Translations under genes and position numbers: made by a program | Notes under the pieces: model-generated | Told to the model about the DNA's origin: nothing | The model's database searches: none | Seen by the model: only the letters and a program-made list of their open reading frames with translations | Source of the DNA: Candidatus Eiseniibacteriota bacterium | GTDB lineage: Bacteria > Eisenbacteria > RBG-16-71-46 > CAIMUX01 | Assembly (NCBI GenBank): GCA_903844735.1 | Contig: CAIMUX010000030.1 | Coordinates: 1 to 64,000 of the forward strand | Length of the DNA: 64,000 nucleotides | Reading direction: 5' to 3' | Part shown: positions 1 through 64,000 of the stretch, one piece after another | How positions within the stretch are numbered: position 1 is the stretch's first letter | Layout of the letters: each line of letters opens with the position of its first letter

Positions 1-269
1 ACCGCACCTGGGTCGAGGACGAGGAGGTCGAGTTGACGGCCCTGGAGTTTCGGCTCCTGCTGACGCTGCATGATCGCGGAAACCGTGTCCTGAGCCGGGA
101 GAAGCTGCTCGACGACGTCTGGGGCATCGAAGCAGACATCACGACCCGCACGGTCGACACGCACGTCAAACGTCTGCGCGAAAAACTCGGCGCCGCCGGT
201 CGCTACGTCGAGACGGTCCGGGGTGTCGGCTACCGCTTCGCGGAGTCGCCGGAAGAAACGGGACCATGA
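1..269 (+). CDS. phoB: OmpR/PhoB-family response regulator, C-terminal part (5' end outside window)
   Basis: Only the DNA-binding half is present, read in frame from base 3. It is a winged-helix output domain: the turn segment LTALEFRLLLTL, then REKLLDDVWG, the recognition helix TRTVDTHVKRLREKL and the closing wing ETVRGVGYRF are all typical of OmpR/PhoB regulators. The receiver domain lies upstream of the window. Its stop overlaps the start of the PhoR-like kinase by four bases (ATGA), so the two are translationally coupled as a two-component pair. The symbol rests on this pairing, the downstream pst operon and the Pho boxes before pstS; the domain alone would fit any OmpR-type regulator. 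Confidence 0.85.
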   Translation, partial: RTWVEDEEVELTALEFRLLLTLHDRGNRVLSREKLLDDVWGIEADITTRTVDTHVKRLREKLGAAGRYVETVRGVGYRFAESPEETGP

Positions 270-2050
270 ACCTCGGCATCCGCGGCAAACTCTTCCTCGT
301 CTCCCTCGGTCTCATCGCCGTTTCCGTCTTCGTCACCGATCTGCTGGTGACGAGCCGGCTGGTCCCGATACTCATCGAGGGCATTCGCCACGACCTCTAC
401 ATCAGGCTCGACCTGATCCAGCGGGAGATTTCCCATGCCACCCTGGATCCCGATGATCTTCCCGCCTGGGATGCTCTCGCCGACAGCCTCGGCCGCTACG
501 CCGGCGAGCGGGTCACGGTCATCCGGCGCGACGGCGTCGTCGTCGGCGACTCCGAGGTCGAGACCGCGCTCGTCCCCCAGGTGGAGAATCACGCCAGCCG
601 GCCGGAGGTGGCCGACGCTCTCGCCGGGGGACGCGGATCGATCACGCGATGGAGCGACACGCTGCACGAACGGATGATGTATGTCGCCGTCCCCTTCCGT
701 CGCGAGGGGGCGATCGCGGGGGTCGTCCGCACGGCTGTCCCGCTCACCTCCGTGGACCACGCCGTAGCCCGGCTCCGCACCATCATTCTGCTGAGCTCCG
801 CGCTCGCCCTCGGGATCGCGGCAGCCCTGTCCAGTCTCGCCGCCGGCTGGATGTCGCGCTCGGTTCGTTCCCTCACCGCCGTGGCCAAGAGGATGGCCGC
901 GGGGGATCTCTCCCCCCGAAGGGACACAGCGGGGCGCGGCGGCGCCACAGGCCGGGACGAAGTCGCCGAGCTGAGCCGTGCCCTCGACCAACTCGCGCAG
1001 AACCTCAGTCACACCCTGGCCCAGCTCCGCCGTGAGCGCGACCTGCAAGAACACATCCTCAACGACATGCGTGAGGGGGTGATTCTGCTCGGGCCGGATG
1101 GCCGGGTCGCCATGGTCAACCCGGCGCTTCGTGAGATGCTGCTGTTGGGATCGGACGCCATCGGTCGCATTCCCCTGGAAATCGCGCGCCAGGCCGAGAT
1201 CCACGGACTCTTCGACCGGGCCCGCCGCAGCGAAACGATTCAGTCCGCCGAGATCGAGCTGGGCGGCCTGCGCCCCCGTCGCCTTCTGGCCCACGCCGCC
1301 CCGCTCACCGGCGGTTCCGGGGGCGTACTGGGTGTCTTCGTGGACGTGACCGACTTGCGTCGCCTCGAAACGGTGCGCCGCGACTTCGTGGCCAACGTCT
1401 CCCACGAACTGCGCACGCCGGTCGCCACGATCCGCTCCGCCGCCGAAACCCTGCGGGATGCCGCTCGGGACGATCCGGAGGCGGCGGCATCGTTCCTCGC
1501 CATCATCGAGCGCAACGCCGAACGCATGGGCCGGCTGGTGGACGACCTGTTGGAGCTTTCCCGTATTGAGGCCGGGGAATTTCGGCTACACCCGGAACCA
1601 CTCCGGCTCGCGGAAGCGGTGGAGCAGGTTCTCACGGCTCATCGGAAGACGGCCACGGAGAAACGGATCCGCATGTCTACGGACTTCCCCGAGTCACTTC
1701 CGCAAGTCGTGGCCGATCGGAACGCGCTGGAACAGGTTCTCACCAATCTCGTGGGTAACGCCCTCAAGTACTCGCCCGAAGATGCCTCCGTCGCCGTTCG
1801 CGCCGTAGCAGAGGCCGATCGCGTACATGTCTCTGTGGTGGATACCGGCCCGGGTATCGAGCCGCAGCATCTGCCGAGACTCTTCGAGCGGTTCTATCGG
1901 GCCGACGCGGGCCGTTCACGCGAGCTGGGCGGGACCGGGCTGGGCCTTTCCATCGTCAGGCATTTGGTCGAGGCGATGGGTGGGCGCGTCAGCGTGGACA
2001 GCACTCCGGGCGTGGGCAGCAACGTTCACTTCGACCTGCCGGTCGCCTGA
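266..2050 (+). CDS. phoR: PhoR-like sensor histidine kinase
   Basis: A 594-residue membrane sensor kinase. There is one transmembrane segment near residues 8-28, an extracytoplasmic sensor region to about 170, and a second membrane segment near 172-194. A HAMP-like linker (about 195-250) and a PAS-like domain (about 262-365) follow. The HisKA box NVSHELRTPVATIRS has the phospho-accepting His at residue 380, and a HATPase domain follows with an N box (LTNLVGNALKYS), DTGPG and GTGLGLSIVRHL. This is the PhoR order, but the extracytoplasmic loop is larger than in enteric PhoR, which almost lacks one; the same layout occurs in PhoR of Gram-positive and FCB bacteria. It starts on the ATG overlapping the regulator's stop. 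It probably senses phosphate status through the PstSCAB-PhoU complex encoded downstream. Confidence 0.88.
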   Translation: MNLGIRGKLFLVSLGLIAVSVFVTDLLVTSRLVPILIEGIRHDLYIRLDLIQREISHATLDPDDLPAWDALADSLGRYAGERVTVIRRDGVVVGDSEVETALVPQVENHASRPEVADALAGGRGSITRWSDTLHERMMYVAVPFRREGAIAGVVRTAVPLTSVDHAVARLRTIILLSSALALGIAAALSSLAAGWMSRSVRSLTAVAKRMAAGDLSPRRDTAGRGGATGRDEVAELSRALDQLAQNLSHTLAQLRRERDLQEHILNDMREGVILLGPDGRVAMVNPALREMLLLGSDAIGRIPLEIARQAEIHGLFDRARRSETIQSAEIELGGLRPRRLLAHAAPLTGGSGGVLGVFVDVTDLRRLETVRRDFVANVSHELRTPVATIRSAAETLRDAARDDPEAAASFLAIIERNAERMGRLVDDLLELSRIEAGEFRLHPEPLRLAEAVEQVLTAHRKTATEKRIRMSTDFPESLPQVVADRNALEQVLTNLVGNALKYSPEDASVAVRAVAEADRVHVSVVDTGPGIEPQHLPRLFERFYRADAGRSRELGGTGLGLSIVRHLVEAMGGRVSVDSTPGVGSNVHFDLPVA

Positions 2051-2149
2051 GACCGACCTGCAGTTGCCGGCGCCACCCGATCGGCTCGCCCGATTGCGCG
2101 CCCGCTGAACTCCAATCTCGAAGACGGTCCGACGCCGCGCCTCGCAGGG

Positions 2150-3001
2150 TCAACGCATCGCCCAGACCAGAACGCCGATCCCCAACACAATCCGGTAGCA
2201 AGCGAAGGGCGCGAAACCTCGCGACTTCACCCACGCGATGAACCAGCGGTTCACCACCAGCGCGACAAGGAACGACACCACGAACCCGACCGCCAGCACG
2301 GCCCAGGGATTTGCGTGCAGACTTCCGGGTAGAAAGGCCGGGTTCGCGCCAAAGTCTTTGAGCGACTTGAGCAGCGAATAGCCGCACGCCGCGAGCATGA
2401 TCGGCAGCGAGACCAGGAACGAAAAATCGAGTGCGGCGGACCGGGACAGGCCGATGACCTGACCGGCGGCGATGGTCGACATCGACCGGCTCGTGCCCGG
2501 AAACACCGCGGAGAGGATCTGCACCGCGCCGATCCAGAGCGCGCTGAGCGGACGCATCCCGTCCACCGTCTTGACCGTCGGGCGCGTGCAGAGCCGGTCG
2601 ACGATCCACATCGCCACGCCTCCCACCAGCAGGGCGGCACCGATGACCCGGGTGCTCTCGAGTTTGTCGGCGATCACCTTCTCCAGCAGAAAGGCCGGAA
2701 TCGCCGTGGTCAGGAAGGCGATGGCGATCAGAGAGAGCGGATGGTTCGGCAGCGTCCGATTCCCCTCGACCCCGCGGGGGAAGCTCCTCGCATAGCCCAA
2801 CAGCCTCTGTCCGTAAATCACCAGCACCGACAGAACCGCCCCCAGCTGAATGACCACCGTGTACATCTTCCAGTAATCGTTCTTTAGGTCCATGCCGACC
2901 AGCGCCTCGGCAATGCGAAGATGGGCCGTGGAAGAGATCGGCAGGAACTCAGTGAGTCCCTCCACGACCCCGAGGAGAATCGACACGATATAGGGGCTCA
3001 C
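2150..3001 (-). CDS. uppP: Undecaprenyl-diphosphatase (UppP/BacA)
   Basis: Polytopic membrane phosphatase that recycles undecaprenyl diphosphate to the monophosphate carrier used for peptidoglycan and other surface polymers. It carries the family signatures GLTEFLPISSTAHL near the N terminus and the second motif PGTSRSMSTIAAG around residues 165-180, with about eight hydrophobic segments over 283 residues, the usual family length. The GTG at 2999-3001 is preferred because it lies seven bases after AAGGAG; a TTG six bases upstream sits too close to that ribosome site. It is transcribed convergently with the kinase gene and divergently from the CorA-like stub, so it is not part of the pho operon. 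Confidence 0.93.
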   Translation of the reverse strand: MSPYIVSILLGVVEGLTEFLPISSTAHLRIAEALVGMDLKNDYWKMYTVVIQLGAVLSVLVIYGQRLLGYARSFPRGVEGNRTLPNHPLSLIAIAFLTTAIPAFLLEKVIADKLESTRVIGAALLVGGVAMWIVDRLCTRPTVKTVDGMRPLSALWIGAVQILSAVFPGTSRSMSTIAAGQVIGLSRSAALDFSFLVSLPIMLAACGYSLLKSLKDFGANPAFLPGSLHANPWAVLAVGFVVSFLVALVVNRWFIAWVKSRGFAPFACYRIVLGIGVLVWAMR

Positions 3002-3298
3002 GCACAACTCCTTCTTGCGTTGGCGACTCCGACCACGACGCTACCCGCGCTACCCGCATAACCCGTCTCCGGCCGATCGGGACGATCGGGCCAATGGCGA
3101 GGGTACCCCACGAGGCTGCCCAACGCCACGGGCGGCCTCGTCGGTCCAACGGAGACGGCGCTCGGAACCTTACCCCCCGTCGGGACCGGAAAGAGTCTTG
3201 CGTCCGCCTCTCGGGCTCGGTGAGACTCTCCCACGCTCACGCCCAACGGTGCGCGGAGCACGTATTCAGCCCGGTCGTCAGCGTCGGCGGAGGTAGCC
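3002..3298. other. Divergent intergenic region
   Basis: About 300 bases between uppP and the CorA-like stub, expected to carry both promoters. It contains a good ribosome site (GGAGGT) eight bases before the plus-strand ATG at 3299. I see no convincing -10/-35 pair, hairpin or repeat. Short open frames on both strands have no recognisable protein features. Confidence 0.4.
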
Positions 3299-3556
3299 AT
3301 GTCCGGGTCCTGGTTCTACAGCGTTCCTACGGCGGGAACCCTCTCCCGTGGCGCGACCCTGGACGCGTTTCTGGCCGCGGCCGAGGACGGAACCTTTCTG
3401 TGGCTGCACGACGGCCGGCCCACGAACGAGGAACTCTCGTCTCTCATCGATCCCCTGGGTCTCCATCCCCTCTCGGTCGAGGACTGCTTTGACAACAATT
3501 ACCTGCTCAAACGGCTCGAGACGAGACGCCGCCGCGGCGGCCGGTCCGCGCGATGA
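3299..3556 (+). CDS. Stand-alone CorA-type N-terminal stub (85 aa)
   Basis: An 85-residue frame with a clear ribosome site. It matches the start of the cytoplasmic domain of CorA-family Mg/Co channels: a segment of the FLWLHDGRPTNEEL type, then LGLHPLSVEDCFDNN, which corresponds to the conserved GLHPLAVED region of CorA. CorA proteins are about 320 residues and end in two membrane helices with a GMN motif. None of that is here: after DNN the sequence becomes Arg-rich (RRRRGG) and stops. The stop overlaps the ATG of the methyltransferase gene (ATGA). It is most likely a truncated corA whose start signals now drive the next gene. A retained small regulatory domain is less likely. Confidence 0.6.
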   Translation: MSGSWFYSVPTAGTLSRGATLDAFLAAAEDGTFLWLHDGRPTNEELSSLIDPLGLHPLSVEDCFDNNYLLKRLETRRRRGGRSAR

Positions 3557-4497
3557 CCGGCAGCCCGTCCGGCGGGGCGGAATCGCCATCTCCGCCGGTC
3601 GAGATGCTCCACCACGCTCGAGGCGAACGCCAGACGCTGATCGTGGAGAGAGAGGGTGCCGAGCTGCGCCTGAGGATTCTTTCAGCGGAAAGCACCGAGT
3701 GGCAGTCCCGCATGGATCTCCGGGATCCCGCCCGCCTCGTGGCGCCGTACATGCAAGCGATGATGCTGGCGCTGCTCTGGCAGCCGGAGCCTTCGCGCGT
3801 GCACGTCCTCGGACTCGGAGGCGGGCGCATCCCGGCGTTTCTGCGCCGTCTCTTTCCCCGCCTGCAGATCGACTGCACGGAGATCGACCGGGACGTCTAC
3901 GAACTCGCGGTCCGCTACTTCGGCCTGCGACCCGACGCGCACATGAACGTCATCATCGAGGATGGGCGCGGGTTTCTCGTCTCCTGCTCGCCATCGATCC
4001 GCTATGACGCGATCTTCGTCGACGCCTTCTGCGGCATCGGAGGCGCGCCCCTGCGGATTTCCTCCTTGGAGTTCTTCGCCATCGCCAACGAGCGCCTGAC
4101 CCCGGAGGGTATCCTGGCAGTCAATGTGATACCTAGCGACGTCCTGGCGGCCGAACGCCTGCGGACGATCGAGTGCTCTTTCCGCAGCACCTACGCTTGC
4201 CGGGGCGACGGGACACTGGTGGCATTTGGCACCAATGCCGAGCGGCTGGTGCTGGACGACCTCTTGCTGCGCGCGGTGGCCCTTCAGACCAGGCACCAGT
4301 GCGAGATCTCCTTCCCGACCATGGCACGATCGCTCGGGCGCATCGACGGGGCATCGTCCCAGCCGCTAACAGACGCCTCGCCGCCGGACCGGGTGGAGAT
4401 TCCCGAGCACCTCCTTCGTTCCGTCCGACCAAGTGACCCGTGCCCATGCGGAAGCGGAGCTGTGTTCTCGCAGTGTCACGGCCGCGCCGGTTCCTGA
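3553..4497 (+). CDS. Spermidine synthase-like methyltransferase fold with C-terminal SEC-C zinc motif
   Basis: A 314-residue protein. Residues near 75-110 contain VHVLGLGGGRIPAFLRR followed by CTEIDRDVYELA, the nucleotide-binding loop and acidic residue of spermidine synthase-like class I methyltransferases. IFVDAFCG near 155 matches the acidic catalytic or binding strand of that fold. The last 20 residues hold PCPCGSGAVFSQCHG, a SEC-C zinc-binding motif (CxCxSG...CHG) like that ending SecA. This pairing is unusual, and no polyamine-specific residues can be assigned, so the substrate is unknown. It is translated by coupling to the CorA-like stub and ends about 60 bases before the Pho boxes of pstS, so it is not part of the pst transcript. 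Confidence 0.72.
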   Translation: MTGSPSGGAESPSPPVEMLHHARGERQTLIVEREGAELRLRILSAESTEWQSRMDLRDPARLVAPYMQAMMLALLWQPEPSRVHVLGLGGGRIPAFLRRLFPRLQIDCTEIDRDVYELAVRYFGLRPDAHMNVIIEDGRGFLVSCSPSIRYDAIFVDAFCGIGGAPLRISSLEFFAIANERLTPEGILAVNVIPSDVLAAERLRTIECSFRSTYACRGDGTLVAFGTNAERLVLDDLLLRAVALQTRHQCEISFPTMARSLGRIDGASSQPLTDASPPDRVEIPEHLLRSVRPSDPCPCGSGAVFSQCHGRAGS

Positions 4498-4559
4498 TCG
4501 CGGTCAAGCTGGAATCGCGGTCCGTTCCCTCATCGGACACGCCCCACCGGCGCACCCCG

Positions 4560-4599
4560 ACGTCATGTTCTTGTTGCCCGGTTGTCATCAAACCGTCAC
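4560..4599 (+). promoter_or_regulatory. Two tandem Pho boxes upstream of pstS
   Basis: Four seven-base blocks start exactly eleven bases apart: ACGTCAT (4560), TTGTTGC (4571), TTGTCAT (4582) and CCGTCAC (4593). The last pair, with the spacer CAAA, closely follows the enteric Pho box layout CTGTCAT-N4-CTGTCAC. The second block is the weakest. The array ends 44 bases before the pstS ATG, a suitable position for PhoB-activated transcription. A PhoB/PhoR-like pair lies at the left of the window. Confidence 0.75.
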
Positions 4600-4643
4600 A
4601 CGCCGCGCGTACCGTCAAGGCAACAAGGAAAGGAAACCAGACC

Positions 4644-5747
4644 ATGTCTCGAAAGAACCCGTTCACCATGGCCGCCTCTGTCGCCCGGGCCTGTGTCCTC
4701 GTCTCCGTCCTCGCCCTCGCCGTCTGCCTCCTTTGGTGCCCCACCTGCGAGGCCAAGGGAAACGACCCCGGCAAGCCCGTCAGCCTCGAAGGCGCCGGAG
4801 CCACCTTCCCCTACCCCCTATACTCAAAGTGGGTCTTCGAGTACGGTCGGATCCACCCCAACGTCCGGATCAACTACCAGTCGATCGGATCCGGGGGCGG
4901 CATTCGCCAGATCTCCGAGGGAACCGTCGACTTCGGTGGCTCCGACGCCTTCGTGAAGGACGGCGCCCTGGTGAAGCTGCCGGGCAAGCTGCTTCACATT
5001 CCCACCACGCTGGGCGCCGTCGTGATCACCTACAACCTCCCCGGCTCCCCCTCCAACATGAAGCTGAGCCCTGAAGTCATCGCCGGTGTCTTCCTCGGGG
5101 AGATCATCAGATGGAACGACTCAAAGATCGCCGCATTGAACCCCGGGCTGAAACTGCCCGACGCCCTGATCGGCGTCGTGCACCGGTCGGATGGCAGCGG
5201 CACTACCGCCGTCTTCACCGACTATCTCTCCAAGGTGAGCCCGGCCTGGTCGGAAAAGGTAGGTTCGGGCACGAGCGTCAGCTGGCCGATCGGCCTGGGC
5301 GCCAAGGGAAATGAGGGAGTCACCGGACAGGTGAAGAGCACCCCGGGCTCCGTCGGGTACGTGGAACTCGTCTATGCCAAGCAGAACGGCCTGCCGTACG
5401 CAAGCATCCGCAACAGTAGCGGCGCCTTCGTGGAGCCGACCTTGGAAGGCGTCTCGGCGGCGGCCGCCGGCGTCGCTGTCCCTGCGGATTTTCGCGTCTC
5501 CATCACCAACGCACCGGGTGAGAAGTCCTACCCGATCTCGGCGTTCACCTGGATCCTCATCTACCAGGATCAGAAGGACGCCGCCAAGGGCACCGCGATG
5601 GTTGATTTCCTGTGGTGGGCCATCCACGACGGGCAGAAGCTCGGCGGAGTCCTGGGATACGCGCCCCTGCCCGCCGAGGTCGTGGGCAAGATCGAGGCCA
5701 CCTTGCAGACGGTGACGACGGGCGGGAAGCCCGCCCTGTCGAAGTAG
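4644..5747 (+). CDS. pstS: Phosphate ABC transporter, periplasmic phosphate-binding protein
   Basis: A 367-residue exported binding protein that captures phosphate for the PstCAB channel. An N-terminal signal peptide (hydrophobic core VLVSVLALAVCLLW, cleavage near CEAKG) precedes the mature start LEGAGATFPYPLYSKW, the PstS hallmark. Further phosphate-site segments are SIGSGGGI, DFGGSDAF and HRSDGSGTT. Length is normal. The ATG at 4644 is chosen because AAGGAAAGGAAACC precedes it; the frame is open for 68 further codons upstream, but that part overlaps the preceding gene and lacks signal-peptide character. It heads pstSCAB-phoU, and the Pho boxes just upstream indicate control by phosphate starvation. 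Confidence 0.96.
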   Translation: MSRKNPFTMAASVARACVLVSVLALAVCLLWCPTCEAKGNDPGKPVSLEGAGATFPYPLYSKWVFEYGRIHPNVRINYQSIGSGGGIRQISEGTVDFGGSDAFVKDGALVKLPGKLLHIPTTLGAVVITYNLPGSPSNMKLSPEVIAGVFLGEIIRWNDSKIAALNPGLKLPDALIGVVHRSDGSGTTAVFTDYLSKVSPAWSEKVGSGTSVSWPIGLGAKGNEGVTGQVKSTPGSVGYVELVYAKQNGLPYASIRNSSGAFVEPTLEGVSAAAAGVAVPADFRVSITNAPGEKSYPISAFTWILIYQDQKDAAKGTAMVDFLWWAIHDGQKLGGVLGYAPLPAEVVGKIEATLQTVTTGGKPALSK

Positions 5748-5755
5748 GACTCGGA

Positions 5756-6706
5756 GTGGCGGCCGACACGCACGAGACGCGGACAGCCAACCGCGGCGAT
5801 CTCGTCTTCCAAAGGCTGATCGTGGTGGGCGCCGTCGTCATGGTCGTGCTGCTGGCCGCCATCGCGCTGGAACTGACCCGCGAATCCCGCCTGAGCCTCA
5901 GCGCTTCCGGCGTTCGCTTCCTCGGCAGCACCGCCTGGGATCCGGTGAAGGAACTCTTCGGAGGTTTGCCGTTCATCTACGGGACGCTCGTGTCCTCGTT
6001 TCTGGCCCTGTTGGTCGCGGTGCCGGTTTCGCTCGGCGTGGCGATCTTCCTGGTCGAACTGGCGCCTTCCTGGCTGCGGGGTCCGGTGGGGTTCATGGTG
6101 GAGTTGCTCGCGGCACTGCCCAGCGTGGTCTACGGCCTCTGGGGGATCTTCGTCCTCGTGCCCTGGCTCCGGGGCGGCGTGGAACCTGCCCTGGCGCGGT
6201 CGCTCGGTTTCCTGCCGTTCTTCTCCGGACCGAGCCAGGGGTTCGGCATGCTGGCGGGAGGACTGGTGCTGTCGATCATGATCCTGCCCACCATCGCCTC
6301 GGTCAGCCGCGAGGTCCTGCGCGCCGTGCCGAACTGGCTGCGCGAGGGCGCGCTGGCCCTCGGCACGACCCGTTGGGAGATGATCCGGGGAACCGTCCTC
6401 CCGTTCGCTCGATCGGGGATCATCGGAGCGGTCATTCTCGGCCTCGGCCGGGCTCTGGGTGAGACGATGGCTGTGACCATGGTGATCGGCAACCGGCCCA
6501 AGATCGCCGCGTCGCTCTTCGCCCCGGGCTACACGATGGCCAGCGTCATCGCCAACGAGTACACCGAGGCCACCGGCGATTTGCATCTCTCCGCTCTGGC
6601 CGAAATCGGGCTTCTGCTCTTTGCGGTGACCCTGGCGCTGAACGCACTGGCCCGGCTCTTGGTCTGGCGTGTCAGCCGTGTCGCCGTCCAAGGGAGCCGG
6701 CGATGA
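5756..6706 (+). CDS. pstC: Phosphate ABC transporter permease PstC
   Basis: Inner-membrane permease, 316 residues, about six transmembrane helices. The BPD-transporter cytoplasmic loop is visible as NWLREGALALGTTRWEMI (EAA-type loop) around residues 195-215, and LGLGRALGETMAVTMVIG is a characteristic PstC segment. The GTG start is nine bases after the pstS stop and preceded by AGGACTCGGA; the frame runs open further upstream inside pstS but is not plausible there. It pairs with PstA to form the channel and overlaps the pstA start by four bases. Confidence 0.93.
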   Translation: MAADTHETRTANRGDLVFQRLIVVGAVVMVVLLAAIALELTRESRLSLSASGVRFLGSTAWDPVKELFGGLPFIYGTLVSSFLALLVAVPVSLGVAIFLVELAPSWLRGPVGFMVELLAALPSVVYGLWGIFVLVPWLRGGVEPALARSLGFLPFFSGPSQGFGMLAGGLVLSIMILPTIASVSREVLRAVPNWLREGALALGTTRWEMIRGTVLPFARSGIIGAVILGLGRALGETMAVTMVIGNRPKIAASLFAPGYTMASVIANEYTEATGDLHLSALAEIGLLLFAVTLALNALARLLVWRVSRVAVQGSRR

Positions 6707-7575
6707 ACTCGCGGAAGAACTCGGTCGATCGCATCGCCCTGCCGGGCCGAAGGAAGATTACCGACCTTGTCGTGCGGACTCTCTGCCTCGTCGCGACGCT
6801 GCTCGCGCTGGTTCCGCTGTTGAGCTTGCTCCAGTTCGTGATCGTGCGCGGAGCGGGCGGGCTCTCCTGGGATCTGCTGACCCAGCTGCCCCGGCCGGTC
6901 GGCGAGCCGGGCGGCGGGATGGCCAACGCCATCGTGGGAACCCTCGTCCTGGTGGGCCTGGCCTCGTGCGTCGGCATCCCGTTGGGGATCACCACCGGTA
7001 TCTACCTGGCCGAGTACGGACACACGCGGACCGCGCGCGTCGTGCGATTTAGCGCCGATGTTCTCTCCGGCGTCCCGTCCATCATCGTGGGCATGTTCGT
7101 CTACGGCCTAATGGTCGTGACGATGAAACGGTTCTCCGCGGTGGCCGGCGGCGTGGCGCTGGCGATCCTCATGCTTCCCACCGTCGCGCGATCGACCGAG
7201 GAGTTGCTGAAGCTGGTTCCCACCTCGCTGCGCGAGGCGGCCCTCGCCCTGGGGGTGCCGCGTTGGCGGGCGACCCTGCGCGTCGTCCTGCGCACAGCCG
7301 CTCCCGGCATCGCGACCGGCGTCATGCTGGCCGTGGCGCGGGCCGCGGGAGAAACCGCCCCGCTACTCTTCACGGCGCTGAACAGCCGGTTCTGGCCCAC
7401 CAGCCTCGACCGCCCGATCGCCTCGCTACCGGTGCAGATCTTCACCTACGCCATTTCTCCTTACGAGGAGTGGCATCGTCAGGCCTGGGCCGCCGCGCTC
7501 GTTCTGGTCGCCCTGGTCCTCATCCTCAACGTGGCCGCGCGCTTCTTCGTGCGGCATCGGACGGATGCACGATGA
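6703..7575 (+). CDS. pstA: Phosphate ABC transporter permease PstA
   Basis: A 290-residue inner-membrane permease with about six hydrophobic helices. [27 protein letters not shown] is the EAA loop that contacts Pst[15 protein letters not shown] is the PstA counterpart of the GET motif, and [16 protein letters not shown] is also typical. It starts by ATGA overlap with pstC and its stop overlaps the first ATG of pstB, so the operon is tightly coupled. Confidence 0.93.
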
Positions 7576-8411
7576 TGAAAGCTACAGAGAGCTTCGTCCC
7601 GACCGCCGAGAAAGGGAGGGTGGTCACCATTGCCGAGAGAGAAAGCGCCATTCTGCCGGCCGAGAAGATCCGCTCCGTTGACCTCCGCGCGAGCTTCGGC
7701 GCCACCGAGGTCCTGAAAGGCATCACCCTGCCGATCCTGGAACGGCAGGTCACCGCGATCATCGGCCCGTCCGGCTGCGGCAAATCCACCTTCGTCCGCT
7801 GCCTGAACCGCATGCACGAGACCGCCCACCGGGCGACGGTCGCAGGTCGCGTCCTCCTCGATGGCAGGGATATCTACCGCGCCGGCATCGATCCGGTCGC
7901 CATTCGCCGCCGAGTCGGCATGGTGTTCCAGAAACCCAACCCCTTCCCCACCATGTCGATCGCCGAAAACGTGCTGGCCGGGCTCAGCCTCACGGGAGAG
8001 AGGATCCCCCATCGGATGGAGCTGGTCGAGAAGGCCCTGCGCCAGGCCGCGCTCTGGGACGAGGTGAAGGACATCCTCCCGCGCTCCGGCGCCAGTCTCT
8101 CCGGCGGCCAGCAGCAGCGGCTCTGCATCGCCCGCGCTCTTGCCCTCGACCCGGAAGTGCTGCTGATGGACGAACCCTGCTCCGCCCTCGACCCGATCGC
8201 CACCGCGCGAATCGAGGAGCTGATTCACGAGCTCGGGGATCACGTCACCATCGTGATTGTGACGCACAACATGCAGCAGGCCGGCCGCGTCGCCGACCAC
8301 ACCGCGTTCTTGTACATGGGAGAACTGGTGGAGTACGGCCCGACGGACCGAGTCTTCACGAGACCCGCCGAGCAACGCACCGAAGACTACATCACCGGCC
8401 GGTTCGGATGA
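7572..8411 (+). CDS. pstB: Phosphate ABC transporter ATPase PstB
   Basis: A 279-residue cytoplasmic ATPase that powers PstCA. Walker A is GPSGCGKST (residues 65-73), the PstB-specific stretch [10 protein letters not shown] follows, the ABC signature is [15 protein letters not shown], Walker B is [13 protein letters not shown] and the switch His lies in [12 protein letters not shown]. The start overlaps the pstA stop (ATGATGA); the second ATG is also possible. The first 30 residues precede the conserved domain and are longer than in E. coli PstB. The open frame 5' of the start reads into pstA and is not used. Confidence 0.95.
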
Positions 8412-8433
8412 GCCGGAGGCAGGAGCAGCCTCG

Positions 8434-9111
8434 ATGACAACCAGACCCCACACCGATCGGGAGTACGAGGGCGAGCTGCTTCGTCTCCGCGAGCAGATTA
8501 TCCTCATGGGCGCGGAAGTCGAGGGGATGATTGCCGACAGCATCCGGTCTCTGCTCGAGAGAGACAGCACTCTGGCGCGAACGGTCATGGACCGAGATGC
8601 CAGGGTCGACCAGATCGAAGTGCAAAACGATGCACTTTGCCTGAGCCTGCTGGCGCGGCGCCAGCCGGTCGCCTCCGACCTACGGTTCATTACCACCGTG
8701 CTGCGGATCGTGCGCGACCTGGAACGGGCAGGCGACCAAGCCGTCAACATCGCCGAACGGGTGATCGAGCTCAACGAGGAACCGCCGCTCAAGGCCTATG
8801 TCGATATCCCGCGCATGGCCGAGGGCGTGCAGGCCATGCTGCGCGATGCCCTCGACGCCCTGGTGAACGGTGACGATGTCGGAGCGAAGAACCTGATCAA
8901 TCGCGACGACGAGATCGACGCGCTCTATGACCGGGTCAACCGCGTGCTCCTGACCTATATGATGGAGAATCCGCAAAACATCTTCCGCGCCACCCGCCTG
9001 CAGTCGATTGCCCACAATCTCGAGAGGATCAGCGACCACGCGACCAATGTCGCGGAGATGGTGGTCTTCTATGTGAAGGGGACGGACATCCGGCACGGGG
9101 GAGTGGGCTAG
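8434..9111 (+). CDS. phoU: Phosphate signalling protein PhoU
   Basis: A 225-residue cytoplasmic protein made of two similar three-helix bundles, the PhoU fold. The metal-binding-type repeats can be recognised as LRIVRDLERAGDQAVNIAERV (first half) and SIAHNLERISDHATNVAEMV (second half); both carry the conserved E-R-x-x-D-x-x-x-N pattern. It starts on an ATG after AGGAGC, 22 bases beyond the pstB stop. It is the last gene of the operon and links Pst transport to PhoR, repressing the regulon when phosphate is plentiful. Confidence 0.95.
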   Translation: MTTRPHTDREYEGELLRLREQIILMGAEVEGMIADSIRSLLERDSTLARTVMDRDARVDQIEVQNDALCLSLLARRQPVASDLRFITTVLRIVRDLERAGDQAVNIAERVIELNEEPPLKAYVDIPRMAEGVQAMLRDALDALVNGDDVGAKNLINRDDEIDALYDRVNRVLLTYMMENPQNIFRATRLQSIAHNLERISDHATNVAEMVVFYVKGTDIRHGGVG

Positions 9112-9192
9112 TGACTCCCTGGGCCTGCCACGGGGCGATTTGATCAAGCCGTCGATCTCCCGCTTCATCCTCCAAAAGGAGCAAGATCCCTT

Positions 9193-9500
9193 CTACGTGC
9201 ACCGCAAGCAGCTCACGGCGACCGGCCAGCAGGCGAAGTGGGAACTGCGAGTGGCGAAGTCAGAGACGGGTCCTCCCAGCAGCGCGTCGACGGCCTTGTA
9301 GAGGTTTCCGCGAGGAGACGGGATGCCTGCGGCTTGGCAGTAGTCGAGGTGAGGCTTCTTTCGCATGAACGTCGGATCTTCCCAGCAGTTGTTGAGGACG
9401 ACCCTTTCCATCCTGATCGGTCTTTGGCCAGTGTCCTGGCGTTCGCGCTGCCGATAGAGGGTATCGTTTCCGCCCATGAAAAGCGTGACGACATTGGGGA
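9193..9500 (-). pseudogene. CotH-kinase-like relic
   Basis: On the minus strand a frame without a plausible start reads LFMGGNDTLYRQRER, then RMERVVLNNCWEDPTFMRKK and LDYCQAAGIPSPRGNLYKA. This resembles the core of CotH-family spore-coat kinase-like proteins, in which a line of the form LNN..xDPTFMREKLA...AAGVPAPR is conserved. Only about 60 residues of it remain out of a family length of several hundred, followed by unrelated residues and a stop. It is read as a decayed fragment; the family assignment is from memory of the motif and is moderate. Confidence 0.45.
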
Positions 9501-10101
9501 CGCCGCGGAGTACCAGAGCCTCCGGCCCGACGTCTTCCGCAGCCTCCTCCGTAGCCTCCTCCGTAAGACGCGCCCCTGATTGCCGCCGCGTTCGCTCTTC
9601 TCCGTATCATGGACACGGCGGACGCCGCGCTTGACCGGAACCAGCCAGAAGTCACAACCGGGCCCAAAGGGAAGACATCTGCCCTGCCGGACGGGAAGTC
9701 GGGGATTCCGGGGAAACGGCTACCATCCCCCCGGAGCGGGGATTCGCGCCTGTGACGATCCAGGGCAGGCCCGTAGGAGACCTTGGAGTTGCCCTCGGAG
9801 GTCGGTTATATTCCGGTTCCGCGACCCGGAGCGGGGCGAATGGAGTCCGGAGGCGACGAAGTGCCTTGTCAGCGGAGTGGGGACTCGCTCCGGTGGCCAC
9901 GCGCCGATCGCTGGCGTCCCCCCGGAAGGGGGTCGTGCCCCGGCCGGGGGGAAGAGTCCTGGCATACCCCCCCAGAACCCGGCTATACTCCCATGCGGCT
10001 GATCGGGATCGGGTGGGGAGGGTGGCAAGGGGCGATATAATGTCGACCGGGGCTGAAATAGAGCCGGCCGGAGGCGATCCGGGCCGTTGCGGAGGGACCG
10101 A
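9501..10101. other. Non-coding stretch before the membrane/TPR gene
   Basis: No protein-like frame is seen. The stretch is rich in short C- and G-runs that can pair (for example CCCCCCGGAGCGGGG near 9727 and GCCCCGGCCGGGGG near 9937). Three -10-like blocks occur: TTATATT near 9805, CTATACT near 9982 and TATAAT at 10036-10041. The last one is the best promoter candidate for the gene starting at 10102, although no good -35 is visible. Confidence 0.35.
10036..10041 (+). promoter_or_regulatory. Candidate -10 element (TATAAT)
   Basis: A perfect TATAAT stands alone in very GC-rich sequence 60 bases before the GTG start at 10102. No recognisable TTGACA-like box lies 16-19 bases upstream, so the assignment is tentative. 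Confidence 0.35.
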
Positions 10102-12246
10102 GTGAACCTGTTGTTATCCATCGGCTCGACGGTCGCGCTGGTCCTGCTCGTCATGCACTCCTGGCGGACGCGCGGACGCTTCATCACGCTTGCCTTCTTC
10201 CTCTCTGCCTTCGCCTTCGGCATCCTCCGCGGAAATGCCATCTGGCTGCTTTGCAGGTTCATCAGCGGCACCAACGAGACGCTCATGCCTTACCTGCCTC
10301 AGGGCGGGTTCCTCCCCGACATCGGTTACTCCTCCGTCCAGGTGGCGGCGGGCTGGGTGTTCGCGATGTACCTGGCGTGGACGGTCGCTGAACTCATTCT
10401 CCGTCGAATCCCGGCGCTCGCGGGACGGGTATTTCTGATCGCCGGTCTCGCGTCGCTCTTCATGATTGCGATCTGCTGGTGCATGGAGACGACGGCGGTG
10501 GCCGTGGGATGGTGGTACTGGTCTCTGCCGACGCGGACGGCGCTCTTCGGGAACGTGAACCGGTGGGCGATGGAGGGCTGGTTCTCGGTCGTTCCGGACT
10601 TCCTCCTCCCCTTCCTTGTCATCGTCTGCTCGGAGAGAAAAGGGGATAGAACCGGGAACAGCGTCAAGGGGAGAGTCCCCTTTTCTCTCCGGTGGCTCTG
10701 GCTGCTCGTGTTCCCCGCGGACATCCTCGGCCACCTGTGGGGACACCTGCTGCCGCAGACGTTCGGATATGCGGTCTACATCGTGATGGAGCTGGGGATC
10801 GTCGCGCTCGCGATGTTCTCGAAGCTGACGATGTCGCGCGGGCAGATCGCGAATCGGAGCTCCCTAGCCGGCGTCGCCCTCGCCGTCTTCTTCGGCGTGG
10901 AGGTCGCCGCAAACGTCTGGGGCAAGGTCGGTCTTGCCGGGCAGATGACCCTGGCGCCGCTGCTGCTGCTGTGCCTCCTCGCGTGGGGGCGGCTCCCGGT
11001 TCGGGGCGTGGCGGCCCTGGCCGCAGCGGCGGCCGTGGGCGGATGGGCGATCGGTGGCGCGCGGTCCCTGTTGGCGCTCGCGCCTGTCGGCGCCTTCGCA
11101 TTTCTTGCGCTCCTTGACCGCTACCGTGAACGCCTGTGGCTGAAGATCGCGCCCGTCGTCCTCGTGGCCGGACTCATCGCCGCGGCGATGGTCGTGGACT
11201 ACGCGGACAGCGTGCGGATGGTGCGCTTCCGCGACGCGTGGGTCGAAGGCGACGCATTCGTCTTCGCGAGTCAGCCCGCGGAGGCCGCGGAGGCCTACAA
11301 GCGCGCGTCGGAATTCCGGCCGCGCAGCGCTCTCTACCTCAACAGCCTTCTCGACCAGATGATGGCGACGGACCTCGACATGCGGGCGCAGATATTACTG
11401 TACCAGGGCCGGCTGCCTTCCATGGCGCGCGAGATGGAGGAGGTGGTCCGGCGCGACCCGGAGTGGCTGCAGCCGCGGCAGTCGCTCGCGCGGATGTACC
11501 TGCTGATGGGCCGCGTGTCCGACGCGGCGCGGCAATACCGCGAGATTTCGCGCTTCCGGCCGCGCGACGCGTCGGTGTCGGCCGAGCTCGGATACTTGCT
11601 CCTGCGCGAAGGGGACATCGATGGCGCGGAGAAGGCGCTCGTCGACGCGACGCGGCCGGCGAAGGCCTCCCCCGCGGCGCTCCTGGACCTGGGCGTCGTC
11701 CGGTTCCTCCGGGGGCGCGAGGACGACGCTCGGCGGCTCTGGGAGCGCGCGCTCCAGGGTTCGCCCGGGATGAGCCTTGCCCGGCTCAATATCGACCGGA
11801 TCAAGACGCCGCCGACCGGGGTGGACGTGCGGTTCCTGGCCCAGCCCGACGCCGCGAAAGGGCTGGCCCCATGGACCAACACGTTCGCCGCGTTGGGACG
11901 GCTTTCGGCCGCCGAAAAACGCCGGGTTTACATCGAGGCGTCGCAGTACGACCCCGATTACCTGCCGCCCCAGATCAGCCTCGCGGCGAGCTACCTGAAC
12001 AAGAACGAGGCAGGAATGTACGACGCGGAGCGGGCGCTCTGGCACGCTCGCCGGGCGGACGACTTGTCGAAGACGCTGGAGGACCGGACGCGTCGGGCGC
12101 AGGCGCTGCTGTTTCTGGGCCGCGCGCTTCTCGCGAATGGAAAGCCAGCCGAGGCGTGCGAGGCGCTCAATCAGGGACGCTCCATCGCGCCGGACGAGAT
12201 GATCCCGACGTTCGACCAGTATCGGCTGTCCCCAGTCGGACAATGA
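10102..12246 (+). CDS. Polytopic membrane protein with C-terminal TPR domain
   Basis: A 714-residue protein in two parts. Residues 1 to about 360 carry roughly nine or ten hydrophobic helices; the stretch around WCMETTAVAVGWWYWS recalls carotenoid biosynthesis proteins of the CruF/DUF422 type, a weak resemblance. Residues from about 390 to the end are helical tetratricopeptide-like repeats (for example AEAAEAYKRASEFRPRSALY and SDAARQYREISRFRPRDASV). The GTG at 10102 is chosen because GGAGGG lies five bases upstream; a TTG at 10087 has no ribosome site. It stands alone between a relic and an IS fragment. Function unknown; a membrane-anchored scaffold is a reasonable guess. Confidence 0.7.
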   Translation: MNLLLSIGSTVALVLLVMHSWRTRGRFITLAFFLSAFAFGILRGNAIWLLCRFISGTNETLMPYLPQGGFLPDIGYSSVQVAAGWVFAMYLAWTVAELILRRIPALAGRVFLIAGLASLFMIAICWCMETTAVAVGWWYWSLPTRTALFGNVNRWAMEGWFSVVPDFLLPFLVIVCSERKGDRTGNSVKGRVPFSLRWLWLLVFPADILGHLWGHLLPQTFGYAVYIVMELGIVALAMFSKLTMSRGQIANRSSLAGVALAVFFGVEVAANVWGKVGLAGQMTLAPLLLLCLLAWGRLPVRGVAALAAAAAVGGWAIGGARSLLALAPVGAFAFLALLDRYRERLWLKIAPVVLVAGLIAAAMVVDYADSVRMVRFRDAWVEGDAFVFASQPAEAAEAYKRASEFRPRSALYLNSLLDQMMATDLDMRAQILLYQGRLPSMAREMEEVVRRDPEWLQPRQSLARMYLLMGRVSDAARQYREISRFRPRDASVSAELGYLLLREGDIDGAEKALVDATRPAKASPAALLDLGVVRFLRGREDDARRLWERALQGSPGMSLARLNIDRIKTPPTGVDVRFLAQPDAAKGLAPWTNTFAALGRLSAAEKRRVYIEASQYDPDYLPPQISLAASYLNKNEAGMYDAERALWHARRADDLSKTLEDRTRRAQALLFLGRALLANGKPAEACEALNQGRSIAPDEMIPTFDQYRLSPVGQ

Positions 12247-12361
12247 AACACCTATGCTTCCAGCACTACCGGCGCGTCGCGGCCTGACCCGCCGCCCGCC
12301 CTCACACCTTCGCAACCCCGAGGAGTAACTCTGCCCGGCACGCCAGTCGGTGCCCCGGCAG

Positions 12362-12709
12362 TCAGACCTGACCTTTTTCCGAGCCACCCAGGCCCGGCTC
12401 CCGCGTCTGCAACCGACCGCAGTGGGCACTCCGGAAACCAGTCAATCGCCGGAAAGTGGGCCGCTGGTAGCACCAGGTGTCATAGTGTCCGTGGAACAGA
12501 CTCAACTGTTGCGCTCCGTGCGTCGGGTCCACGGTGGAATCAAGGTCGATGGTCACCTGTCGACACGTGCGGCCGAGGCGAAGTCGATGCCGATCTACGA
12601 CAGCGGCGACCAGCGTCTCGCCCATCCGATACGGATCGCGAGCTCTTCGATCAATTCGAGACGGGCATCAGCCGACACATGGAAGCTTTCCTATCTCTGC
12701 CTTTCGTGA
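12362..12709 (-). pseudogene. IS1380-family transposase remnant
   Basis: The minus strand contains QVTIDLDSTVDPTHGAQQ followed directly by LSLFHGHYDTWCYQ. This is the first catalytic region of IS1380-family transposases, where a (I/L)DLD(S/A)TxDPxHGxQ line precedes FFHGYYD and CY. Upstream sequence in a shifted frame (ADARLELIEELAIRI) resembles the preceding helical region, so at least one frameshift has occurred. Downstream, after about 90 residues, the frame becomes unrelated. The family protein is over 400 residues, so most is gone. No terminal inverted repeats were seen. Confidence 0.65.
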
Positions 12710-12843
12710 ATCATGCCAGTGACAGCCGTCCGATTCCTGGCCAGGCAGTGCGCACAATCGGATCCGAGTGGACTGCAGATCTCCGGACACAGAAAGCCCG
12801 ACTCTGTCGGGACCGAGCGCGCCGAGCCATTTCTCCTTGGAAA

Positions 12844-14610
12844 CTAAAACGAGATCTCAAACGGGTTCTCCCTTCGCGTCCGCCCTATCCCCTCAATCCG
12901 GATGGCGGCCGTTCCGGACAGCGGACAAACAAACTCGCACACGCCGCAACCGACACAGAGCTTGGGGTCGACCGTTGGGCGGCGCAACTGTCGCACCGCG
13001 CCATCCGCCGCGCGTCCCTCGGCCTCGACCAACCGAATCGCTTTGGGTGAGGTCGGACAGTGCTCCTCGCAGACGATACAAGGGGTCGCGAAGGCGTATG
13101 GCAGACATCGCCCGGTGTCGACCCAAGCAAGCCCGAGAAACGTCCTTTCCTTGTCGGCAGGCGTCAGCCGAGGTATAGCGCCGGTAGGACAGACCTGACC
13201 GCAAAGGGTGCAGTGATACTCGCAGTATCCCAACCGAGCGCGCAGAACCGGCGCCCACAGACCAGCCGCCCCGGCTTCGAGCCCGGAAGGGTGGAGCCCA
13301 TTAGCGGGACAAACCTTCATGCACTCGCCGCAACGGATGCACCGGTCGAGGAACTCTCCCTCCGGACCCGCCCCGGGAGGCCTGATGATGCTGCCGCGAG
13401 GCACGGCGCGCGCGGAAGTCGATCTGGCGATCGGGCCGGAAGCCAATCCCAGCGCCAACGAGGTGAGGAAGCCACGGCGGGTGAGATCGGCGGTTTCGGC
13501 GACGGGTTGTTGCGATTGGCCGGCAGGCGGCGTTAGCGACAAGGCCGCCATTGTGTCCGCCGGTCGTCCCGCGGAGGAGGAAGCGGCAGCGGCGGAAGCC
13601 GCCGTGGATGAAACTGCGGCGGATGCGGCCGCGCCGGGCGAGCTTGCGGCAGGCGCAGACGCAGACTCCCGCCGAAACGACCTCACCATGCGCTGCGCCA
13701 ACCCGGCCATTATGCCGATCATCCGCGGCCGCTCGAAGCTGAAGGCGAGCCCGTGGCGCCGGCAGGACGCGGTGCAGTTGCCGCAGACGAAACACTCGGA
13801 GGCGCGCCAGCCGCCCATGACGTCCGGGTCGGCCGCGCCCTGACAATGATAGGTGCAGACCGCGCAACCGGTGCAGCGCCCTTCGTCCTGGCGCAGTCGG
13901 AGCGCGCCGATACGCGCCGTCACTCCGAGAAGCGCCCCAAGCGGGCAGAGGATCCGGCACCAGAAACGACGGATGACCCACGAAAGCGCCAGCACCGTGA
14001 CCAGCAGCAGGGCCAGCGTCACCCCCTGCTCAAAGTGTGGCGGATGCGGCGCCAGGAGTCGGTCGCGCACGGTTCGGTAGACCGGCTCGGTGATCGGCGC
14101 CAGCGGAGTCCTAGCCAGCACGGCCGCGCCCTCGCGTACCGTCCACTCGATGCCCGGACCGAGCCCGACCGCCAGCCCGCGCACGAGCAGGCAGATCGGG
14201 TCGAGAATTCCACTCCACTGCGCTCCGGCGACGGCTCCCCCAAGAGCGAAGAGAAGCACCGCGACCTTGATCTCCTGCACGGGGCGATAGCGATCCGCCT
14301 GCTTCTCCGCACTTCGCGGCCGTCGCAGTCTTCCCGTCGCCTGCCCGAGCGTGCCGAGCGGGCAGATCCATCCGCAGAAGAACCGCCCAAGGAGGATCGA
14401 GAGCAGCAGCGTCACGGCCGAGAGCCACATCAGACCGTGCCACGCCCCGGTGCGCAGCCACGTGGTGAGGCCGATCAGCGGGTCGATGTCGAGGAAGATC
14501 CGCACCGGCGGGCCGAGACGATCCTCCCCCACGCCGACCGTGCGCACGAGCAGATAGAGGAAGACCGCCAGCGAGGCGAGCTGAACCGGGATGCGGATGC
14601 GCCGCAGCAT
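12844..14610 (-). CDS. Membrane polyferredoxin: NapH-like and NapG-like parts fused
   Basis: A 588-residue iron-sulfur protein. Residues 1-240 hold about five transmembrane helices with the paired CGWICPLGTLG (79-89) and CRILCPLGALLG (218-229) motifs of NapH/NosR/CcoG-type proteins. Two 4Fe-4S motifs follow, CTGCAVCTYHC (246-256) and CFVCGNCTASC (273-283). An Ala/Ser linker (316-350) leads to an internal twin-arginine-like signal, TRRGFL at 378-383, and then a NapG/MauM-like domain with CIRCGECMKVC (424-434), CTLCGQVC (467-474), CIVCEEHC (511-518) and CVGCGVCEFVC (552-562). The likely role is electron transfer from the quinone pool to a periplasmic partner. It lies 79 bases downstream of the DUF362 gene and probably shares its transcript. 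Confidence 0.85.
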   Translation of the reverse strand: MLRRIRIPVQLASLAVFLYLLVRTVGVGEDRLGPPVRIFLDIDPLIGLTTWLRTGAWHGLMWLSAVTLLLSILLGRFFCGWICPLGTLGQATGRLRRPRSAEKQADRYRPVQEIKVAVLLFALGGAVAGAQWSGILDPICLLVRGLAVGLGPGIEWTVREGAAVLARTPLAPITEPVYRTVRDRLLAPHPPHFEQGVTLALLLVTVLALSWVIRRFWCRILCPLGALLGVTARIGALRLRQDEGRCTGCAVCTYHCQGAADPDVMGGWRASECFVCGNCTASCRRHGLAFSFERPRMIGIMAGLAQRMVRSFRRESASAPAASSPGAAASAAVSSTAASAAAASSSAGRPADTMAALSLTPPAGQSQQPVAETADLTRRGFLTSLALGLASGPIARSTSARAVPRGSIIRPPGAGPEGEFLDRCIRCGECMKVCPANGLHPSGLEAGAAGLWAPVLRARLGYCEYHCTLCGQVCPTGAIPRLTPADKERTFLGLAWVDTGRCLPYAFATPCIVCEEHCPTSPKAIRLVEAEGRAADGAVRQLRRPTVDPKLCVGCGVCEFVCPLSGTAAIRIEGIGRTRRENPFEISF

Positions 14611-14689
14611 ACGACTCAGAATCGGGACGCCCGGCCGGGGTGCATCCGATCCGTCCGGCCTGGTCCGCGAGCAAGCCCCCGGGATCGGG

Positions 14690-15712
14690 TCATCCCGCCG
14701 CCACTTCGAGGAGCTTCTCTTCCTCGACCGGCCATGCGGTGCGGCCGAGCCCGCGGCCCGCCGCCTTGGCGAGGTAGGCGAACTCCTCCGGCTTCCGCCC
14801 GGCCAGGATCACGCCGCGCACTTCCGCCGCGACCGGGTCGGCCGACGCAATGACGGTGTCGAGCCTCTTCACATCGGAGAGGCTCCCCCCTTGCGGTCCG
14901 CCTCGGGTGAGGATCCGCACGCCGTCGATGACCGTGAGCTGCGGCTTGAAGAACGCCGCCAGATCCACGATGGAAGTCCCGATATCCTGGTGCAACCGCC
15001 CGCGCGGGCCGCCTATCGATCCCATCCAGTTCTTCATGCCAAGGGTCAGTTCCGAGAGACCGTGATGCTTGGCCACCGGGCAATTGATGCGGACATCAGC
15101 CTCGATGATGGCGGGATGGACCTCCCAATCCTTGAGGCGCTCGCCACCGAGCTTCATCTTGCGCACCCGGCTCTCTTCGAAGAAGTCGACTGTGCCGCCT
15201 GCAGCTTTCACAGCCTCGGCGATCCCGGAATGCTGATAGCAGCGACGTGGATCGTTGCAGGGGTTGTCCATGACGAGGACACTCTTCGCCCCGGCCTCGA
15301 AGGCCATTTTCACCAGCGCGGCTACGACCTCGGGATTGGTGTTGGCCGCCTGCTCCGGTGTGCGGTCCCAGCCGATGTTCGGCTTCACCACGACACGGGC
15401 TCCGTGGGAGACGAAGCGCCCCATGCCGCCGAGAGCATCGACGGCGGCGCGGGTGATGGCTGCGGGGGAGGGACCGTGGGCCACGCCGAGGAGCGGGGTG
15501 CGGGGTGCCATTCCGGCCCCGCCTGCCGTGGCAAGGGCGCCCGGCGCCCCCACCACTTCTCCGCGTGCGCCCTCGGTGCCGCCCGCCGCCCAGGCCTCGT
15601 CAAGCCCGGGAAGAACAGGGTCACCCGACCCGGCGGTCCGGCCGAGGATCGCCCAGAGCGAACCGGCCGCAAGTACCTGCGTTCCGGCGAGGAGAAAACG
15701 GCGTCGATCCAT
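14690..15712 (-). CDS. DUF362 family protein with twin-arginine signal
   Basis: A 340-residue protein with an N-terminal Tat signal (MDRRRFLLAG, hydrophobic stretch TQVLAAGSLWAIL). The DUF362 body is recognisable: VVVKPNIGWDRTPEQAANTN, ALVKMAFEAGAKSVLVMDN, INCPVAKHHGLSELTLGMKN and GSLSDVKRLDTVIASADPVA. DUF362 proteins often accompany ferredoxins and are themselves Fe-S linked in some cases, but this one shows no CxxCxxC cluster. The frame is open 37 codons further upstream; the start at 15712 is taken because the Tat motif follows it directly. It heads the two-gene unit with the polyferredoxin. Biochemical role unknown. Confidence 0.85.
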   Translation of the reverse strand: MDRRRFLLAGTQVLAAGSLWAILGRTAGSGDPVLPGLDEAWAAGGTEGARGEVVGAPGALATAGGAGMAPRTPLLGVAHGPSPAAITRAAVDALGGMGRFVSHGARVVVKPNIGWDRTPEQAANTNPEVVAALVKMAFEAGAKSVLVMDNPCNDPRRCYQHSGIAEAVKAAGGTVDFFEESRVRKMKLGGERLKDWEVHPAIIEADVRINCPVAKHHGLSELTLGMKNWMGSIGGPRGRLHQDIGTSIVDLAAFFKPQLTVIDGVRILTRGGPQGGSLSDVKRLDTVIASADPVAAEVRGVILAGRKPEEFAYLAKAAGRGLGRTAWPVEEEKLLEVAAG

Positions 15713-15993
15713 GGTGTGCCTCCGGCTGGGGGTTCGGCGTCGGTACCCGGCGGCAACGGTACGATGTGACCGTCGGTTTGGCAACACTAAGGCCGCAGAA
15801 TCGGGTAGCCGGACGGATCCCACCCGGTCCCCACACTACCCACAGCCGGGGACGAGGCTATAGAATGAACTGCGTGCGATGTCGGCTGCGTCGGCCACGA
15901 AGTTTGAGCCCTGCCCCTCCAGCCCGGAAAAAAGCGGGACAGCAGCCAGCGGCGCCGAGCCAAGCCCAGACTGCTCCGCAGAAAGGACCGACG
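15713..15993. other. Divergent intergenic region
   Basis: Separates the DUF362 gene (minus) from the efflux adaptor (plus). An AT-richer block CTATAGAAT near 15857-15865 could be a -10 for the adaptor operon, but no clear -35 is seen. The adaptor frame stays open through part of this region with an in-frame ATG at 15865, giving a possible 43-residue N-terminal extension. Confidence 0.35.
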
Positions 15994-17175
15994 ATGGCGA
16001 CAACCCCAGGCTGGCTGCAGCGGACCAGGAATCGGATTTTCCTCAGCCTGGTTCTGCTCCTCATCCTGTGGATCACAATCCAGGCCACGCTCGGTTCGAA
16101 GACCCCCGTGCTCCGCGCCGAACTCCGCCCCCTGGTACAGAAGGTCGTGGCCAACGGGCGAGTGCACGTCCCCGTCCGTATCCGACTTGGCACCCAGGTC
16201 GGCGGCGTGGTGGGACACATCCTGGTCGACAAGGGCGACCACGTTGAGCCCGGTGTGCTCCTTCTCGACCTGGTGAACGACGAGACGCAGGCCGGCGTGG
16301 CCCAGGCCGCGGCCCGCCTGCAGCAGGTCCGCGAACTGGACGCGAGGACGGCGGCCGAGGCGTTGCGGCAGGCCGAGGTGAGCCTGGCGCAGGCCGAGCG
16401 GCAACTGGCTCGGATCCAGGCCCTCTCGGACGGTGAGGTCATCGCCCCGCAGCAGCTCGAAGAAGCGAAGGAGGCACGCGATCTCGCCGCCAGCCGCAAA
16501 GAGAGCGCGGCGGCACAGGCGCGCGGCAACGCCCCGGGAGGCAGCAACGAACGGCTGGCCGCGGCGCAGCTCGCCACAGCCGAGGCTCGCCTGGCCCAGA
16601 CGCGCGTGGCCGCCCCTTCCGCCGGGACCATCCTCGAGCGCCTCGTCCAACCCGGCGACGTCGTGCAAGCCGGCCAGGCGCTCCTCGACATGGCGCAGGA
16701 CGGGCCGGTGTGGCTCACCGTGCAACCGGAAGAAAAGAACCTCGCCTACCTCCGCGTCGGCCAGACGGCGCAGGCCTCCGCGGACGCCTTCCCGGACAGT
16801 GTCTTCGCGGCGAGGATCACCCGCCTGGCTCCAGCCGTCGACCCGGCCCGCGGCACCATCGAAGTGGAACTGTTGGTGGATCGCCCGCCGGCGTTTCTCC
16901 GCCCCGATATGACGGTCTCCATCAACGTGGAGGTGGCGCGCCGCGAGTCGGCTTTGGTCCTGCCGGCGGAAACCGTGCGCGAGGCGGACAGCGCGCCGTG
17001 GGTCTTGGTGGTCCGTCAGCGGCGCGCCCAACGGCAGACGGTCACCCTCGGCCTGCGCGGGGAGGGGATGGTGGAGATCACCTCGGGTCTGCGCGACCGC
17101 GAAGCGGTGGTCTCACCCGAGGCAGTGAAGATCCGGCCCGGCGCGCGCGTGCGCCCGGTGAACCAGGCACACTGA
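15994..17175 (+). CDS. Efflux periplasmic adaptor (MacA/HlyD-type membrane fusion protein)
   Basis: A 393-residue protein with one N-terminal membrane anchor (FLSLVLLLILWITIQATL). A biotinyl-lipoyl-like half VGGVVGHILVDKGDHVEPGVLL (about 70-90) is followed by a long coiled-coil hairpin (about 95-195, many AQAxAR heptads), the second lipoyl half VAAPSAGTILERLVQPGDVV, and beta-barrel and proximal domains ending in VRPVN. This order is that of RND/MacA-type adaptors. The ATG at 15994 follows AGAAAGGA. Its stop overlaps the permease ATG. With the next two genes it forms a MacAB-like system; no outer-membrane TolC-type gene is nearby. Confidence 0.88.
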   Translation: MATTPGWLQRTRNRIFLSLVLLLILWITIQATLGSKTPVLRAELRPLVQKVVANGRVHVPVRIRLGTQVGGVVGHILVDKGDHVEPGVLLLDLVNDETQAGVAQAAARLQQVRELDARTAAEALRQAEVSLAQAERQLARIQALSDGEVIAPQQLEEAKEARDLAASRKESAAAQARGNAPGGSNERLAAAQLATAEARLAQTRVAAPSAGTILERLVQPGDVVQAGQALLDMAQDGPVWLTVQPEEKNLAYLRVGQTAQASADAFPDSVFAARITRLAPAVDPARGTIEVELLVDRPPAFLRPDMTVSINVEVARRESALVLPAETVREADSAPWVLVVRQRRAQRQTVTLGLRGEGMVEITSGLRDREAVVSPEAVKIRPGARVRPVNQAH

Positions 17176-18446
17176 TGCCGTTCGAGTGGTTCGTCGCTCT
17201 CCGTTTCCTCCGCGAGGGACGGATGCAGACAGTCCTGATTCTCCTCGGCGTCTCCGTGGGCGTAGGGGTGATCATCTTTCTCTCGGCGCTCATCACCGGC
17301 CTGCAAGTGAGCCTCATCGACAAGACGCTCGGCTCGCAGGCGCACATCGTGGTGCGGCCGCCGGAGGAGATGCCCCGTATTCTCATCGACGGCCGAGTGG
17401 CGGGAACCGACGCCGGGACCGCCGGCCGGTCAGCGTCGGGTGACCGCCAGAGCGACGCTCTCTCCATCCGCATCGAGAAGCCGGCCCAGCGGATGCGATC
17501 GGTCAACCAATGGCCGCAAGTGCTGCGCGAGATCGAGCAGGTCCCCGGCGTGATCGCCGTCTCCCCCGTTGTGGCCGGCTCCGCCTTCGCCACCCGCGGC
17601 GAGGCGATCAAGTCGATCGCGCTGCGCGGCATCGACCCCGAGCGATTCGTCCGCATCATCGACCTGCCACGGAAGATGACGTCGGGACACTTCCGCATCA
17701 CCGGGACCGAAGCGGTCATCGGGACGGGGCTGGCCAAGGACCTCGGTGTGCGCGTCGGGGACAAGATCCGCATCGTCACCGCGCAGGATCGCAGCGATGT
17801 GCTCAGCATCAGCGGCATCTTCGACCTGCAGAACCAGGAGGTGAACGACCGCTGGGTTCTGGTCTCCCTGAAAAGCGCGCAGAACCTGCTCGACCTGTCC
17901 GGGGGAATTTCCGCCATCGAGACTCGGGTGCGCGACATCTTCTCTGCCGAGACAATCGCGCAGGGGATCGCTCGGCGCACCGGGCTCGTGACCGAGAGCT
18001 GGATGACCCTCAACCAGCAGCTCCTCGTCGGCCTCCGCTCACAGAACAGCTCGAGCTACATGATCCAAGCGTTTGTGGTGGTGGCGGTGGCACTCGGCAT
18101 CGCCAGCGTGCTGGTAGTCTGGGTGGTGCAGAAGAACCGCGAGATCGGGATCCTCCGCGCCGTCGGCACGACGCGCAGGCAGGTACTGCACATCTTCCTC
18201 ATCCAGGGACTGCTTCTCGGCGCCGGCGGGTGGGTGTTGGGGGCGGGCATCGGCACGGTTCTCTCTTTCGTCTTTGCTTCCATGGCGACCAACCCCGACG
18301 GCTCGCCGACCTTCCCGGTGAATCTCTCGCCGCAACTGTTTCTCGGCACCCTGGTGATGGCGTTGGCGGTCGGGCATTTTTCCGCCATGGCCCCCGCGCG
18401 GCGAGCGGCCGGGCTCGACCCGGCGCAGGTGATACAGCATGGCTGA
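17175..18446 (+). CDS. MacB/FtsX-type ABC transporter permease
   Basis: A 423-residue permease with the four-helix MacB/LolC layout: one helix near the N terminus ([20 protein letters not shown]), a large periplasmic domain (about 45-290) and three C-terminal helices with the FtsX segment [25 protein letters not shown]. It is coupled to the adaptor gene (TGATG) and overlaps the ATPase gene by eight bases. The substrate could be a peptide, lipoprotein or macrolide-like compound and cannot be told from sequence. The frame continues open upstream within the adaptor but the hydrophobic N terminus fixes the start. Confidence 0.9.
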
Positions 18447-19296
18447 GCGGACGACCGGCCCCCTGGACGGTTCGGGCACTCAGGGACCAGGCACCTTCCC
18501 CGAACGGGGGCAGAACGGGGGTCCGGTCGTCCTCCTCAACAAGGTCACCAAGAGCTTCGGCGACACCGTCGTGACGCATGTGCTGAAAGAAATCGACTTC
18601 CGCCTCGAACGCCGTGAGTTCACAGCCCTCATCGGCCCCTCCGGCTCCGGGAAGAGCACCCTCTTGAACCTCATCGGCCTGCTCGACCGTCCGACCGGCG
18701 GGCGCATCGACCTCGACGGCGCCGACACGCGAGAGCTCGACGAGACAGGCCTCACGCGCCTGCGCGGCCGCGCCATCGGGTTCGTCTTCCAGTTCCACCA
18801 CCTGCTGCCGGCCTTCACCGCGCTGGAGAACGTCATGCTGCCGGGAATCGCCCGCGACGGGCGCGCCCGCAAGGCTCTGCGAGAACGCGCCAGCGAGCTT
18901 CTGGGCCGCGTCGGCCTCTCGAACCGGCTGGGCTACAAGCCGGCGGAGCTCTCGGGCGGCCAGCAGCAACGCGTCGCCATCGCCCGCGCGCTCTCGCTCA
19001 GTCCCAAGCTGATCCTCGCCGACGAGCCGACCGGCAACCTTGACTCACAGGCCAGCGATCAGGTTTTCGGACTGCTCCGCGAGATCAACCGCACAGAACA
19101 GACCGCCTTTCTCGTTGTCACCCACGACACGCGCATGGCGGCGCGGTGCGATCGCATTGTGGAGCTCGTCGACGGACGGATCACGGGGGACAGGCCCAAC
19201 CGGGCGGAGACCGACGGGCCCGGCCCTAACGGCAAAGGGGGAAGACCCCAGCGCGATTACGGAAAGGCCAGCGGTCTTGGCGACGGGGAGTCGTGA
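18439..19296 (+). CDS. MacB/LolD-type ABC transporter ATPase
   Basis: A 285-residue ATPase. Walker [13 protein letters not shown] (about residues 63-74), Q-loop [17 protein letters not shown], signature [15 protein letters not shown], Walker [13 protein letters not shown] and switch [11 protein letters not shown] are all intact and of the LolD/MacB/FtsE class. The first 28 residues and the last 30 are low-complexity (Gly/Pro) extensions outside the domain. It closes the adaptor-permease-ATPase operon. Unlike MacB proper, ATPase and permease are separate chains here. Confidence 0.92.
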
Positions 19297-19348
19297 CGCG
19301 GTAAGCGCAAGGCCTGTGGCGTAGCCTCGCGCAGAGGGGTTGCCACTT

Positions 19349-20677
19349 TCACCAAAACCACCGTCCGAAGAGTTGCATGCCTGCCGTCTGTACCGCTGTC
19401 GCCCCGATGAGCAACCTCAGTGATCTCTCTTCCGTCGCGTGGAGGAGAAGAAGTACATACGGCACCAGAAATAGACAACCTCGGGCCGTCTGGCCGGTCC
19501 GGTAGGCTCCGGTGACGAACATGAGGACGACCGCTGTAGAGCCGGCGACGGCGAGGACGAAGGCTGATCGCCGCGCTGGGGTGTTCTCGGCCGTTCCCCT
19601 TTGGGACAAGATCGCGGCCAGCGGAACCAAGAGAAAGACGACAATCTCCCCGAGATCCTCCAAACGCGTCATGAAGTACTGAAGAGGGTGTGCGCGCAGC
19701 GTGAATCCATCGGGATTCTCGATACGACTCGCGGTACGCAGGGCCGCCAGATGATCGTACCCGCAGGCGAGACCCAACGCGTATGCGAGAACGGCGACGG
19801 CAAGAAGCCATAGGATCGGGCGTCTCCACCTGAGCCAATCGCCGGCCCGCGCGTCGTACAGGACGATTCCGAACATGACAGGCACGAGATAGAGCCCCGC
19901 GAAGGTCAGCATGTTCGTCAACAGGAAGCCGAGGACGAGAAACAACACCCCCGGGGACCGCCGTCCGGAGCGGAGTTGCGTGATCCCCAGGAGAGCAACC
20001 GAAGAAGTCATGGCAATGACCCCGTCCAGGCACACAGCCGAATAGATATTGAAGGCGGGGGTAACAGCAAGTAATCCGGCGATCACCGAGGCGCGCTGCC
20101 TGGCCATGCCGATTTGGCGGCACACCGCGTACAGGAGGGGGATCGTCAGAAGAGCGAGAATGACGAATGTAGACGAGAGCACTCCCACACTGCCACCGCC
20201 GGCTCGCAGGACATTGTGCTGGAGCAGGGTGCCGAATGGAGGGTGCGTGCGCGTATGCATGAGCAGGCCAGCCTGCGCGGTGTTGAAATTGCGAAGCCAC
20301 TCCCGCGAATCCAGAATCGTGATGGCATCGTGGTAATACTGAATACCGCTCTCTATGAAAGGTGCGACGAACGCCTTGTGCATGCCTCCCTGCAGGAGAT
20401 TGCCGCTGAGAACGATCGCCGGCCCCAGCGCGAAGGATTCGGCAGGGCAAAGCACCTTGGCCCGGATCAGCAGGACCGTGACGAAAAGAAGGTAGAGGGG
20501 GACGTAGGCCAAACCCTCTCGTGGATCCCCCCGCTCGAACTCCCAAAACGGCCAGGACCGGGCCGATCCGGTCTGGAAACCGTGCACGATCAAATAGCGG
20601 TTGACCACCGACACCGAAGCGCAGGCGAGCAGCATGACAAGAAAGACCGTCGGGAATCTGGGGAAGCGACGGATCAC
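19349..20677 (-). CDS. Polytopic membrane protein, GT-C glycosyltransferase-like
   Basis: A 442-residue protein with about eleven hydrophobic helices. The periplasmic loop before the third or fourth helix carries LLMHTRTHPPFGTLL, which resembles the H/THPPG-L line of dolichyl-phosphate-mannose/ArnT-like GT-C enzymes that use lipid-linked sugars. The first loop contains an acidic stretch (FWEFERGDPREGL) but no clear DD or DE pair. The start overlaps the stop of the upstream PEP-binding protein gene by four bases, so the two are coupled. GC content appears slightly lower than its neighbours. The role may be sugar transfer to a lipid or protein; the substrate is unknown. Confidence 0.65.
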   Translation of the reverse strand: MIRRFPRFPTVFLVMLLACASVSVVNRYLIVHGFQTGSARSWPFWEFERGDPREGLAYVPLYLLFVTVLLIRAKVLCPAESFALGPAIVLSGNLLQGGMHKAFVAPFIESGIQYYHDAITILDSREWLRNFNTAQAGLLMHTRTHPPFGTLLQHNVLRAGGGSVGVLSSTFVILALLTIPLLYAVCRQIGMARQRASVIAGLLAVTPAFNIYSAVCLDGVIAMTSSVALLGITQLRSGRRSPGVLFLVLGFLLTNMLTFAGLYLVPVMFGIVLYDARAGDWLRWRRPILWLLAVAVLAYALGLACGYDHLAALRTASRIENPDGFTLRAHPLQYFMTRLEDLGEIVVFLLVPLAAILSQRGTAENTPARRSAFVLAVAGSTAVVLMFVTGAYRTGQTARGCLFLVPYVLLLLHATEERSLRLLIGATAVQTAGMQLFGRWFW

Positions 20678-23676
20678 CTTGGCGAACCCCGCTCCGGCTC
20701 CCCCTTCAACACCACCCCCTTCCGCGACCTCCCGTCGATCCGCAGGTCGAGTGGCGACGCCAGACGGATATGCCGCAAGTAGGTGGTGGTCTCCTCCGCT
20801 GGCTGCGCCTCCAACCAGGCGTGGTCAACCCAGCCGCCTCCCTCGCCCCGGTGGACCGTGAAGTAGCCCATGCCGAAGCTGGTCAGGTTCTGAAAGAAGT
20901 GGGTCCCCTCGGACGGCTGAACCGGCACGTCGTCGAGGTCGGTCTCCACGATGGCGCTCGCCCCGTTGATCTGCCGCCACTCCACCGGAATTCCGAGCCA
21001 GCGGTCCGAGGTTCCCCAGCGTCCGGGCCCCACCAGGAGATACGGCCGACCCGCGCGCTGCAACTGTGCGTTGAGCCTTCCCACCTCGGTGGCAATGGCC
21101 TCCGTCTGCCCGCGGTCGAAGGCATCCTGCCGCACCTGCACAACATCCCGAATGTCCCGCACCCTCCCATGGCCCAGCGCCTGTCGGCTCATGCATAGGA
21201 TTTGTTCACGGCCGATGGTCTGCATCGCCTCATCGAGGTTCTCCGTCCCGAACTCCACTACCATCGGTCGGACCTGCAAGAGCGCGAACTCCGGCTTCCT
21301 GTCTGTGCCCTCCAGGTTCACCGCGAACTCGATCTCCACTGGACAACTCATCGTTTCACTGCCAAGCAGGAGCAGTCGACGCAGGATCGCCGGAAGCGGG
21401 AAGGTCCGGCGCTTTAGCATCGGCCCGAATGTGACGAGACGCGCGCCGGGCCGGGAGATTCCGTCGTAGACCGCGTCGTTGTCCTGGGACCAGGTGGCCC
21501 CGAGGGCCCCGAGAGTCCCGTCCTCCTCCGCCACCCCCAAATCGAGCTTCACCATCGTGTCGTCGGCCCCCGTGACCGAGAATGCCAGACTGCCGTTCAG
21601 GTCCAGGGCGTAGAACTCCACCTGAGCGTTGCGCAGGATCTCGGTCGTGCTTCCGAACTGCGGCAGCACTTCCGGCGCGCCCGGTGAGAAGCGTACGGAT
21701 CGGCCGCCCTCCACGACCGTCTTGCCGAAGCCGAGCGCCACCACCGCGATCCCGTCTTCGGCCCTGAGATCCATCACCGGATAGTAGTTGTACGAGCGAG
21801 CCACCCCGGCGAAGTCGGGGTAAAAGTGCTGCCCGTGCGTCCGCCCCACGAGCTTCTGAATCACAACCGCCATCTTCTCCTCCTCCGAGCGATACGGCGT
21901 GTGCCGGAGGTACGCCTTGGCGCTTTTCGAGAAGGTCGAGGCATAGACGAGCTTGATGGCGGCACCGAGATCGCGCAGACGCCCATCGGCCGAAAGGGAG
22001 CCATTGGGCAGCATGCAGGTGCGGTAGATCCCGGCAAACGGCTGGTCGTGCGAGTCCTCGAGCAGGCTCGACGAGCGGACCGCCAGCGGGTAGCGGATGC
22101 GGTCCGCCAGCGCGGCCAGGTCGCCCACGACCGTCGGCGGGAGCTGCGCTCGCAAAAACGCGGCGTTGACCTCCTCGTCGGGCACGTCCGACAGGGCGAA
22201 CGACCGCAGATCGTTCTCCGAGAGGAATCGGTCGAAGACCTCGGTGCCAAGGACGACGGCGGGCGGGACAAAGACGCGCACTCCATCTATTCCCTCGGGC
22301 CAGCGCGACAGGAAGCCGTTGATGAATCCGAGACCGCGCCCCTTGCCCCCCATCGATCCGCCGCCGATCCTCGCGAAGCCACCAAGATCCTCCAGATCCG
22401 CGCGCGAGAAATCGACGACCACGCCGCGGCGCGTGTCGGTCCGCAGCTGCTGAAACACCTCCAACAGGTAGGTCCGCAGTCCCTCCGCGTCAGAGAACTC
22501 GGAGACCCGCAGCGGCCGCAGCTTTGAGGCAAGCTGGAACTCCGTCCGCGCCATGCACCAGTTGGAGAAGTGGTTTCGCGAGGCGTGGAAGACCAGTGAC
22601 TCCGCCGATACCGTTCGCAGCGTGCGCGCCATCTCGGCGAGGTCATGGACTCGCGCCACTTCGGTTCCGTCGGGCAGGCCGAAGACGAAGTCGCCGAACC
22701 CGAGGCTCGTCCGCATGAAGTGCCGCAGGTCTTCGAGCAGGGTCGGCGAGTGCTTGTCCACGAAGGTGGCGCCAATCTCGCGGGCCCGATGCGACAGGTC
22801 AGAATCGGAGGACTGGATCAGCGCCGGCATGTCCGGGTCCTGCGCCTTGATCCGCCGCACGAACTCGATCCCCGCCTGCGGGTCTGCGTGCCCCGCCCGC
22901 TTGAAGCGCGCGTCGCTAATGACACCCAGGAGGTGCGTGCGATGCGCCTCGAAGAGTGCCCAGCCCTGCTCGAACGTCTCGGCCAGCAGGATCTTGGGAC
23001 GCCCCTTCATCCGGCGCAGCCGCTGGCGCGCGTTGGCCCCATCCGCCATCAGGGCATGGGTTTGCTCCATCACCTCGCGGTAGAGCATCGGCAGGTACGA
23101 CGAGTAGAACCGGACCGAGTTCTCTACCAGGAGAATGACGCGCACCCCCGCCGCGCGGGTGTCCCAGTCCACGTTTTGCCGGTCCTCGATGTATTTGATG
23201 ATCGCGAGGAAGACAGCGACATCGCCGCGCCAGACGAAGATCTGGTCGAAATGGCCGGCCTCATTCTGTTCTTTCACGCGGTTCGCCTCGGGCGGATTGT
23301 CGGCCAGGAGCACTAACGGCAACCCCGGGTGGGTCTGTTTTACCTCACGAGCAAAGCGGATCGGGTCCGTCTCGCCCAGACGCGTGCGCGTGATGACAAG
23401 GTCGAAAGGACGCAGGTCGATCGCCTTCTGGGCCGCCTCGGCGGTGGAGGCCTGCGTGATGTGCGGGGCGTAGCTCAGGTTGAGCTGGTGGTACTCGGCG
23501 TCCAGGCTCTCTGAAAGGAGTCCGTCCTCCTCAAGGATGTACGAGTCGTAAAGGCTGGAGACGAGCAACACCTCCCGCACGCGGAAGGCCATGAGATCGT
23601 GGAATGCCGCGTAGTCGGGGTCGTACTCGCGCCGCGTAAGAGAGAGTCCCCCAACTTCTTCCCGATGCGGGTCCAT
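20674..23676 (-). CDS. Receiver-like domains plus PEP/pyruvate-binding (PPDK N-terminal) domain protein
   Basis: A 1000-residue cytoplasmic protein. Residues about 30-145 form a receiver-like domain whose strand DLVITRTRLG lacks the usual phospho-acceptor Asp. Residues about 155-330 form a second, with LLGVISDARF carrying a candidate Asp and DMPALIQSSDS following. From about 430 a PEP/pyruvate-binding domain follows: GSMGGKGRGLGFINGFL, YPLAVRSSSLLEDSHDQPFAGIY (split ATP-grasp-like signature) and VEIEFAVN. The C-terminal phosphohistidine swivel and PEP-binding barrel of true PEP synthases are not apparent. MDPHREE is chosen as the start because GGAAGGA precedes it by seven bases. The GT-C-like gene is coupled at its 3' end. 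It is probably a regulated ATP-grasp phosphotransferase; the target is unknown. Confidence 0.8.
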   Translation of the reverse strand: MDPHREEVGGLSLTRREYDPDYAAFHDLMAFRVREVLLVSSLYDSYILEEDGLLSESLDAEYHQLNLSYAPHITQASTAEAAQKAIDLRPFDLVITRTRLGETDPIRFAREVKQTHPGLPLVLLADNPPEANRVKEQNEAGHFDQIFVWRGDVAVFLAIIKYIEDRQNVDWDTRAAGVRVILLVENSVRFYSSYLPMLYREVMEQTHALMADGANARQRLRRMKGRPKILLAETFEQGWALFEAHRTHLLGVISDARFKRAGHADPQAGIEFVRRIKAQDPDMPALIQSSDSDLSHRAREIGATFVDKHSPTLLEDLRHFMRTSLGFGDFVFGLPDGTEVARVHDLAEMARTLRTVSAESLVFHASRNHFSNWCMARTEFQLASKLRPLRVSEFSDAEGLRTYLLEVFQQLRTDTRRGVVVDFSRADLEDLGGFARIGGGSMGGKGRGLGFINGFLSRWPEGIDGVRVFVPPAVVLGTEVFDRFLSENDLRSFALSDVPDEEVNAAFLRAQLPPTVVGDLAALADRIRYPLAVRSSSLLEDSHDQPFAGIYRTCMLPNGSLSADGRLRDLGAAIKLVYASTFSKSAKAYLRHTPYRSEEEKMAVVIQKLVGRTHGQHFYPDFAGVARSYNYYPVMDLRAEDGIAVVALGFGKTVVEGGRSVRFSPGAPEVLPQFGSTTEILRNAQVEFYALDLNGSLAFSVTGADDTMVKLDLGVAEEDGTLGALGATWSQDNDAVYDGISRPGARLVTFGPMLKRRTFPLPAILRRLLLLGSETMSCPVEIEFAVNLEGTDRKPEFALLQVRPMVVEFGTENLDEAMQTIGREQILCMSRQALGHGRVRDIRDVVQVRQDAFDRGQTEAIATEVGRLNAQLQRAGRPYLLVGPGRWGTSDRWLGIPVEWRQINGASAIVETDLDDVPVQPSEGTHFFQNLTSFGMGYFTVHRGEGGGWVDHAWLEAQPAEETTTYLRHIRLASPLDLRIDGRSRKGVVLKGEPERGSPR

Positions 23677-23916
23677 GGCTGATTCCTTCCCCGGCATCCT
23701 CCGCCTTCCCCTTTGGCCTCAAGAAACACGGAGTCCTAGCCGAACATCCTGGCCAATTGCTATCTTGTTTCCTTGCACCCTACTGGGTCAATAGGCTCAG
23801 GAACCATGCCCTTTCCCGCGTGGTCGGTACGGTTCCCCCCCAAGCGTCCCCGGCCCGCTCGTCATCCGAGGCAGCGCAACGGACTGCCATGAAAAGGTCG
23901 GACTGAACACAGGAGG

Positions 23917-23946
23917 TTGACTATGGGGTATGGGTTCCTCTATACT
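23917..23946 (+). promoter_or_regulatory. Sigma-70-type promoter for the PEP-CTERM gene
   Basis: TTGACT (23917-23922) and TATACT (23941-23946) are separated by 18 bases and stand out against GC-rich surroundings. They lie 57 bases before the ATG at 24003. The region 23677-24002 also must hold the minus-strand promoter of the PEP-binding protein gene, which I could not locate. Confidence 0.65.
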
Positions 23947-24002
23947 GTATTCACCGCGAGAAGTGACGGCGGGGACACACTTCGATCTTGGGAGGTTCTG
24001 TC

Positions 24003-24707
24003 ATGCGTTTGAAGAGCATCTTCGCGGTTTTGATTCTGGCGACCGTACTCACGGCACCAGCCTCGGCCCTGGTTCTGGGTCTCACTTGGGGGGTCGGCCA
24101 AAGCCCGGTGACGTTCAACTACTTCGGAGCGGACCACACCGTCTACGCCGGGAGCCTCAAGGGCTACTTCGGTGGCCAGCTTGGCAACCCTCTGCCCCCC
24201 AACGACGGCACCTACTTTGGCGACCTGTTCTGCGTCGACCTCGCCCATTCGATCACGATCCCGACGGAATACGAGGTGGAAAGCCTGCCGATATCCGCGC
24301 TCGCCAATGGCGAACGGCTGGCGTGGTTGTACCGGAACTACGCTGACGTCGCCAAGAACGATAGCGGCATCGCGTCCGCCCTGCAGCTCGCCCTGTGGGA
24401 CATCGCGACTGATGGCGGTGACGGACTTGACGGCGGCAACTTCCGGTACATGAGCGGCGCTAGCTCCAAGACCCAGAGCTCGATCATGATCACCGAGTCG
24501 TTGGGCAAGTCCGCTGAAGCAATCTATCTCAGGGCGATCGGCCCGTATGGTCAGTCGGTGATCACTCGCCCCGTCCCGGAACCCGGCACATTCGGCCTCG
24601 TCGGCCTCGGCCTCACTCTCGTCGGCCTCGGCTTCTTCCGCAAGCGCAGCTACTCATCCGTTTCGCCCACCGTGCTCGTCGCGAAAGACGCCTCGACACC
24701 CATGTGA
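24003..24707 (+). CDS. PEP-CTERM sorted exported protein
   Basis: A 234-residue exported protein. An N-terminal signal peptide (MRLKSIFAVLILATVLTAPASA) is followed by a mature domain of about 165 residues with no named family recognised. The C-terminal sorting signal consists of VPEPGTFGLVGLGL, a hydrophobic helix and the basic tail FFRKR, the PEP-CTERM signal recognised by exosortase. Thirty further residues follow the basic cluster, which is atypical since PEP-CTERM signals normally end there. GGGAGG precedes the ATG at 24003. No exosortase gene is in the window. A role in exopolysaccharide or biofilm matrix is usual for such proteins. Confidence 0.82.
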   Translation: MRLKSIFAVLILATVLTAPASALVLGLTWGVGQSPVTFNYFGADHTVYAGSLKGYFGGQLGNPLPPNDGTYFGDLFCVDLAHSITIPTEYEVESLPISALANGERLAWLYRNYADVAKNDSGIASALQLALWDIATDGGDGLDGGNFRYMSGASSKTQSSIMITESLGKSAEAIYLRAIGPYGQSVITRPVPEPGTFGLVGLGLTLVGLGFFRKRSYSSVSPTVLVAKDASTPM

Positions 24708-24763
24708 GACCCGCCAGGACGGCGCTCCGGACAACCCCGGGGGCCCGTAGAGTGGAGCCTGCG

Positions 24764-25216
24764 CTACGGAGCCAGCCAGCGGAACGGCTCGAACGGCAAG
24801 TTCCGAAGAACCGCGAAGAGGATCGTCACCGCCCCAAATCCCCAGCCGATGACCGGACTGGCGACAATCCGCCGCAAACCGGCACTCTCCGGACCGACAC
24901 CCCGCAGTGGCAACACTGACAGGACGAGAAGCGGCAGGGCCACCACAAGAAGCGGGTTCGATCCGATCGCCGCCAGAGGCTCTCCGCGGACCAGGTGGTG
25001 AAGAGCCCGCGCACTGCCGCATCCCGGGCAGTAGAGCCCGGTGAAGCTGTGAAAAAGGCACGGCGGGGCAAGGAAGAGCAAACGCGGCCCGACAGCCCAG
25101 CCCGCCTTGGCCGCGACGGCGACACCAGCCACCCCGGCGCCGGCCACGGCGAGCACCAGGAAGCCTGCCTGTCCTCCCAACCGCCGAACGCGGGGACGTC
25201 GCTCCCGGCCCTTCAT
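24764..25216 (-). CDS. DUF2752 membrane protein
   Basis: A 150-residue protein with three or four hydrophobic helices and the family signature FTGLYCPGCGSARALHHLVRG near the middle, where the CPGCG pair may bind metal. DUF2752 function is not established. It lies 18 bases after the CD225-like gene and is likely co-transcribed with it; the two families are frequently neighbours in this type of genome. Confidence 0.82.
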   Translation of the reverse strand: MKGRERRPRVRRLGGQAGFLVLAVAGAGVAGVAVAAKAGWAVGPRLLFLAPPCLFHSFTGLYCPGCGSARALHHLVRGEPLAAIGSNPLLVVALPLLVLSVLPLRGVGPESAGLRRIVASPVIGWGFGAVTILFAVLRNLPFEPFRWLAP

Positions 25217-25234
25217 AACGTCTCCTGATACAGG

Positions 25235-25750
25235 TTAGAAATGCAGCCGGCCCAACGCCCCGACACCAAAGACCGCCACCGCGATCCCATAGATGATCCA
25301 GCCCACCACAGAGACAACGATCGAGACGATCGCCCAATTCCTTGCTAGCCGCGAGAGACGTTGGGCGCGCGGGATATCGCCCCGGAAGAGGTGTGTGTTG
25401 ACCTGCGCCGCATAGACGATGGAGACGATCCCCAGCGGGGTGCAGCACATGATCGTCGAGAGAATTGCCCATACCAGGTGCGTGGGAATACTCGGCGGCA
25501 GGTTGCCAATGCCGTACACGGGAGCACCATCAGATGCCACTGGGTAGCCTGGAGCCGGCGGTGGCGGATAGCCCGGAGTCGGCGGCGGCGGCCAGCCGGG
25601 CGGCACAGACTGAGAGGGTTCGGTGGGCGGCAAGGCACCGACAGGCGGATCGCTTCCTCCCTCCACCGCGCGAAGATCCCCGCCGCACCAGCGGCAGAAC
25701 GCCGCGTTGTCATCGCTGCCGAGATCGCACTTCGGGCAAAGCTTGCTCAT
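25235..25750 (-). CDS. Zinc-ribbon plus CD225/dispanin-like membrane protein
   Basis: A 171-residue protein. Residues 4-25 contain CPKC and CRWC, a small zinc ribbon. A Pro/Gly/Tyr-rich linker of GYPPPPAPGYP type (about 45-75) follows, then a two-helix domain with LVWAILSTIMCCTPLGIVSIVYA and the second helix VSIVVSVVGWIIYGIAVAVF, matching the CD225/interferon-induced transmembrane layout seen in bacterial proteins. The ATG at 25750 follows GGAGGT by four bases; the frame is open further upstream without features. It probably shapes or senses the membrane; the specific role is unknown. Confidence 0.8.
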   Translation of the reverse strand: MSKLCPKCDLGSDDNAAFCRWCGGDLRAVEGGSDPPVGALPPTEPSQSVPPGWPPPPTPGYPPPPAPGYPVASDGAPVYGIGNLPPSIPTHLVWAILSTIMCCTPLGIVSIVYAAQVNTHLFRGDIPRAQRLSRLARNWAIVSIVVSVVGWIIYGIAVAVFGVGALGRLHF

Positions 25751-25837
25751 TGCCACCTCCCATCGGGCACGGGAAGCATAGCAGAGCGCTGCCGCCACGG
25801 CCCGGCCGACAAAGGGAAACCCAAGACTGGGCAGAGA

Positions 25838-25866
25838 AAGGCTCCCCAGCCCGGGCGGGGAGCCTT
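25838..25866 (-). terminator. Intrinsic terminator after tonB
   Basis: Ten-base perfect stem AAGGCTCCCC / GGGGAGCCTT with a nine-base loop. On the minus strand the stem is followed by a TCTCT stretch. It lies 39 bases beyond the tonB stop and upstream of the zinc-ribbon gene, so it probably ends the long minus-strand operon. Confidence 0.7.
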
Positions 25867-25905
25867 GAAGAACGCTCTGGACCGACGGACGACCGCCGCA
25901 CCGGA

Positions 25906-26660
25906 TCAGTGCAACGAGAACCGAATGGGAATCTGCACCCAAACCGCCACCGGTTTGTGCTGCTGCAGCGCCGGCTTGAAGGCCGCCCTCTTGACCGCGG
26001 CGATGGCCGCGTCGTTCAACATCGGGTGCCCTTCGGTAACGAAGGCGTCGCCGATCTTGCCCTCCTTCGTCACGAGTGCCCGAATCGTGACCACACCCTC
26101 AACCTCGGCGGCGCGGGCCATCTCCGGATAGACCGGCTGGGGCGGAGTGATCAGAACCGGCATTTCCTCCACGGCCACGAAATCGTCCGGCGACGGATTG
26201 TCATTGCCGAATTGCGAAGCATCGACGACCAGCGAGTCCCCCCCCGAATCAAGATTGCTGACATCCACCGGGGCAAGGGCCTCGGCTAGCTGATCGGTGG
26301 TGGCCAGACTCGTGTTCTGTGCCTGAAAATCGGGCACCGGCTCGGGCACGCCGATCGACGGCGGGGCGACCTGCGCCGCGATCGTCACCTGGGATACGTC
26401 GTTGTTTTGCGCGATCGATGGCGGCACGCCCATCTCGCGGTAGCTGACGACCTGAACCCTGCGCTCCCGCGCCTCCGGCTTAGGTTTCAGGTTTCGCCCG
26501 GCGAGCCAGCCCCCGAAGATCAGGATGTGGCACGACATGGCGGTGATGGCCCCGCGGTAGAACAGGCTGCGGTAGTGCTTCTTGAGAGGATGCGTTTCCC
26601 CGACGACCGGAAACACAGCGTCCGCGTCGAAAAGCCAGGGATCCGCTTTGGCCACGGTCT

Positions 26661-26664
<4 letters not shown>
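25906..26664 (-). CDS. tonB: TonB-type energy transducer
   Basis: A 252-residue protein with one membrane helix near residues 38-55 (AITAMSCHILIFGGWLAG), a periplasmic linker rich in Pro and Asp (about 75-165) and a C-terminal TonB domain of about 85 residues. That domain includes PVYPEMARAAEVEGVVTIRALV, the helix DAAIAAVKRAAFKPALQ and the final strand VWVQIPIRFSL. It transmits proton-motive energy from ExbB/ExbD to outer-membrane receptors, such as the TonB receptor encoded at 57108-59384. The N-terminal cytoplasmic region is longer than in E. coli TonB. The start overlaps the exbD stop by four bases. Confidence 0.93.
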
Positions 26665-27155
<491 letters not shown>

Positions 27156-27167
27156 CTCTTCCTCTTT

Positions 27168-27617
27168 CTACTTGTTCTGTCCGAACGCCCCGTCGCCCTT
27201 GGTGTCAGGCTTCAGCTCGGTCATGAGGTTGAAGCGGTTCGTCTGGGAAACCTGCATCACGTCCATGATGTCCGCGATGTAGCCGAACTGCGTTCCCTTG
27301 TCGCCCTTCACGATGATGCGGGCGCCGGGACGACGGGAGCGACTCGCAATGACGGCGGCCAGGAGCTCTTCTTTCGGGACACTCCCCGCCTTGCCGCTTT
27401 CGTCGCCGATGAAGAAGTGGCCGGCCTTGTTCACCGTGACCACGATGATCCCGGTCTCCGGCACCTTGATCTCCGACGTTGACGCGGGCAGAGTCACATC
27501 CACCTCGGCCGGCGGCTTGAACGATGTCGTTGTCATGAAAAAGATCAGGAGCAGGAAGGCCACATCGACCATGGGCGTCATGTCGATGGAGACCGAGATT
27601 CTCTTGCTTTTATGCAT
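27168..27617 (-). CDS. exbD: ExbD/TolR biopolymer transport protein (first copy)
   Basis: A 149-residue protein with the same transmembrane signature SIDMTPMVDVAFLLLIFFM near residues 10-28, including the proton-carrying Asp, and a periplasmic domain with VPETGIIVVTVNKAGHFFIG and GARIIVKGDKGTQFGYIADIMDV. It overlaps the end of exbB by eight bases. Sequence outside the membrane helix differs clearly from the second copy, which suggests a heteromeric ExbD pair. Confidence 0.93.
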   Translation of the reverse strand: MHKSKRISVSIDMTPMVDVAFLLLIFFMTTTSFKPPAEVDVTLPASTSEIKVPETGIIVVTVNKAGHFFIGDESGKAGSVPKEELLAAVIASRSRRPGARIIVKGDKGTQFGYIADIMDVMQVSQTNRFNLMTELKPDTKGDGAFGQNK

Positions 27618-28344
27618 TCTTCTTGCCCGATACCTTGCGCCGCTCGAGCAACTGCACCACCTCGTAGGTGATCTCGTCCATCATGAAGTTGAACGAGTCG
27701 ACGCGGTTCGTAAAGGCGTTGTAGACGATGATCCCGATGATGGCGATGGCGAGCCCACCGGCGGTGTTGATGAGCGCCTCGGAGATCCCGACGGCAAGCT
27801 GCGCGGCGTCCGGCGCGCCGGCTTGGCCCATGGCGCGGAACGAACGAATCATCCCGACGGTCGTGCCGAGCAAACCCACCATCGTGGATACCGAGGCAAT
27901 GGTGGAAAGAGCAATCAAATTCCGCTCGAGGAGCGGGATCTCGAGGGCGTTCGCTTCCTCAATGGCTTGCTTCGTCTCATCGATCTTCTCGTCGTTGGTC
28001 AGGCTGGAGTCGGAGAGAGAGTGAAAGCGTTCCAGACCCGCGCCCACCACGTTGGCGATGGAACCGCCCTGCTTGCGACAGACCTCAATCGCTTCGCCCA
28101 GTTGCCCGCCATCGACAGCCTTCTTCAGGTTTCGCGTGAAGCGTCCGACGTCACCGCGTCCCTGGGCCCGGGTGATGGTGAGCAGCCTCTCGGCGATGAA
28201 CGTAAAGAGCAGAATGGACAGCACGATGAGTACCGGGACGAGATACCCCCCCAGCTTAATGAAGTCAGGCAGCAGGTACTGGTAGATCACGATTGCGATG
28301 ATGACTGCCGCCACAAGAACGGCGACGAACACGTAGCCCTTCAT
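27610..28344 (-). CDS. exbB: ExbB/TolQ/MotA family proton channel protein
   Basis: A 244-residue inner-membrane protein with three main helices: one at the N terminus (about 7-25, followed by LVPVLIVLSILLFTFIAER), then IALSTIASVSTMVGLLGTTVGMIRSF, and AVGISEALINTAGGLAIAIIGIIVYNAF. The last two contain the conserved Thr and Gly residues of the TolQ/ExbB proton path. It lies just after the STAS gene (ATGA overlap) and forms the motor with the two ExbDs and TonB. Confidence 0.94.
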   Translation of the reverse strand: MKGYVFVAVLVAAVIIAIVIYQYLLPDFIKLGGYLVPVLIVLSILLFTFIAERLLTITRAQGRGDVGRFTRNLKKAVDGGQLGEAIEVCRKQGGSIANVVGAGLERFHSLSDSSLTNDEKIDETKQAIEEANALEIPLLERNLIALSTIASVSTMVGLLGTTVGMIRSFRAMGQAGAPDAAQLAVGISEALINTAGGLAIAIIGIIVYNAFTNRVDSFNFMMDEITYEVVQLLERRKVSGKKNA

Positions 28345-28712
28345 TTGTCTCCTCCGTTCGTAGCCTCGGGACTGTTGATGCCTACCAGTGCCTCCTCAAC
28401 CGTTTCAAAGGTCTCAAAGACGAAGGCAAGCTTGGTGATCAGAAACAGGTTACTGATACGCTTGGTCGATCGGGCCAACCGAAGCCAGCCTTGGTGGTTC
28501 TTGCAGCTCACATGGCCGGCGACGAGGGCGCCCAGTCCCGTGCTGTTGAGGAAGGACACCTTCCCCAGGTCGACGACGATCTTGGGCTCTCCCCTGGCCA
28601 CGATCTCCGCAATGCAGTCGGACAATTCCTTCGTTTCATTTCCCCCCATGAGATCCTTCCGCGGCGTCAGCAACTGAATATCGCCGTGTATCTTTTGATC
28701 GAAGCTGGTCAT
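28341..28712 (-). CDS. STAS-domain anti-sigma factor antagonist-like protein
   Basis: A 123-residue protein of SpoIIAA/RsbV type: beta strand ELSDCIAEIVARGEPKIVVDLGKV, then the phospho-switch loop VSFLNSTGLGALV with the candidate Ser/Thr, and a helix after it. Such proteins are dephosphorylated by PP2C phosphatases and bind an anti-sigma kinase. Here it sits between the TPR gene and exbB and is coupled to exbB. The SpoIIE-type phosphatase at 33877 begins the opposite transcript, a natural partner. No HPK-type serine kinase (RsbW-like) is seen in the window, so the third partner is missing or elsewhere. Confidence 0.85.
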   Translation of the reverse strand: MTSFDQKIHGDIQLLTPRKDLMGGNETKELSDCIAEIVARGEPKIVVDLGKVSFLNSTGLGALVAGHVSCKNHQGWLRLARSTKRISNLFLITKLAFVFETFETVEEALVGINSPEATNGGDK

Positions 28713-28723
28713 CCGCTTCCTCC

Positions 28724-30601
28724 TTACTTGCCGGCGGGCTTCTGGGATTTCTTTAAGACAGTCAGAAACTTCTTGCCCCCTTCGTGGTTAGGGTTGAGCT
28801 CGAGACCCTTTTCCACGGCTTTGATCGCCTCGGGATCATCGCCTTTCACACCGGCCAGGGCCTGCCCCAGATAGACCCAACTGTCGGCGCTGCGCGGGTC
28901 CCGGTCCGTGGCCTGCCGCAGCAGAGTCACCGCCTGTCCATACTCCCCGCGCTTCATATGCACGAAGGCGGCGCCGCGCAGGGCCGCGCCATTCGTCGAA
29001 TCGAGCTCGGTCGCCTTCCTGTACTCTTTGAGGGCGGCGCCAAGCGAGTCGGATGACAGCAGCGCCTGGCCAAGAAAAACGCGCGCTGGGGCGAAAGTCG
29101 GATTCATGCCCACCGCTTCGCGCAGCGTCTTCACGGCTTCCTGCGGCCGTTTGAGCTGCAAGTAGGCAACCCCGAGGTTGATCTTGGTCGGAGCCGAGTT
29201 GGGAGCCATGTCCAGCGACTTCTCGAACTGGATCGCGGCGGAATCGGGCTTCTGCCGGTTGAGGTAGATCTTGCCCTTCGCCGAGTACGCATCAGCCATC
29301 GTCGAATCCTTGGCCAGCGCGATCGCCAGGAGAGTGTCGGCCCGTTCCAGTCTCTTCTGGCCGATGGCGATCTGGGCCAGCTTGACCCAGTCGGCCGGCT
29401 CATACCGACCGGTGTCCGGCACGCCGGCGAAAAAACGCTCGGACCGCGCCAGATCGTTGGTCAGGAATGTGGTCCGGGCGAGCAAGAGCCGCACGCGGGT
29501 GTCGGTGCTGTCGATAGCATAGGCCCTCTCTGCCGCCTCCTGCGCCTTGCGACTGGTGCCCATCTTGAAGAACGCCTCGGCCAGACCGAACTGCCCCTCG
29601 GCGTCATCCGGCTTGAGCTGAGTGTACCTGAGGTAGAAACGCGCTGCGTCCGGATAGCGGGTCGCCAGGTTATATAGCCGGCCCGCGCTCTTGTACGCCG
29701 GAGCAAAAGTAGAGTCGGTCTGCATCGCCTCCTTATAGTGTCGGAGGGCGTCGGTGTACTGTTTCTCCCCCTCGTAGAGCAGGCCCAGATTCTGGTGGAC
29801 CTGGGGCGTGGGTACCACGCCCGGCGAAGTCAGCGCCTTCTCGATCGCATCGATGGCGAGCGTGGGGGCCTTGCGCGCAGTGTAGACGTCGCCGACAAGC
29901 AGAGCGTACTCCGATTCGTTCGGGTTGAGGTAGAGGGCCCTCAGGGCGTTCTTCTCCGCTTCGGCCAGATCCTCCTTTGCGAACTGCACGCGAGCCAGGC
30001 CGTAGCGGTAGAGGTCCTCTCCTTCGGCCACGCCCTTCTTCCCCGCACCCTTCTCGATGTATCGAAGCGCTTCGTCCCACTTCTTCTCGTCGAAAAGGAT
30101 TCGGGCCATGCCGAAGTTCGCCTCCCAGAGACCGCCCTTCTGCTCGATCGCGGCGGTGAACTCCTTCTTCGCCTCATCCTTGCGATCCTGGCGCAAGAGC
30201 ACGAGGCCAAGCGAGGCATTTGCCTCGGGGTAGGGCGCGCCACTGCTTGAGGCATTGCGGTCGAGGATCGCCTGGCGGTACAGCGTCTCGGCTTCCGCAA
30301 ACTGCCCGTGAGTACGGAGGATTTCGCCCAAGCCGTAGCGGGCCTGAGCGACCTCCCACTCATTCTCGACCGCATCGGCAAAGAATTTGCGGGCGTCATC
30401 GAGACGCCCCTCCGTGAGCGCCTTCTTGCCGAGACGAATCGGATCCTCCTCGTAACGGTAGCTTTTCTTGGCTGCGAACGCGGGGAGGGCGGCGGCCAAC
30501 ACTACGGCGAACGCCAGGGCCGCCGTGAGGTAGCACAGGCGGCGTGGTTCCGGGGCGCGTGCCGAGGGTCGCGACCGTTCGTGGATGCGGCGTTCGAGCA
30601 T
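28724..30601 (-). CDS. Tetratricopeptide-repeat protein with signal sequence
   Basis: A 625-residue exported helical-repeat protein. The N terminus has a basic stretch, a hydrophobic segment (LCYLTAALAFAVVLAAALPAFAA) and an Ala-Lys cleavage area. From about residue 45 to the end there are some fifteen TPR-like units (for example AEAETLYRQAILDRNA, TDALRHYKEAMQTDSTFAPA, GQAVTLLRQATDRDPRSADS). The ATG at 30601 follows GAGGAGA; a start ten codons upstream is possible but has no ribosome site. It lies between the PstS-like protein and the STAS gene, so it is probably a periplasmic scaffold of the ExbB/ExbD/TonB system. Confidence 0.85.
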   Translation of the reverse strand: MLERRIHERSRPSARAPEPRRLCYLTAALAFAVVLAAALPAFAAKKSYRYEEDPIRLGKKALTEGRLDDARKFFADAVENEWEVAQARYGLGEILRTHGQFAEAETLYRQAILDRNASSSGAPYPEANASLGLVLLRQDRKDEAKKEFTAAIEQKGGLWEANFGMARILFDEKKWDEALRYIEKGAGKKGVAEGEDLYRYGLARVQFAKEDLAEAEKNALRALYLNPNESEYALLVGDVYTARKAPTLAIDAIEKALTSPGVVPTPQVHQNLGLLYEGEKQYTDALRHYKEAMQTDSTFAPAYKSAGRLYNLATRYPDAARFYLRYTQLKPDDAEGQFGLAEAFFKMGTSRKAQEAAERAYAIDSTDTRVRLLLARTTFLTNDLARSERFFAGVPDTGRYEPADWVKLAQIAIGQKRLERADTLLAIALAKDSTMADAYSAKGKIYLNRQKPDSAAIQFEKSLDMAPNSAPTKINLGVAYLQLKRPQEAVKTLREAVGMNPTFAPARVFLGQALLSSDSLGAALKEYRKATELDSTNGAALRGAAFVHMKRGEYGQAVTLLRQATDRDPRSADSWVYLGQALAGVKGDDPEAIKAVEKGLELNPNHEGGKKFLTVLKKSQKPAGK

Positions 30602-30649
30602 GCAGCGGGTCTCCTCAGGTTCTATCGACAAAAGTGAATCGTTCCATCT

Positions 30650-31639
30650 CTATCTAGGCATTCCAACCGGCCTGTTCGCAAGCTGGATCTCTCGGGCGAC
30701 CTCCCGGGCCGGCAGGAATCCCTCTCTCCGGACAAAGACCTGCCCGTGCTGGCCCTGCATCATCGTGACGAAGCCCGACGCCAGGGCTCCACCGCGCTGC
30801 AGGCAGGCCACATACAGGTAGTGGTAGAGCGGGTAGTCGCCCGCCGCGATTTCGTCCGGCAAGGGATCCACGGCCGCCGTCCCGGGCTGGCCCACCAGTC
30901 GCACGGTGCGCCACGCCGCGGAGTCGGCAGGCGGAGACGTCAAGGTGCTCGCTAGCCCGAGTGCCGCGGGATCGCGCACCACAGCCTCAGCCACCTCGCG
31001 CTCGCTCGCCAACCACACGACATTAGCGGGAACGGAATCGGGCAGGGATAGCTGCCCCAGCAGAGCCGGCCAGAGACCAAGGTCCGGATCGGGTGCGTAG
31101 AGTTTCACGATGGCAGCGCGTTCGGATCCTGTCCGGGCGACCCGCTTCCCGGTGATGAGATCGCGGAGCTCCTCCACCGAGATTGATTCTACCGGCGAGT
31201 CCTTCGCCACTAAGACCAAGATCCCGGCCGTGGCCACCGGGAAAGCCAGCACTGTGTCCCCCAGCGACCGCACCATCCGGTGCTCTTGCATGTTCAGCGG
31301 ACGACTCAGGAAGGCGACATCGGCCTTCTTGTTCACCAGGTCTTCAAGAGCCCTGTTGGTACCGCCGGGGCTGGTGCGCAACCCAACCTTCGGGTATAGC
31401 CGGTGGTACTCGGCGACGAGCCGCGGCGCAAGATCGGGTGCGTTGTCGATGCCGGCAATGACGAGCGAGGCAGAGGGGGAAAGGGAGCCGGGTGCTAAGA
31501 CCCCGACCCCGTTGCGCAGAGACGGGACGACCCGGAAAAGGAGCAAGACGAGAACGATCACTCCATAGAGCCAAAACCGGCCCCGAAGCAGTCGCGCCCT
31601 AAGTGACACCCGCTCGGACAAACCACCTCCACGAAACAT
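30650..31639 (-). CDS. Membrane-anchored PstS-like substrate-binding protein
   Basis: About 329 residues. One hydrophobic helix (FWLYGVIVLVLLLFRVV, about 20-40) anchors a periplasmic type II binding-protein domain. Segments SLVIAGIDNAPDLAPRLVAEY, SPGGTNRALEDLVNKKADVAFLSRPL and AGILVLVAKDSPVESISVEEL resemble PstS-family proteins, but the phosphate-site GAG-T-FP motif of PstS is replaced. The ligand is unknown. The start is uncertain: an ATG at 31639 or a TTG at 31624 that follows GGAGGT. It is not next to any ABC permease; its neighbours are TonB-motor genes, so it may be a sensor or docking protein rather than a transporter subunit. Confidence 0.75.
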   Translation of the reverse strand: MFRGGGLSERVSLRARLLRGRFWLYGVIVLVLLLFRVVPSLRNGVGVLAPGSLSPSASLVIAGIDNAPDLAPRLVAEYHRLYPKVGLRTSPGGTNRALEDLVNKKADVAFLSRPLNMQEHRMVRSLGDTVLAFPVATAGILVLVAKDSPVESISVEELRDLITGKRVARTGSERAAIVKLYAPDPDLGLWPALLGQLSLPDSVPANVVWLASEREVAEAVVRDPAALGLASTLTSPPADSAAWRTVRLVGQPGTAAVDPLPDEIAAGDYPLYHYLYVACLQRGGALASGFVTMMQGQHGQVFVRREGFLPAREVAREIQLANRPVGMPR

Positions 31640-31710
31640 GACCGTGGTGCACACGCGCACCGGGTCCACCAAGGCCCGGGCTGAGCAAGCCGGGCATCAC
31701 ACCCGACTTC

Positions 31711-32682
31711 CTACCTGCGGCCAACCCCAACGGATACGAAGGGAAGAACACTCTCCTTGTCCGCGCGGGCACCAAGCCCGAAGTGGAAGCGTTCCTTGTA
31801 GAAGGGCGATAAGCGAAGACTGGCCGAGGCATAAGCTCCCGACTCGTCCGCACCCGCCTGGCTCGTCAGGACCGAGTACCCGGCCCCGACGTCCAGCCCC
31901 AGCCGCCGGTGCAGCAACGGCCGGGTCGCCACCAGCCCAAGTTGCTTGGAGGACGAGAAATCGCCACTCCCCAGGCCGAAGCCGAGGGAGACCCCGACAT
32001 CCAGCGCACCCGGCTTCCAGACGTTGTGCTGCAGCTCGACATTCGTCAGCTCCTGATCCGAGGACACATCGCGCCGAAGCAGCAGGCCCGACTTGTCGGG
32101 GAACATCCCGACCGGCTCATACACTCGGTCGCGCCGGGACATCGCCAGTTGCTCTTGGGCCTCCCGGTTTCTTCTCTGCGACTCCTCAAGCTTGCGCGCG
32201 GCGTCTTGGGCCTGCGCCGTGAGGTCCACGATATCGGACCGGCGGCCGGTCAGCTCCTTGCGGTACTCGGCGACCTTCGCCGTTTCCTGCGTGCTCCGAT
32301 CGCGCAGAAGGAAGACCTGGTCGGTCACCGGGTTGATGGCCCTACCCAGGGTGTTCTTTTCCTGAACGGCCGCATTGAAGGCCGCCCACCGCCGCAGCAA
32401 GTCATCGGAGGAGGCTGCACTGTCGGCCAGCGCCGCGATCTCCCGACTCTTCGCTGCGACGACGACCGAGTCGGCCTGCTCCAGCAATCGGGAGCCGTTC
32501 GCCTTCGCGGTCTCACGCAGGTACGCCCCCTCGGCGAGTTTCTTCTCGCCCGCGGTCGTACGGAAGATGTGGGCGCCGATCAGGAACAGGCCGGCAATTA
32601 CCGCCAAGTCGACCAGGTAGAGGAGATGCCTCGGCCTGGGTTTGAGGTCGAACGTAGGTCTTTCCTGGTCGTAACGCCCCAC
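31711..32682 (-). CDS. Inner-membrane anchor, coiled coil and barrel-like C-terminal domain
   Basis: A 323-residue protein, family not recognised. A transmembrane helix lies near residues 19-38 (LLYLVDLAVIAGLFLIGAHI). A long helical coiled-coil region follows (about 45-185, ending in AARKLEESQRRNREAQEQL). From about 225 the sequence changes to alternating polar and hydrophobic strands with Gly/Ser (VGVSLGFGLGSGDFSSSKQLG, GLDVGAGYSVLTSQAG, FHFGLGARADKESVLPFVSVGVG), which looks like outer-membrane barrel or lipocalin-like beta structure and ends without a terminal aromatic residue. The combination could span the periplasm. It follows the coiled-coil gene by 13 bases in the same operon. Confidence 0.6.
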   Translation of the reverse strand: MGRYDQERPTFDLKPRPRHLLYLVDLAVIAGLFLIGAHIFRTTAGEKKLAEGAYLRETAKANGSRLLEQADSVVVAAKSREIAALADSAASSDDLLRRWAAFNAAVQEKNTLGRAINPVTDQVFLLRDRSTQETAKVAEYRKELTGRRSDIVDLTAQAQDAARKLEESQRRNREAQEQLAMSRRDRVYEPVGMFPDKSGLLLRRDVSSDQELTNVELQHNVWKPGALDVGVSLGFGLGSGDFSSSKQLGLVATRPLLHRRLGLDVGAGYSVLTSQAGADESGAYASASLRLSPFYKERFHFGLGARADKESVLPFVSVGVGRR

Positions 32683-32695
32683 GGCTCATTCCTCC

Positions 32696-33328
32696 TCAGC
32701 GCTTTGGGAGCGCGTCCCGATTGGGAAAGTCCCCTTTGCCCGTGACGAGCGCGGTGTTCTTCCGGTACTTGGTCGGATTGAGGACGCGATCGGCGAGGTC
32801 AAGGTTGATCGAGGTTTCCTCGTCCAGTCTCTGGGTCTCCGCTGTGCGAGTGGCGATCGCGGTCCTGAGCGAGTCGACAATTGGAGAAAGAACCTGCAAC
32901 GACTCGGAGTTGGCTTGAGAGCGCCCCATGGCCAGGGAGTAGACCTGGCTGAGGGAGTCGAGCTCCGCCTGCAGTTGGCCCAACGCCTGCCGGTCCGTCG
33001 CGACGAGCACGCTCACACTGTCGGCGAGGGAATCGATCTTGGCAAAGCGCACGCTGAAGGTGTCCTGCAGGGCGTGCAGTTGGGAAATGTGCACTTCTAC
33101 CTCGCGCGCACCCTTGAGAACCTTCACCCGCTCCTCGTTGATCGCCGCCTCCTGCGTCACAATGCCGGCCTTGATAAGCTGATACTTCGGAGTGATCTGC
33201 TTGGCATTCGCATACACCAACCCGATCAGCGGGATGATCAGAAACCAGCTCCGCGCGGCCAGGAACTTGACGATCGGACTGCGTTCCCCTTCGTCGTAGC
33301 TGGAGTAGCGTCCCCTGTATCCGGACAT
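32696..33328 (-). CDS. Membrane-anchored coiled-coil protein
   Basis: A 210-residue protein with one transmembrane helix near residues 22-40 (ARSWFLIIPLIGLVYANA) followed by a helical, coiled-coil region (about 55-180; AREVEVHISQLHALQDTFSV, LGQLQAELDSLSQVYSLAM). No named family is recognised. The ATG at 33328 is taken because AGGGGG precedes it; an upstream in-frame extension has no features. It is the first gene of the minus-strand operon ending at tonB and resembles the anchor and coiled coil of the next protein, so the two may pair. Confidence 0.65.
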   Translation of the reverse strand: MSGYRGRYSSYDEGERSPIVKFLAARSWFLIIPLIGLVYANAKQITPKYQLIKAGIVTQEAAINEERVKVLKGAREVEVHISQLHALQDTFSVRFAKIDSLADSVSVLVATDRQALGQLQAELDSLSQVYSLAMGRSQANSESLQVLSPIVDSLRTAIATRTAETQRLDEETSINLDLADRVLNPTKYRKNTALVTGKGDFPNRDALPKR

Positions 33329-33876
33329 AGCCGGTTCACCCCCTGCCGACCCTAGACGGGCGGCATCGACCCCTGCCGTGTCGGCCGGGACCCTTACCTC
33401 GGAGAAACGCCTCCACCGCAATCACCCACGGCATGGACATGCGGGCCGACTCAGGTGGAGAGGTAGTGTAGTCGCTTTCGCGCCTGCTGGCGACGGCGAA
33501 GTGGAAGGCTGATACGAGCCGACGGACCGGGAGAGGGATCGCATTTCGCGACCTCGCTCCTCCCGGAGGAAAACGGACATAAAAACGGACCGCCCCGACG
33601 GCTCCTGCCTATGGAAGCGGACCTCTCGATGACTCGAAAGAACCAAGAGCCTACCTCCCCACACAACCCCTTAGGAGCAGTATAGGGAGGCGGTACCGGT
33701 GGCGACAAGCATGAATTTTGGTCGGGGCAAGCACAGCCCGGTGAACGGCTTGCTATCTCAGACGACGAGGACGGTCGGGTCGCGGCGGGGGGGAGCGCAA
33801 TCGGGGCTGGAGACCTCGGACCGCAGCGTTTATAGTACCCGACACTGCCGATGGCGGCACCAACGGAGGAGGCACC
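33329..33876. other. Divergent regulatory region between the TonB operon and the PP2C gene
   Basis: About 550 bases without a convincing protein. A TATAGT block at 33831-33836 precedes the phosphatase ATG by 41 bases and could be its -10. AT-richer sequence near 33570-33600 (AAACGGACAT, AAAAACGGAC; the block ACGGAC is repeated) may hold the minus-strand promoter. Both transcripts start here, so shared control is plausible. Confidence 0.4.
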
Positions 33877-36396
33877 ATGGGGCAGTCGCTGGCGTACATC
33901 CTTGGCCCCCTCGCGGCGGCGGCCTGGATCTGGGTACGTCCGCCGCGGAAGCTCGGGAGTGCGCTACTTCTCTGGGTCGCGGGGATCGTACTGGCGCGCG
34001 TCTTCCCCGGCATCGCGCCTGCGATGGTGGATCGTTGGGGAGTGGCAGGCGCCCTTCCCGGCCTCGCCGGACTCGTCGGAATCGGAGCGTGGCTTGGTGG
34101 GGTGTTCCTGCTGCGGGCCCTCTGGTATCTCGCTAACGCTGACCGCCCGCGCGGACGCGCCTATCGCTATATGGTGGCGGGGCTTGCCCTGGCGCTGGTT
34201 CTTCCGATCTTGGCACCGTCTGCCGCGCAGGCCTTTCTTCCGCTGGCCGTGCCCATGCTCTGGTCGTTCCGCTGGCGCAGGAGACTGGGGGCCGGCGCAC
34301 TCGCGCTTGCCAGCGTCGCGGCGCTGGTGTCGTTCCTCCTGGGCGTCGTCAAGTTCAGCGCCGGAGAGGGGAGCCCCGCAGGAGCCTCGGGCGGATTCGG
34401 GGCCTTCGTCAGTCAAGCCAGTCTGGCCGCCGCAGTCTACGCCTTGATTGCGCTTCCCGCGGCGGCCACGCGGATTCACCTCTCGATCCGGCGCGTCGGG
34501 CCGAGGTTGGTCGGCTCCCATCTGCTGGCTGCGCTTATCCCCTTCGTCCTGGGGATCGCGTTCATCCTGGGCGCAGGGGGGCTCTTCCTGGCTACGTATC
34601 GCGGCTCGCTGGCGGCTCGGCTGTTGATCCAGCAATCGGAACGCGCAAGAAACCGGCTTTCCGCGGCCTTTGTCGGCGATCTGGAGGGACCTCTCGATCT
34701 GTTCGGCGAAGGCCCGCGTCGACAGTTCGTCCTGGTTCGCGAGGGGAACAGCCCGACTCGAGTCTTCGGAGACCGCGGCGCCACCGGCTCCGTCGGCTCC
34801 CGCGGCGCCATCGGCTCCGTAGGATCCATCGACTTGCCGTTCTCAGCCGATGCCGGCCTGGTGTTCTCGCCCGATTCGCTTCTCAGGCAAGACGAGTCAT
34901 CCACCGATGTTCCGTTCCTCTGGGATGGCCGGACGTTGTTCCTCCGGGCGCGGTGGGACACAACGAGGTCCGACGCTCACGGCGTGCGCACGCCGGTGCG
35001 AATGGAGGCGCTGGCGGAAGTCGACTCGCTCTGGATGGCCCAACTAAGTTCCGTTCTTGGGGTGCCGGTACGCATCTCGCCTGTCGTTACCGTGGGCCGA
35101 AGCTCGCGCGGCGTCACGATCGGCCTGGGCGATGATGAATCCGAAGCCGTCGATAGCATGAAGACACCGGATGGTCGCGCCACACGACTAGCGGGAAACA
35201 CAGAGGATGTCAGGCCGCGTGGCGCCGAAGGCGCCATCGGGCCGGCGGATGGCCCCGGCTTTCGGTTGCCGGGCGGGGCCACCGTGCAATGCCTTCGCGT
35301 CTCTCCCGCAGGGTGGAGCCACCGGACGATTCCCGTGGCCGCATCCGCGTCGTTCGCCGAGAACCTGAGCTTCTTCTGGTCGGTCCCGCGCGACAATCCG
35401 ATCGCCTATGTCGTGCTGATCGCGCTTGCCGTCATCGCCTTCCTCTTCCTCACCGCCATCGCCGCAACGACCGTGATGGTGCTGGGAATGGGCCGCTCCG
35501 TCACCGGGGCCGTCCGGGCTCTCACCGCGGGAACGCGCGCACTCCGCGAAGGGAAGCTCGATCACCGGATCCCGGTGGAGGGAAGCGACGAACTGTGGGA
35601 CGTGGCCGCCTCGTTCAATGACATGGCCGACAACCTGGAACGAACCCGCGTCCGTGAGCTGGCGGCCCAGCGGATGGAGGAGGAGCTCCGCCTGGCCGGG
35701 ATCATCCAGGACCGGTTGCTTCCATCGAGCCCGCCGATGCTAGACCGGCTGGAGCTGGCTGGGATGAGCCTTCCTGCCCGCGAGATCGGAGGCGATTACT
35801 ACGACTACCTGCTGCTCGACGATGGACGACTCGGGCTCGCGGTCGCCGACGTGTCCGGGAAGGGGACACCCGCCGCACTGCTCATGTCGGCGTTCCGCGC
35901 GGCGCTGCGCAGCCAGGATCTGGGCGAGCTCGGTCCCGCGGAGGTCATGGCCCGCATCAACCGTTTCATCCATGAGAGTGTCGACCCGGGAAAGTTCATC
36001 ACCGCGTTCCTGGCGCTACTCGATCCCGCCACCGGGGAAATCCGGTATGCCAACGCGGGTCACGACGCGCCGCTGGTGGTGGCGAGCGATGGATCTGTCA
36101 CGGAGCTGACGGGAGGCGGGCTCATCCTCGGGATGTTGCCGCAGATCGTCTACGACGAGGCGGTGACGGTGCTCGATCGTGGCGCGCTGCTCGCGATCTT
36201 CACCGACGGAGTGACCGAGGCTCAGGACCCGGCGGGAGGGTTCTACGGTGCGGAGCGGCTGGCCGAGGTGCTGCAGCGACTTCGGGCGAGGCCTTGCGCG
36301 GATATTCTGCATGGCCTGACGGAGGAGATCGCTGCGTTTGCGGGAGAAGGGCCGCAGTCGGACGACATTACAGTAATTCTGGCGCGGCGGCCTTGA
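33877..36396 (+). CDS. Membrane-bound SpoIIE/RsbU-type PP2C phosphatase
   Basis: An 839-residue protein. Residues 1-250 contain about seven hydrophobic helices. An extracytoplasmic region follows (about 260-500), with a collagen-like Gly-x-x tract GATGSVGSRGAIGSVGS near 304-320. One more helix (VVLIALAVIAFLFLTAIAATT, about 510-530) leads to a HAMP domain (about 535-590) and a PP2C domain (about 610-839) with EIGGDYYDYLLLDDGRLGLAVADVSGKGTPAALLM, GHDAPLVVA and TDGVTEAQDP carrying the metal-binding Asp residues. The ATG follows AGGAGG by five bases. It probably dephosphorylates a STAS antagonist; the one encoded at 28341 is the nearest candidate. Confidence 0.92.
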   Translation: MGQSLAYILGPLAAAAWIWVRPPRKLGSALLLWVAGIVLARVFPGIAPAMVDRWGVAGALPGLAGLVGIGAWLGGVFLLRALWYLANADRPRGRAYRYMVAGLALALVLPILAPSAAQAFLPLAVPMLWSFRWRRRLGAGALALASVAALVSFLLGVVKFSAGEGSPAGASGGFGAFVSQASLAAAVYALIALPAAATRIHLSIRRVGPRLVGSHLLAALIPFVLGIAFILGAGGLFLATYRGSLAARLLIQQSERARNRLSAAFVGDLEGPLDLFGEGPRRQFVLVREGNSPTRVFGDRGATGSVGSRGAIGSVGSIDLPFSADAGLVFSPDSLLRQDESSTDVPFLWDGRTLFLRARWDTTRSDAHGVRTPVRMEALAEVDSLWMAQLSSVLGVPVRISPVVTVGRSSRGVTIGLGDDESEAVDSMKTPDGRATRLAGNTEDVRPRGAEGAIGPADGPGFRLPGGATVQCLRVSPAGWSHRTIPVAASASFAENLSFFWSVPRDNPIAYVVLIALAVIAFLFLTAIAATTVMVLGMGRSVTGAVRALTAGTRALREGKLDHRIPVEGSDELWDVAASFNDMADNLERTRVRELAAQRMEEELRLAGIIQDRLLPSSPPMLDRLELAGMSLPAREIGGDYYDYLLLDDGRLGLAVADVSGKGTPAALLMSAFRAALRSQDLGELGPAEVMARINRFIHESVDPGKFITAFLALLDPATGEIRYANAGHDAPLVVASDGSVTELTGGGLILGMLPQIVYDEAVTVLDRGALLAIFTDGVTEAQDPAGGFYGAERLAEVLQRLRARPCADILHGLTEEIAAFAGEGPQSDDITVILARRP

Positions 36397-36449
36397 TCGC
36401 TACTCCTGGAGAAATGCGAGAACCTTCGGGTTCACGATCTCCCATTCGT

Positions 36450-37475
36450 TCAGTCTTTGACGCACCGGATGGAGAATCCGTTCTTCTTCACACTGGGACT
36501 GTGGTTTGCGGGCGCCTCGAGAGCGAACAGTCCTTCACCCCAGGCCTGCGATGCATCCCTTGACGTGCTGCTCCACCAGTGTCCAAACAGGCCGACATTG
36601 TCATAGGCTCCATTCGTGTATCCACGATAGCCTCCGGGCAACCCGGAGAACTTGCTCCCGTTCGTAGCTCCGGTGTTCGGCGCCAGCCAGTGCGATGTCC
36701 CGGCCTCCTTCATCTTTCCGCCGGCCACATCTATACCTCCTAAGTACGTCGTCAGGGTTGTCCATTCCGCCTCCGTCGGTATGTGCCAACCAGCCGGACA
36801 GATGCTTCTGTTGTCGTTGCTCGCGCTATCGGCTGCGTACCAATTGTACAGGGCACCATAGGTTGCGCCGAAGGTTGTCTCGCTATCTCCGTACCAGCAA
36901 TACGCCGGTGTCGTCAGGGCTACCCAAGCGACACGATCTGTTACATGCGGTATCGGGTCACCATTACTGTACCGCGTGGTCCGCAGATTGTCCGCCATCC
37001 ACAACTGGTCGCCGATTCTGACTGTCTTGTAGACATTCCCATCAATGTCGGTAACCGTGGTGTCTGCCGCAGCCGGAAGCGTAGCGAAGGACACTTCGTT
37101 GCCGTAGCCGGTGCCTGCGCCGTTTGTGGCATAGGCGCGCACATGATACACCGTGTTCGCAGTGAGATTCGTCAGCGTGATCGAGAATCCACCGGTTCCG
37201 CTCCCATCGGAAGTTACACTGTCAGCCATTGTTGGTGTAGTATCGGTGCTCCAACACACTCCTCTCGCTGTCACGGTTCCGCCACCATCGGAGATGACAT
37301 CCCCACCGGAGGATGCCGTGGTCTGCGTGATCGTTGTCGCGGCGACGGTGGTCACTACCGGCACGGTCAAGGAAGGCGTCGGCAGCGGATCGGCGGTGGC
37401 CGCCTTCTCGCAGGCGGCAAGGCCGATCAATGCTATGAGCATGATTGCTGTGCTTGCGGTTCTTGCGAGTGACAT
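36450..37475 (-). CDS. FISUMP-domain lipoprotein with an Ig/FN3-like domain
   Basis: A 341-residue exported lipoprotein: signal peptide ending in LIALIGLAAC (lipobox Cys about 22), a beta-rich domain about 40-135 (TVVTTVAATTITQTTASSGG, GVCWSTDTTPT) like those preceding such proteins in Bacteroidetes and Fibrobacteres, then the major paralogous domain of Fibrobacter (FISUMP), with VYKTVRIGDQLWMADNL, ICPAGWHIPTEAEWTTL, GGYRGYTNGAYDNVG and the terminal FSIRCVKD. AAGGAG lies seven bases before the ATG. The 3' end converges on the phosphatase gene. Domain use is moderate in GC and differs in codon use from its neighbours, consistent with transfer. Function is unknown; surface exposure is likely. 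Confidence 0.88.
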   Translation of the reverse strand: MSLARTASTAIMLIALIGLAACEKAATADPLPTPSLTVPVVTTVAATTITQTTASSGGDVISDGGGTVTARGVCWSTDTTPTMADSVTSDGSGTGGFSITLTNLTANTVYHVRAYATNGAGTGYGNEVSFATLPAAADTTVTDIDGNVYKTVRIGDQLWMADNLRTTRYSNGDPIPHVTDRVAWVALTTPAYCWYGDSETTFGATYGALYNWYAADSASNDNRSICPAGWHIPTEAEWTTLTTYLGGIDVAGGKMKEAGTSHWLAPNTGATNGSKFSGLPGGYRGYTNGAYDNVGLFGHWWSSTSRDASQAWGEGLFALEAPANHSPSVKKNGFSIRCVKD

Positions 37476-37912
37476 GGGTACTCCTTTTCGCCTGCTCGCG
37501 AAGGCATGGTGACTACTTGGTTGTCAGATCCGGATGTCCGGTGGGTCACAGCGCTTTCCTGGCCTGCGAGTCCGCGTGTCGAACGCCGGCCCCCGTACCG
37601 AGCCCGGATGGGATCCCCGAGTGGGCACGATCGTAGCACCAAGGCGGTCAGCCCGTACTCGAGACCGACAGATCCGGTCGTCAACGGAGACGACCGCCCG
37701 GCCACATCTTCACGGGCCGCAACGGACGCCGTCGACGGCCATCCAGTCGCCCATGTTTTCCCTTATCGCCGCCCGCCCGTTGTGGTTGAATCCCCGCGCG
37801 GGCAAAGAGCCCTGCTCGACCCGGGCGCGAGGACTGGCCGCGAACCGGCCCTGATCTCCGCGCGACCCAAGACCGTGGCCACCTCGGCCCGATATCGAAA
37901 CCGGAGGCCGGC
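37476..37912. other. Intergenic region upstream of the Liv operon
   Basis: About 440 bases between the divergent FISUMP gene and the binding-protein gene. It should carry both promoters, but I see no clear -10/-35 pair. GGAGG before the ATG at 37913 is a good ribosome site. No repeat or RNA gene was recognised. Confidence 0.35.
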
Positions 37913-39085
37913 ATGTCAGGACGCGTCATCATGCTCGCTGCTCTCACGGCCGCACTCCTCGCGACCGGCTGCGGCGGCGAAGGCGAGGGGAAGGACAACG
38001 AGATCCGCATCGGCGTCATCGCCGAACTGACCGGCGACCTGGCCGCCGTTGGGGCCTCGTGCCGCAATGCCGTCGAGCTGGAGGCGCGCCGCGTCAACGA
38101 GACCGGCGGGATCGAGATCGGCGGCCGGAAGCGGCGGGTGCGCCTCTTCATCGAGGACAACGGCGGCAAGTCCGACCAGTCGGTCGCCACCGCCCAGAAG
38201 CTCATCGCCCAGGATCGGGTCCTCGCCATCATCGGCCCCAACGCGAGCCGCTGCGCCGTCCCGGCCGCTGAAATCGCAGAAGCCTCTCGCGTGGTCATGG
38301 TCAGCCCATGGTCGACCGCTCCGCGTCTGACCCTCGACGCCCGGACGGGTGCGCCTAAGAAGTACGTCTTCCGTTCCGGCTTCATCGACCCGTTTCAGGG
38401 AGGGGTCATCGCCCGCTTCGCCCGCGAGACCCTCGCTGCCGGGCGCGCGGCTGTCCTCTATGACGTCGCCTCGGAGTACAACAAGGGGATCGCCGAGGTG
38501 TTCAAAGCGGCCTTCACCACGGGCGGCGGGGAGGTGGTTGCGTTCGAGACCTACACCACCGGCGACAAAGACTTTTCCGCGCAACTGACCAAGATCAAGA
38601 ACGCGAATCCGGACTTAGTCTTCCTCCCGAACTACTACACCGAGGTCCCACTGCAGGTGCAACAGGCTCATCGGCTGGGGCTGGCCAAGGTGGCCTTCAT
38701 CGGGGGCGACTCGTGGGGAAGTCCGGAGCTGTTACAGAACGCCGGTGGTCTCTTCAACGGTTACTATTTCTCCACTCACTATGCCGCCGATGCGCCTACC
38801 CCTCCGGTGCAGGAGTTCGTCGCCGCTTACAAGGCCGCCTATGGGAGCGCCCCGGACGATGTCGCCGCGCTCTCCACCGACGCCTTCCGGCTGATCATGC
38901 AGGCGCTCACCGCCGCCGGACGGCCGGACCGCGAGACGCTGCGCGCCGCACTCGCCGGAATCCAGGACTACGACGGGATCACCGGCCGGATGCGCTTCAA
39001 CGGCACCGGCGATCCGGTGAAGAGCGCCGTCATTCTCAGGATAGAGAACGGCGCGTTCAGATTTCACAGCCGCGTAGAGCCATGA
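37913..39085 (+). CDS. livK: Liv-type ABC transporter substrate-binding lipoprotein
   Basis: A 390-residue binding protein of the type I (Leu/Ile/Val, Peripla_BP_6) class. The N terminus LAALTAALLATGCGG is a lipoprotein signal (Cys 20). The mature part has RIGVIAELTGDLAAVG, FIEDNGGKSDQSVATAQKLI, AIIGPNASRC and PWSTAPRLT, typical of branched-chain amino-acid and related ligand binders. The specificity is not fixed by sequence: neighbours form a complete LivHMGF transporter, but the next gene encodes a SAM-related enzyme, so nucleoside- or amino-acid-like ligands are possible. Confidence 0.9.
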   Translation: MSGRVIMLAALTAALLATGCGGEGEGKDNEIRIGVIAELTGDLAAVGASCRNAVELEARRVNETGGIEIGGRKRRVRLFIEDNGGKSDQSVATAQKLIAQDRVLAIIGPNASRCAVPAAEIAEASRVVMVSPWSTAPRLTLDARTGAPKKYVFRSGFIDPFQGGVIARFARETLAAGRAAVLYDVASEYNKGIAEVFKAAFTTGGGEVVAFETYTTGDKDFSAQLTKIKNANPDLVFLPNYYTEVPLQVQQAHRLGLAKVAFIGGDSWGSPELLQNAGGLFNGYYFSTHYAADAPTPPVQEFVAAYKAAYGSAPDDVAALSTDAFRLIMQALTAAGRPDRETLRAALAGIQDYDGITGRMRFNGTGDPVKSAVILRIENGAFRFHSRVEP

Positions 39086-40035
39086 CCCGGAGCAGGCCCC
39101 GCTTGTACAGGACCCGAGAAACCAACGACGCGCCGTTGCGCAACGCGCTCTCCGCCCGTTTTCTGCCGGCGCTCTTGATTCTGTGCTTCATGATCGCCGC
39201 ACCAGCCGAGGCACGGCCGGTCGTCGTCTTCCTGAGCGACTTCGGCACCACGAGCGAGGCGCCCGCCCTGTGCCACGGCGCCATCCTTTCGGTAGATCCC
39301 GAGATCGAGGTCGTCGATTTGACGCACGCCGTACGTCCCTTTGACATCCGTCAGGGAGCCGAGATCCTCGGCCGGGCCACGACGTTTCCAAAGGGAACGG
39401 TCTTCTTCGGCGTGGTCGATCCCGGCGTCGGGACAGCACGGCAGGCGATCGCCATTCGCACGAAGGACGGCTCGTTCTTCGTCGCTCCGGACAACGGACT
39501 GCTCAGTACGGTGATTCGAACGAGGGGCATAGCCGCGGCGGTGCGGATCGACCCGGCTCGAGTGAACCCGGCATGGAAACCGGGGACCTTCGACGGGCGC
39601 GACCTTTTCGCCCCGGCCGCCGCCATCCTTGCTTCTACGCACGACCTGACGCGCATCGGCCGCTCGTGCGACCCGTCGGAGTTGCTCCTCTTGGAGCCAT
39701 CGACCGGCGGCATCATTGCCACCGACGGATCTCTAGAGGGAACCTACACCAGTACCGACGATCCGTACGGGAACATCTGGACCGATCTCGACCGTGCGAC
39801 GGTGCTCCGCGCCGGACTGGAGGTGGGGACGCCGCTGGAGATCACCGTGGGGGCCTCCCACATCAGGGCTCCGCTCGTAACTGCATTCGGGGATACTCCT
39901 CCCGGCCAAGCGCTCGCCTACTTCAACAGCGAAGATCGGCTCGCCTTTGCCCTCAACCTCGGCAACCTGCGCGACTCCTTGCGGGTGTCGGAGGGATCCC
40001 CGGTCACGGTGCGCCGGGCCGAGACAGGTCGATGA
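39082..40035 (+). CDS. Exported SAM hydroxide adenosyltransferase (DUF62 family)
   Basis: A 317-residue protein. An N-terminal region with a hydrophobic segment ending in Ala (FLPALLILCFMIAAPAEA) is a likely signal peptide. The enzyme follows: VVFLSDFGTTSEAPALCHGAIL, EVVDLTHAVRPFDIRQGA, VFFGVVDPGVGTARQAI, VAPDNGLLSTV and FDGRDLFAPAAA, all hallmarks of the SAM hydroxide adenosyltransferase/fluorinase fold that splits SAM to adenosine and methionine using water or halide. A signal peptide is unusual for an enzyme whose known substrate is cytosolic. It is coupled to the binding-protein gene (ATGA) and to livH (ATGA), so it is a fixed member of this operon. Confidence 0.85.
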   Translation: MTRSRPRLYRTRETNDAPLRNALSARFLPALLILCFMIAAPAEARPVVVFLSDFGTTSEAPALCHGAILSVDPEIEVVDLTHAVRPFDIRQGAEILGRATTFPKGTVFFGVVDPGVGTARQAIAIRTKDGSFFVAPDNGLLSTVIRTRGIAAAVRIDPARVNPAWKPGTFDGRDLFAPAAAILASTHDLTRIGRSCDPSELLLLEPSTGGIIATDGSLEGTYTSTDDPYGNIWTDLDRATVLRAGLEVGTPLEITVGASHIRAPLVTAFGDTPPGQALAYFNSEDRLAFALNLGNLRDSLRVSEGSPVTVRRAETGR

Positions 40036-40907
40036 CGTACTTGCTGCAGCAACTGCTGAACGGGCTGCAGCTCGGCAGCATCTACGCGCTGATCGCTCTC
40101 GGTTACACCATGGTCTACGGCATCCTCCAGATGATCAACTTCGCCCACGGCGACCTGTTCATGGTGGGGGCATTCGCCCTGTTCGTGGCCGCCTCGGTCC
40201 TGGGTTTGCCGTTCGTGCCGTCGCTTCTGCTTGCCATGATCGCGACCGCAGCCATCGGCGTGCTCATCGAGCGGCTCGCCTACCGTCCGCTTCGCTCGGC
40301 GCCCCGTGTTTCCGCCATCATTACCGCTCTCGGAGTCGGCCTTTTTCTCGAAAACCTGGTTAACGCTCTGAGCCCCTACCCAAAGCACGTCCCGACGCTT
40401 CTCTCCAATCATTCATGGGTGCTGGCCGGAGTCACCATCTCCTCGATCCAGATCTGGATTATCGTTCTCGCTGGGATCCTCGTGCTCGGACTGGACCTCC
40501 TGGTGCACCGGACGAAGGTGGGTATGGCGATGCGCGCCATTTCGTGGGACCGCACCACGGCACCGCTCATGGGCGTGCCGGTGAACGCGGTCATCTCGCT
40601 CACGTTCGGCATCGGGGCGGCATTGGGCGCCGCGGCGGGCGTCTTCTACGCTCTCGCCTATCCGATTATCGATCCGTACATGGGGGTGATGGTGGGATGG
40701 AAGGCGTTCATTTCGGCTGTGGTCGGCGGGATCGGCAGCATTCGCGGGGCTGTTCTCGGCGGGCTCATCCTCGGGGCAGTGGAGATCCTGGTGGCGGCGT
40801 TTCTCCCTTCGACCGGACGGGACCTGGTCGCCTTCGCGCTGCTGCTCGTGTTGCTGGTGCTGCGCCCGCACGGGATCTTGGGCCGACCCCGGCCGGTGAA
40901 GGCCTGA
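40032..40907 (+). CDS. livH: Liv-type ABC transporter permease LivH
   Basis: A 291-residue permease with about eight helices. LLQQLLNGLQLGSIYALIALGYTMVYGILQMINFAHGD is the standard LivH N terminus; only its beginning and IALGYTMVYGI are needed for recognition. The later segment MRAISWDRTTAPLMGVPVN is the cytoplasmic loop that contacts the ATPases. The ATG at 40032 overlaps the previous stop by four bases. Forms the channel with LivM. Confidence 0.93.
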   Translation: MTYLLQQLLNGLQLGSIYALIALGYTMVYGILQMINFAHGDLFMVGAFALFVAASVLGLPFVPSLLLAMIATAAIGVLIERLAYRPLRSAPRVSAIITALGVGLFLENLVNALSPYPKHVPTLLSNHSWVLAGVTISSIQIWIIVLAGILVLGLDLLVHRTKVGMAMRAISWDRTTAPLMGVPVNAVISLTFGIGAALGAAAGVFYALAYPIIDPYMGVMVGWKAFISAVVGGIGSIRGAVLGGLILGAVEILVAAFLPSTGRDLVAFALLLVLLVLRPHGILGRPRPVKA

Positions 40908-41002
40908 GATGCCGGCAGCGTCCTTGGGTCCTCAGCTTCGGGTCATGTGGCGGCAGATCCAGGCTCCAGGCACCGGCAGCGGGACTATGAAGGTCTGAGA
41001 TG
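40905..41002 (+). repeat. Duplicated livH-livM junction (TGAGATG spaced 91 bases)
   Basis: The block TGAAGG(C/T)CTGAGATGC occurs at the end of livH and again just before the livM start. Each gives a stop-start junction, and between them lies a 29-codon mini-frame beginning at the first ATG (40909). The arrangement suggests a small tandem duplication of the junction that separated two genes once overlapping. Confidence 0.5.
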
Positions 41003-42097
41003 CGAGCGTCGCCTTTGTTGCAGGTTCTCCGGGCCTGGACGGGACGGATCCAGCGCCCATTTCTGCGCGCCGGGGATTCCCTGGCCGCTCAGCGCCGACT
41101 GGGGCTGGTTCTCCTCGGCCTGCTCGCCGCGCTCTGCTTTCTCGGTGCTCCGCTGGGGCTGCTCGACGACTACCAGCAGCTCCTTTTCATGTATGCCGGG
41201 ATCAACGTCATTCTTTGCGTCAGCCTGAATCTGGTGAACGGGTATATGGGCGAGTTTTCCATCGGACACGCAGGGTTCATGGCGGTGGGCGCGTATGCCT
41301 CGTCGCTCCTCACCGTGCGGGCGCTGCCCGAGGGAGGCGCGTGGCTTGGCCCGGTAGCGGTGCTGGCCGGGGGCGTGGCCGCGGCGATCGCGGGGCTGGT
41401 CATCGCCGTGCCCTCGTTTCGCACGCGCGGCGACTACCTGGCAATCGTCACTCTCGCCTTCACCATGATCGTGAAGAGCGGTCTTGAGAACCTCGAATGG
41501 GTGGGAGGAGGACGCGGTCTCGCCGGGATGCGCAAGCTGACCACGCTGCCTTGGGTCTTCGCCTGGACCGTGCTGGCCGTGGCGGCCGTGCGCAACATCA
41601 TCTATTCCCGCTTCGGACGCGCTATCCAAGCGATCCGCGAGGACGAACTGGCGGGGCTGCTTTCCGGCGTGGAGACGCGGCGCGTGAAGCTCATCGCCTT
41701 CACTGTCTCGGCGTTCCTCGCGGGAACGGCCGGCGCTCTCTATGCTCACCTCGTCTTGTTTATCACACCGCGCGGGTTCGATCTCCTGAAGTCGACCGAT
41801 GTGTTGATCATGGTCTACCTCGGCGGCATCGGCTCGATCCTGGGGTCGGTCCTCGGGGCGACAATCTACACGGCCCTCCTCGAACTGCTGCGGCCGCTGG
41901 GTGTCTGGCGGATGGTCTGTCTGCCGCTTCTACTCGTCCTGCTGATGATCTTTCGGCCGCAGGGGATTCTCGGGCTGCGCGAGCTGCCGTGGCTGGTACC
42001 GCGGCGGGACCGCGACGCGGTGCGGCGGCGCGGGCCCCGTGGCAGCGACGAACAGGGACGCTCTTCGGTGAGCGACGCCACGGGAGACTCGACATGA
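41000..42097 (+). CDS. livM: Liv-type ABC transporter permease LivM
   Basis: A 365-residue permease with eight to ten helices. The LivM signatures are GEFSIGHAGFMAVGAYASSLL and FGRAIQAIREDELAGLLSGVETRRVK (EAA-type loop), followed by YLGGIGSILGSVLGA. It starts at the second of two TGAGATG junctions (see 40905-41002). The last 30 residues are an Arg-rich, Ser-rich extension not seen in typical LivM. It overlaps the livG start by four bases. Confidence 0.92.
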   Translation: MRASPLLQVLRAWTGRIQRPFLRAGDSLAAQRRLGLVLLGLLAALCFLGAPLGLLDDYQQLLFMYAGINVILCVSLNLVNGYMGEFSIGHAGFMAVGAYASSLLTVRALPEGGAWLGPVAVLAGGVAAAIAGLVIAVPSFRTRGDYLAIVTLAFTMIVKSGLENLEWVGGGRGLAGMRKLTTLPWVFAWTVLAVAAVRNIIYSRFGRAIQAIREDELAGLLSGVETRRVKLIAFTVSAFLAGTAGALYAHLVLFITPRGFDLLKSTDVLIMVYLGGIGSILGSVLGATIYTALLELLRPLGVWRMVCLPLLLVLLMIFRPQGILGLRELPWLVPRRDRDAVRRRGPRGSDEQGRSSVSDATGDST

Positions 42098-43056
42098 GCG
42101 CCCCGCGCCGAGAGGTAGCTTCGACACCCGGCAGGACCGTCCCGGCCGGAGACCATGCCCCCCAAACGGCGCCGGCGGCGAGCCATCCTCTGCTCGAAAC
42201 TCGCGGGCTCACGCAGCGCTTTGGCGGACTCACTGCCGTAGCCGATCTCAATCTACGCGTGCAGGCAGGCGAGCTGGTGGCGCTCATCGGTCCAAACGGC
42301 GCAGGCAAGACAACCGTATTCAACCTCATCACCGGCGTGTACAAAGCGACGGCGGGAGAGATCCGCTTCGACAGCGTGTCGATCGGCGGGATGGAGCCAA
42401 GCCGGATCCATGGTCTCGGCATCGCCCGCACCTTCCAGAATATCCGGCTCTTCGCCGACCTTTCGGTGCTGGACAACGTCCGCATTGCCCATCACGCGCG
42501 CACCGGCTACGGGCTGGCGGACGCGTTGCTGCTGACACCGCGCCTGCGCCGCGAGGAGAGGCGCGTGATGGAGGAAACCCTGGCCCTGCTTCGCACGCTG
42601 GGGCTCGATGAGCTCGCCGGAGAGAAGGCGCGCCATCTTCCGTATGGACAACAGCGACGCTTAGAGATCGCCCGCGCCCTCGCCTCACGGCCGCGTCTGC
42701 TGCTTCTCGACGAGCCGGCGGCGGGGATGAACCCGCACGAGATCGGCGACTTGATGGAGTTCATCGCCCGGATTCGCACCGAGTTCGGGCTCACGATTCT
42801 CCTCATAGAACACCAGATGAAGTTGGTGATGGGAATCTGCGAGCGGATCACCGTGCTCGACTTCGGGGCGACCATCGCCGAGGGAACACCGGAGGCTGTG
42901 CGTGCCGACCGGCGCGTGCTGGCGGCGTACCTGGGAGAGCCGGATGAAGGCGCGGTTTCCGGCGCGGCTGCGGGTGGCGGCGACGGATCGACCGACGACC
43001 CCGGCGACCCGCACGGCCGACGCCATGACCCGACCGACGCCGGGAGTGCCTCGTGA
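42094..43056 (+). CDS. livG: Liv-type ABC transporter ATPase LivG
   Basis: A 320-residue ATPase. Walker A GPNGAGKTT (about residues 66-74), LivG-specific GIARTFQNIRLF, signature LPYGQQRRLEIARAL, Walker B LLLLDEPAAGMNP, and IEHQMKLVMGICERITVLDFG near the C terminus. N- and C-terminal extensions of about 35 residues each, low-complexity (Ala/Gly/Asp), lie outside the domain. It starts four bases before the livM stop; GTG of livF overlaps its own stop. Confidence 0.93.
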   Translation: MSAPRREVASTPGRTVPAGDHAPQTAPAASHPLLETRGLTQRFGGLTAVADLNLRVQAGELVALIGPNGAGKTTVFNLITGVYKATAGEIRFDSVSIGGMEPSRIHGLGIARTFQNIRLFADLSVLDNVRIAHHARTGYGLADALLLTPRLRREERRVMEETLALLRTLGLDELAGEKARHLPYGQQRRLEIARALASRPRLLLLDEPAAGMNPHEIGDLMEFIARIRTEFGLTILLIEHQMKLVMGICERITVLDFGATIAEGTPEAVRADRRVLAAYLGEPDEGAVSGAAAGGGDGSTDDPGDPHGRRHDPTDAGSAS

Positions 43057-43766
43057 ACGCGCCGTTTCTGCAGATTCGGGACCTCGAAGTCGCCTACGGC
43101 CGCATCTGTGCCGTGCGCGGCATTTCGTTGGAGATCGCCGAGGGTGAGATCGTCACGCTGATCGGCGCCAACGGAGCGGGAAAGACCACCATCTTGCGCG
43201 CCATCTCCGGGATGGTGCCCTACACAGGGAGCATCGTCTTCGGCGGAATGGACCTGCACGGCGTACCCGCCCACCGGCGGGTGGCCCTGGGCATCGCTCA
43301 TGTCCCCGAAGGACGCGGGATCTTCTCCAACCTGACCGTGGCCGAGAACCTCTCCCTCGCCACATGGGGACGGCGCGACCGGCTGGGCATCAAGGCCGAC
43401 CTCGCGCGGGTCCATGCGCTCTTCCCGAGACTGGCCGAACGCGCGCCGCAGATGGCCGGCACGCTCTCCGGCGGTGAACAGCAGATGCTCTCCGTGGGCC
43501 GGGCGCTCATGAGCCGCAGCAAGCTCCTCCTCCTCGACGAGCCGTCGATGGGGCTCTCGCCGATCCTGGTCCGCGACATCTTCCGCGTGCTCCGGGAGAT
43601 CAATGCGACGGGGACAACCATCCTCTTGGTGGAACAGAACGCGCACCTGGCGCTGCAGCTCGCCGGGCGCGCGTGGGTCTTGCAGAACGGGCGGGTGGAG
43701 CTGACTGGGCCCGCGGCGGCGTTGGCGGGAGATCCGAGGGTGCGGGAGGCGTACTTGGGGGGGTGA
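43053..43766 (+). CDS. livF: Liv-type ABC transporter ATPase LivF
   Basis: A 237-residue ATPase. Walker A GANGAGKTT, the LivF line GIAHVPEGRGIFSNLTVAENL, signature LSGGEQQMLSVGRAL, Walker [14 protein letters not shown] and VEQNAHLALQLAGRAWVLQNG are all present. It begins with GTG overlapping the livG stop. A shortened second copy of its 3' end lies at 48577-48762. The region after its stop stays open in frame (see 43767-44027). Confidence 0.93.
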   Translation: MNAPFLQIRDLEVAYGRICAVRGISLEIAEGEIVTLIGANGAGKTTILRAISGMVPYTGSIVFGGMDLHGVPAHRRVALGIAHVPEGRGIFSNLTVAENLSLATWGRRDRLGIKADLARVHALFPRLAERAPQMAGTLSGGEQQMLSVGRALMSRSKLLLLDEPSMGLSPILVRDIFRVLREINATGTTILLVEQNAHLALQLAGRAWVLQNGRVELTGPAAALAGDPRVREAYLGG

Positions 43767-44027
43767 CCGGGCCGCGGCTCGGGGTGGACGTCCGCTCCGG
43801 AACCGAATACCGAGTACGAGATTCTGGTCTATGGCGAGCTCGGCACCCTCATCCACACCGAGACAGGGATCACGGGAACCTCCTGGACCTACCTCGAGGC
43901 CCGCGAAAGGCTCGACTCCGGGCTGGAGCGGCTGAACACCCACCTGCGGATCAAGATCAGGACCTGGAACGAATCCCGCACCTACGGGGCGATCCGGGAG
44001 ATCGAGCGGGAGATCGCTCGGGTGTGA
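43767..44027 (+). pseudogene. Remnant resembling the FN3-like end of a phage tail protein
   Basis: Directly after the livF stop the same frame stays open for 86 codons and reads as real protein: TEYEILVYGELGTLIHTETG, GTSWTYLEARERLDSGLERL, LRIKIRTWNESRTYGAIREI and a stop at 44025-44027. This line looks like the FN3-type modules at the end of phage tail-tip or gene-transfer-agent proteins. There is no start codon or ribosome site, so it is a 3' fragment. The phage assignment is by general resemblance only. Confidence 0.4.
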
Positions 44028-44567
44028 AAGGTCACTCTCGTAGAGTGCTCTGGTTCACGGCCACGGAACCACCCACGACGCCTTGCGCTTTGCGGGCGGG
44101 TCGATGTCTGGTGATATCTCTGCTCGCGGTTCGTTCACCGCGATGGGTTAGCTTGTACTACGAAGGAGCGCGCGTGTCAACCGCCGCGTGCACCGATGGC
44201 CGAGTTCCGGCCCACCGACATCGTTCATGCAGCATGGCTTCTGTCACCCAGTTGGTTAGCCCCAACGTCCTTCAGTGCATTCGTGGCACACTTCCGGGAC
44301 CGCAGGGCAAGAGATCCATCTGCAGGCCTGCGATGCAGTTTTTCGCGGGGTAACGGTGCACGTCCGATTCAGGAACGCCCGGGCAACGGGCCGCATGAAA
44401 GGGAGAGGGGGCAACCGAAGGCGAGGAGCACAGAGCGGCGTGGCCGATCTGTTCGCCGGATGCGCGCAGCGTGTCTGCGGCCCTTGCTCTTTCGCGCCAA
44501 GGGACTCACGGTCACCCTCCGAATTCGGACGGTGGCCGCCATACATCCGTGAGAAGACGGTTGTGGG
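44028..44567. other. Non-coding stretch
   Basis: About 540 bases without a convincing gene. It contains a perfect seven-base inverted repeat TCGCGGT / ACCGCGA with a six-base loop at 44124-44143, not followed by T residues. A minus-strand frame at 44256-44546 has random-looking composition and is not called. Confidence 0.35.
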
Positions 44568-45263
44568 TCAATTGATGATCAACAGCTTGCCCTTCCACTC
44601 CTTTTCCTGCAGACGAAGCCGATAGAAGTAGACACCGCTCCGCCAGTCACCAGGGCGAAGATCGAGCGTGTGCCAGCCAGCTGGAAGAGACCAGGTGCTT
44701 GCGGCCCCCGGAAGGCGTCGGCCTGCGCAATCGAAAACATCCAGAGACACGGCCGCCGGTTGCGGTAAACCTAACTTGAACCGCGCTCTCGGGCGTGCCG
44801 GGTTCGGAACCGGACCGACCACCGAGAACTGAGATGGAAGCGAGGGGTCTCCCTCGATGTCGCTGATCCCGTCAATGCACACCACAAACTCACGCGTAAT
44901 CCCATCAACAGGGTCGTAGGCTTGGGGATAGAACGCAAAAGCCGAGAACTCCCGCGACGGTCCATCGAAGGCGTCGGGTATCGCCTCTGGTACCAACGTG
45001 AACACGGTGAGTTCCCGTGTTCGGCCCTCGGAGATCGCCGGCATCGGCTCCGGGACAAGTGAGAACACGGTGCTCTCTCGCGCGAGCCCCTCTTGGATGT
45101 CAGGGACAGCGAGGGCGGACGAGGTGTATGTCGTGAATTCACGAGAAAACGACTCCGACGAAATTGCGGACCCGATTGTGACCTGCCCCGTTGAAAGCGC
45201 CACGAGTGAAAGGAACCAGAGGGCGGCAGCGGTCTGAGGGCATCCACGTGTGTCTCTCGCCAT
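44568..45263 (-). CDS. Secreted protein with SREF-type repeats and FlgD/Por-like C-terminal domain
   Basis: A 231-residue exported protein. The signal peptide includes AAALWFLSLVALSTGQ. Residues about 35-135 consist of five units of 20-22 residues, each with a (S/A/T)RE(F/L/S)(T/S/V)(T/V)(F/Y) core followed by an acidic hinge: SFSREFTTY, ARESTVFSLVPEPMPAISEG, TRELTVFTLVPEAIPDAFDG, SREFSAFAFYPQAYDPVDG, TREFVVCIDG. The last 80 residues form the FlgD-like sorting or Ig domain (PNPARPRARFKLGLP, LDVFDCAGRRL, GWHTLDLRPG, SGVYFYRLRL). The ATG at 45263 was chosen by the signal peptide. It follows the Gly-rich gene by ten bases and is likely co-transcribed with it. Confidence 0.75.
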   Translation of the reverse strand: MARDTRGCPQTAAALWFLSLVALSTGQVTIGSAISSESFSREFTTYTSSALAVPDIQEGLARESTVFSLVPEPMPAISEGRTRELTVFTLVPEAIPDAFDGPSREFSAFAFYPQAYDPVDGITREFVVCIDGISDIEGDPSLPSQFSVVGPVPNPARPRARFKLGLPQPAAVSLDVFDCAGRRLPGAASTWSLPAGWHTLDLRPGDWRSGVYFYRLRLQEKEWKGKLLIIN

Positions 45264-45273
45264 CACACACCCC

Positions 45274-46494
45274 TCATGGTTTGGTAGCCTTGGCCTGTAT
45301 GGCGACGTATTCGTGGTCCGGGAGAGGATCCAGAGCGATCGTCCAGTGCGAGAGCGCGCTGTCGCCATCGACCCACGTCGCCGTTCTCAGGTACTCGGCG
45401 CCCGTTCGCGGGACGACCCGGGCCGTCAAGGACCAATTCAAGGGGACACACCGCGCTTCCAACACGGCGCTGACAGGCCCGTGATCACCGATCGTCACGT
45501 CCCCGGGTCCGACGAACTGGGAGTGAGGATCCGCAGGCACCGGCAGGCCGTTGAAGGTGGTCACCCGCAGGCGCGGTTCGTCCGCCGGGGGCCAGATGTC
45601 GGCCACGTTGTTCTCTAACGGCATCATCAAGCTGTACGGCGGGGTGCTGTTTCCGATCAGGTTGGTCGAGTTCGCCTCCAGGCGGATGCGGCCGAGGCCA
45701 GAGCCTGATGAGGTCCCGATAGCGTAAAGCATTGGGTAGCCTTCGATATGATTGGCAATGAGGCGAATCGCCCCGCCGCTGCCAAACCAGGCGGCGCCGC
45801 CGCCATTCGCCTGGATCAATGAGTTCACGCTCAAAATCGTGATGGTCTCATTAGCGGCGATGAGAATGGCCCCGCCTCCAGCGCCTCCTCCGGTGGCCGA
45901 AGCGTCCGATCCGGAGCCGCCAGAGCCCCCGATCAACGGTAGAATGCGGGAGTTGCCATAGGTCGCGCCGGGATTGATCCCGGTGCCCGGTGTCGCATAG
46001 CCTCCGCCACAGCCCAGTTGGGAGATGCCTCCGAAGCCCCCCCCCCCGGGCCCGAGTCCAGCGCTTGCGCGCGTGCTGGCGCCATAGCCTCTCCCGCCTC
46101 GGAATCCTCCCGGTCCTGGCACCGAGAAGGTAAGATCGCTGGTGGCCGCTCCACCGTTGAGCTTGACGGTACCACTGATGGTGACATTGCCCTGAACCAG
46201 CCAGACCACCGGCGCCCCCGACGGGTGGTTCTTGAAGTACAACGTCTTGGAGGCGTTGATCGTCACCGAGGTAAAGTGGTACACCACCGCCCACTTTTCG
46301 GGGTCATAGATGCCGTTGCCAACGCCGATGCTCGGATCGTTCCACGTGCCGGTCGTTGCCAACGACAAGTCCAGCGTATCGTTGACCGAAACGACAAGCG
46401 CCCCATCAGTCCCGTCCGAGCCGACATCCAACGCGCGGACACTTCCCGCGAGCCCAACAGACAGCGCGAGTACGGTAACGTAGATCATTCTCAT
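45274..46494 (-). CDS. Gly-rich secreted surface protein
   Basis: A 406-residue exported protein: signal peptide (MRMIYVTVLALSVGLAGSVRA) and a beta-rich body with repeated hydrophobic turns (GNVTISGTVKLNGGAA, AGGGAILIAANETITIL, GSGGAIRLIANHIEG) and a central Gly/Ala/Ser-rich zone (about 130-225). The pattern recalls Gly-rich beta-helix surface proteins; no exact family is recognised. AAGGAGGA lies seven bases before the ATG at 46494. It heads a two-gene unit with the SREF-repeat protein and may share its surface location. Confidence 0.7.
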   Translation of the reverse strand: MRMIYVTVLALSVGLAGSVRALDVGSDGTDGALVVSVNDTLDLSLATTGTWNDPSIGVGNGIYDPEKWAVVYHFTSVTINASKTLYFKNHPSGAPVVWLVQGNVTISGTVKLNGGAATSDLTFSVPGPGGFRGGRGYGASTRASAGLGPGGGGFGGISQLGCGGGYATPGTGINPGATYGNSRILPLIGGSGGSGSDASATGGGAGGGAILIAANETITILSVNSLIQANGGGAAWFGSGGAIRLIANHIEGYPMLYAIGTSSGSGLGRIRLEANSTNLIGNSTPPYSLMMPLENNVADIWPPADEPRLRVTTFNGLPVPADPHSQFVGPGDVTIGDHGPVSAVLEARCVPLNWSLTARVVPRTGAEYLRTATWVDGDSALSHWTIALDPLPDHEYVAIQAKATKP

Positions 46495-47297
46495 GGGTGG
46501 ATCCTCCTTCAACCTTCGAACGCGAGAAAGGCATCATCGTTGGGGAGGGAATCGAATCACATCCGGAGCGTCTTTCGTCCCACATCGAATGGCCTCATGT
46601 AAGCCTACCCAAGCTTGGGGTCCATTTCAGGTTCGTTTCGGGGCGTCCCGTTGGCGGTCACAAGAGTGACATCCCCGCTCCGGTCGCGGGCAATGGCGGT
46701 TCCCGAGAATTCGCGGCGTTCCCCGCGCAGGAAGCACGGCGGACCACGCGGGGCAGAGGCCTCACTCCGGCCCGGTCGGAGATCCCCGGCTGGTCATGTT
46801 CAAGAAGGGCGTCCGCCATGTCCCCTTGGGGAAGAGCGAACACACCGGCGATCTGGGGTGCGTCCTGGGGAGGCGGCCGGATCGGAGGCTCCGGCCCTCC
46901 GGAATCCACGGTGCCTCTCCGATCTCCCGTCCGACAAATCGCGGTTTGGGCTCCAGCGAGGATGGCGAGCGCGATTCCGAAAACCGTCTCATCCGTCCCC
47001 CAATTCACCCCGCCCCCCGCAGCGGCCTGTCCCCGTCTGAGTGCCTCTCCCCCCCCTTTGTCAGAGGCGGTACGCCGGCGCCCCAGGCCGGGCCAGGACG
47101 CCGCCATGTCCGGAGGGCAGTCGGATGTTCCGGCAAGACGCTTTGGCGAGCGGCCGTCATAGGCGCGTCCCATCGCGCTGGGCAACCGAGTTCGGCCGAT
47201 GGGTAGCCGAGTTCGGAGTCGCGCCGGGTATGTAATCACCAGGTACCAGGACTCTTCGCGCACGAGCCAAGGGGGCAGAGGCGTCCCCGGACAGGCG
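46495..47297. other. Non-coding, repeat-bearing stretch
   Basis: About 800 bases between the minus-strand surface genes and the Cro-like gene. No frame looks like protein on either strand. A 32-base block at 47185-47216 resembles the codons for TEFGRWVSDFG within the following gene (about 27 of 32 identical), so a partial copy of that gene lies here. Confidence 0.4.
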
Positions 47298-47621
47298 ATG
47301 ATTCGCGACGAGGCGCTAGGGCTCGGGCAGTTCCGGCGAGCCCCCGACCGCTGGCACACCGAGTTCGGACGATGGGTGAGCGACTTCGGCACCTCACGCA
47401 TCGTGGCGGCACTTGCCCACGACCCCGACCTACGCGTCACCAACCAGTCGGTCTACGAATGGCTGCAAGGCCACCCGCCAACTGCGTCCCGGGCCCTGGC
47501 ACTGGTCGCGATGTCCCGCGGCCGACGCACCCTCGACGCCATCTACCACCACGCCCTTGAGATCCGGCGACCTCCCGATACCACCGCCGCGTCGAGGCGG
47601 TCTTCACCCTCCGCGGCGTGA
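47298..47621 (+). CDS. Small Cro/CI-like helix-turn-helix protein
   Basis: About 107 residues. The centre reads RWVSDFGTSRIVAALAHD then VTNQSVYEWLQGHPPT, which fits a Cro/YdaS helix-turn-helix (helix, turn, recognition helix ending in VYEWLQG like VSKWERG). The helical remainder RALALVAMSRGRRTLDAIYHH has no match I recognise. The ATG at 47298 is chosen as the first in a plausible context; the frame is open upstream. Partial copies of its sequence occur at 47185-47216 and 48891-48969. It ends 85 bases before the 42-base palindrome array, so it may bind that array. Confidence 0.55.
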   Translation: MIRDEALGLGQFRRAPDRWHTEFGRWVSDFGTSRIVAALAHDPDLRVTNQSVYEWLQGHPPTASRALALVAMSRGRRTLDAIYHHALEIRRPPDTTAASRRSSPSAA

Positions 47622-47706
47622 AGATGGGTCCGAACGGCTGGAAAGCCGGTGGCGTCCGCGATCCGACCCCGAGGGGGTGCTGAAACGTGAAAATCAATCG
47701 TGCGAG

Positions 47707-48145
47707 AGGTCGGTCGGAGATTTGTACTGACGAAAGCAGTCGTGCGGAGGGTCGGTCAGCATGCTGTACTGGCGGGCTCCGTCGGGAGAAGGGTCGGTCA
47801 GCACGCTGAACCGGCGGACGCCGTCGAGAGGAGGGTCGGTCAGCACGCTGACCGTGCGAGCGCCGTCGGGAGAAGGGTCGGTCAGCACGCTGACCGTGCG
47901 GACGCCGTCGGGAGAAGGGTCGGTCAGCACGCTGACCGTGCGGACGCCGTCGGGAGAAGGGTCGGTCAGCACGCTGACCGTGCGGGCGCCGTCGGGAGAA
48001 GGGTCAGTCAGCACGCTGACCGTGCGGGCGCCGTCGGGAGAAGGGTCAGTCAGCACGCTGACCGTGCGGGCGCCGTCGGGAGAAGGGTCAGTCAGCACGC
48101 TGACCGTGCGGGCGCCGTCGGGCGAAGGGTCGGTCAGCATGCTGG
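47707..48145. repeat. Eleven-unit 42-bp tandem array with a palindrome in each unit
   Basis: Units start at exactly 42-base steps: 47707 (degenerate), 47749, 47791, 47833, 47875, 47917, 47959, 48001, 48043, 48085 and 48127 (partial). The core of the unit is CGGTCAGCACGCTGACCG, an 18-base inverted repeat with eight-base arms and an AC centre; four central units have it perfect and three have one G-to-A change. The outer units have CAGCATGCTG instead. 42 bases equals four turns of B-DNA, so all palindromes face the same side. Because 42 is a multiple of three, several frames stay open (14-residue repeats such as LTDPSPDGARTVSV on the minus strand), but no frame has a good ribosome site except a weak one at 47761. 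Confidence 0.85.
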
Positions 48146-48576
48146 ACTCATGTCGGAACGATTGCGCACGGCAGTTCGGATCTCTGACCGGGCTTTGGAC
48201 GGCCGAAACTCGGGGTGGAGCCTTCGGACCTGGTGTTTTCGCGATTGCTTTTTACTTTTCAGCAGTGCGACCGAGCCGGCGCACAAAGTAACACGACTCT
48301 TGGGCGATCTTGCTTCTGGCCGGCGCGGCGGCGGCGCGCAGGGAGAGCGGTCGGCCGGCGGGGAGCACGGTTAGAGACAGAGTTGGGAAGACGGACCGGT
48401 GGGGGTCACGGGGGCAGCGGGGAGGGAAGCTTGCGGCCCGGCGTTGGTCACGGCAGCGGCGGGGAGTGTCGCGGGGGATCCGGCCTTGCTCGTGATTGCG
48501 TCCCGGGGTGTGGCGTGGAACCCGCCGTGGTCCCGACGGTTCTTCGTCGCTCTCGGAGTCACCTTCACCCGAATCG
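48146..48576. other. Non-coding stretch after the array
   Basis: An AT-richer patch (TTTTCGCGATTGCTTTTTACTTTTC near 48235-48259, given here by its ends only) is followed by very GC-rich sequence. Open frames exist but have low-complexity, Arg/Pro-rich composition typical of chance frames. Nothing is called. Confidence 0.35.
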
Positions 48577-48762
48577 TCCGTGGGGCGGGCGCTCATGAGT
48601 CGCAGCAAGCTCCTTCTCCTCGACGAGCCGTCGATGGGGCTCTCGCCGATCCTCGTCCGCGACATCTTCCGCGTGCTCCGGGAGATCAACGCGGCGTTGG
48701 CGGGAGATCCGAAGGTGCGGGTGGCGTACTTGGGCGGGTGACCGGGCCCCGCCTCGGGGTGG
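48577..48762 (+). pseudogene. Second, internally deleted copy of the livF 3' end
   Basis: 48577-48693 matches 43491-43607 of livF with five differences in 117 bases, and 48691-48762 matches 43716-43787, including the stop and about 20 bases beyond it. An in-frame block of 111 bases (37 codons) is missing at a GCG triplet shared by both sides. The copy encodes [20 protein letters not shown] and ends VAYLGG, but lacks Walker A and any start signals. It probably arose by duplication followed by deletion. Confidence 0.85.
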
Positions 48763-48890
48763 GGCGAAGGGCGCCCGGGGGCGATGGATCTCCTTTCGTA
48801 AGTACTCTGGTAGACAGGAATCAGAAGTCAGAATTCAGAATCATGGCCCGCGAACGGGGCTCCAGCAGCTTGCTCTTGGAATCACACGGG

Positions 48891-48969
48891 CACTGGTCGC
48901 GATGTCCCGCGGCCGACTCACCCTCGACGCCATCTACCACCACGCCCATGAGATCCTTCGACCTCCCGA
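48891..48969 (+). pseudogene. Fragment of the Cro-like gene
   Basis: 79 bases match 47500-47578 (four differences) and encode ALVAMSRGRLTLDAIYHHA. The fragment lies directly next to the C-terminal end of the AAA_14/DUF4143 relic on the other strand. Just upstream (about 48819-48843) a run of near-identical heptamers CAGAAGT/CAGAATT/CAGAATC is present. Confidence 0.75.
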
Positions 48970-48973
48970 AGAT

Positions 48974-49440
48974 TCACAAGGACGGAAGCAGGGACCAGAT
49001 CTCCTCTGCCAGATAGATCGGCAGTGAAATCAGCCGGCAGCGTAGCGGACCATCCGGGAAAGCCACCTCGAGTCTCTGATCCGCCTTCGGGTGAGGCCAG
49101 AGGCGAAGACCGGTCCTCAGGCCGGACTGCCACAGAAACTGGTGCAGCGACTTGAGCTCAGCGGGCGCTTGGTTCGAAAGGTGACACGCCCGACAGGGAA
49201 GGAGAGCCCCCGTTGTTCAAGTCGAACCTCCAGGAGGGAGCCCGAGGCAATGACCGCGATCTTGGGATGGTCCTCTCGGAAGAATCGGAGCCACTGAATC
49301 GCTTCCGGGCTTTCCTGTACCTCATCGAGAAAGAGGAGTGTCCCCGGAGGGAACGAGGGGAGATTGTGCCGGGCGGCCAGCGCGGACAGCACCCCACCGA
49401 AACACCCCCGTATATTGCTGCCGTCTCTTAGCAAATACAA
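48974..49440 (-). pseudogene. AAA_14/DUF4143-type ATPase relic with central deletion
   Basis: The minus strand reads LLFLDEVQESPEAIQWLRFF (Walker B region), IAVIASGSLLEVRLEQ and LSFPVGRVTF, the signature core of AAA_14/DUF4143 ATPases. A frameshift follows, and another frame continues with ELKSLHQFLWQSGLRTGLRL and ends LPIYLAEEIWSLLPSL, the family's C terminus. The N-terminal Walker A part and the DUF4143 middle (together about 250 residues) are missing. It is a decayed antitoxin-like or cell-surface-defence-type ATPase. Confidence 0.7.
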
Positions 49441-49709
49441 GGGTGTCTTGGAGAGGCGCGGCTGTTCGGATCACTCGGCTGAGGCGAACCGTGAGCGCCG
49501 CCCGTAGCGTGCCAATCCTCAGCCCAACAGAACTGGTGGAGTAACGAGTTAGGTGGCCTCCCGAGGCGTGACGGATGCGGTAGATCTTTTTCCGTGCGCC
49601 TGGGGATCCGTGAACATGACGCCGCCAAGATCAGGTGTTCAACGTGCGACGCCACCAAGATCCAGCCGAAAGTCGAGGTCCACGGGTCGACCACGAGGAA
49701 GAAGGGAAT
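49441..49709. other. Non-coding stretch before the SARP gene
   Basis: No gene is recognised. The block GCCGCCAAGATC near 49622 and GCCACCAAGATC near 49650 is a short imperfect direct repeat. Ribosome site GAAGAAGGG precedes the ATG at 49710. Confidence 0.35.
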
Positions 49710-52700
49710 ATGTACGCGATTGAGCAGACGCCCGATGGGTTCAAACTGACCTTCGGGGGAATCATGTCGAAAAGCGAGATGGAGCCCCGATCCAAGGGCC
49801 TGCCCAATCGTGATCAACTTCGCTCAGCGTCTTGCGGCCGGGCCGATCCGCAGTCTCCCCTCCCTCCAGAAAACCCTTACAATCCCGGCCGGGATGGGAA
49901 GGAGGGTCCGCTGGTCCCGAAACTGGAAATCCGCCTGCTGGGGCCTCCACGCGTTCTCGCGTTCGGAAGGATCCTTCCTATCCGGCGACGCAAGGCGCTG
50001 GCCCTGACCGCCGTTCTGGCGTCGAGCCGAACTCCCCACACACGCGAGTTGCTGGCCGCCATGTTTTGGCCCGAGGCCGACCGGGATAGCGCCCATGCCC
50101 AGATACGCAATCACCTCTGGATTCTCCGTGCGGCCGGCCTGGGTCCCTGGCTCTCGGCCGAGGGAGAGATGGTCGAGCTGCGCGAAGGGGAGGGTCTCTG
50201 GGTTGACGTGAGGGAATACCGGCGCCTGCTCGGACTGGCCGGCCTGGTCCCAGGGCGACGCGGCGCACTTTCCCCCCAGGCCGAGCCAAGCCTGAACGAA
50301 GCGGTGGCGATCTATCAGGCGCCGTTCCTGGCCGGATTCCACCTCTCCGACAGCCTGGCCTTCGATGAGTGGCAACTGCGCGAGGAAGACGTCCTTCGGG
50401 TCGGCTTGGGAGCTGCGCTGGACGCGTTGATCCGTCTCCGCGAAGAGGTGGGGGACATGGAGGGCGCGGTGGCGAACGCGTGCCGCCGCATGGAACTCGA
50501 TCCCTTCGACGAGCGCAGTCTCCGCACCCTGATGACGCTTTACGCGCGCATGGGGAGGCGCAAGGAGGCGTTGCTGTGGTGCGAGAGGACCAGCAAGCTC
50601 CTCGATCGGGAGCTGGAGCTTGCCCCTTCCCCGGAAACGGTTCTCCTGCGCGACCAGATCCTGGCCCGCCGCGCCGGGTGCGGGGAAGGTCTGGATGATC
50701 TCCTGCCGCGCCCGGCGTCCGTCGCTCCGTCTCGAATCGCCCTTCCAGAACCGCCGACTCCGTTCGTGGGGCGCGACGAGGAGCTGAAAGAGATCGCGCA
50801 GTATCTGGATGAGCCGGGGCTTCGCCTCCTCACGCTCACCGGTCCGGGAGGTTGTGGCAAGACGCGCTTGGCCCTTCAAGCCGGACGGACGTTGCGTGAC
50901 CGATTCCCCGATGGCGTGGTGTTCGTCTCCTTGGCCTCGGTGGAGGCGGGGTATCTCATTCCCGCGGCGCTGGCCGAAGTCTGGTCCCTGCCGCTGGGGA
51001 CTCGCGATCGCGCCCCTTCTTCTACGGGCTCCGGCTCCTCGGGGTCCTTCGGAGAGCTGATCGACTTCCTGCGCGACAAGCAGTTGCTTCTCATCCTGGA
51101 CAATCTGGAGCAGGTCGTGAACGATCTCGGGCCTTTGCGGGAGATCCTGGCGAGAACTCGCGGCCCCGTCTTTCTGGCCACCTCACGTGTACGGTTGCGC
51201 ATGGCGGGCGAGCAGATCCTGGAGGTGGAGGGTCTGCCTTGGCCCGAACGGAGGGCGTCTCCGGACGAACTGCCACGGTATCCGTCGGTCCGCCTCCTTC
51301 TCCAGGCGTGCCGGCGGATGCGGTCCCTTTCCAATCCTTCACCCGCGGAACTGCAGGCGGCCGGGGAGATCAGCCGGAGGCTGCGGGGCCATCCGCTGGG
51401 GATCGAGCTTGCGGCCTCCTGGGCGCACTGCCTGAGCGTGGTGGAGATCGCAGAGCAACTGGCCGCCAGCCTGGACCTGGAGGCAGCGCCGAAGACCGAC
51501 ATCCCGCCGCGCCATCGAAGTCTTCGCGCGGTCTTCCAGCAGTCGTGGGCGCTGCTGTCTGCCGAGGAGAGGACGGCGTTTCGCAGGCTTTCCTTGTCGC
51601 CCGGTTCGTTCGATCGAGAAGCGGCTCTGGAGATCGGAAGGACCACACCCGCGGTCGTCGCCTCGTTGATCGAGCAGTCGATTCTGCGGCCCACGCGTGA
51701 CCGGCGTTTCGAGATCTTGGAAACGCTGCGGCAGTTTGGCCGGGAGAAACTCGCCGCCGATGTCCGGGAGGAAGCTGCGGTCCGGGATCGTGCCGCGCGC
51801 CACTACCTTGGCAGGTTGATCGATGCGCGTTTCTCGATCGAGGGCCCCGGTCAGAGGAAGACTCTTCGGAATCTGACGCGTGACCGTCACCACCTGCGCT
51901 CTGCCTGGCTGAGGGCGGCCGAGCGAGGGTGGATCACGGCGATGTCGAAGGCGGTGCGGCCGCTCTTTCTCTTCTACGACATGTCCAGCCGCGTCGCGGA
52001 GGGCGCGGAGGTTTTCGGACTGGCGGCTCGTGACCTGAAGCGCGGTCACGGAGGGCCGAGGGGGAGTGCGGCGGCCGCTCGCGAGCGACGGCTGCTCGCG
52101 CTTTCGCGCGTGGCGCAGGCCTGGTTCATCCGCTACGAACAGTCCGAACGATGCCGCAGGCTGATGCGGCAGGGTCGAAGGGATCTCTCCGAGGTGGGCA
52201 AACCCGGCGAACGCGCCTTCGTCGACGCCCTTGCCACCGTTGTCGGCGCCGCTCCTGCGCACGTCGAGCGCGTGCTGCGGGAAGACGCCCTGCAGTGTGA
52301 GAAGGCCGGTGACTTATGGTGCGCCGGTCTTTGCTGGGAGATCCTGGCCGACTGTCTTGGCACGAGCGATCCGGCGGAGGCGCTCCGGGTCATTCACCGG
52401 AGTCTGGCCTTGAGGCGCCGGTGTCGTGACCGATGGTCGATCGCGCTGGGGATCTATGTCATGGGCCTGGTGCTGGAGAAGCGCGGACTTCTCCATGGGG
52501 CCCGTCGGCGCTTCGAGGAGAGCCTGGCGCTGAGGCGCCGGCTGCGGGTGGACCCGGATGGCGTCTTCTTGTGCCTGGAAGCCATCACGCGCGTGGCGTT
52601 GCGCGCGGGCGCGGTGGAGGATGCCCGCCGGCACTGCGGAGAGGCGCTGGCCTATGCGCAACGGACGGGTCACGTCGCGTGGATCGGCCTGGCGCAGACC

Positions 52701-53393
52701 CGCCTGGCGCAATCTCACTATCTTGGCGGGACGCCGGCCGATGCGCGACCGCTCCTGGAGCCGGCCCTGATCACTACGGAAGAGTTGGAAAATGCCGGGT
52801 GGTCGAGTCACCTTCACGCGCTGAGCGGCCTCGTCGCCTTGGAGATGGGTCAGGAGGACGAGGCCCGCTGGAGCCTGGAGCGATCTCTGTCGGCCATGCC
52901 TCCGACAACGCATCCGGAACCGGCAGTCTCGGGGGTCGAAGAGTTGCTCAGCGTCTGGCCCACGTCTTGGCGCGATCTTCTGGAGGCGAGGCTGGCGTTG
53001 CATCGAGGAGAGCACACAGCCTCCAGCCGGGCGCTCGTGCGTGCACTCGAACAGGCTTTGGCCTCACGACACGAACCGCTTCTTCTGGAAGCTCTCGCCG
53101 TCTGGGCGGAGTGCCGCGTGCGGAGCGGCCGCCCATTCTCGGCCGACCGCTTGGGCTCGCTGCGCCTTGCCTGCTCTGCTCTTCCCGAACACCGGCGGAT
53201 CCGGATGGAGAGCATCCTACGAGGCCTGGAGGAAGAGGGCGGGACCGGACGGGCGGGACCGGAGGAGGAGCCACCGGGTGTGGCCCGACGTGCGCCCGCT
53301 GTCGCCCGGTGTGGGCCGGACGTCGGATCACCGGGCACCGCCCTGTTCACCCTGGCCGCAGATGTGTTGTCGGACGAGCAGGCAAGCGGTTGA
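49710..53393 (+). CDS. SARP/BTAD transcriptional regulator with ATPase and TPR domains
   Basis: A 1227-residue regulator of AfsR/LuxR-associated ATPase type. After about 70 residues comes an OmpR-like winged helix (LEIRLLGPPRVLAFG, RRRKALALTAVLAS, RDSAHAQIRNHLWILR) and a BTAD helical domain (about 150-310). An NB-ARC-type ATPase follows with GPGGCGKTRLAL (378-389) and LLLILDNLEQV (about 452-462), then TPR repeats to the end. Residues 1-24 (YAIEQTPDGFKLTFGG) resemble the start of an unrelated STAS-like protein. The alternative CTG at 49911, four bases after AAGGAGGG, would start the protein directly at LVPKLEIRLLG. It is probably a pathway activator; its target is not evident. Confidence 0.85.
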   Translation: MYAIEQTPDGFKLTFGGIMSKSEMEPRSKGLPNRDQLRSASCGRADPQSPLPPENPYNPGRDGKEGPLVPKLEIRLLGPPRVLAFGRILPIRRRKALALTAVLASSRTPHTRELLAAMFWPEADRDSAHAQIRNHLWILRAAGLGPWLSAEGEMVELREGEGLWVDVREYRRLLGLAGLVPGRRGALSPQAEPSLNEAVAIYQAPFLAGFHLSDSLAFDEWQLREEDVLRVGLGAALDALIRLREEVGDMEGAVANACRRMELDPFDERSLRTLMTLYARMGRRKEALLWCERTSKLLDRELELAPSPETVLLRDQILARRAGCGEGLDDLLPRPASVAPSRIALPEPPTPFVGRDEELKEIAQYLDEPGLRLLTLTGPGGCGKTRLALQAGRTLRDRFPDGVVFVSLASVEAGYLIPAALAEVWSLPLGTRDRAPSSTGSGSSGSFGELIDFLRDKQLLLILDNLEQVVNDLGPLREILARTRGPVFLATSRVRLRMAGEQILEVEGLPWPERRASPDELPRYPSVRLLLQACRRMRSLSNPSPAELQAAGEISRRLRGHPLGIELAASWAHCLSVVEIAEQLAASLDLEAAPKTDIPPRHRSLRAVFQQSWALLSAEERTAFRRLSLSPGSFDREAALEIGRTTPAVVASLIEQSILRPTRDRRFEILETLRQFGREKLAADVREEAAVRDRAARHYLGRLIDARFSIEGPGQRKTLRNLTRDRHHLRSAWLRAAERGWITAMSKAVRPLFLFYDMSSRVAEGAEVFGLAARDLKRGHGGPRGSAAAARERRLLALSRVAQAWFIRYEQSERCRRLMRQGRRDLSEVGKPGERAFVDALATVVGAAPAHVERVLREDALQCEKAGDLWCAGLCWEILADCLGTSDPAEALRVIHRSLALRRRCRDRWSIALGIYVMGLVLEKRGLLHGARRRFEESLALRRRLRVDPDGVFLCLEAITRVALRAGAVEDARRHCGEALAYAQRTGHVAWIGLAQTRLAQSHYLGGTPADARPLLEPALITTEELENAGWSSHLHALSGLVALEMGQEDEARWSLERSLSAMPPTTHPEPAVSGVEELLSVWPTSWRDLLEARLALHRGEHTASSRALVRALEQALASRHEPLLLEALAVWAECRVRSGRPFSADRLGSLRLACSALPEHRRIRMESILRGLEEEGGTGRAGPEEEPPGVARRAPAVARCGPDVGSPGTALFTLAADVLSDEQASG

Positions 53394-53531
53394 CCGTCCG
53401 CGGACGAGCAGCCCGCTCCGCGCGAGAGCTGGGAGGAGCTCGTTCGCCCCGCACTGATCTCGGTGGAAGCGGGCGAAGGTGCCCCGGCGTACGGTCGGCG
53501 GGCACCTTCCCCATCTCTGGACTCCGGCCGT

Positions 53532-55370
53532 CTACCACATCACCGCCTTCCCGGTGCTCCGGAACCGGCCCGCAGTCATCAGGTAGAGGTAAACCCCTCT
53601 CGAAAGTCCACGGGCTGTCGCAGAGTGCCGGCCCGCCTCGTACGTCCCCTCGGCCAACGTCGTCACCCTTCGTCCGCCGCTGTCATAGAGGGACAGCGCG
53701 ACCGGGCATGCCCATGGAAGAACGAAGTCGATGGTCACGGCGCCGGAGGGGAGTGGGTTCCCGTTGGCCCGGCACAAGAAGATGGACTCCCTGGCCATGC
53801 CGTCTTCACCCACGTCGGCAATCTGGTCCCACTCGATACGAATGTCGTCCAGGCTCGGGCTCACGGTCCCTTCCGCGGTCGCCAAAGACACCCGATACTG
53901 AAAGTACCTCGTGTAGTTCGCGACATAGCCGGATAGATCATCGCCCGATGACACGACCGGAATCCACGGCCCCATGGTGACGGGATCACTTGCTGCCCGC
54001 ACTTCAAGGCCGACGGATGTACCGGCGGGGGCGACGCAGCTCCATGTAATGTTGCCCCAGTTGTTGATAGGTCCGCCGGGGTCAAGAATCGACGACTCCA
54101 GTGAGCCGCTGCCGACGTATCCGTCCGTCAGGTCGTACCACAGGACGCTGCTGTCCCAGGAGAATGTCGCGACGACATCCATGCCGTTATCACCGTCGAT
54201 GTCCGCCGCCAGAACGTCGTTCGGACCGTCGGAAATCGAATCCACCGTGTGCTTGAGCCACGCTGTGCCTCCGCTGTTCACATCCTCGTACCAGATTACC
54301 CTGTCGAGGTTTCTTTCGTTGCTGAGCACGTCCTGATCTCCGTCGCCGTCTAGGTCCGCCGCACGCACGCTGAAGGGAGCACCGAGCCCGCTGTCCACCA
54401 CGTGCTTGGTCCATGTGCCCGCCGGTCCGTTGTTCTCCCACCACACGATTTGTCCACTGAAGGATGCCGCCAAGAGGTCCATGTGACTGTCGCCATTCAT
54501 GTCCACTACGCGAACGCTGAGCGCGCGGAGGAAGTTGGCGTCAATGACGTGCTCGGTCCAGCCGCCCCCGGCGCCGTCATTCTCCCACCAACAGATGTCG
54601 TTGGCGCTATAGGCGGCTCCCGCGATGTCCGCGTCTCCGTCACCGTCAATGTCCCCGGCGTCTGCCCACCAGGCGCCGAGGAAGCTGGCGTCGACGGTGT
54701 GTCGGAGCCAGGTGGCGCCCAATCCGTCGGTGTTCTCCCACCAGACGATGTCGCCCGCGCCGAACGCCGCTCCGCAGAGGTCGAGATCTCCGTCACCGTC
54801 AAAATCCGCGTCACAGACCGAATACGGCGCACTGATAGCCGCGTCAACGACGTGCGCCACCCAACCACCGCCCGAGCCGTCGTTCTCCCACCAGATGACC
54901 TGGTTGGCGCCTTCAGCCGTCGCGACCACGTCGATATCGCCATCCTGATCGATGTCACAGGAGTGGAGGCTGCAGGCGCCGTTGAAGGACGCGGCGATCG
55001 TGTGTTTGCCCCAGCCGCTCCCAGCGCGGTCGTTGTCCCACCAGGCGACCTCGTTTCCCTGATACGCCACGGACACGATGTCAAGGTCGTGGTCGCCGTC
55101 CAGGTCGGCGGCGGCGACACCGGCGGGTTCACCAAATGTCGTAGTGATTTCGTGCCGAAAGGGCAGGGCCGAAAGGAGTGTCAGGCTGCCGGCCGGGCTT
55201 GCCCAGTCAACCGTCTGCGAAGAAGCAAAGCGACTCTGCCACTGGGTCACGGGTCCCGGGAGACCGCCGCCGCCGGTCCAATCGGTCTGCGTGGCTTCTC
55301 CACCGCATGCGACTGCCGTGAGCATCATGCTCAGGCACAGCGAAAGACTGAGCTCGGAAATGGCTTTCAT
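53532..55370 (-). CDS. FG-GAP/VCBS-repeat lipoprotein with FlgD/Por-like tail
   Basis: A 612-residue exported protein. A lipoprotein-like signal (LSLSLCLSMMLTAVACGGE) is followed by about eight repeats of 45-50 residues with a DxDxDGDxD calcium-type loop and a WWEN tail: AAADLDGDHDLDIVSVAYQG, DADFDGDGDLDLCGAAFG, DAGDIDGDGDADIAGAAYS, AADLDGDGDQDVLSNE and others. A beta domain follows, then the FlgD-like C-terminal segment (LSLYDSGGRRVTTLAEG, RGVYLYLMTAGRF). GGAGGAGG lies just before the ATG at 55370. It is convergent with the SARP gene. It is probably a surface-exposed beta-propeller protein. Confidence 0.88.
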   Translation of the reverse strand: MKAISELSLSLCLSMMLTAVACGGEATQTDWTGGGGLPGPVTQWQSRFASSQTVDWASPAGSLTLLSALPFRHEITTTFGEPAGVAAADLDGDHDLDIVSVAYQGNEVAWWDNDRAGSGWGKHTIAASFNGACSLHSCDIDQDGDIDVVATAEGANQVIWWENDGSGGGWVAHVVDAAISAPYSVCDADFDGDGDLDLCGAAFGAGDIVWWENTDGLGATWLRHTVDASFLGAWWADAGDIDGDGDADIAGAAYSANDICWWENDGAGGGWTEHVIDANFLRALSVRVVDMNGDSHMDLLAASFSGQIVWWENNGPAGTWTKHVVDSGLGAPFSVRAADLDGDGDQDVLSNERNLDRVIWYEDVNSGGTAWLKHTVDSISDGPNDVLAADIDGDNGMDVVATFSWDSSVLWYDLTDGYVGSGSLESSILDPGGPINNWGNITWSCVAPAGTSVGLEVRAASDPVTMGPWIPVVSSGDDLSGYVANYTRYFQYRVSLATAEGTVSPSLDDIRIEWDQIADVGEDGMARESIFLCRANGNPLPSGAVTIDFVLPWACPVALSLYDSGGRRVTTLAEGTYEAGRHSATARGLSRGVYLYLMTAGRFRSTGKAVMW

Positions 55371-56182
55371 GGTCCTCCTCCTATCGGATTTGTCGGCCTG
55401 ACACGCTGAGGCCGGTCTTGTGGGGCAGCGCGCCATTGCCGATACCCTTGTCTCCCTCGGGCGGCCATCGCCGGATTCCGGAACAATCCTCGCGGTAGAG
55501 GCGCCCGCTTCAGATCGATCCAGATCGCCGCGGCGGGTTGCCATCGTTCCGCCGCCGCGATGGACTCGCCACGACACTTCCGAGTCTGGCAGGCCGGCAC
55601 ATCAGAAACGTCTCGCGAGCGTCTCAAATGAGCGGTGCGGCATTTTCTGGCTTGAGGGCGTTCGCGGAGTTTCGGACAACCGGAGGCGGAATCAGCAGGG
55701 CGAGGAGCCGGCGGACGGCACGGTGCGCGCCCCGCACCCGCGCCCGAAATGCGACCGAGACGAGAACGATGCCCGGGATGACGACCAGCGCGGTGACGGC
55801 GAGGCGGGTGTTCATGCCGAAAAGGATCGCCAGAGTCCCCGCGATGAGCAGGACATCCTTCACGAGGTTCAACAGCACGGCGCTGAACGTGGGAGAACCT
55901 CCCGTCCAACAGGCCGTCGGGGCCGCCCCCCGGTTGGCGTTTGGAGGAAATCGCCACCCATCGAGTGGTGAGCGGCGCAGCCGGGACCGCGTGCTCACAC
56001 GCGAGTGGGCCACCGTGTCATTGACGCGGCCGTCTACTCACGTGCGCGTGCACCACGGCGATTCCGACACGACGATCCCGTATGCGCTGTTTCCGAAGTA
56101 TCCGAAAGACGCGAATGCCCCACTACCAAGCAGGTAGCGCGTTTCGCTTGCCCTGGCCGCAACTCCGGTGGATTCTTCCCGC
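55371..56182. other. Intergenic region with an ABC-exporter relic
   Basis: Apart from the relic at 55693-55896, no protein is recognised. Promoters of the FG-GAP gene (minus) and of the glycosyltransferase (plus) should lie at its two ends. A short plus-strand stretch near 56040-56130 (VRVHHGDSDTTIPYALF) has a faint alpha/beta-hydrolase look but no more. Confidence 0.35.
55693..55896 (-). pseudogene. ABC exporter transmembrane-domain relic
   Basis: The minus strand reads FSAVLLNLVKDVLLIAGTLA, ILFGMNTRLAVTALVVIPGI and FRARVRGAHRAVRRLLA, matching helices 3-4 and the following coupling loop of MsbA-type exporter domains (LALVTLAVLPL-FRRRVREAYREVR). Only about 65 residues remain; neither the ATPase nor the rest of the membrane domain is present. 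Confidence 0.6.
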
Positions 56183-56923
56183 ATGTCACAGAACCCGGCT
56201 GAGCCCTTTCTCCCGAGCAAGATCGCTCTGCGAACCCTGGCGCTGATCCCAGCCCACAACGAGGCGCCCCGGATCGCTGCCGTGGTGACGGCCGCGCGCC
56301 TGCACCTCCCGGTCCTGGTGGTCGACGACGGCTCCACCGACGAGACCGCCGCACGTGCCGAGGAGGCGGGAGCTCAGGTCCTCCGCCAGGTGCCGAACCA
56401 GGGCAAGGGAGCCGCCCTGCGCGCCGGGTTTCGGCGGGCCTTGGATGAAGGATACGACGGCGTCCTCACGCTGGACGGCGACGGCCAGCACGATCCCGGC
56501 GAGATTCCGGCCTTTCTCGGAGCCTGCCGGCGGTCGCCGCACGATCTCGTGGTGGGGGCACGTTCCTTTCGGCAGATGCCTTGGGTTCGGCGGATCTCCA
56601 ACACGCTGGGACGCTGGTCATTTTCATGGGCCCTGGGGCGGCCGGTGCGGGACAACCAGTCCGGATACCGCTGGATCAGCCGCCGGCTCATGGCCGCCCT
56701 GCTCGACAGCGGCGAGGCCGGATTCGAGTTCGAGGTCGAGATGCTGGTCGTCTGCGTGTGCTCCGGCTGGATCCTTGGCTGGGTCCCCATCCGGACGATC
56801 TACGGCGACCAGGCGAGCCACATCCGGCCACTGCACCATGTGGTTCAATTCTGCCGGATGGTGCTGCATACGCGACGCGAGGTGCGGCGGGCCACCGCCG
56901 TCAAGACCGCCGTCGGGACTTGA
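56183..56923 (+). CDS. Family 2 glycosyltransferase
   Basis: A 246-residue GT-A fold glycosyltransferase of the dolichol-phosphate-mannose synthase/DPM1-like branch. TLALIPAHNEAPRIAAVV, LVVDDGSTDETAARAEEAG and LTLDGDGQHDPGEIPAFL (DxD-type metal site) are clear, followed by VGARSFRQ and DNQSGYRWISRRL. There is no C-terminal transmembrane pair, so it is a soluble or peripheral enzyme. A GTG 15 bases upstream is an alternative start; neither has a strong ribosome site. It is likely to act in polysaccharide or lipid-linked sugar synthesis. Confidence 0.88.
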   Translation: MSQNPAEPFLPSKIALRTLALIPAHNEAPRIAAVVTAARLHLPVLVVDDGSTDETAARAEEAGAQVLRQVPNQGKGAALRAGFRRALDEGYDGVLTLDGDGQHDPGEIPAFLGACRRSPHDLVVGARSFRQMPWVRRISNTLGRWSFSWALGRPVRDNQSGYRWISRRLMAALLDSGEAGFEFEVEMLVVCVCSGWILGWVPIRTIYGDQASHIRPLHHVVQFCRMVLHTRREVRRATAVKTAVGT

Positions 56924-57107
56924 CCGCCCCCCGCTCAATCCAGGCATACTCAGGATCGCATGCGCCGAACCGACCATGATTGCGGGTTCGGGATATGTCG
57001 AATCGGTCGCACCAGGCTGACGCGATCGATACAGGCTGATCCGATGTCGTGGCAGCGCACGCATGAGCCGTACGGATCAGGGCGGTGCGGGTGGAGGATG
57101 CGATCGG

Positions 57108-59384
57108 ATGCTTTGCTCACGAGTCACGAGGCTGAAGGGGTTTCGCTTCTCTTTCCCTTCCCTTGCCTCCCTCCCCTTCCTCCTTCTCTTCACTCTCTTC
57201 GCCCTCCTTACTCTCACGACCTCACCGACCCGAGCCGCGACCATCAGCGGATTCGTCCGCGACGCCGACAACGGCGAGGCACTCTCCTACGCCACCGTGA
57301 CCCTGGCCGGAAGCCCGCGGGGGGCGATGACAAACCAGAAGGGCTACTACGTCATCACCGACGTCCCCGCCGGGACGTACGCGGTCACCATCAGCTACAT
57401 CAGCTACCTGCCTGCCACGCGCGTTGTGACCCTGACGACGGACCAGGAACTGGGCCTCACGGTTGAGCTGGCACCGGGCAAGCTGCAACTGGAAACGGTC
57501 GAAGTTACGGCCAAAGCGAGCGAGCTGCAGGAGACGCCCGGCACGCTGACGATGAAGACACCCCAGCTCACGGCGATGCCGGCTGCCGTAGAGGCCGATC
57601 TCTTCCGGGCCGTGCAGGCCTTGCCCGGCGTGAGCACGCTTTCCGACTTCTCCGCCGGGCTCTACGTCCGCGGCGGAAGCCCGGATCAGAACCTCATCCT
57701 GCTCGACGATATCGACGTGTACAATCCGAGTCACCTTTTCGGCTTTTTCAGCACGTTCAATGTCGACGCCGTCAAGACGGTCGAGCTGCAGAAGGCCGGC
57801 TTCCCGGCTCGGTACGGCGGACGTCTCTCCGCGCTGCTCGATGTTCACAACCGTGACGGGAACCGCAAGCACCTCGCCGGCACGATACGATCCAGCATCA
57901 TCGCCTCGAGCGCCACCTTGGAAGGCCCCTGGCGCCGGGGATCCTGGATGGTCTCGGGCCGTCACACCTACCTCGAGCCCCTGGCCCGGGCCGCCAAGAT
58001 CGATTTCCCGTACAAGTTCTACGACGTGCACGGCCGGGTGAACTACGACGTCACGGACAACGATCGCACCAGCCTCAGCTTCTACACCGGCCATGACAAC
58101 CTCGCCTGGGATAAACATCTGTTGAATCTCGCCCTTGATTGGGGGAACGAAACCTGGAGCGCGCAGTGGACGCACATCTTCACGCAGCGTCTCTTCTCTC
58201 ACTTCGTCCTCGGGCACAGCAACTTCGACTCCCGGGCGACCTTCGCCTTTGCGGACTTCGCCTTCCGGACGAGAAACCAGATCGACGATCTCTCGCTGAA
58301 GGGAAGCTTCGCCTGGACCCCTTCCGCCTCTCACGTAGTCGATCTGGGTGCCGAGTTGAAGTCGCTCGACTTCGGTTACCGTCGCGAGGTCGGAGAGGAC
58401 CGGCTTACCTTCGACTACCGGGGTCTCTATCACGCACTCTATCTGCAGGACGCCTGGAACCCCTCCGCGGAGTGGAAGATCCAGGCAGGACTCCGCGCTG
58501 ACTACTATAGCCAGGGGAGGTACTTCCGCGTCGGCCCGCGCCTCTCCATCCAACACCAGCTCAACGAAATGACCTCCGTGCGCGCGACCTACGGACGCTA
58601 CAGTCAGTTTCTGAACCTCGTCGCCCAGGAGGGGGCGAGCTTTGCCGATATGTGGTTTCCGGTCGACCGGACGCTGCGCCCGGGCAGCGCCGACCACTAC
58701 ATCCTCGGGGTCTCCTACGGGCCGTTTGGGACCTTCGAGCTCTCCGTGGAAGGTTACTACAAGCCATACCGAAACCTTGTTGAGTTCAGCGAGGAGTTTA
58801 CCCACTCACTGGTTACTCAGGATGCCACCGTCGGCGAACTCTTCAACTCCGGCACCGGGAAGGCGTACGGGGCGGAGGTGTTCCTCCGCAACCTTTGGAA
58901 CGGTTGGGAGGGCTGGCTGGGATATGCCTACGGCGTGACCACCCGCACGATCCACGACTACAACTTCGGGAAGGCATTCCACCCCACCTACGATCGGAGG
59001 CACCAGATCGTCCTGACGCAGGAGCGCAGCCTGGGCCAGCACTTCAAGATGAGCGCCACGTTCCACTATGGCTCGGGCCAACCGATGACGCTCGCCACGG
59101 GCCGGTACACAGTGCTCGACATCACCGGGCGCAACCACGGTGCCGTCCTCGACGGCGAGAAGAACACCTCTCGTCTGCCCGACTACCACCGCCTGGACGT
59201 GGGGCTTACCCTGCACCGGCAGTTTCGTGGATGGTCGCTCGACCCGGAGATCCAGATCATCAACGTGTACAACCGGAAGAACGTCTATATCCGCTCCTAT
59301 GACACGACCGAGAACCCGGCCACCTTCCAAGATGTTACGATGCTGCCGTTCCTGCCGACCGTCGGCGTGACGGTTCATTTCTGA
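57108..59384 (+). CDS. TonB-dependent outer-membrane receptor with carboxypeptidase-like N-terminal domain
   Basis: A 758-residue receptor: signal peptide (SLASLPFLLLFTLFALLTLT...), an N-terminal CarboxypepD_reg domain (about 45-125; ISGFVRDADNGEALSYATV, VPAGTYAVTISYISY), a TonB plug (about 130-260; LPGVSTLSDFSAGLYVRGG, LLDDIDVYNPSHLFGFFSTF) and a beta-barrel to the C-terminal phenylalanine (VGVTVHF). The ATG at 57108 follows GGAGG by about eleven bases; an upstream ATG at 57063 is possible. It is energised through a TonB system such as that encoded at 25906-28344. The DUF4249-like gene 11 bases downstream is its likely partner. The ligand is unknown. Confidence 0.92.
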   Translation: MLCSRVTRLKGFRFSFPSLASLPFLLLFTLFALLTLTTSPTRAATISGFVRDADNGEALSYATVTLAGSPRGAMTNQKGYYVITDVPAGTYAVTISYISYLPATRVVTLTTDQELGLTVELAPGKLQLETVEVTAKASELQETPGTLTMKTPQLTAMPAAVEADLFRAVQALPGVSTLSDFSAGLYVRGGSPDQNLILLDDIDVYNPSHLFGFFSTFNVDAVKTVELQKAGFPARYGGRLSALLDVHNRDGNRKHLAGTIRSSIIASSATLEGPWRRGSWMVSGRHTYLEPLARAAKIDFPYKFYDVHGRVNYDVTDNDRTSLSFYTGHDNLAWDKHLLNLALDWGNETWSAQWTHIFTQRLFSHFVLGHSNFDSRATFAFADFAFRTRNQIDDLSLKGSFAWTPSASHVVDLGAELKSLDFGYRREVGEDRLTFDYRGLYHALYLQDAWNPSAEWKIQAGLRADYYSQGRYFRVGPRLSIQHQLNEMTSVRATYGRYSQFLNLVAQEGASFADMWFPVDRTLRPGSADHYILGVSYGPFGTFELSVEGYYKPYRNLVEFSEEFTHSLVTQDATVGELFNSGTGKAYGAEVFLRNLWNGWEGWLGYAYGVTTRTIHDYNFGKAFHPTYDRRHQIVLTQERSLGQHFKMSATFHYGSGQPMTLATGRYTVLDITGRNHGAVLDGEKNTSRLPDYHRLDVGLTLHRQFRGWSLDPEIQIINVYNRKNVYIRSYDTTENPATFQDVTMLPFLPTVGVTVHF

Positions 59385-59395
59385 GGAGGCGCCCG

Positions 59396-60262
59396 ATGCG
59401 CAGACTTTGTTCGGTGTCCATTTTGGCAGCGCTGCTTCTCCCCATTGTGCTCTCAGCCTGCGACTCGAGCTCGACCAGGCCCGAATTCGATTCACAGATC
59501 GTGGTCTTCGGATACCTGTATGTCGGCGAAGGGGTCGCGGGTCTCGGTGGCATTCACCTGGGTCACACCGTGCCCGTGGATGAGTACTACGACACCTGGC
59601 AAGCGGCGATCTCCAACGCCCTCGTGACGTTGCGAGCGGACGGCGCGGCCGTGGCGGACACGCTTCCCCGAGTGGGGACGGGAGTCTACGGCGACCCCGC
59701 GCTGATCATTCGGGCGAAGACCACGTACCACTTGGAGATACGTGTCGACGGAAGGACGGTCACAGCCACCACCACCACGCCCGCGGCCTTCGAGACCCCG
59801 CGCGAGCCGCGGGTCATTACCGCCGGTGTGATGCGTCAATCGGCCATCGCTGATTCGTTCCCCATCGTGATCGCGTGCCCGGACCCGAAACAGATCTTCC
59901 TTGTCGATGTCTGGTGCGCCGAGGACTGGCAGAACGCCCGCTTTATCCACCGGATCGGCGGCGGCCAGGACACGCCGCAGAGCTACGAAGAATATGGCGG
60001 CTCCGACGGTCAGCCGCGCCACATCGCAGCCTATTTCCGCCTGAAGGACCTCTCGCATTCCGACCAGGGCTATCTCGTCGGTTTCTACGGGGACATGATG
60101 TGGTTCTATGGCCAATACAAAGTAGGGATCTTCTCGATCGATGAGAACTACTACAACTACCTGTATCGCGACTACCCGGAGCGCAGCGCCGGAGTCAACG
60201 GCGGCATCGGGGTGTTCGGATCGGCCTGCCGGAAGCAGTATTCCGTGAAGGTGGTCGAGTAG
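59396..60262 (+). CDS. DUF4249-like lipoprotein
   Basis: A 288-residue lipoprotein: signal peptide and lipobox LLPIVLSAC (Cys about 22), then a beta-sandwich-like body with IVVFGYLYVGEG, ISNALVTLRADG and KTTYHLEIRVDGRTVTATTT, which follows the DUF4249 pattern in which strands of FN3-like type are combined. DUF4249 proteins are encoded beside TonB receptors in Bacteroidetes and are thought to be surface components. GAGGAGG precedes the ATG and the gene lies 11 bases after the receptor. Confidence 0.78.
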   Translation: MRRLCSVSILAALLLPIVLSACDSSSTRPEFDSQIVVFGYLYVGEGVAGLGGIHLGHTVPVDEYYDTWQAAISNALVTLRADGAAVADTLPRVGTGVYGDPALIIRAKTTYHLEIRVDGRTVTATTTTPAAFETPREPRVITAGVMRQSAIADSFPIVIACPDPKQIFLVDVWCAEDWQNARFIHRIGGGQDTPQSYEEYGGSDGQPRHIAAYFRLKDLSHSDQGYLVGFYGDMMWFYGQYKVGIFSIDENYYNYLYRDYPERSAGVNGGIGVFGSACRKQYSVKVVE

Positions 60263-60315
60263 GGGCCGCCGGAATGATCGGCCGGTCTCGCACCCGGATG
60301 ATGTAGTCTCTCCCC

Positions 60316-61713
60316 ATGAGCTTCACCGACATCCTCCGCGGCATCGCCGCACAAAGGCGCCTCGTTCTGGAGCCAGCCCACCACCCCGAGCCGTTCGCCG
60401 GTCTCGTCTACGCCAAGGAACTCGCACTCAAGGAAGACGCGCTGTGGACATTCTGGCAGGCGGAGAACCTGCCGGGCCGACCCGAGCCGATCGTCGCCGC
60501 CCCCGTTCCGCGGGGCTACCGCACAACCTCCAAGCGACGCGCAGCGTGGGGCGCCAAGGGCCTCACTCTCTCGTTCCCGGGCGCCCCACAGCGCGAGCGG
60601 GGCGGCGCGGCGTCCGGGCGTGACGTCCTGCCATCCGGGCAGGACTCCCCACCTTCCGCGCGGGACCGTGGGCATCCTGGGAGAAACATCCCGTCCTCTG
60701 CCCCGAGCCTCGCGCCGTCCGGACGAGGCATCACTCCCTCCGTGCGTGGTCTCGCCCCCTCCGCGCTTGATCTACCGGAGCACGGGGCCGTCTACGCATT
60801 TCTCATCGAGCGGATCGGGCGGCCCGCGGCTCAGCCCCTGGCGGCAGCTCTCAACTGGGTGATCGTCCGCGGCTCGGCCGGAGGACTCGCCGTCATCCTC
60901 AACGTCCGCGTGTTCGACGCCCGCGTGGTTCGCGCCGCCAAGCTGCTCGCCGAGGCGCTGCAGGCGGAGACCTTACTGGGAGTGCGGGCAGGTTTTCTCT
61001 ACCTCGACCCGACCCGGTCGGAGTACTACATCGAGGCGCACCGGCCGGCCGAGTCGCTGTCGTTCAAGCGGCTGTTCGGGCCCGACTGGCTGCAGGTCGA
61101 CGCCGGTGAAATGCGGCTGCGCTTTCCTCCGACTGTCTTCTCGCAGGTGAACGGCGCGATGTTGACGGTCATGACCGAGAGCGTGCGCTCCTTCCTCGCA
61201 CCGATCGACGGGTGCGACCTACTCGATCTTTACTGCGGCTACGGTCTGTTTTCGCTGACCGCAGGCCGCGAGGCCATTCGGGTGTTCGGGGTGGACTTCG
61301 ACGGTCCGGCCATCGCAGCAGCGCGCGCCAACGCCGCGCATTTGGGTTGCGCGGAGCGGGTTCACTTCGTTTCGGGGCGAATTGACGGCCCGTTCCTCAC
61401 CGACCGCCTGCGCTCTCCCCGTACCTCCGAGGTCATTCTTCTCGATCCGCCGCGGCAAGGTACGGAACCGGGTGTCGCCCAGGCTCTCGCCGCCCGGGCG
61501 CCGCTGCGCGTCGTCCATCTCTGCTGTGGCACCGACGAGATTCCGCGCGAGATCGCGGCCTGGTTGAAGGCCGGCTACCAGGTGCAGCGCGCGGTCCCCC
61601 TCGATCTGTTCGCCGGCACGACGAATCTCGAGACACTGCTTCTGCTGACGCCGCTGCCTCGCCCGACGCCCAAGGCTACGTTGCCTCGCCGCCGCCGCGA
61701 CCGGCCGAGGTAA
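60316..61713 (+). CDS. RNA (uracil-5)-methyltransferase, TrmA/RlmD family
   Basis: A 465-residue SAM-dependent RNA methyltransferase. The fold is clear: LLDLYCGYGLFSLTAG (SAM motif I, about 305-320), GVDFDGPAIAAARANAA, LLDPPRQGTEPGV (DPPR-G motif), HLCCGTDEIPREI with the catalytic Cys and LDLFAGTTNLETLLLL with the C-terminal Glu. It forms m5U, probably in tRNA or 23S rRNA. There is no TRAM domain or N-terminal FeS cluster. Residues about 90-155 form a low-complexity insertion of Pro/Ser/Gly/Arg repeats (for example GRDVLPSGQD, PSARDRGHPG), absent in typical family members. The start is supported by continuity; the ribosome site is weak. Confidence 0.85.
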   Translation: MSFTDILRGIAAQRRLVLEPAHHPEPFAGLVYAKELALKEDALWTFWQAENLPGRPEPIVAAPVPRGYRTTSKRRAAWGAKGLTLSFPGAPQRERGGAASGRDVLPSGQDSPPSARDRGHPGRNIPSSAPSLAPSGRGITPSVRGLAPSALDLPEHGAVYAFLIERIGRPAAQPLAAALNWVIVRGSAGGLAVILNVRVFDARVVRAAKLLAEALQAETLLGVRAGFLYLDPTRSEYYIEAHRPAESLSFKRLFGPDWLQVDAGEMRLRFPPTVFSQVNGAMLTVMTESVRSFLAPIDGCDLLDLYCGYGLFSLTAGREAIRVFGVDFDGPAIAAARANAAHLGCAERVHFVSGRIDGPFLTDRLRSPRTSEVILLDPPRQGTEPGVAQALAARAPLRVVHLCCGTDEIPREIAAWLKAGYQVQRAVPLDLFAGTTNLETLLLLTPLPRPTPKATLPRRRRDRPR

Positions 61714-61717
61714 GCTC

Positions 61718-61996
61718 GTGGCGTTCGTCTATCTCCTGCGCTGCCGCGACGGCTCGTTGTATGCGGGCAGTGCCAAGGACCTCGCGGCTCGTCTCCGACG
61801 GCACGACGCCGGGCTCGCCTCCCGCTACACGCGGGGGAGACGCCCCGTGGTCCTGGCGTGGTCACGCGAAGTAGGGACATGGGGAGATGCGCTGCGCGAG
61901 GAGTGCCGAATCAAGCGGCTGCGACGGGTCGAGAAGGAGGGCTTGATCAACGAGTCCTCCTCGGCTCTCTCACCCGCAGTAGGTACATCGCCTTGA
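61718..61996 (+). CDS. GIY-YIG nuclease-like protein (UPF0213)
   Basis: A 92-residue protein with the GIY-YIG motif in modified form, VYLLRCRDGSLYAGSAKDL, followed by RLRRHDAGLASRYTRGRRPV and EECRIKRLRRVEKEGLI, as in the YhbQ/UPF0213 family. It begins with GTG after GAGGTAAG, five bases past the stop of the methyltransferase gene, so it is probably co-transcribed. Possible DNA-processing role; no specific function is established. Confidence 0.88.
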   Translation: MAFVYLLRCRDGSLYAGSAKDLAARLRRHDAGLASRYTRGRRPVVLAWSREVGTWGDALREECRIKRLRRVEKEGLINESSSALSPAVGTSP

Positions 61997-62060
61997 TGAC
62001 GAGGTTCAAGACCCCGGCAGCCGAAGCGCCGAGGTCGCCCGCCAACCGGAGGACCGCGCC

Positions 62061-63446
62061 GTGACCATCGAGTCGAGAAATCCAGCCACCGGGACGCTCA
62101 TCGAGTCCTTCCCCGCTCACGACACCGTCGCCGTGACAACCGCCCTGGGGGAGGCCGCCGAAGCCTTCCGCTCCTGGCGCATGACCCCTTGCACCGAGAG
62201 AGCCGCGTGTCTGCGCCGCGTCGCCGCCATCCTGCGCGAAGAGAAGACCGCTCTGGGCGGGCTCATGGCTCGCGAGATGGGCAAGCCGGTGGTGGAGGGC
62301 GAGGCCGAGGCGGAGAAGTGCGCCTGGGTCTGCGAGCACTACGCCGACCATGGCGAGGCGATGCTGGCACCCGAACCGGTGGCCACCGATGCCGTGCGCA
62401 GCTATGTCCGTTTTGATCCGCTGGGAACAATCCTCGCGGTGATGCCCTGGAACTTCCCGTTCTGGCAGGTCTTCCGTTTTGTCGCCCCCGCGCTCATGGC
62501 GGGGAATACCGCCCTGCTCAAGCACGCCTCGAATGTCCCGCGCTGCGCCCTCACGATCGAGGAGATTCTCCACCGCGCGGGAACACCCCGGGGCGTCTTC
62601 CGTTCGCTGCTCGTGCCCTCCTCGCGGATCGAGGAGCTGCTGGGAAGCCCGGTGGTCAAGGCGGTTACGCTCACCGGAAGCGAGCCGGCGGGGTCAGCGG
62701 TCGCCTCACTTGCGGGGCGACTGCTCAAGAAGACAGTGTTGGAGCTCGGCGGGAGCGACCCCTTCATCGTGCTCGATGACGCGGACCCGCTCCATGCCGC
62801 ATCCTGGGCCGCTCGCGCACGCGCGGTCAACTCAGGGCAGAGCTGCATCGCCGCGAAACGCTTCCTGGTGATGGAGCCCCTCGGCGATCGGTTCGTCGCC
62901 GCCTTGCACGCAGAGCTCGAGGCGCTGCCGGTGGGAGACCCGCTCGATCGCGCCACCCGCGTCGGACCGCTGGCGCGCGAGGACCTGCGGCGCGACCTGC
63001 ACGCTCAGGTCGAGGCGACGGTGCGGCAGGGCGCCACGCTCGTCACCGGCGGGAAGCCGATAGCCGGACCCGGGTGGTTCTACCCTCCCACCTTGCTCGA
63101 TCGCGTGCGTCCCGGCATGGCCGCCTTCGACGAGGAAACGTTCGGCCCGGTGGCGGCGGTGGTGCGCGTCTCCTCGGAAGACGAAGCGGTTGACCTGGCC
63201 AACGCCACTCCCTTCGGGCTCGGCGCCAGCCTATGGAGTGCCGACCCGGTCCGAGCGGAGCGGTTGGTCCCCCGGATCGAGGCGGGGGCGGTGTTTGTCA
63301 ACGGCATCGTCAAGAGCGACCCGCGGCTGCCGTTCGGCGGGATCAAGCTCTCGGGCTACGGACGTGAATTGGCGGCCTTCGGCATCCGGGAGTTCGTGAA
63401 CATCAAGTCGGTCTGGATCGGTCTCGATGTGGGGCAGAAACCCTGA
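62061..63446 (+). CDS. NAD(P)-dependent aldehyde dehydrogenase, succinate-semialdehyde type
   Basis: A 461-residue ALDH. VMPWNFPFWQ (about 127-136) binds the cofactor, TLTGSEPAGSAV marks the Rossmann turn, LELGGSDPFIV contains the catalytic Glu 228 and NSGQSCIAAKRF the nucleophile Cys 262; FGPVAAVVRVSSEDEAVDLANATPFGLGAS and FGGIKLSGYGRELA are the final conserved segments. The family is that of NAD-dependent succinate-semialdehyde dehydrogenases (Sad/YneI). GTG follows GGAGGA by seven bases. Substrate specificity cannot be fixed. It stands alone. Confidence 0.92.
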   Translation: MTIESRNPATGTLIESFPAHDTVAVTTALGEAAEAFRSWRMTPCTERAACLRRVAAILREEKTALGGLMAREMGKPVVEGEAEAEKCAWVCEHYADHGEAMLAPEPVATDAVRSYVRFDPLGTILAVMPWNFPFWQVFRFVAPALMAGNTALLKHASNVPRCALTIEEILHRAGTPRGVFRSLLVPSSRIEELLGSPVVKAVTLTGSEPAGSAVASLAGRLLKKTVLELGGSDPFIVLDDADPLHAASWAARARAVNSGQSCIAAKRFLVMEPLGDRFVAALHAELEALPVGDPLDRATRVGPLAREDLRRDLHAQVEATVRQGATLVTGGKPIAGPGWFYPPTLLDRVRPGMAAFDEETFGPVAAVVRVSSEDEAVDLANATPFGLGASLWSADPVRAERLVPRIEAGAVFVNGIVKSDPRLPFGGIKLSGYGRELAAFGIREFVNIKSVWIGLDVGQKP

Positions 63447-63584
63447 CCACCTGCATCCGACATGTGCAACCGGGTCAGGATGGGCCCATCTTGCATCGGG
63501 ACCTTGCCGGACCTCTTCGCCGCCGAGCCGCGGGTCGGGCAGGTACGACCTCTGAGTCGACCAGCCCGCGGGCCAGAGCGCACC

Positions 63585-64000
63585 TCACTCGTCCACCAAT
63601 CGATACCCCACCCCGGGCTCGCTGATGAGGTACCGCGGACGCGCCGGGATCGCCTCCAGCTTGCTGCGGAGGCGCTGCAGGTAGATCCGAACGTAGTGCG
63701 ACTGCTCGACGAACTCGGGGCCCCAGACTTCCTGCAGCAACTGGCGATGGGTCACGACCTTGCCCCGCGCCCGGGTGAGCACCGCCAAGGTGGCGTACTC
63801 ACGCGGCGTGAGCCGCACCCGAGTCCCGTCGAGGAGGACGGCGCGCCGGGCGAGATCGATCGTGAGCCCACCGATGATGACGGCGGATGGATCGTCAAGA
63901 CCGCGGGTGGCGGCATGCCGCAGCAGGACTCGCATCCGGGCGGTGAGTTCAGCCATTCCGAACGGCTTGGTGACGTAGTCGTCCGCTCCCGCATCCAGGG
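63585..64000 (-). CDS. kdpE: KdpE-like OmpR-family response regulator, C-terminal part (5' end outside window)
   Basis: The start of the fragment (window end) reads LDAGADDYVTKPF, the end of a receiver domain with its conserved Lys. The winged-helix domain follows with LTPREYATLAVLTRARGKVVTHRQLLQEVWG, HYVRIYLQRLRSKLE and LISEPGVGYRLVDE. The combination HYVRxYxxxLRxKLE with TEPGVGYR is characteristic of KdpE, which controls the Kdp potassium ATPase. The kinase and kdp genes are not in the window. Confidence 0.82.
   Translation of the reverse strand, partial: LDAGADDYVTKPFGMAELTARMRVLLRHAATRGLDDPSAVIIGGLTIDLARRAVLLDGTRVRLTPREYATLAVLTRARGKVVTHRQLLQEVWGPEFVEQSHYVRIYLQRLRSKLEAIPARPRYLISEPGVGYRLVDE

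Follow-up and report, generated by a model that had tools for sequence, protein, structure and literature searches.

The palindrome array at 47,707–48,145 of the window (the whole stretch of 64,000 nucleotides that was analysed, on contig C30 of a 5.4-Mb Eisenbacteria MAG) is one of about 20 related elements in its genome, where elsewhere such arrays have a partner, here called gene X, which lies on the other strand and is absent from the window contig. Our main reading, to which we give a probability of about 0.45, is that the array and gene X make up a two-part module, in which the array is the cis-acting component and would provide phased sites for a dimeric protein controlling that gene. 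The arrays are associated with gene X, keep their period while their sequence changes, carry no coding signal and are symmetric between strands; from these features we infer binding by a dimeric protein and an action on gene X. This genomic context was beyond the view of the sequence-only reading, and a search of the literature for repeats of 42 bp or four turns and for Eisenbacteria repeats returned nothing relevant.

Within the window, Tandem Repeats Finder delimits a tandem repeat at 47,748–48,144 with a period of 42, 9.5 copies, 94% match and no indels, and its score of 643 is the highest of the window (runner-up 83). The core CAGCA[C/T]GCTG occurs ten times, starting at 47,757, 47,799 and so on up to 48,135, every step being exactly 42 bp. 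The exact repeat with little drift noticed from the letters is thereby borne out and the best form of the palindrome had been given correctly, while the count of eleven palindromic units holds for ten intact ones (47,757–48,144, no strand assigned) plus a strongly degenerate first unit (47,707–47,747). Each unit combines a palindrome of ∼18–22 bp with ∼20 bp of non-palindromic sequence, so that the former description as an array without spacers is right in that the whole 42-bp unit repeats and needs rewording as regards the non-palindromic stretch; unique spacers between identical repeats, as in CRISPR, are absent. A 21-bp imperfect inverted repeat, recognized from sequence and kept in other copies, bounds the array at 47,680–47,700 (plus strand, CTGAAACGTGAAAATCAATCG) and 48,242–48,262 (minus strand, reading CGATTGCTTTTTACTTTTCAG on the plus strand). 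A second, unrelated 42-bp unit (GGGGAGGGAAGC...) was identified by sequence and lag analysis in ∼1.5 copies at 48,419–48,480 (no strand assigned), and four copies of it are present in contig C91.

The stretch that the window copy has in common with other module copies of the genome spans 47,605–48,566 (minus strand, the sense strand of the module), with 77–94% identity to C55, C78, C91, C95, C121 and C21, and its left edge at 47,605–47,607 is sharp and common to the matches with C55, C78 and C91. A direct repeat of 81 bp (95%; 47,498–47,578 and 48,889–48,969, both plus strand) flanks a ∼1.3-kb insertion that contains the array, and the outer segments 47,281–47,578 and 48,885–49,163 are contiguous in contig C4 (L109), which thus displays the arrangement without interruption; C4 also has an array of its own nearby. 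Since gene X and the sigma-54-like promoter box found at other copies are both gone here and the array lies within this repeat-flanked insertion, the window copy is probably an orphan, and any function in its present place would be speculation. The 21-bp inverted repeat and the shared stretch of ∼1 kb had suggested a transposon with terminal inverted repeats, a candidate that we rejected on the different break points of the copies; no transposase was found among the ORFs looked at. The product of 47,298–47,621, whose binding the earlier note had proposed to test, is not the obvious binder, as this plus-strand ORF of 107 aa belongs to a different, interrupted locus and not to the module. It is a member of a small multi-copy family (...NQSVYEWLQGH...) with no Pfam match, with remnants at 47,125–47,223 and 48,779–48,997 and several genome copies near orphan arrays (L109, L124). 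The surroundings also include a protein (44,568–45,368) in which SREFxxF-like segments recur and whose C-terminus resembles a sorting domain, fragments of an ABC transporter ATPase and its shared tail that are probably pseudogene debris (48,600–48,740 and 43,673–44,353), the remnant of an AAA_14-type ATPase gene (49,117–49,440) and a 1252-aa regulator with BTAD, NB-ARC/AAA and TPR matches (49,635–53,393).

Outside the window, gene X is found on the minus strand of the array, several hundred bp downstream, in C119, C76, C111, C92 and C91. It is preceded by a good ribosome-binding site, encodes a product of ∼230 aa and is present in the genome as ∼14 near-full-length copies plus fragments. No credible match was obtained in Pfam, NCBIfam, PHROGs or PDB, so that gene X would also represent a new protein family, and none in the phages, plasmids and viral contigs searched; a weak lead to DUF6261 (E 0.024, one member) gained no support on follow-up. 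The AlphaFold2 model (mean pLDDT 86.6) shows two ∼59-residue helices in a bundle, which predicts an all-helical fold built from long antiparallel helices. Comparison with PDB and with viral models gave no significant structural neighbour, and the protein has no recognizable DNA-binding domain. A distant copy accompanied by an array of period 42 is carried by a same-order relative (Eisenbacteria MAG WJJW01000050, G006). A second class, reached from contig JAKBES010000335 of a MAG labelled Acidobacteria, has gene X in seven of 13 genomes. Two divergent gene X copies, G056C99 and G048C3, lack arrays and group together in the tree.

The conservation of the period is best seen across these loci. 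The strongest repeat lag is 42, 43, 84 or 85 bp in 23 of the 33 regions upstream of gene X from Eisenbacteria and the second class (eleven copies from the latter), a count inflated by kinship among phylogenetically non-independent copies, compared with 6/118 control windows, all taken from window DNA of its own genome, and 0/18 stretches downstream of gene X. The remaining ten regions have another top lag. At least several of the 23 are independent, because they come from two bacterial groups and from gene X copies with identities of 20–40%. Most loci keep the spacing with repeats of unrelated sequence, and the palindromes differ almost fully (TTCCCGCGGGAA, CACTCCCGTGGGAGTG, CATCTCG...CGAGATG, CCAACCTACGCGTGAGTTGG, GGTCAGCACGCTGACC); in the second class, they already differ between gene X copies that are 45–63% identical. 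Dyad symmetry nevertheless recurs, the observed value being reached by only 2/200 within-unit base permutations in the window, C118 and G006 and by 0/200 in C135, although the palindromes of several arrays (C13, C29 and C119) are weak or marginal. Such a turnover of sequence with a preserved 42-bp period and neighbour gene is an unusual indication that the helical phasing of DNA is itself under selection.

These data bear directly on a neutral origin, in which gene X has inherited an upstream 42-bp array that slippage homogenizes, the period of the array persisting by inertia and its palindromes meaning little. Several features of the arrays are in keeping with such a minisatellite: units are 94–99% identical in some arrays and ∼52% in others, unrelated arrays adjoin each other in C29 (43 and 42 bp) and C91 (with the second 42-bp unit), and the units of orphan copies have decayed to lengths of 41–43 bp. 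Two of the three subfamilies were aligned, and their copies differ by the gain or loss of whole 42-bp units. The window copy itself, with its freshly homogenized units, is compatible with the recent minisatellite that had been offered as an alternative from the outset. In five copies (C55, C78, C95, C121 and C21), the contig breaks off within the array, which is what repeats that disrupt assembly would be expected to cause. Drift in unit length among relatives had been named as evidence against a binding role; it is found in decayed copies only, and gene-X-linked arrays stay at 42 or, in C135, C13 and C29, at 43. Inertia would however have to explain the same period in front of genes only 20–40% identical in two bacterial groups and its absence downstream, as well as palindromes that outperform permuted controls in several unrelated arrays, and we therefore consider the neutral explanation unlikely.

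The array is non-coding. A sense-strand open frame runs through most arrays and several of them, once translated, read as R-x-[F/L/Y]-containing repeats, which could suggest a 14-residue repeat peptide encoded on the minus strand (e.g. VLTDPSPDGARTVS), but tandem 42-bp units hold any open frame open by construction. Differences between copies are spread evenly across the three codon positions (e.g. 49/48/49 for C109 versus C76) and those between units are likewise devoid of codon-position bias, so that the third-position excess is missing at both levels and the substitution pattern gives no sign of the purifying selection on a 14-residue repeat that would have spoken for a protein. Together with frameshifting gaps of 1–2 bp in C76, C109 and C103 and the period of 43 in C135, C13 and C29, this pattern led us to rule out the coding repeat, which we regard as highly improbable.

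More serious is the possibility of a role as RNA: transcribed as a leader ahead of gene X, the array would form a series of hairpins with gene X as the protein partner, in the manner of the repeat RNA of type III toxin–antitoxin systems. Array and gene are indeed co-oriented on the same strand, and folding of the L210 units yields two-part hairpins whose loops are related. In two low-G+C loci (L248 and L249), the best and sole sigma-70-like promoter lies upstream of the array, which would thus be transcribed there, and a sigma-54-like box is similarly located 5′ of the array in C118 and C22. In most copies of the window genome, however, this box (TGGCCCG-N4-TTGC; ten copies, 116–139 bp before gene X) stands between the array and the gene; it is absent in G006. 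At the level of the repeats, mismatches at paired palindrome positions are G–T in 44 and A–C in 52 cases with no strand bias, and span-limited, pseudoknot-free folding gives similar stability for both strands (mean z of −1.06 for sense versus −1.13 for antisense). The lack of a G–T over A–C excess and the equal folding point to symmetry at the DNA level. Moreover, covariation between arms stays within the level of shuffles in nearly all arrays, RNA covariation across the whole element favours neither strand, an Rfam scan gave nothing above the gathering score, and an RNA would not readily account for an exact 42-bp step held while the sequence changes. Strand symmetry thus favours DNA sites over RNA hairpins, and an RNA leader appears doubtful to us. 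A protein-binding array, as already proposed from the sequence, remains the best reading of a non-coding, strand-symmetric element whose spacing of about four turns persists across two bacterial groups in arrays of unrelated sequence.

In the module that we propose, tandem dyad-symmetric sites, whose centres follow each other at a distance of four helical turns (42 bp, in some arrays 43 bp), lie upstream of gene X, which encodes the ∼230-aa putative helical protein downstream on the same (minus) strand. A dimeric DNA-binding protein may occupy all the palindromes from the same helix face and build a multi-protomer complex across several hundred bp, through which gene X would be controlled or with which its product would assemble. 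The candidates for this binder are the gene X product and the REC-AAA+ sigma-54 activator whose gene stands beside five of the 18 gene-X loci scanned (L108, L119, L014, L227 and L165, some of the genes being truncated as in L108). The linked activator had been the leading candidate and is now kept as one option only, because C92 and C91 have near-identical activators with different arrays and most loci are without an activator. Locus-specific palindromes may keep paralogous modules from cross-talk. A more far-reaching version, which we put forward tentatively, is that of an undescribed two-part module that extends over two or more bacterial groups: a rapidly diverging four-turn palindrome track would nucleate its cognate helical protein, and locus-specific sequence would give orthogonal pairs in each genome. 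If gene X or a partner binds the array, this would constitute an unnamed protein–DNA system in which each genome has many orthogonal pairs, and would offer a ready test of the joint divergence of site arrays and their proteins. Clustered GTGTGNN...NNCACAC palindromes are also found between the array and the gene X promoter in L108, L015, L119, L107 and L127; their variable letters are uniform within a locus and differ between loci (AA/TT, CC/GG, AC/GT). They were first taken as part of the array and are in fact a separate cluster.

Compared with known systems, the module recalls plasmid iterons and partition centromeres (parC, tubC) by its tandem phased repeats adjoining the gene of a likely partner, binding being putative here. 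It differs from them by its palindromes in place of short direct iterons, by its 42-bp step and by the lack of a Rep or Par gene (the ORFs scanned next to gene-X loci and at the array of the window gave no Pfam match to Rep or ParM/ParA/TubZ). Type III toxin–antitoxin systems (ToxIN, CptIN, TenpIN) similarly associate tandem repeats of ∼36–48 nt with one co-oriented downstream protein gene, an organization that is true of the gene-X copies and not of the window copy, and occur as several diverged pairs per genome. Unlike in these systems, the palindromes of the module bear no RNA-specific signal, and gene X, predicted to be all-helical and without profile relation or fold match to any PDB chain, does not match an endoribonuclease of the ToxN/CptN/TenpN type. 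Finally, the upstream activating sequences of sigma-54 promoters, bound by NtrC-type enhancer-binding proteins, share with the module palindromic sites that would lie on one helix face, in ten copies upstream of a sigma-54-like promoter box, and REC-AAA+ activator genes adjoin five module copies. Nevertheless, the sites of the module number about ten, follow each other at four turns and are separated from the promoter by hundreds of bp, its sequence varies from locus to locus and most loci are without an activator; in this respect, the near-promoter GTGTGNN palindromes resemble ordinary activator sites more than the array does.
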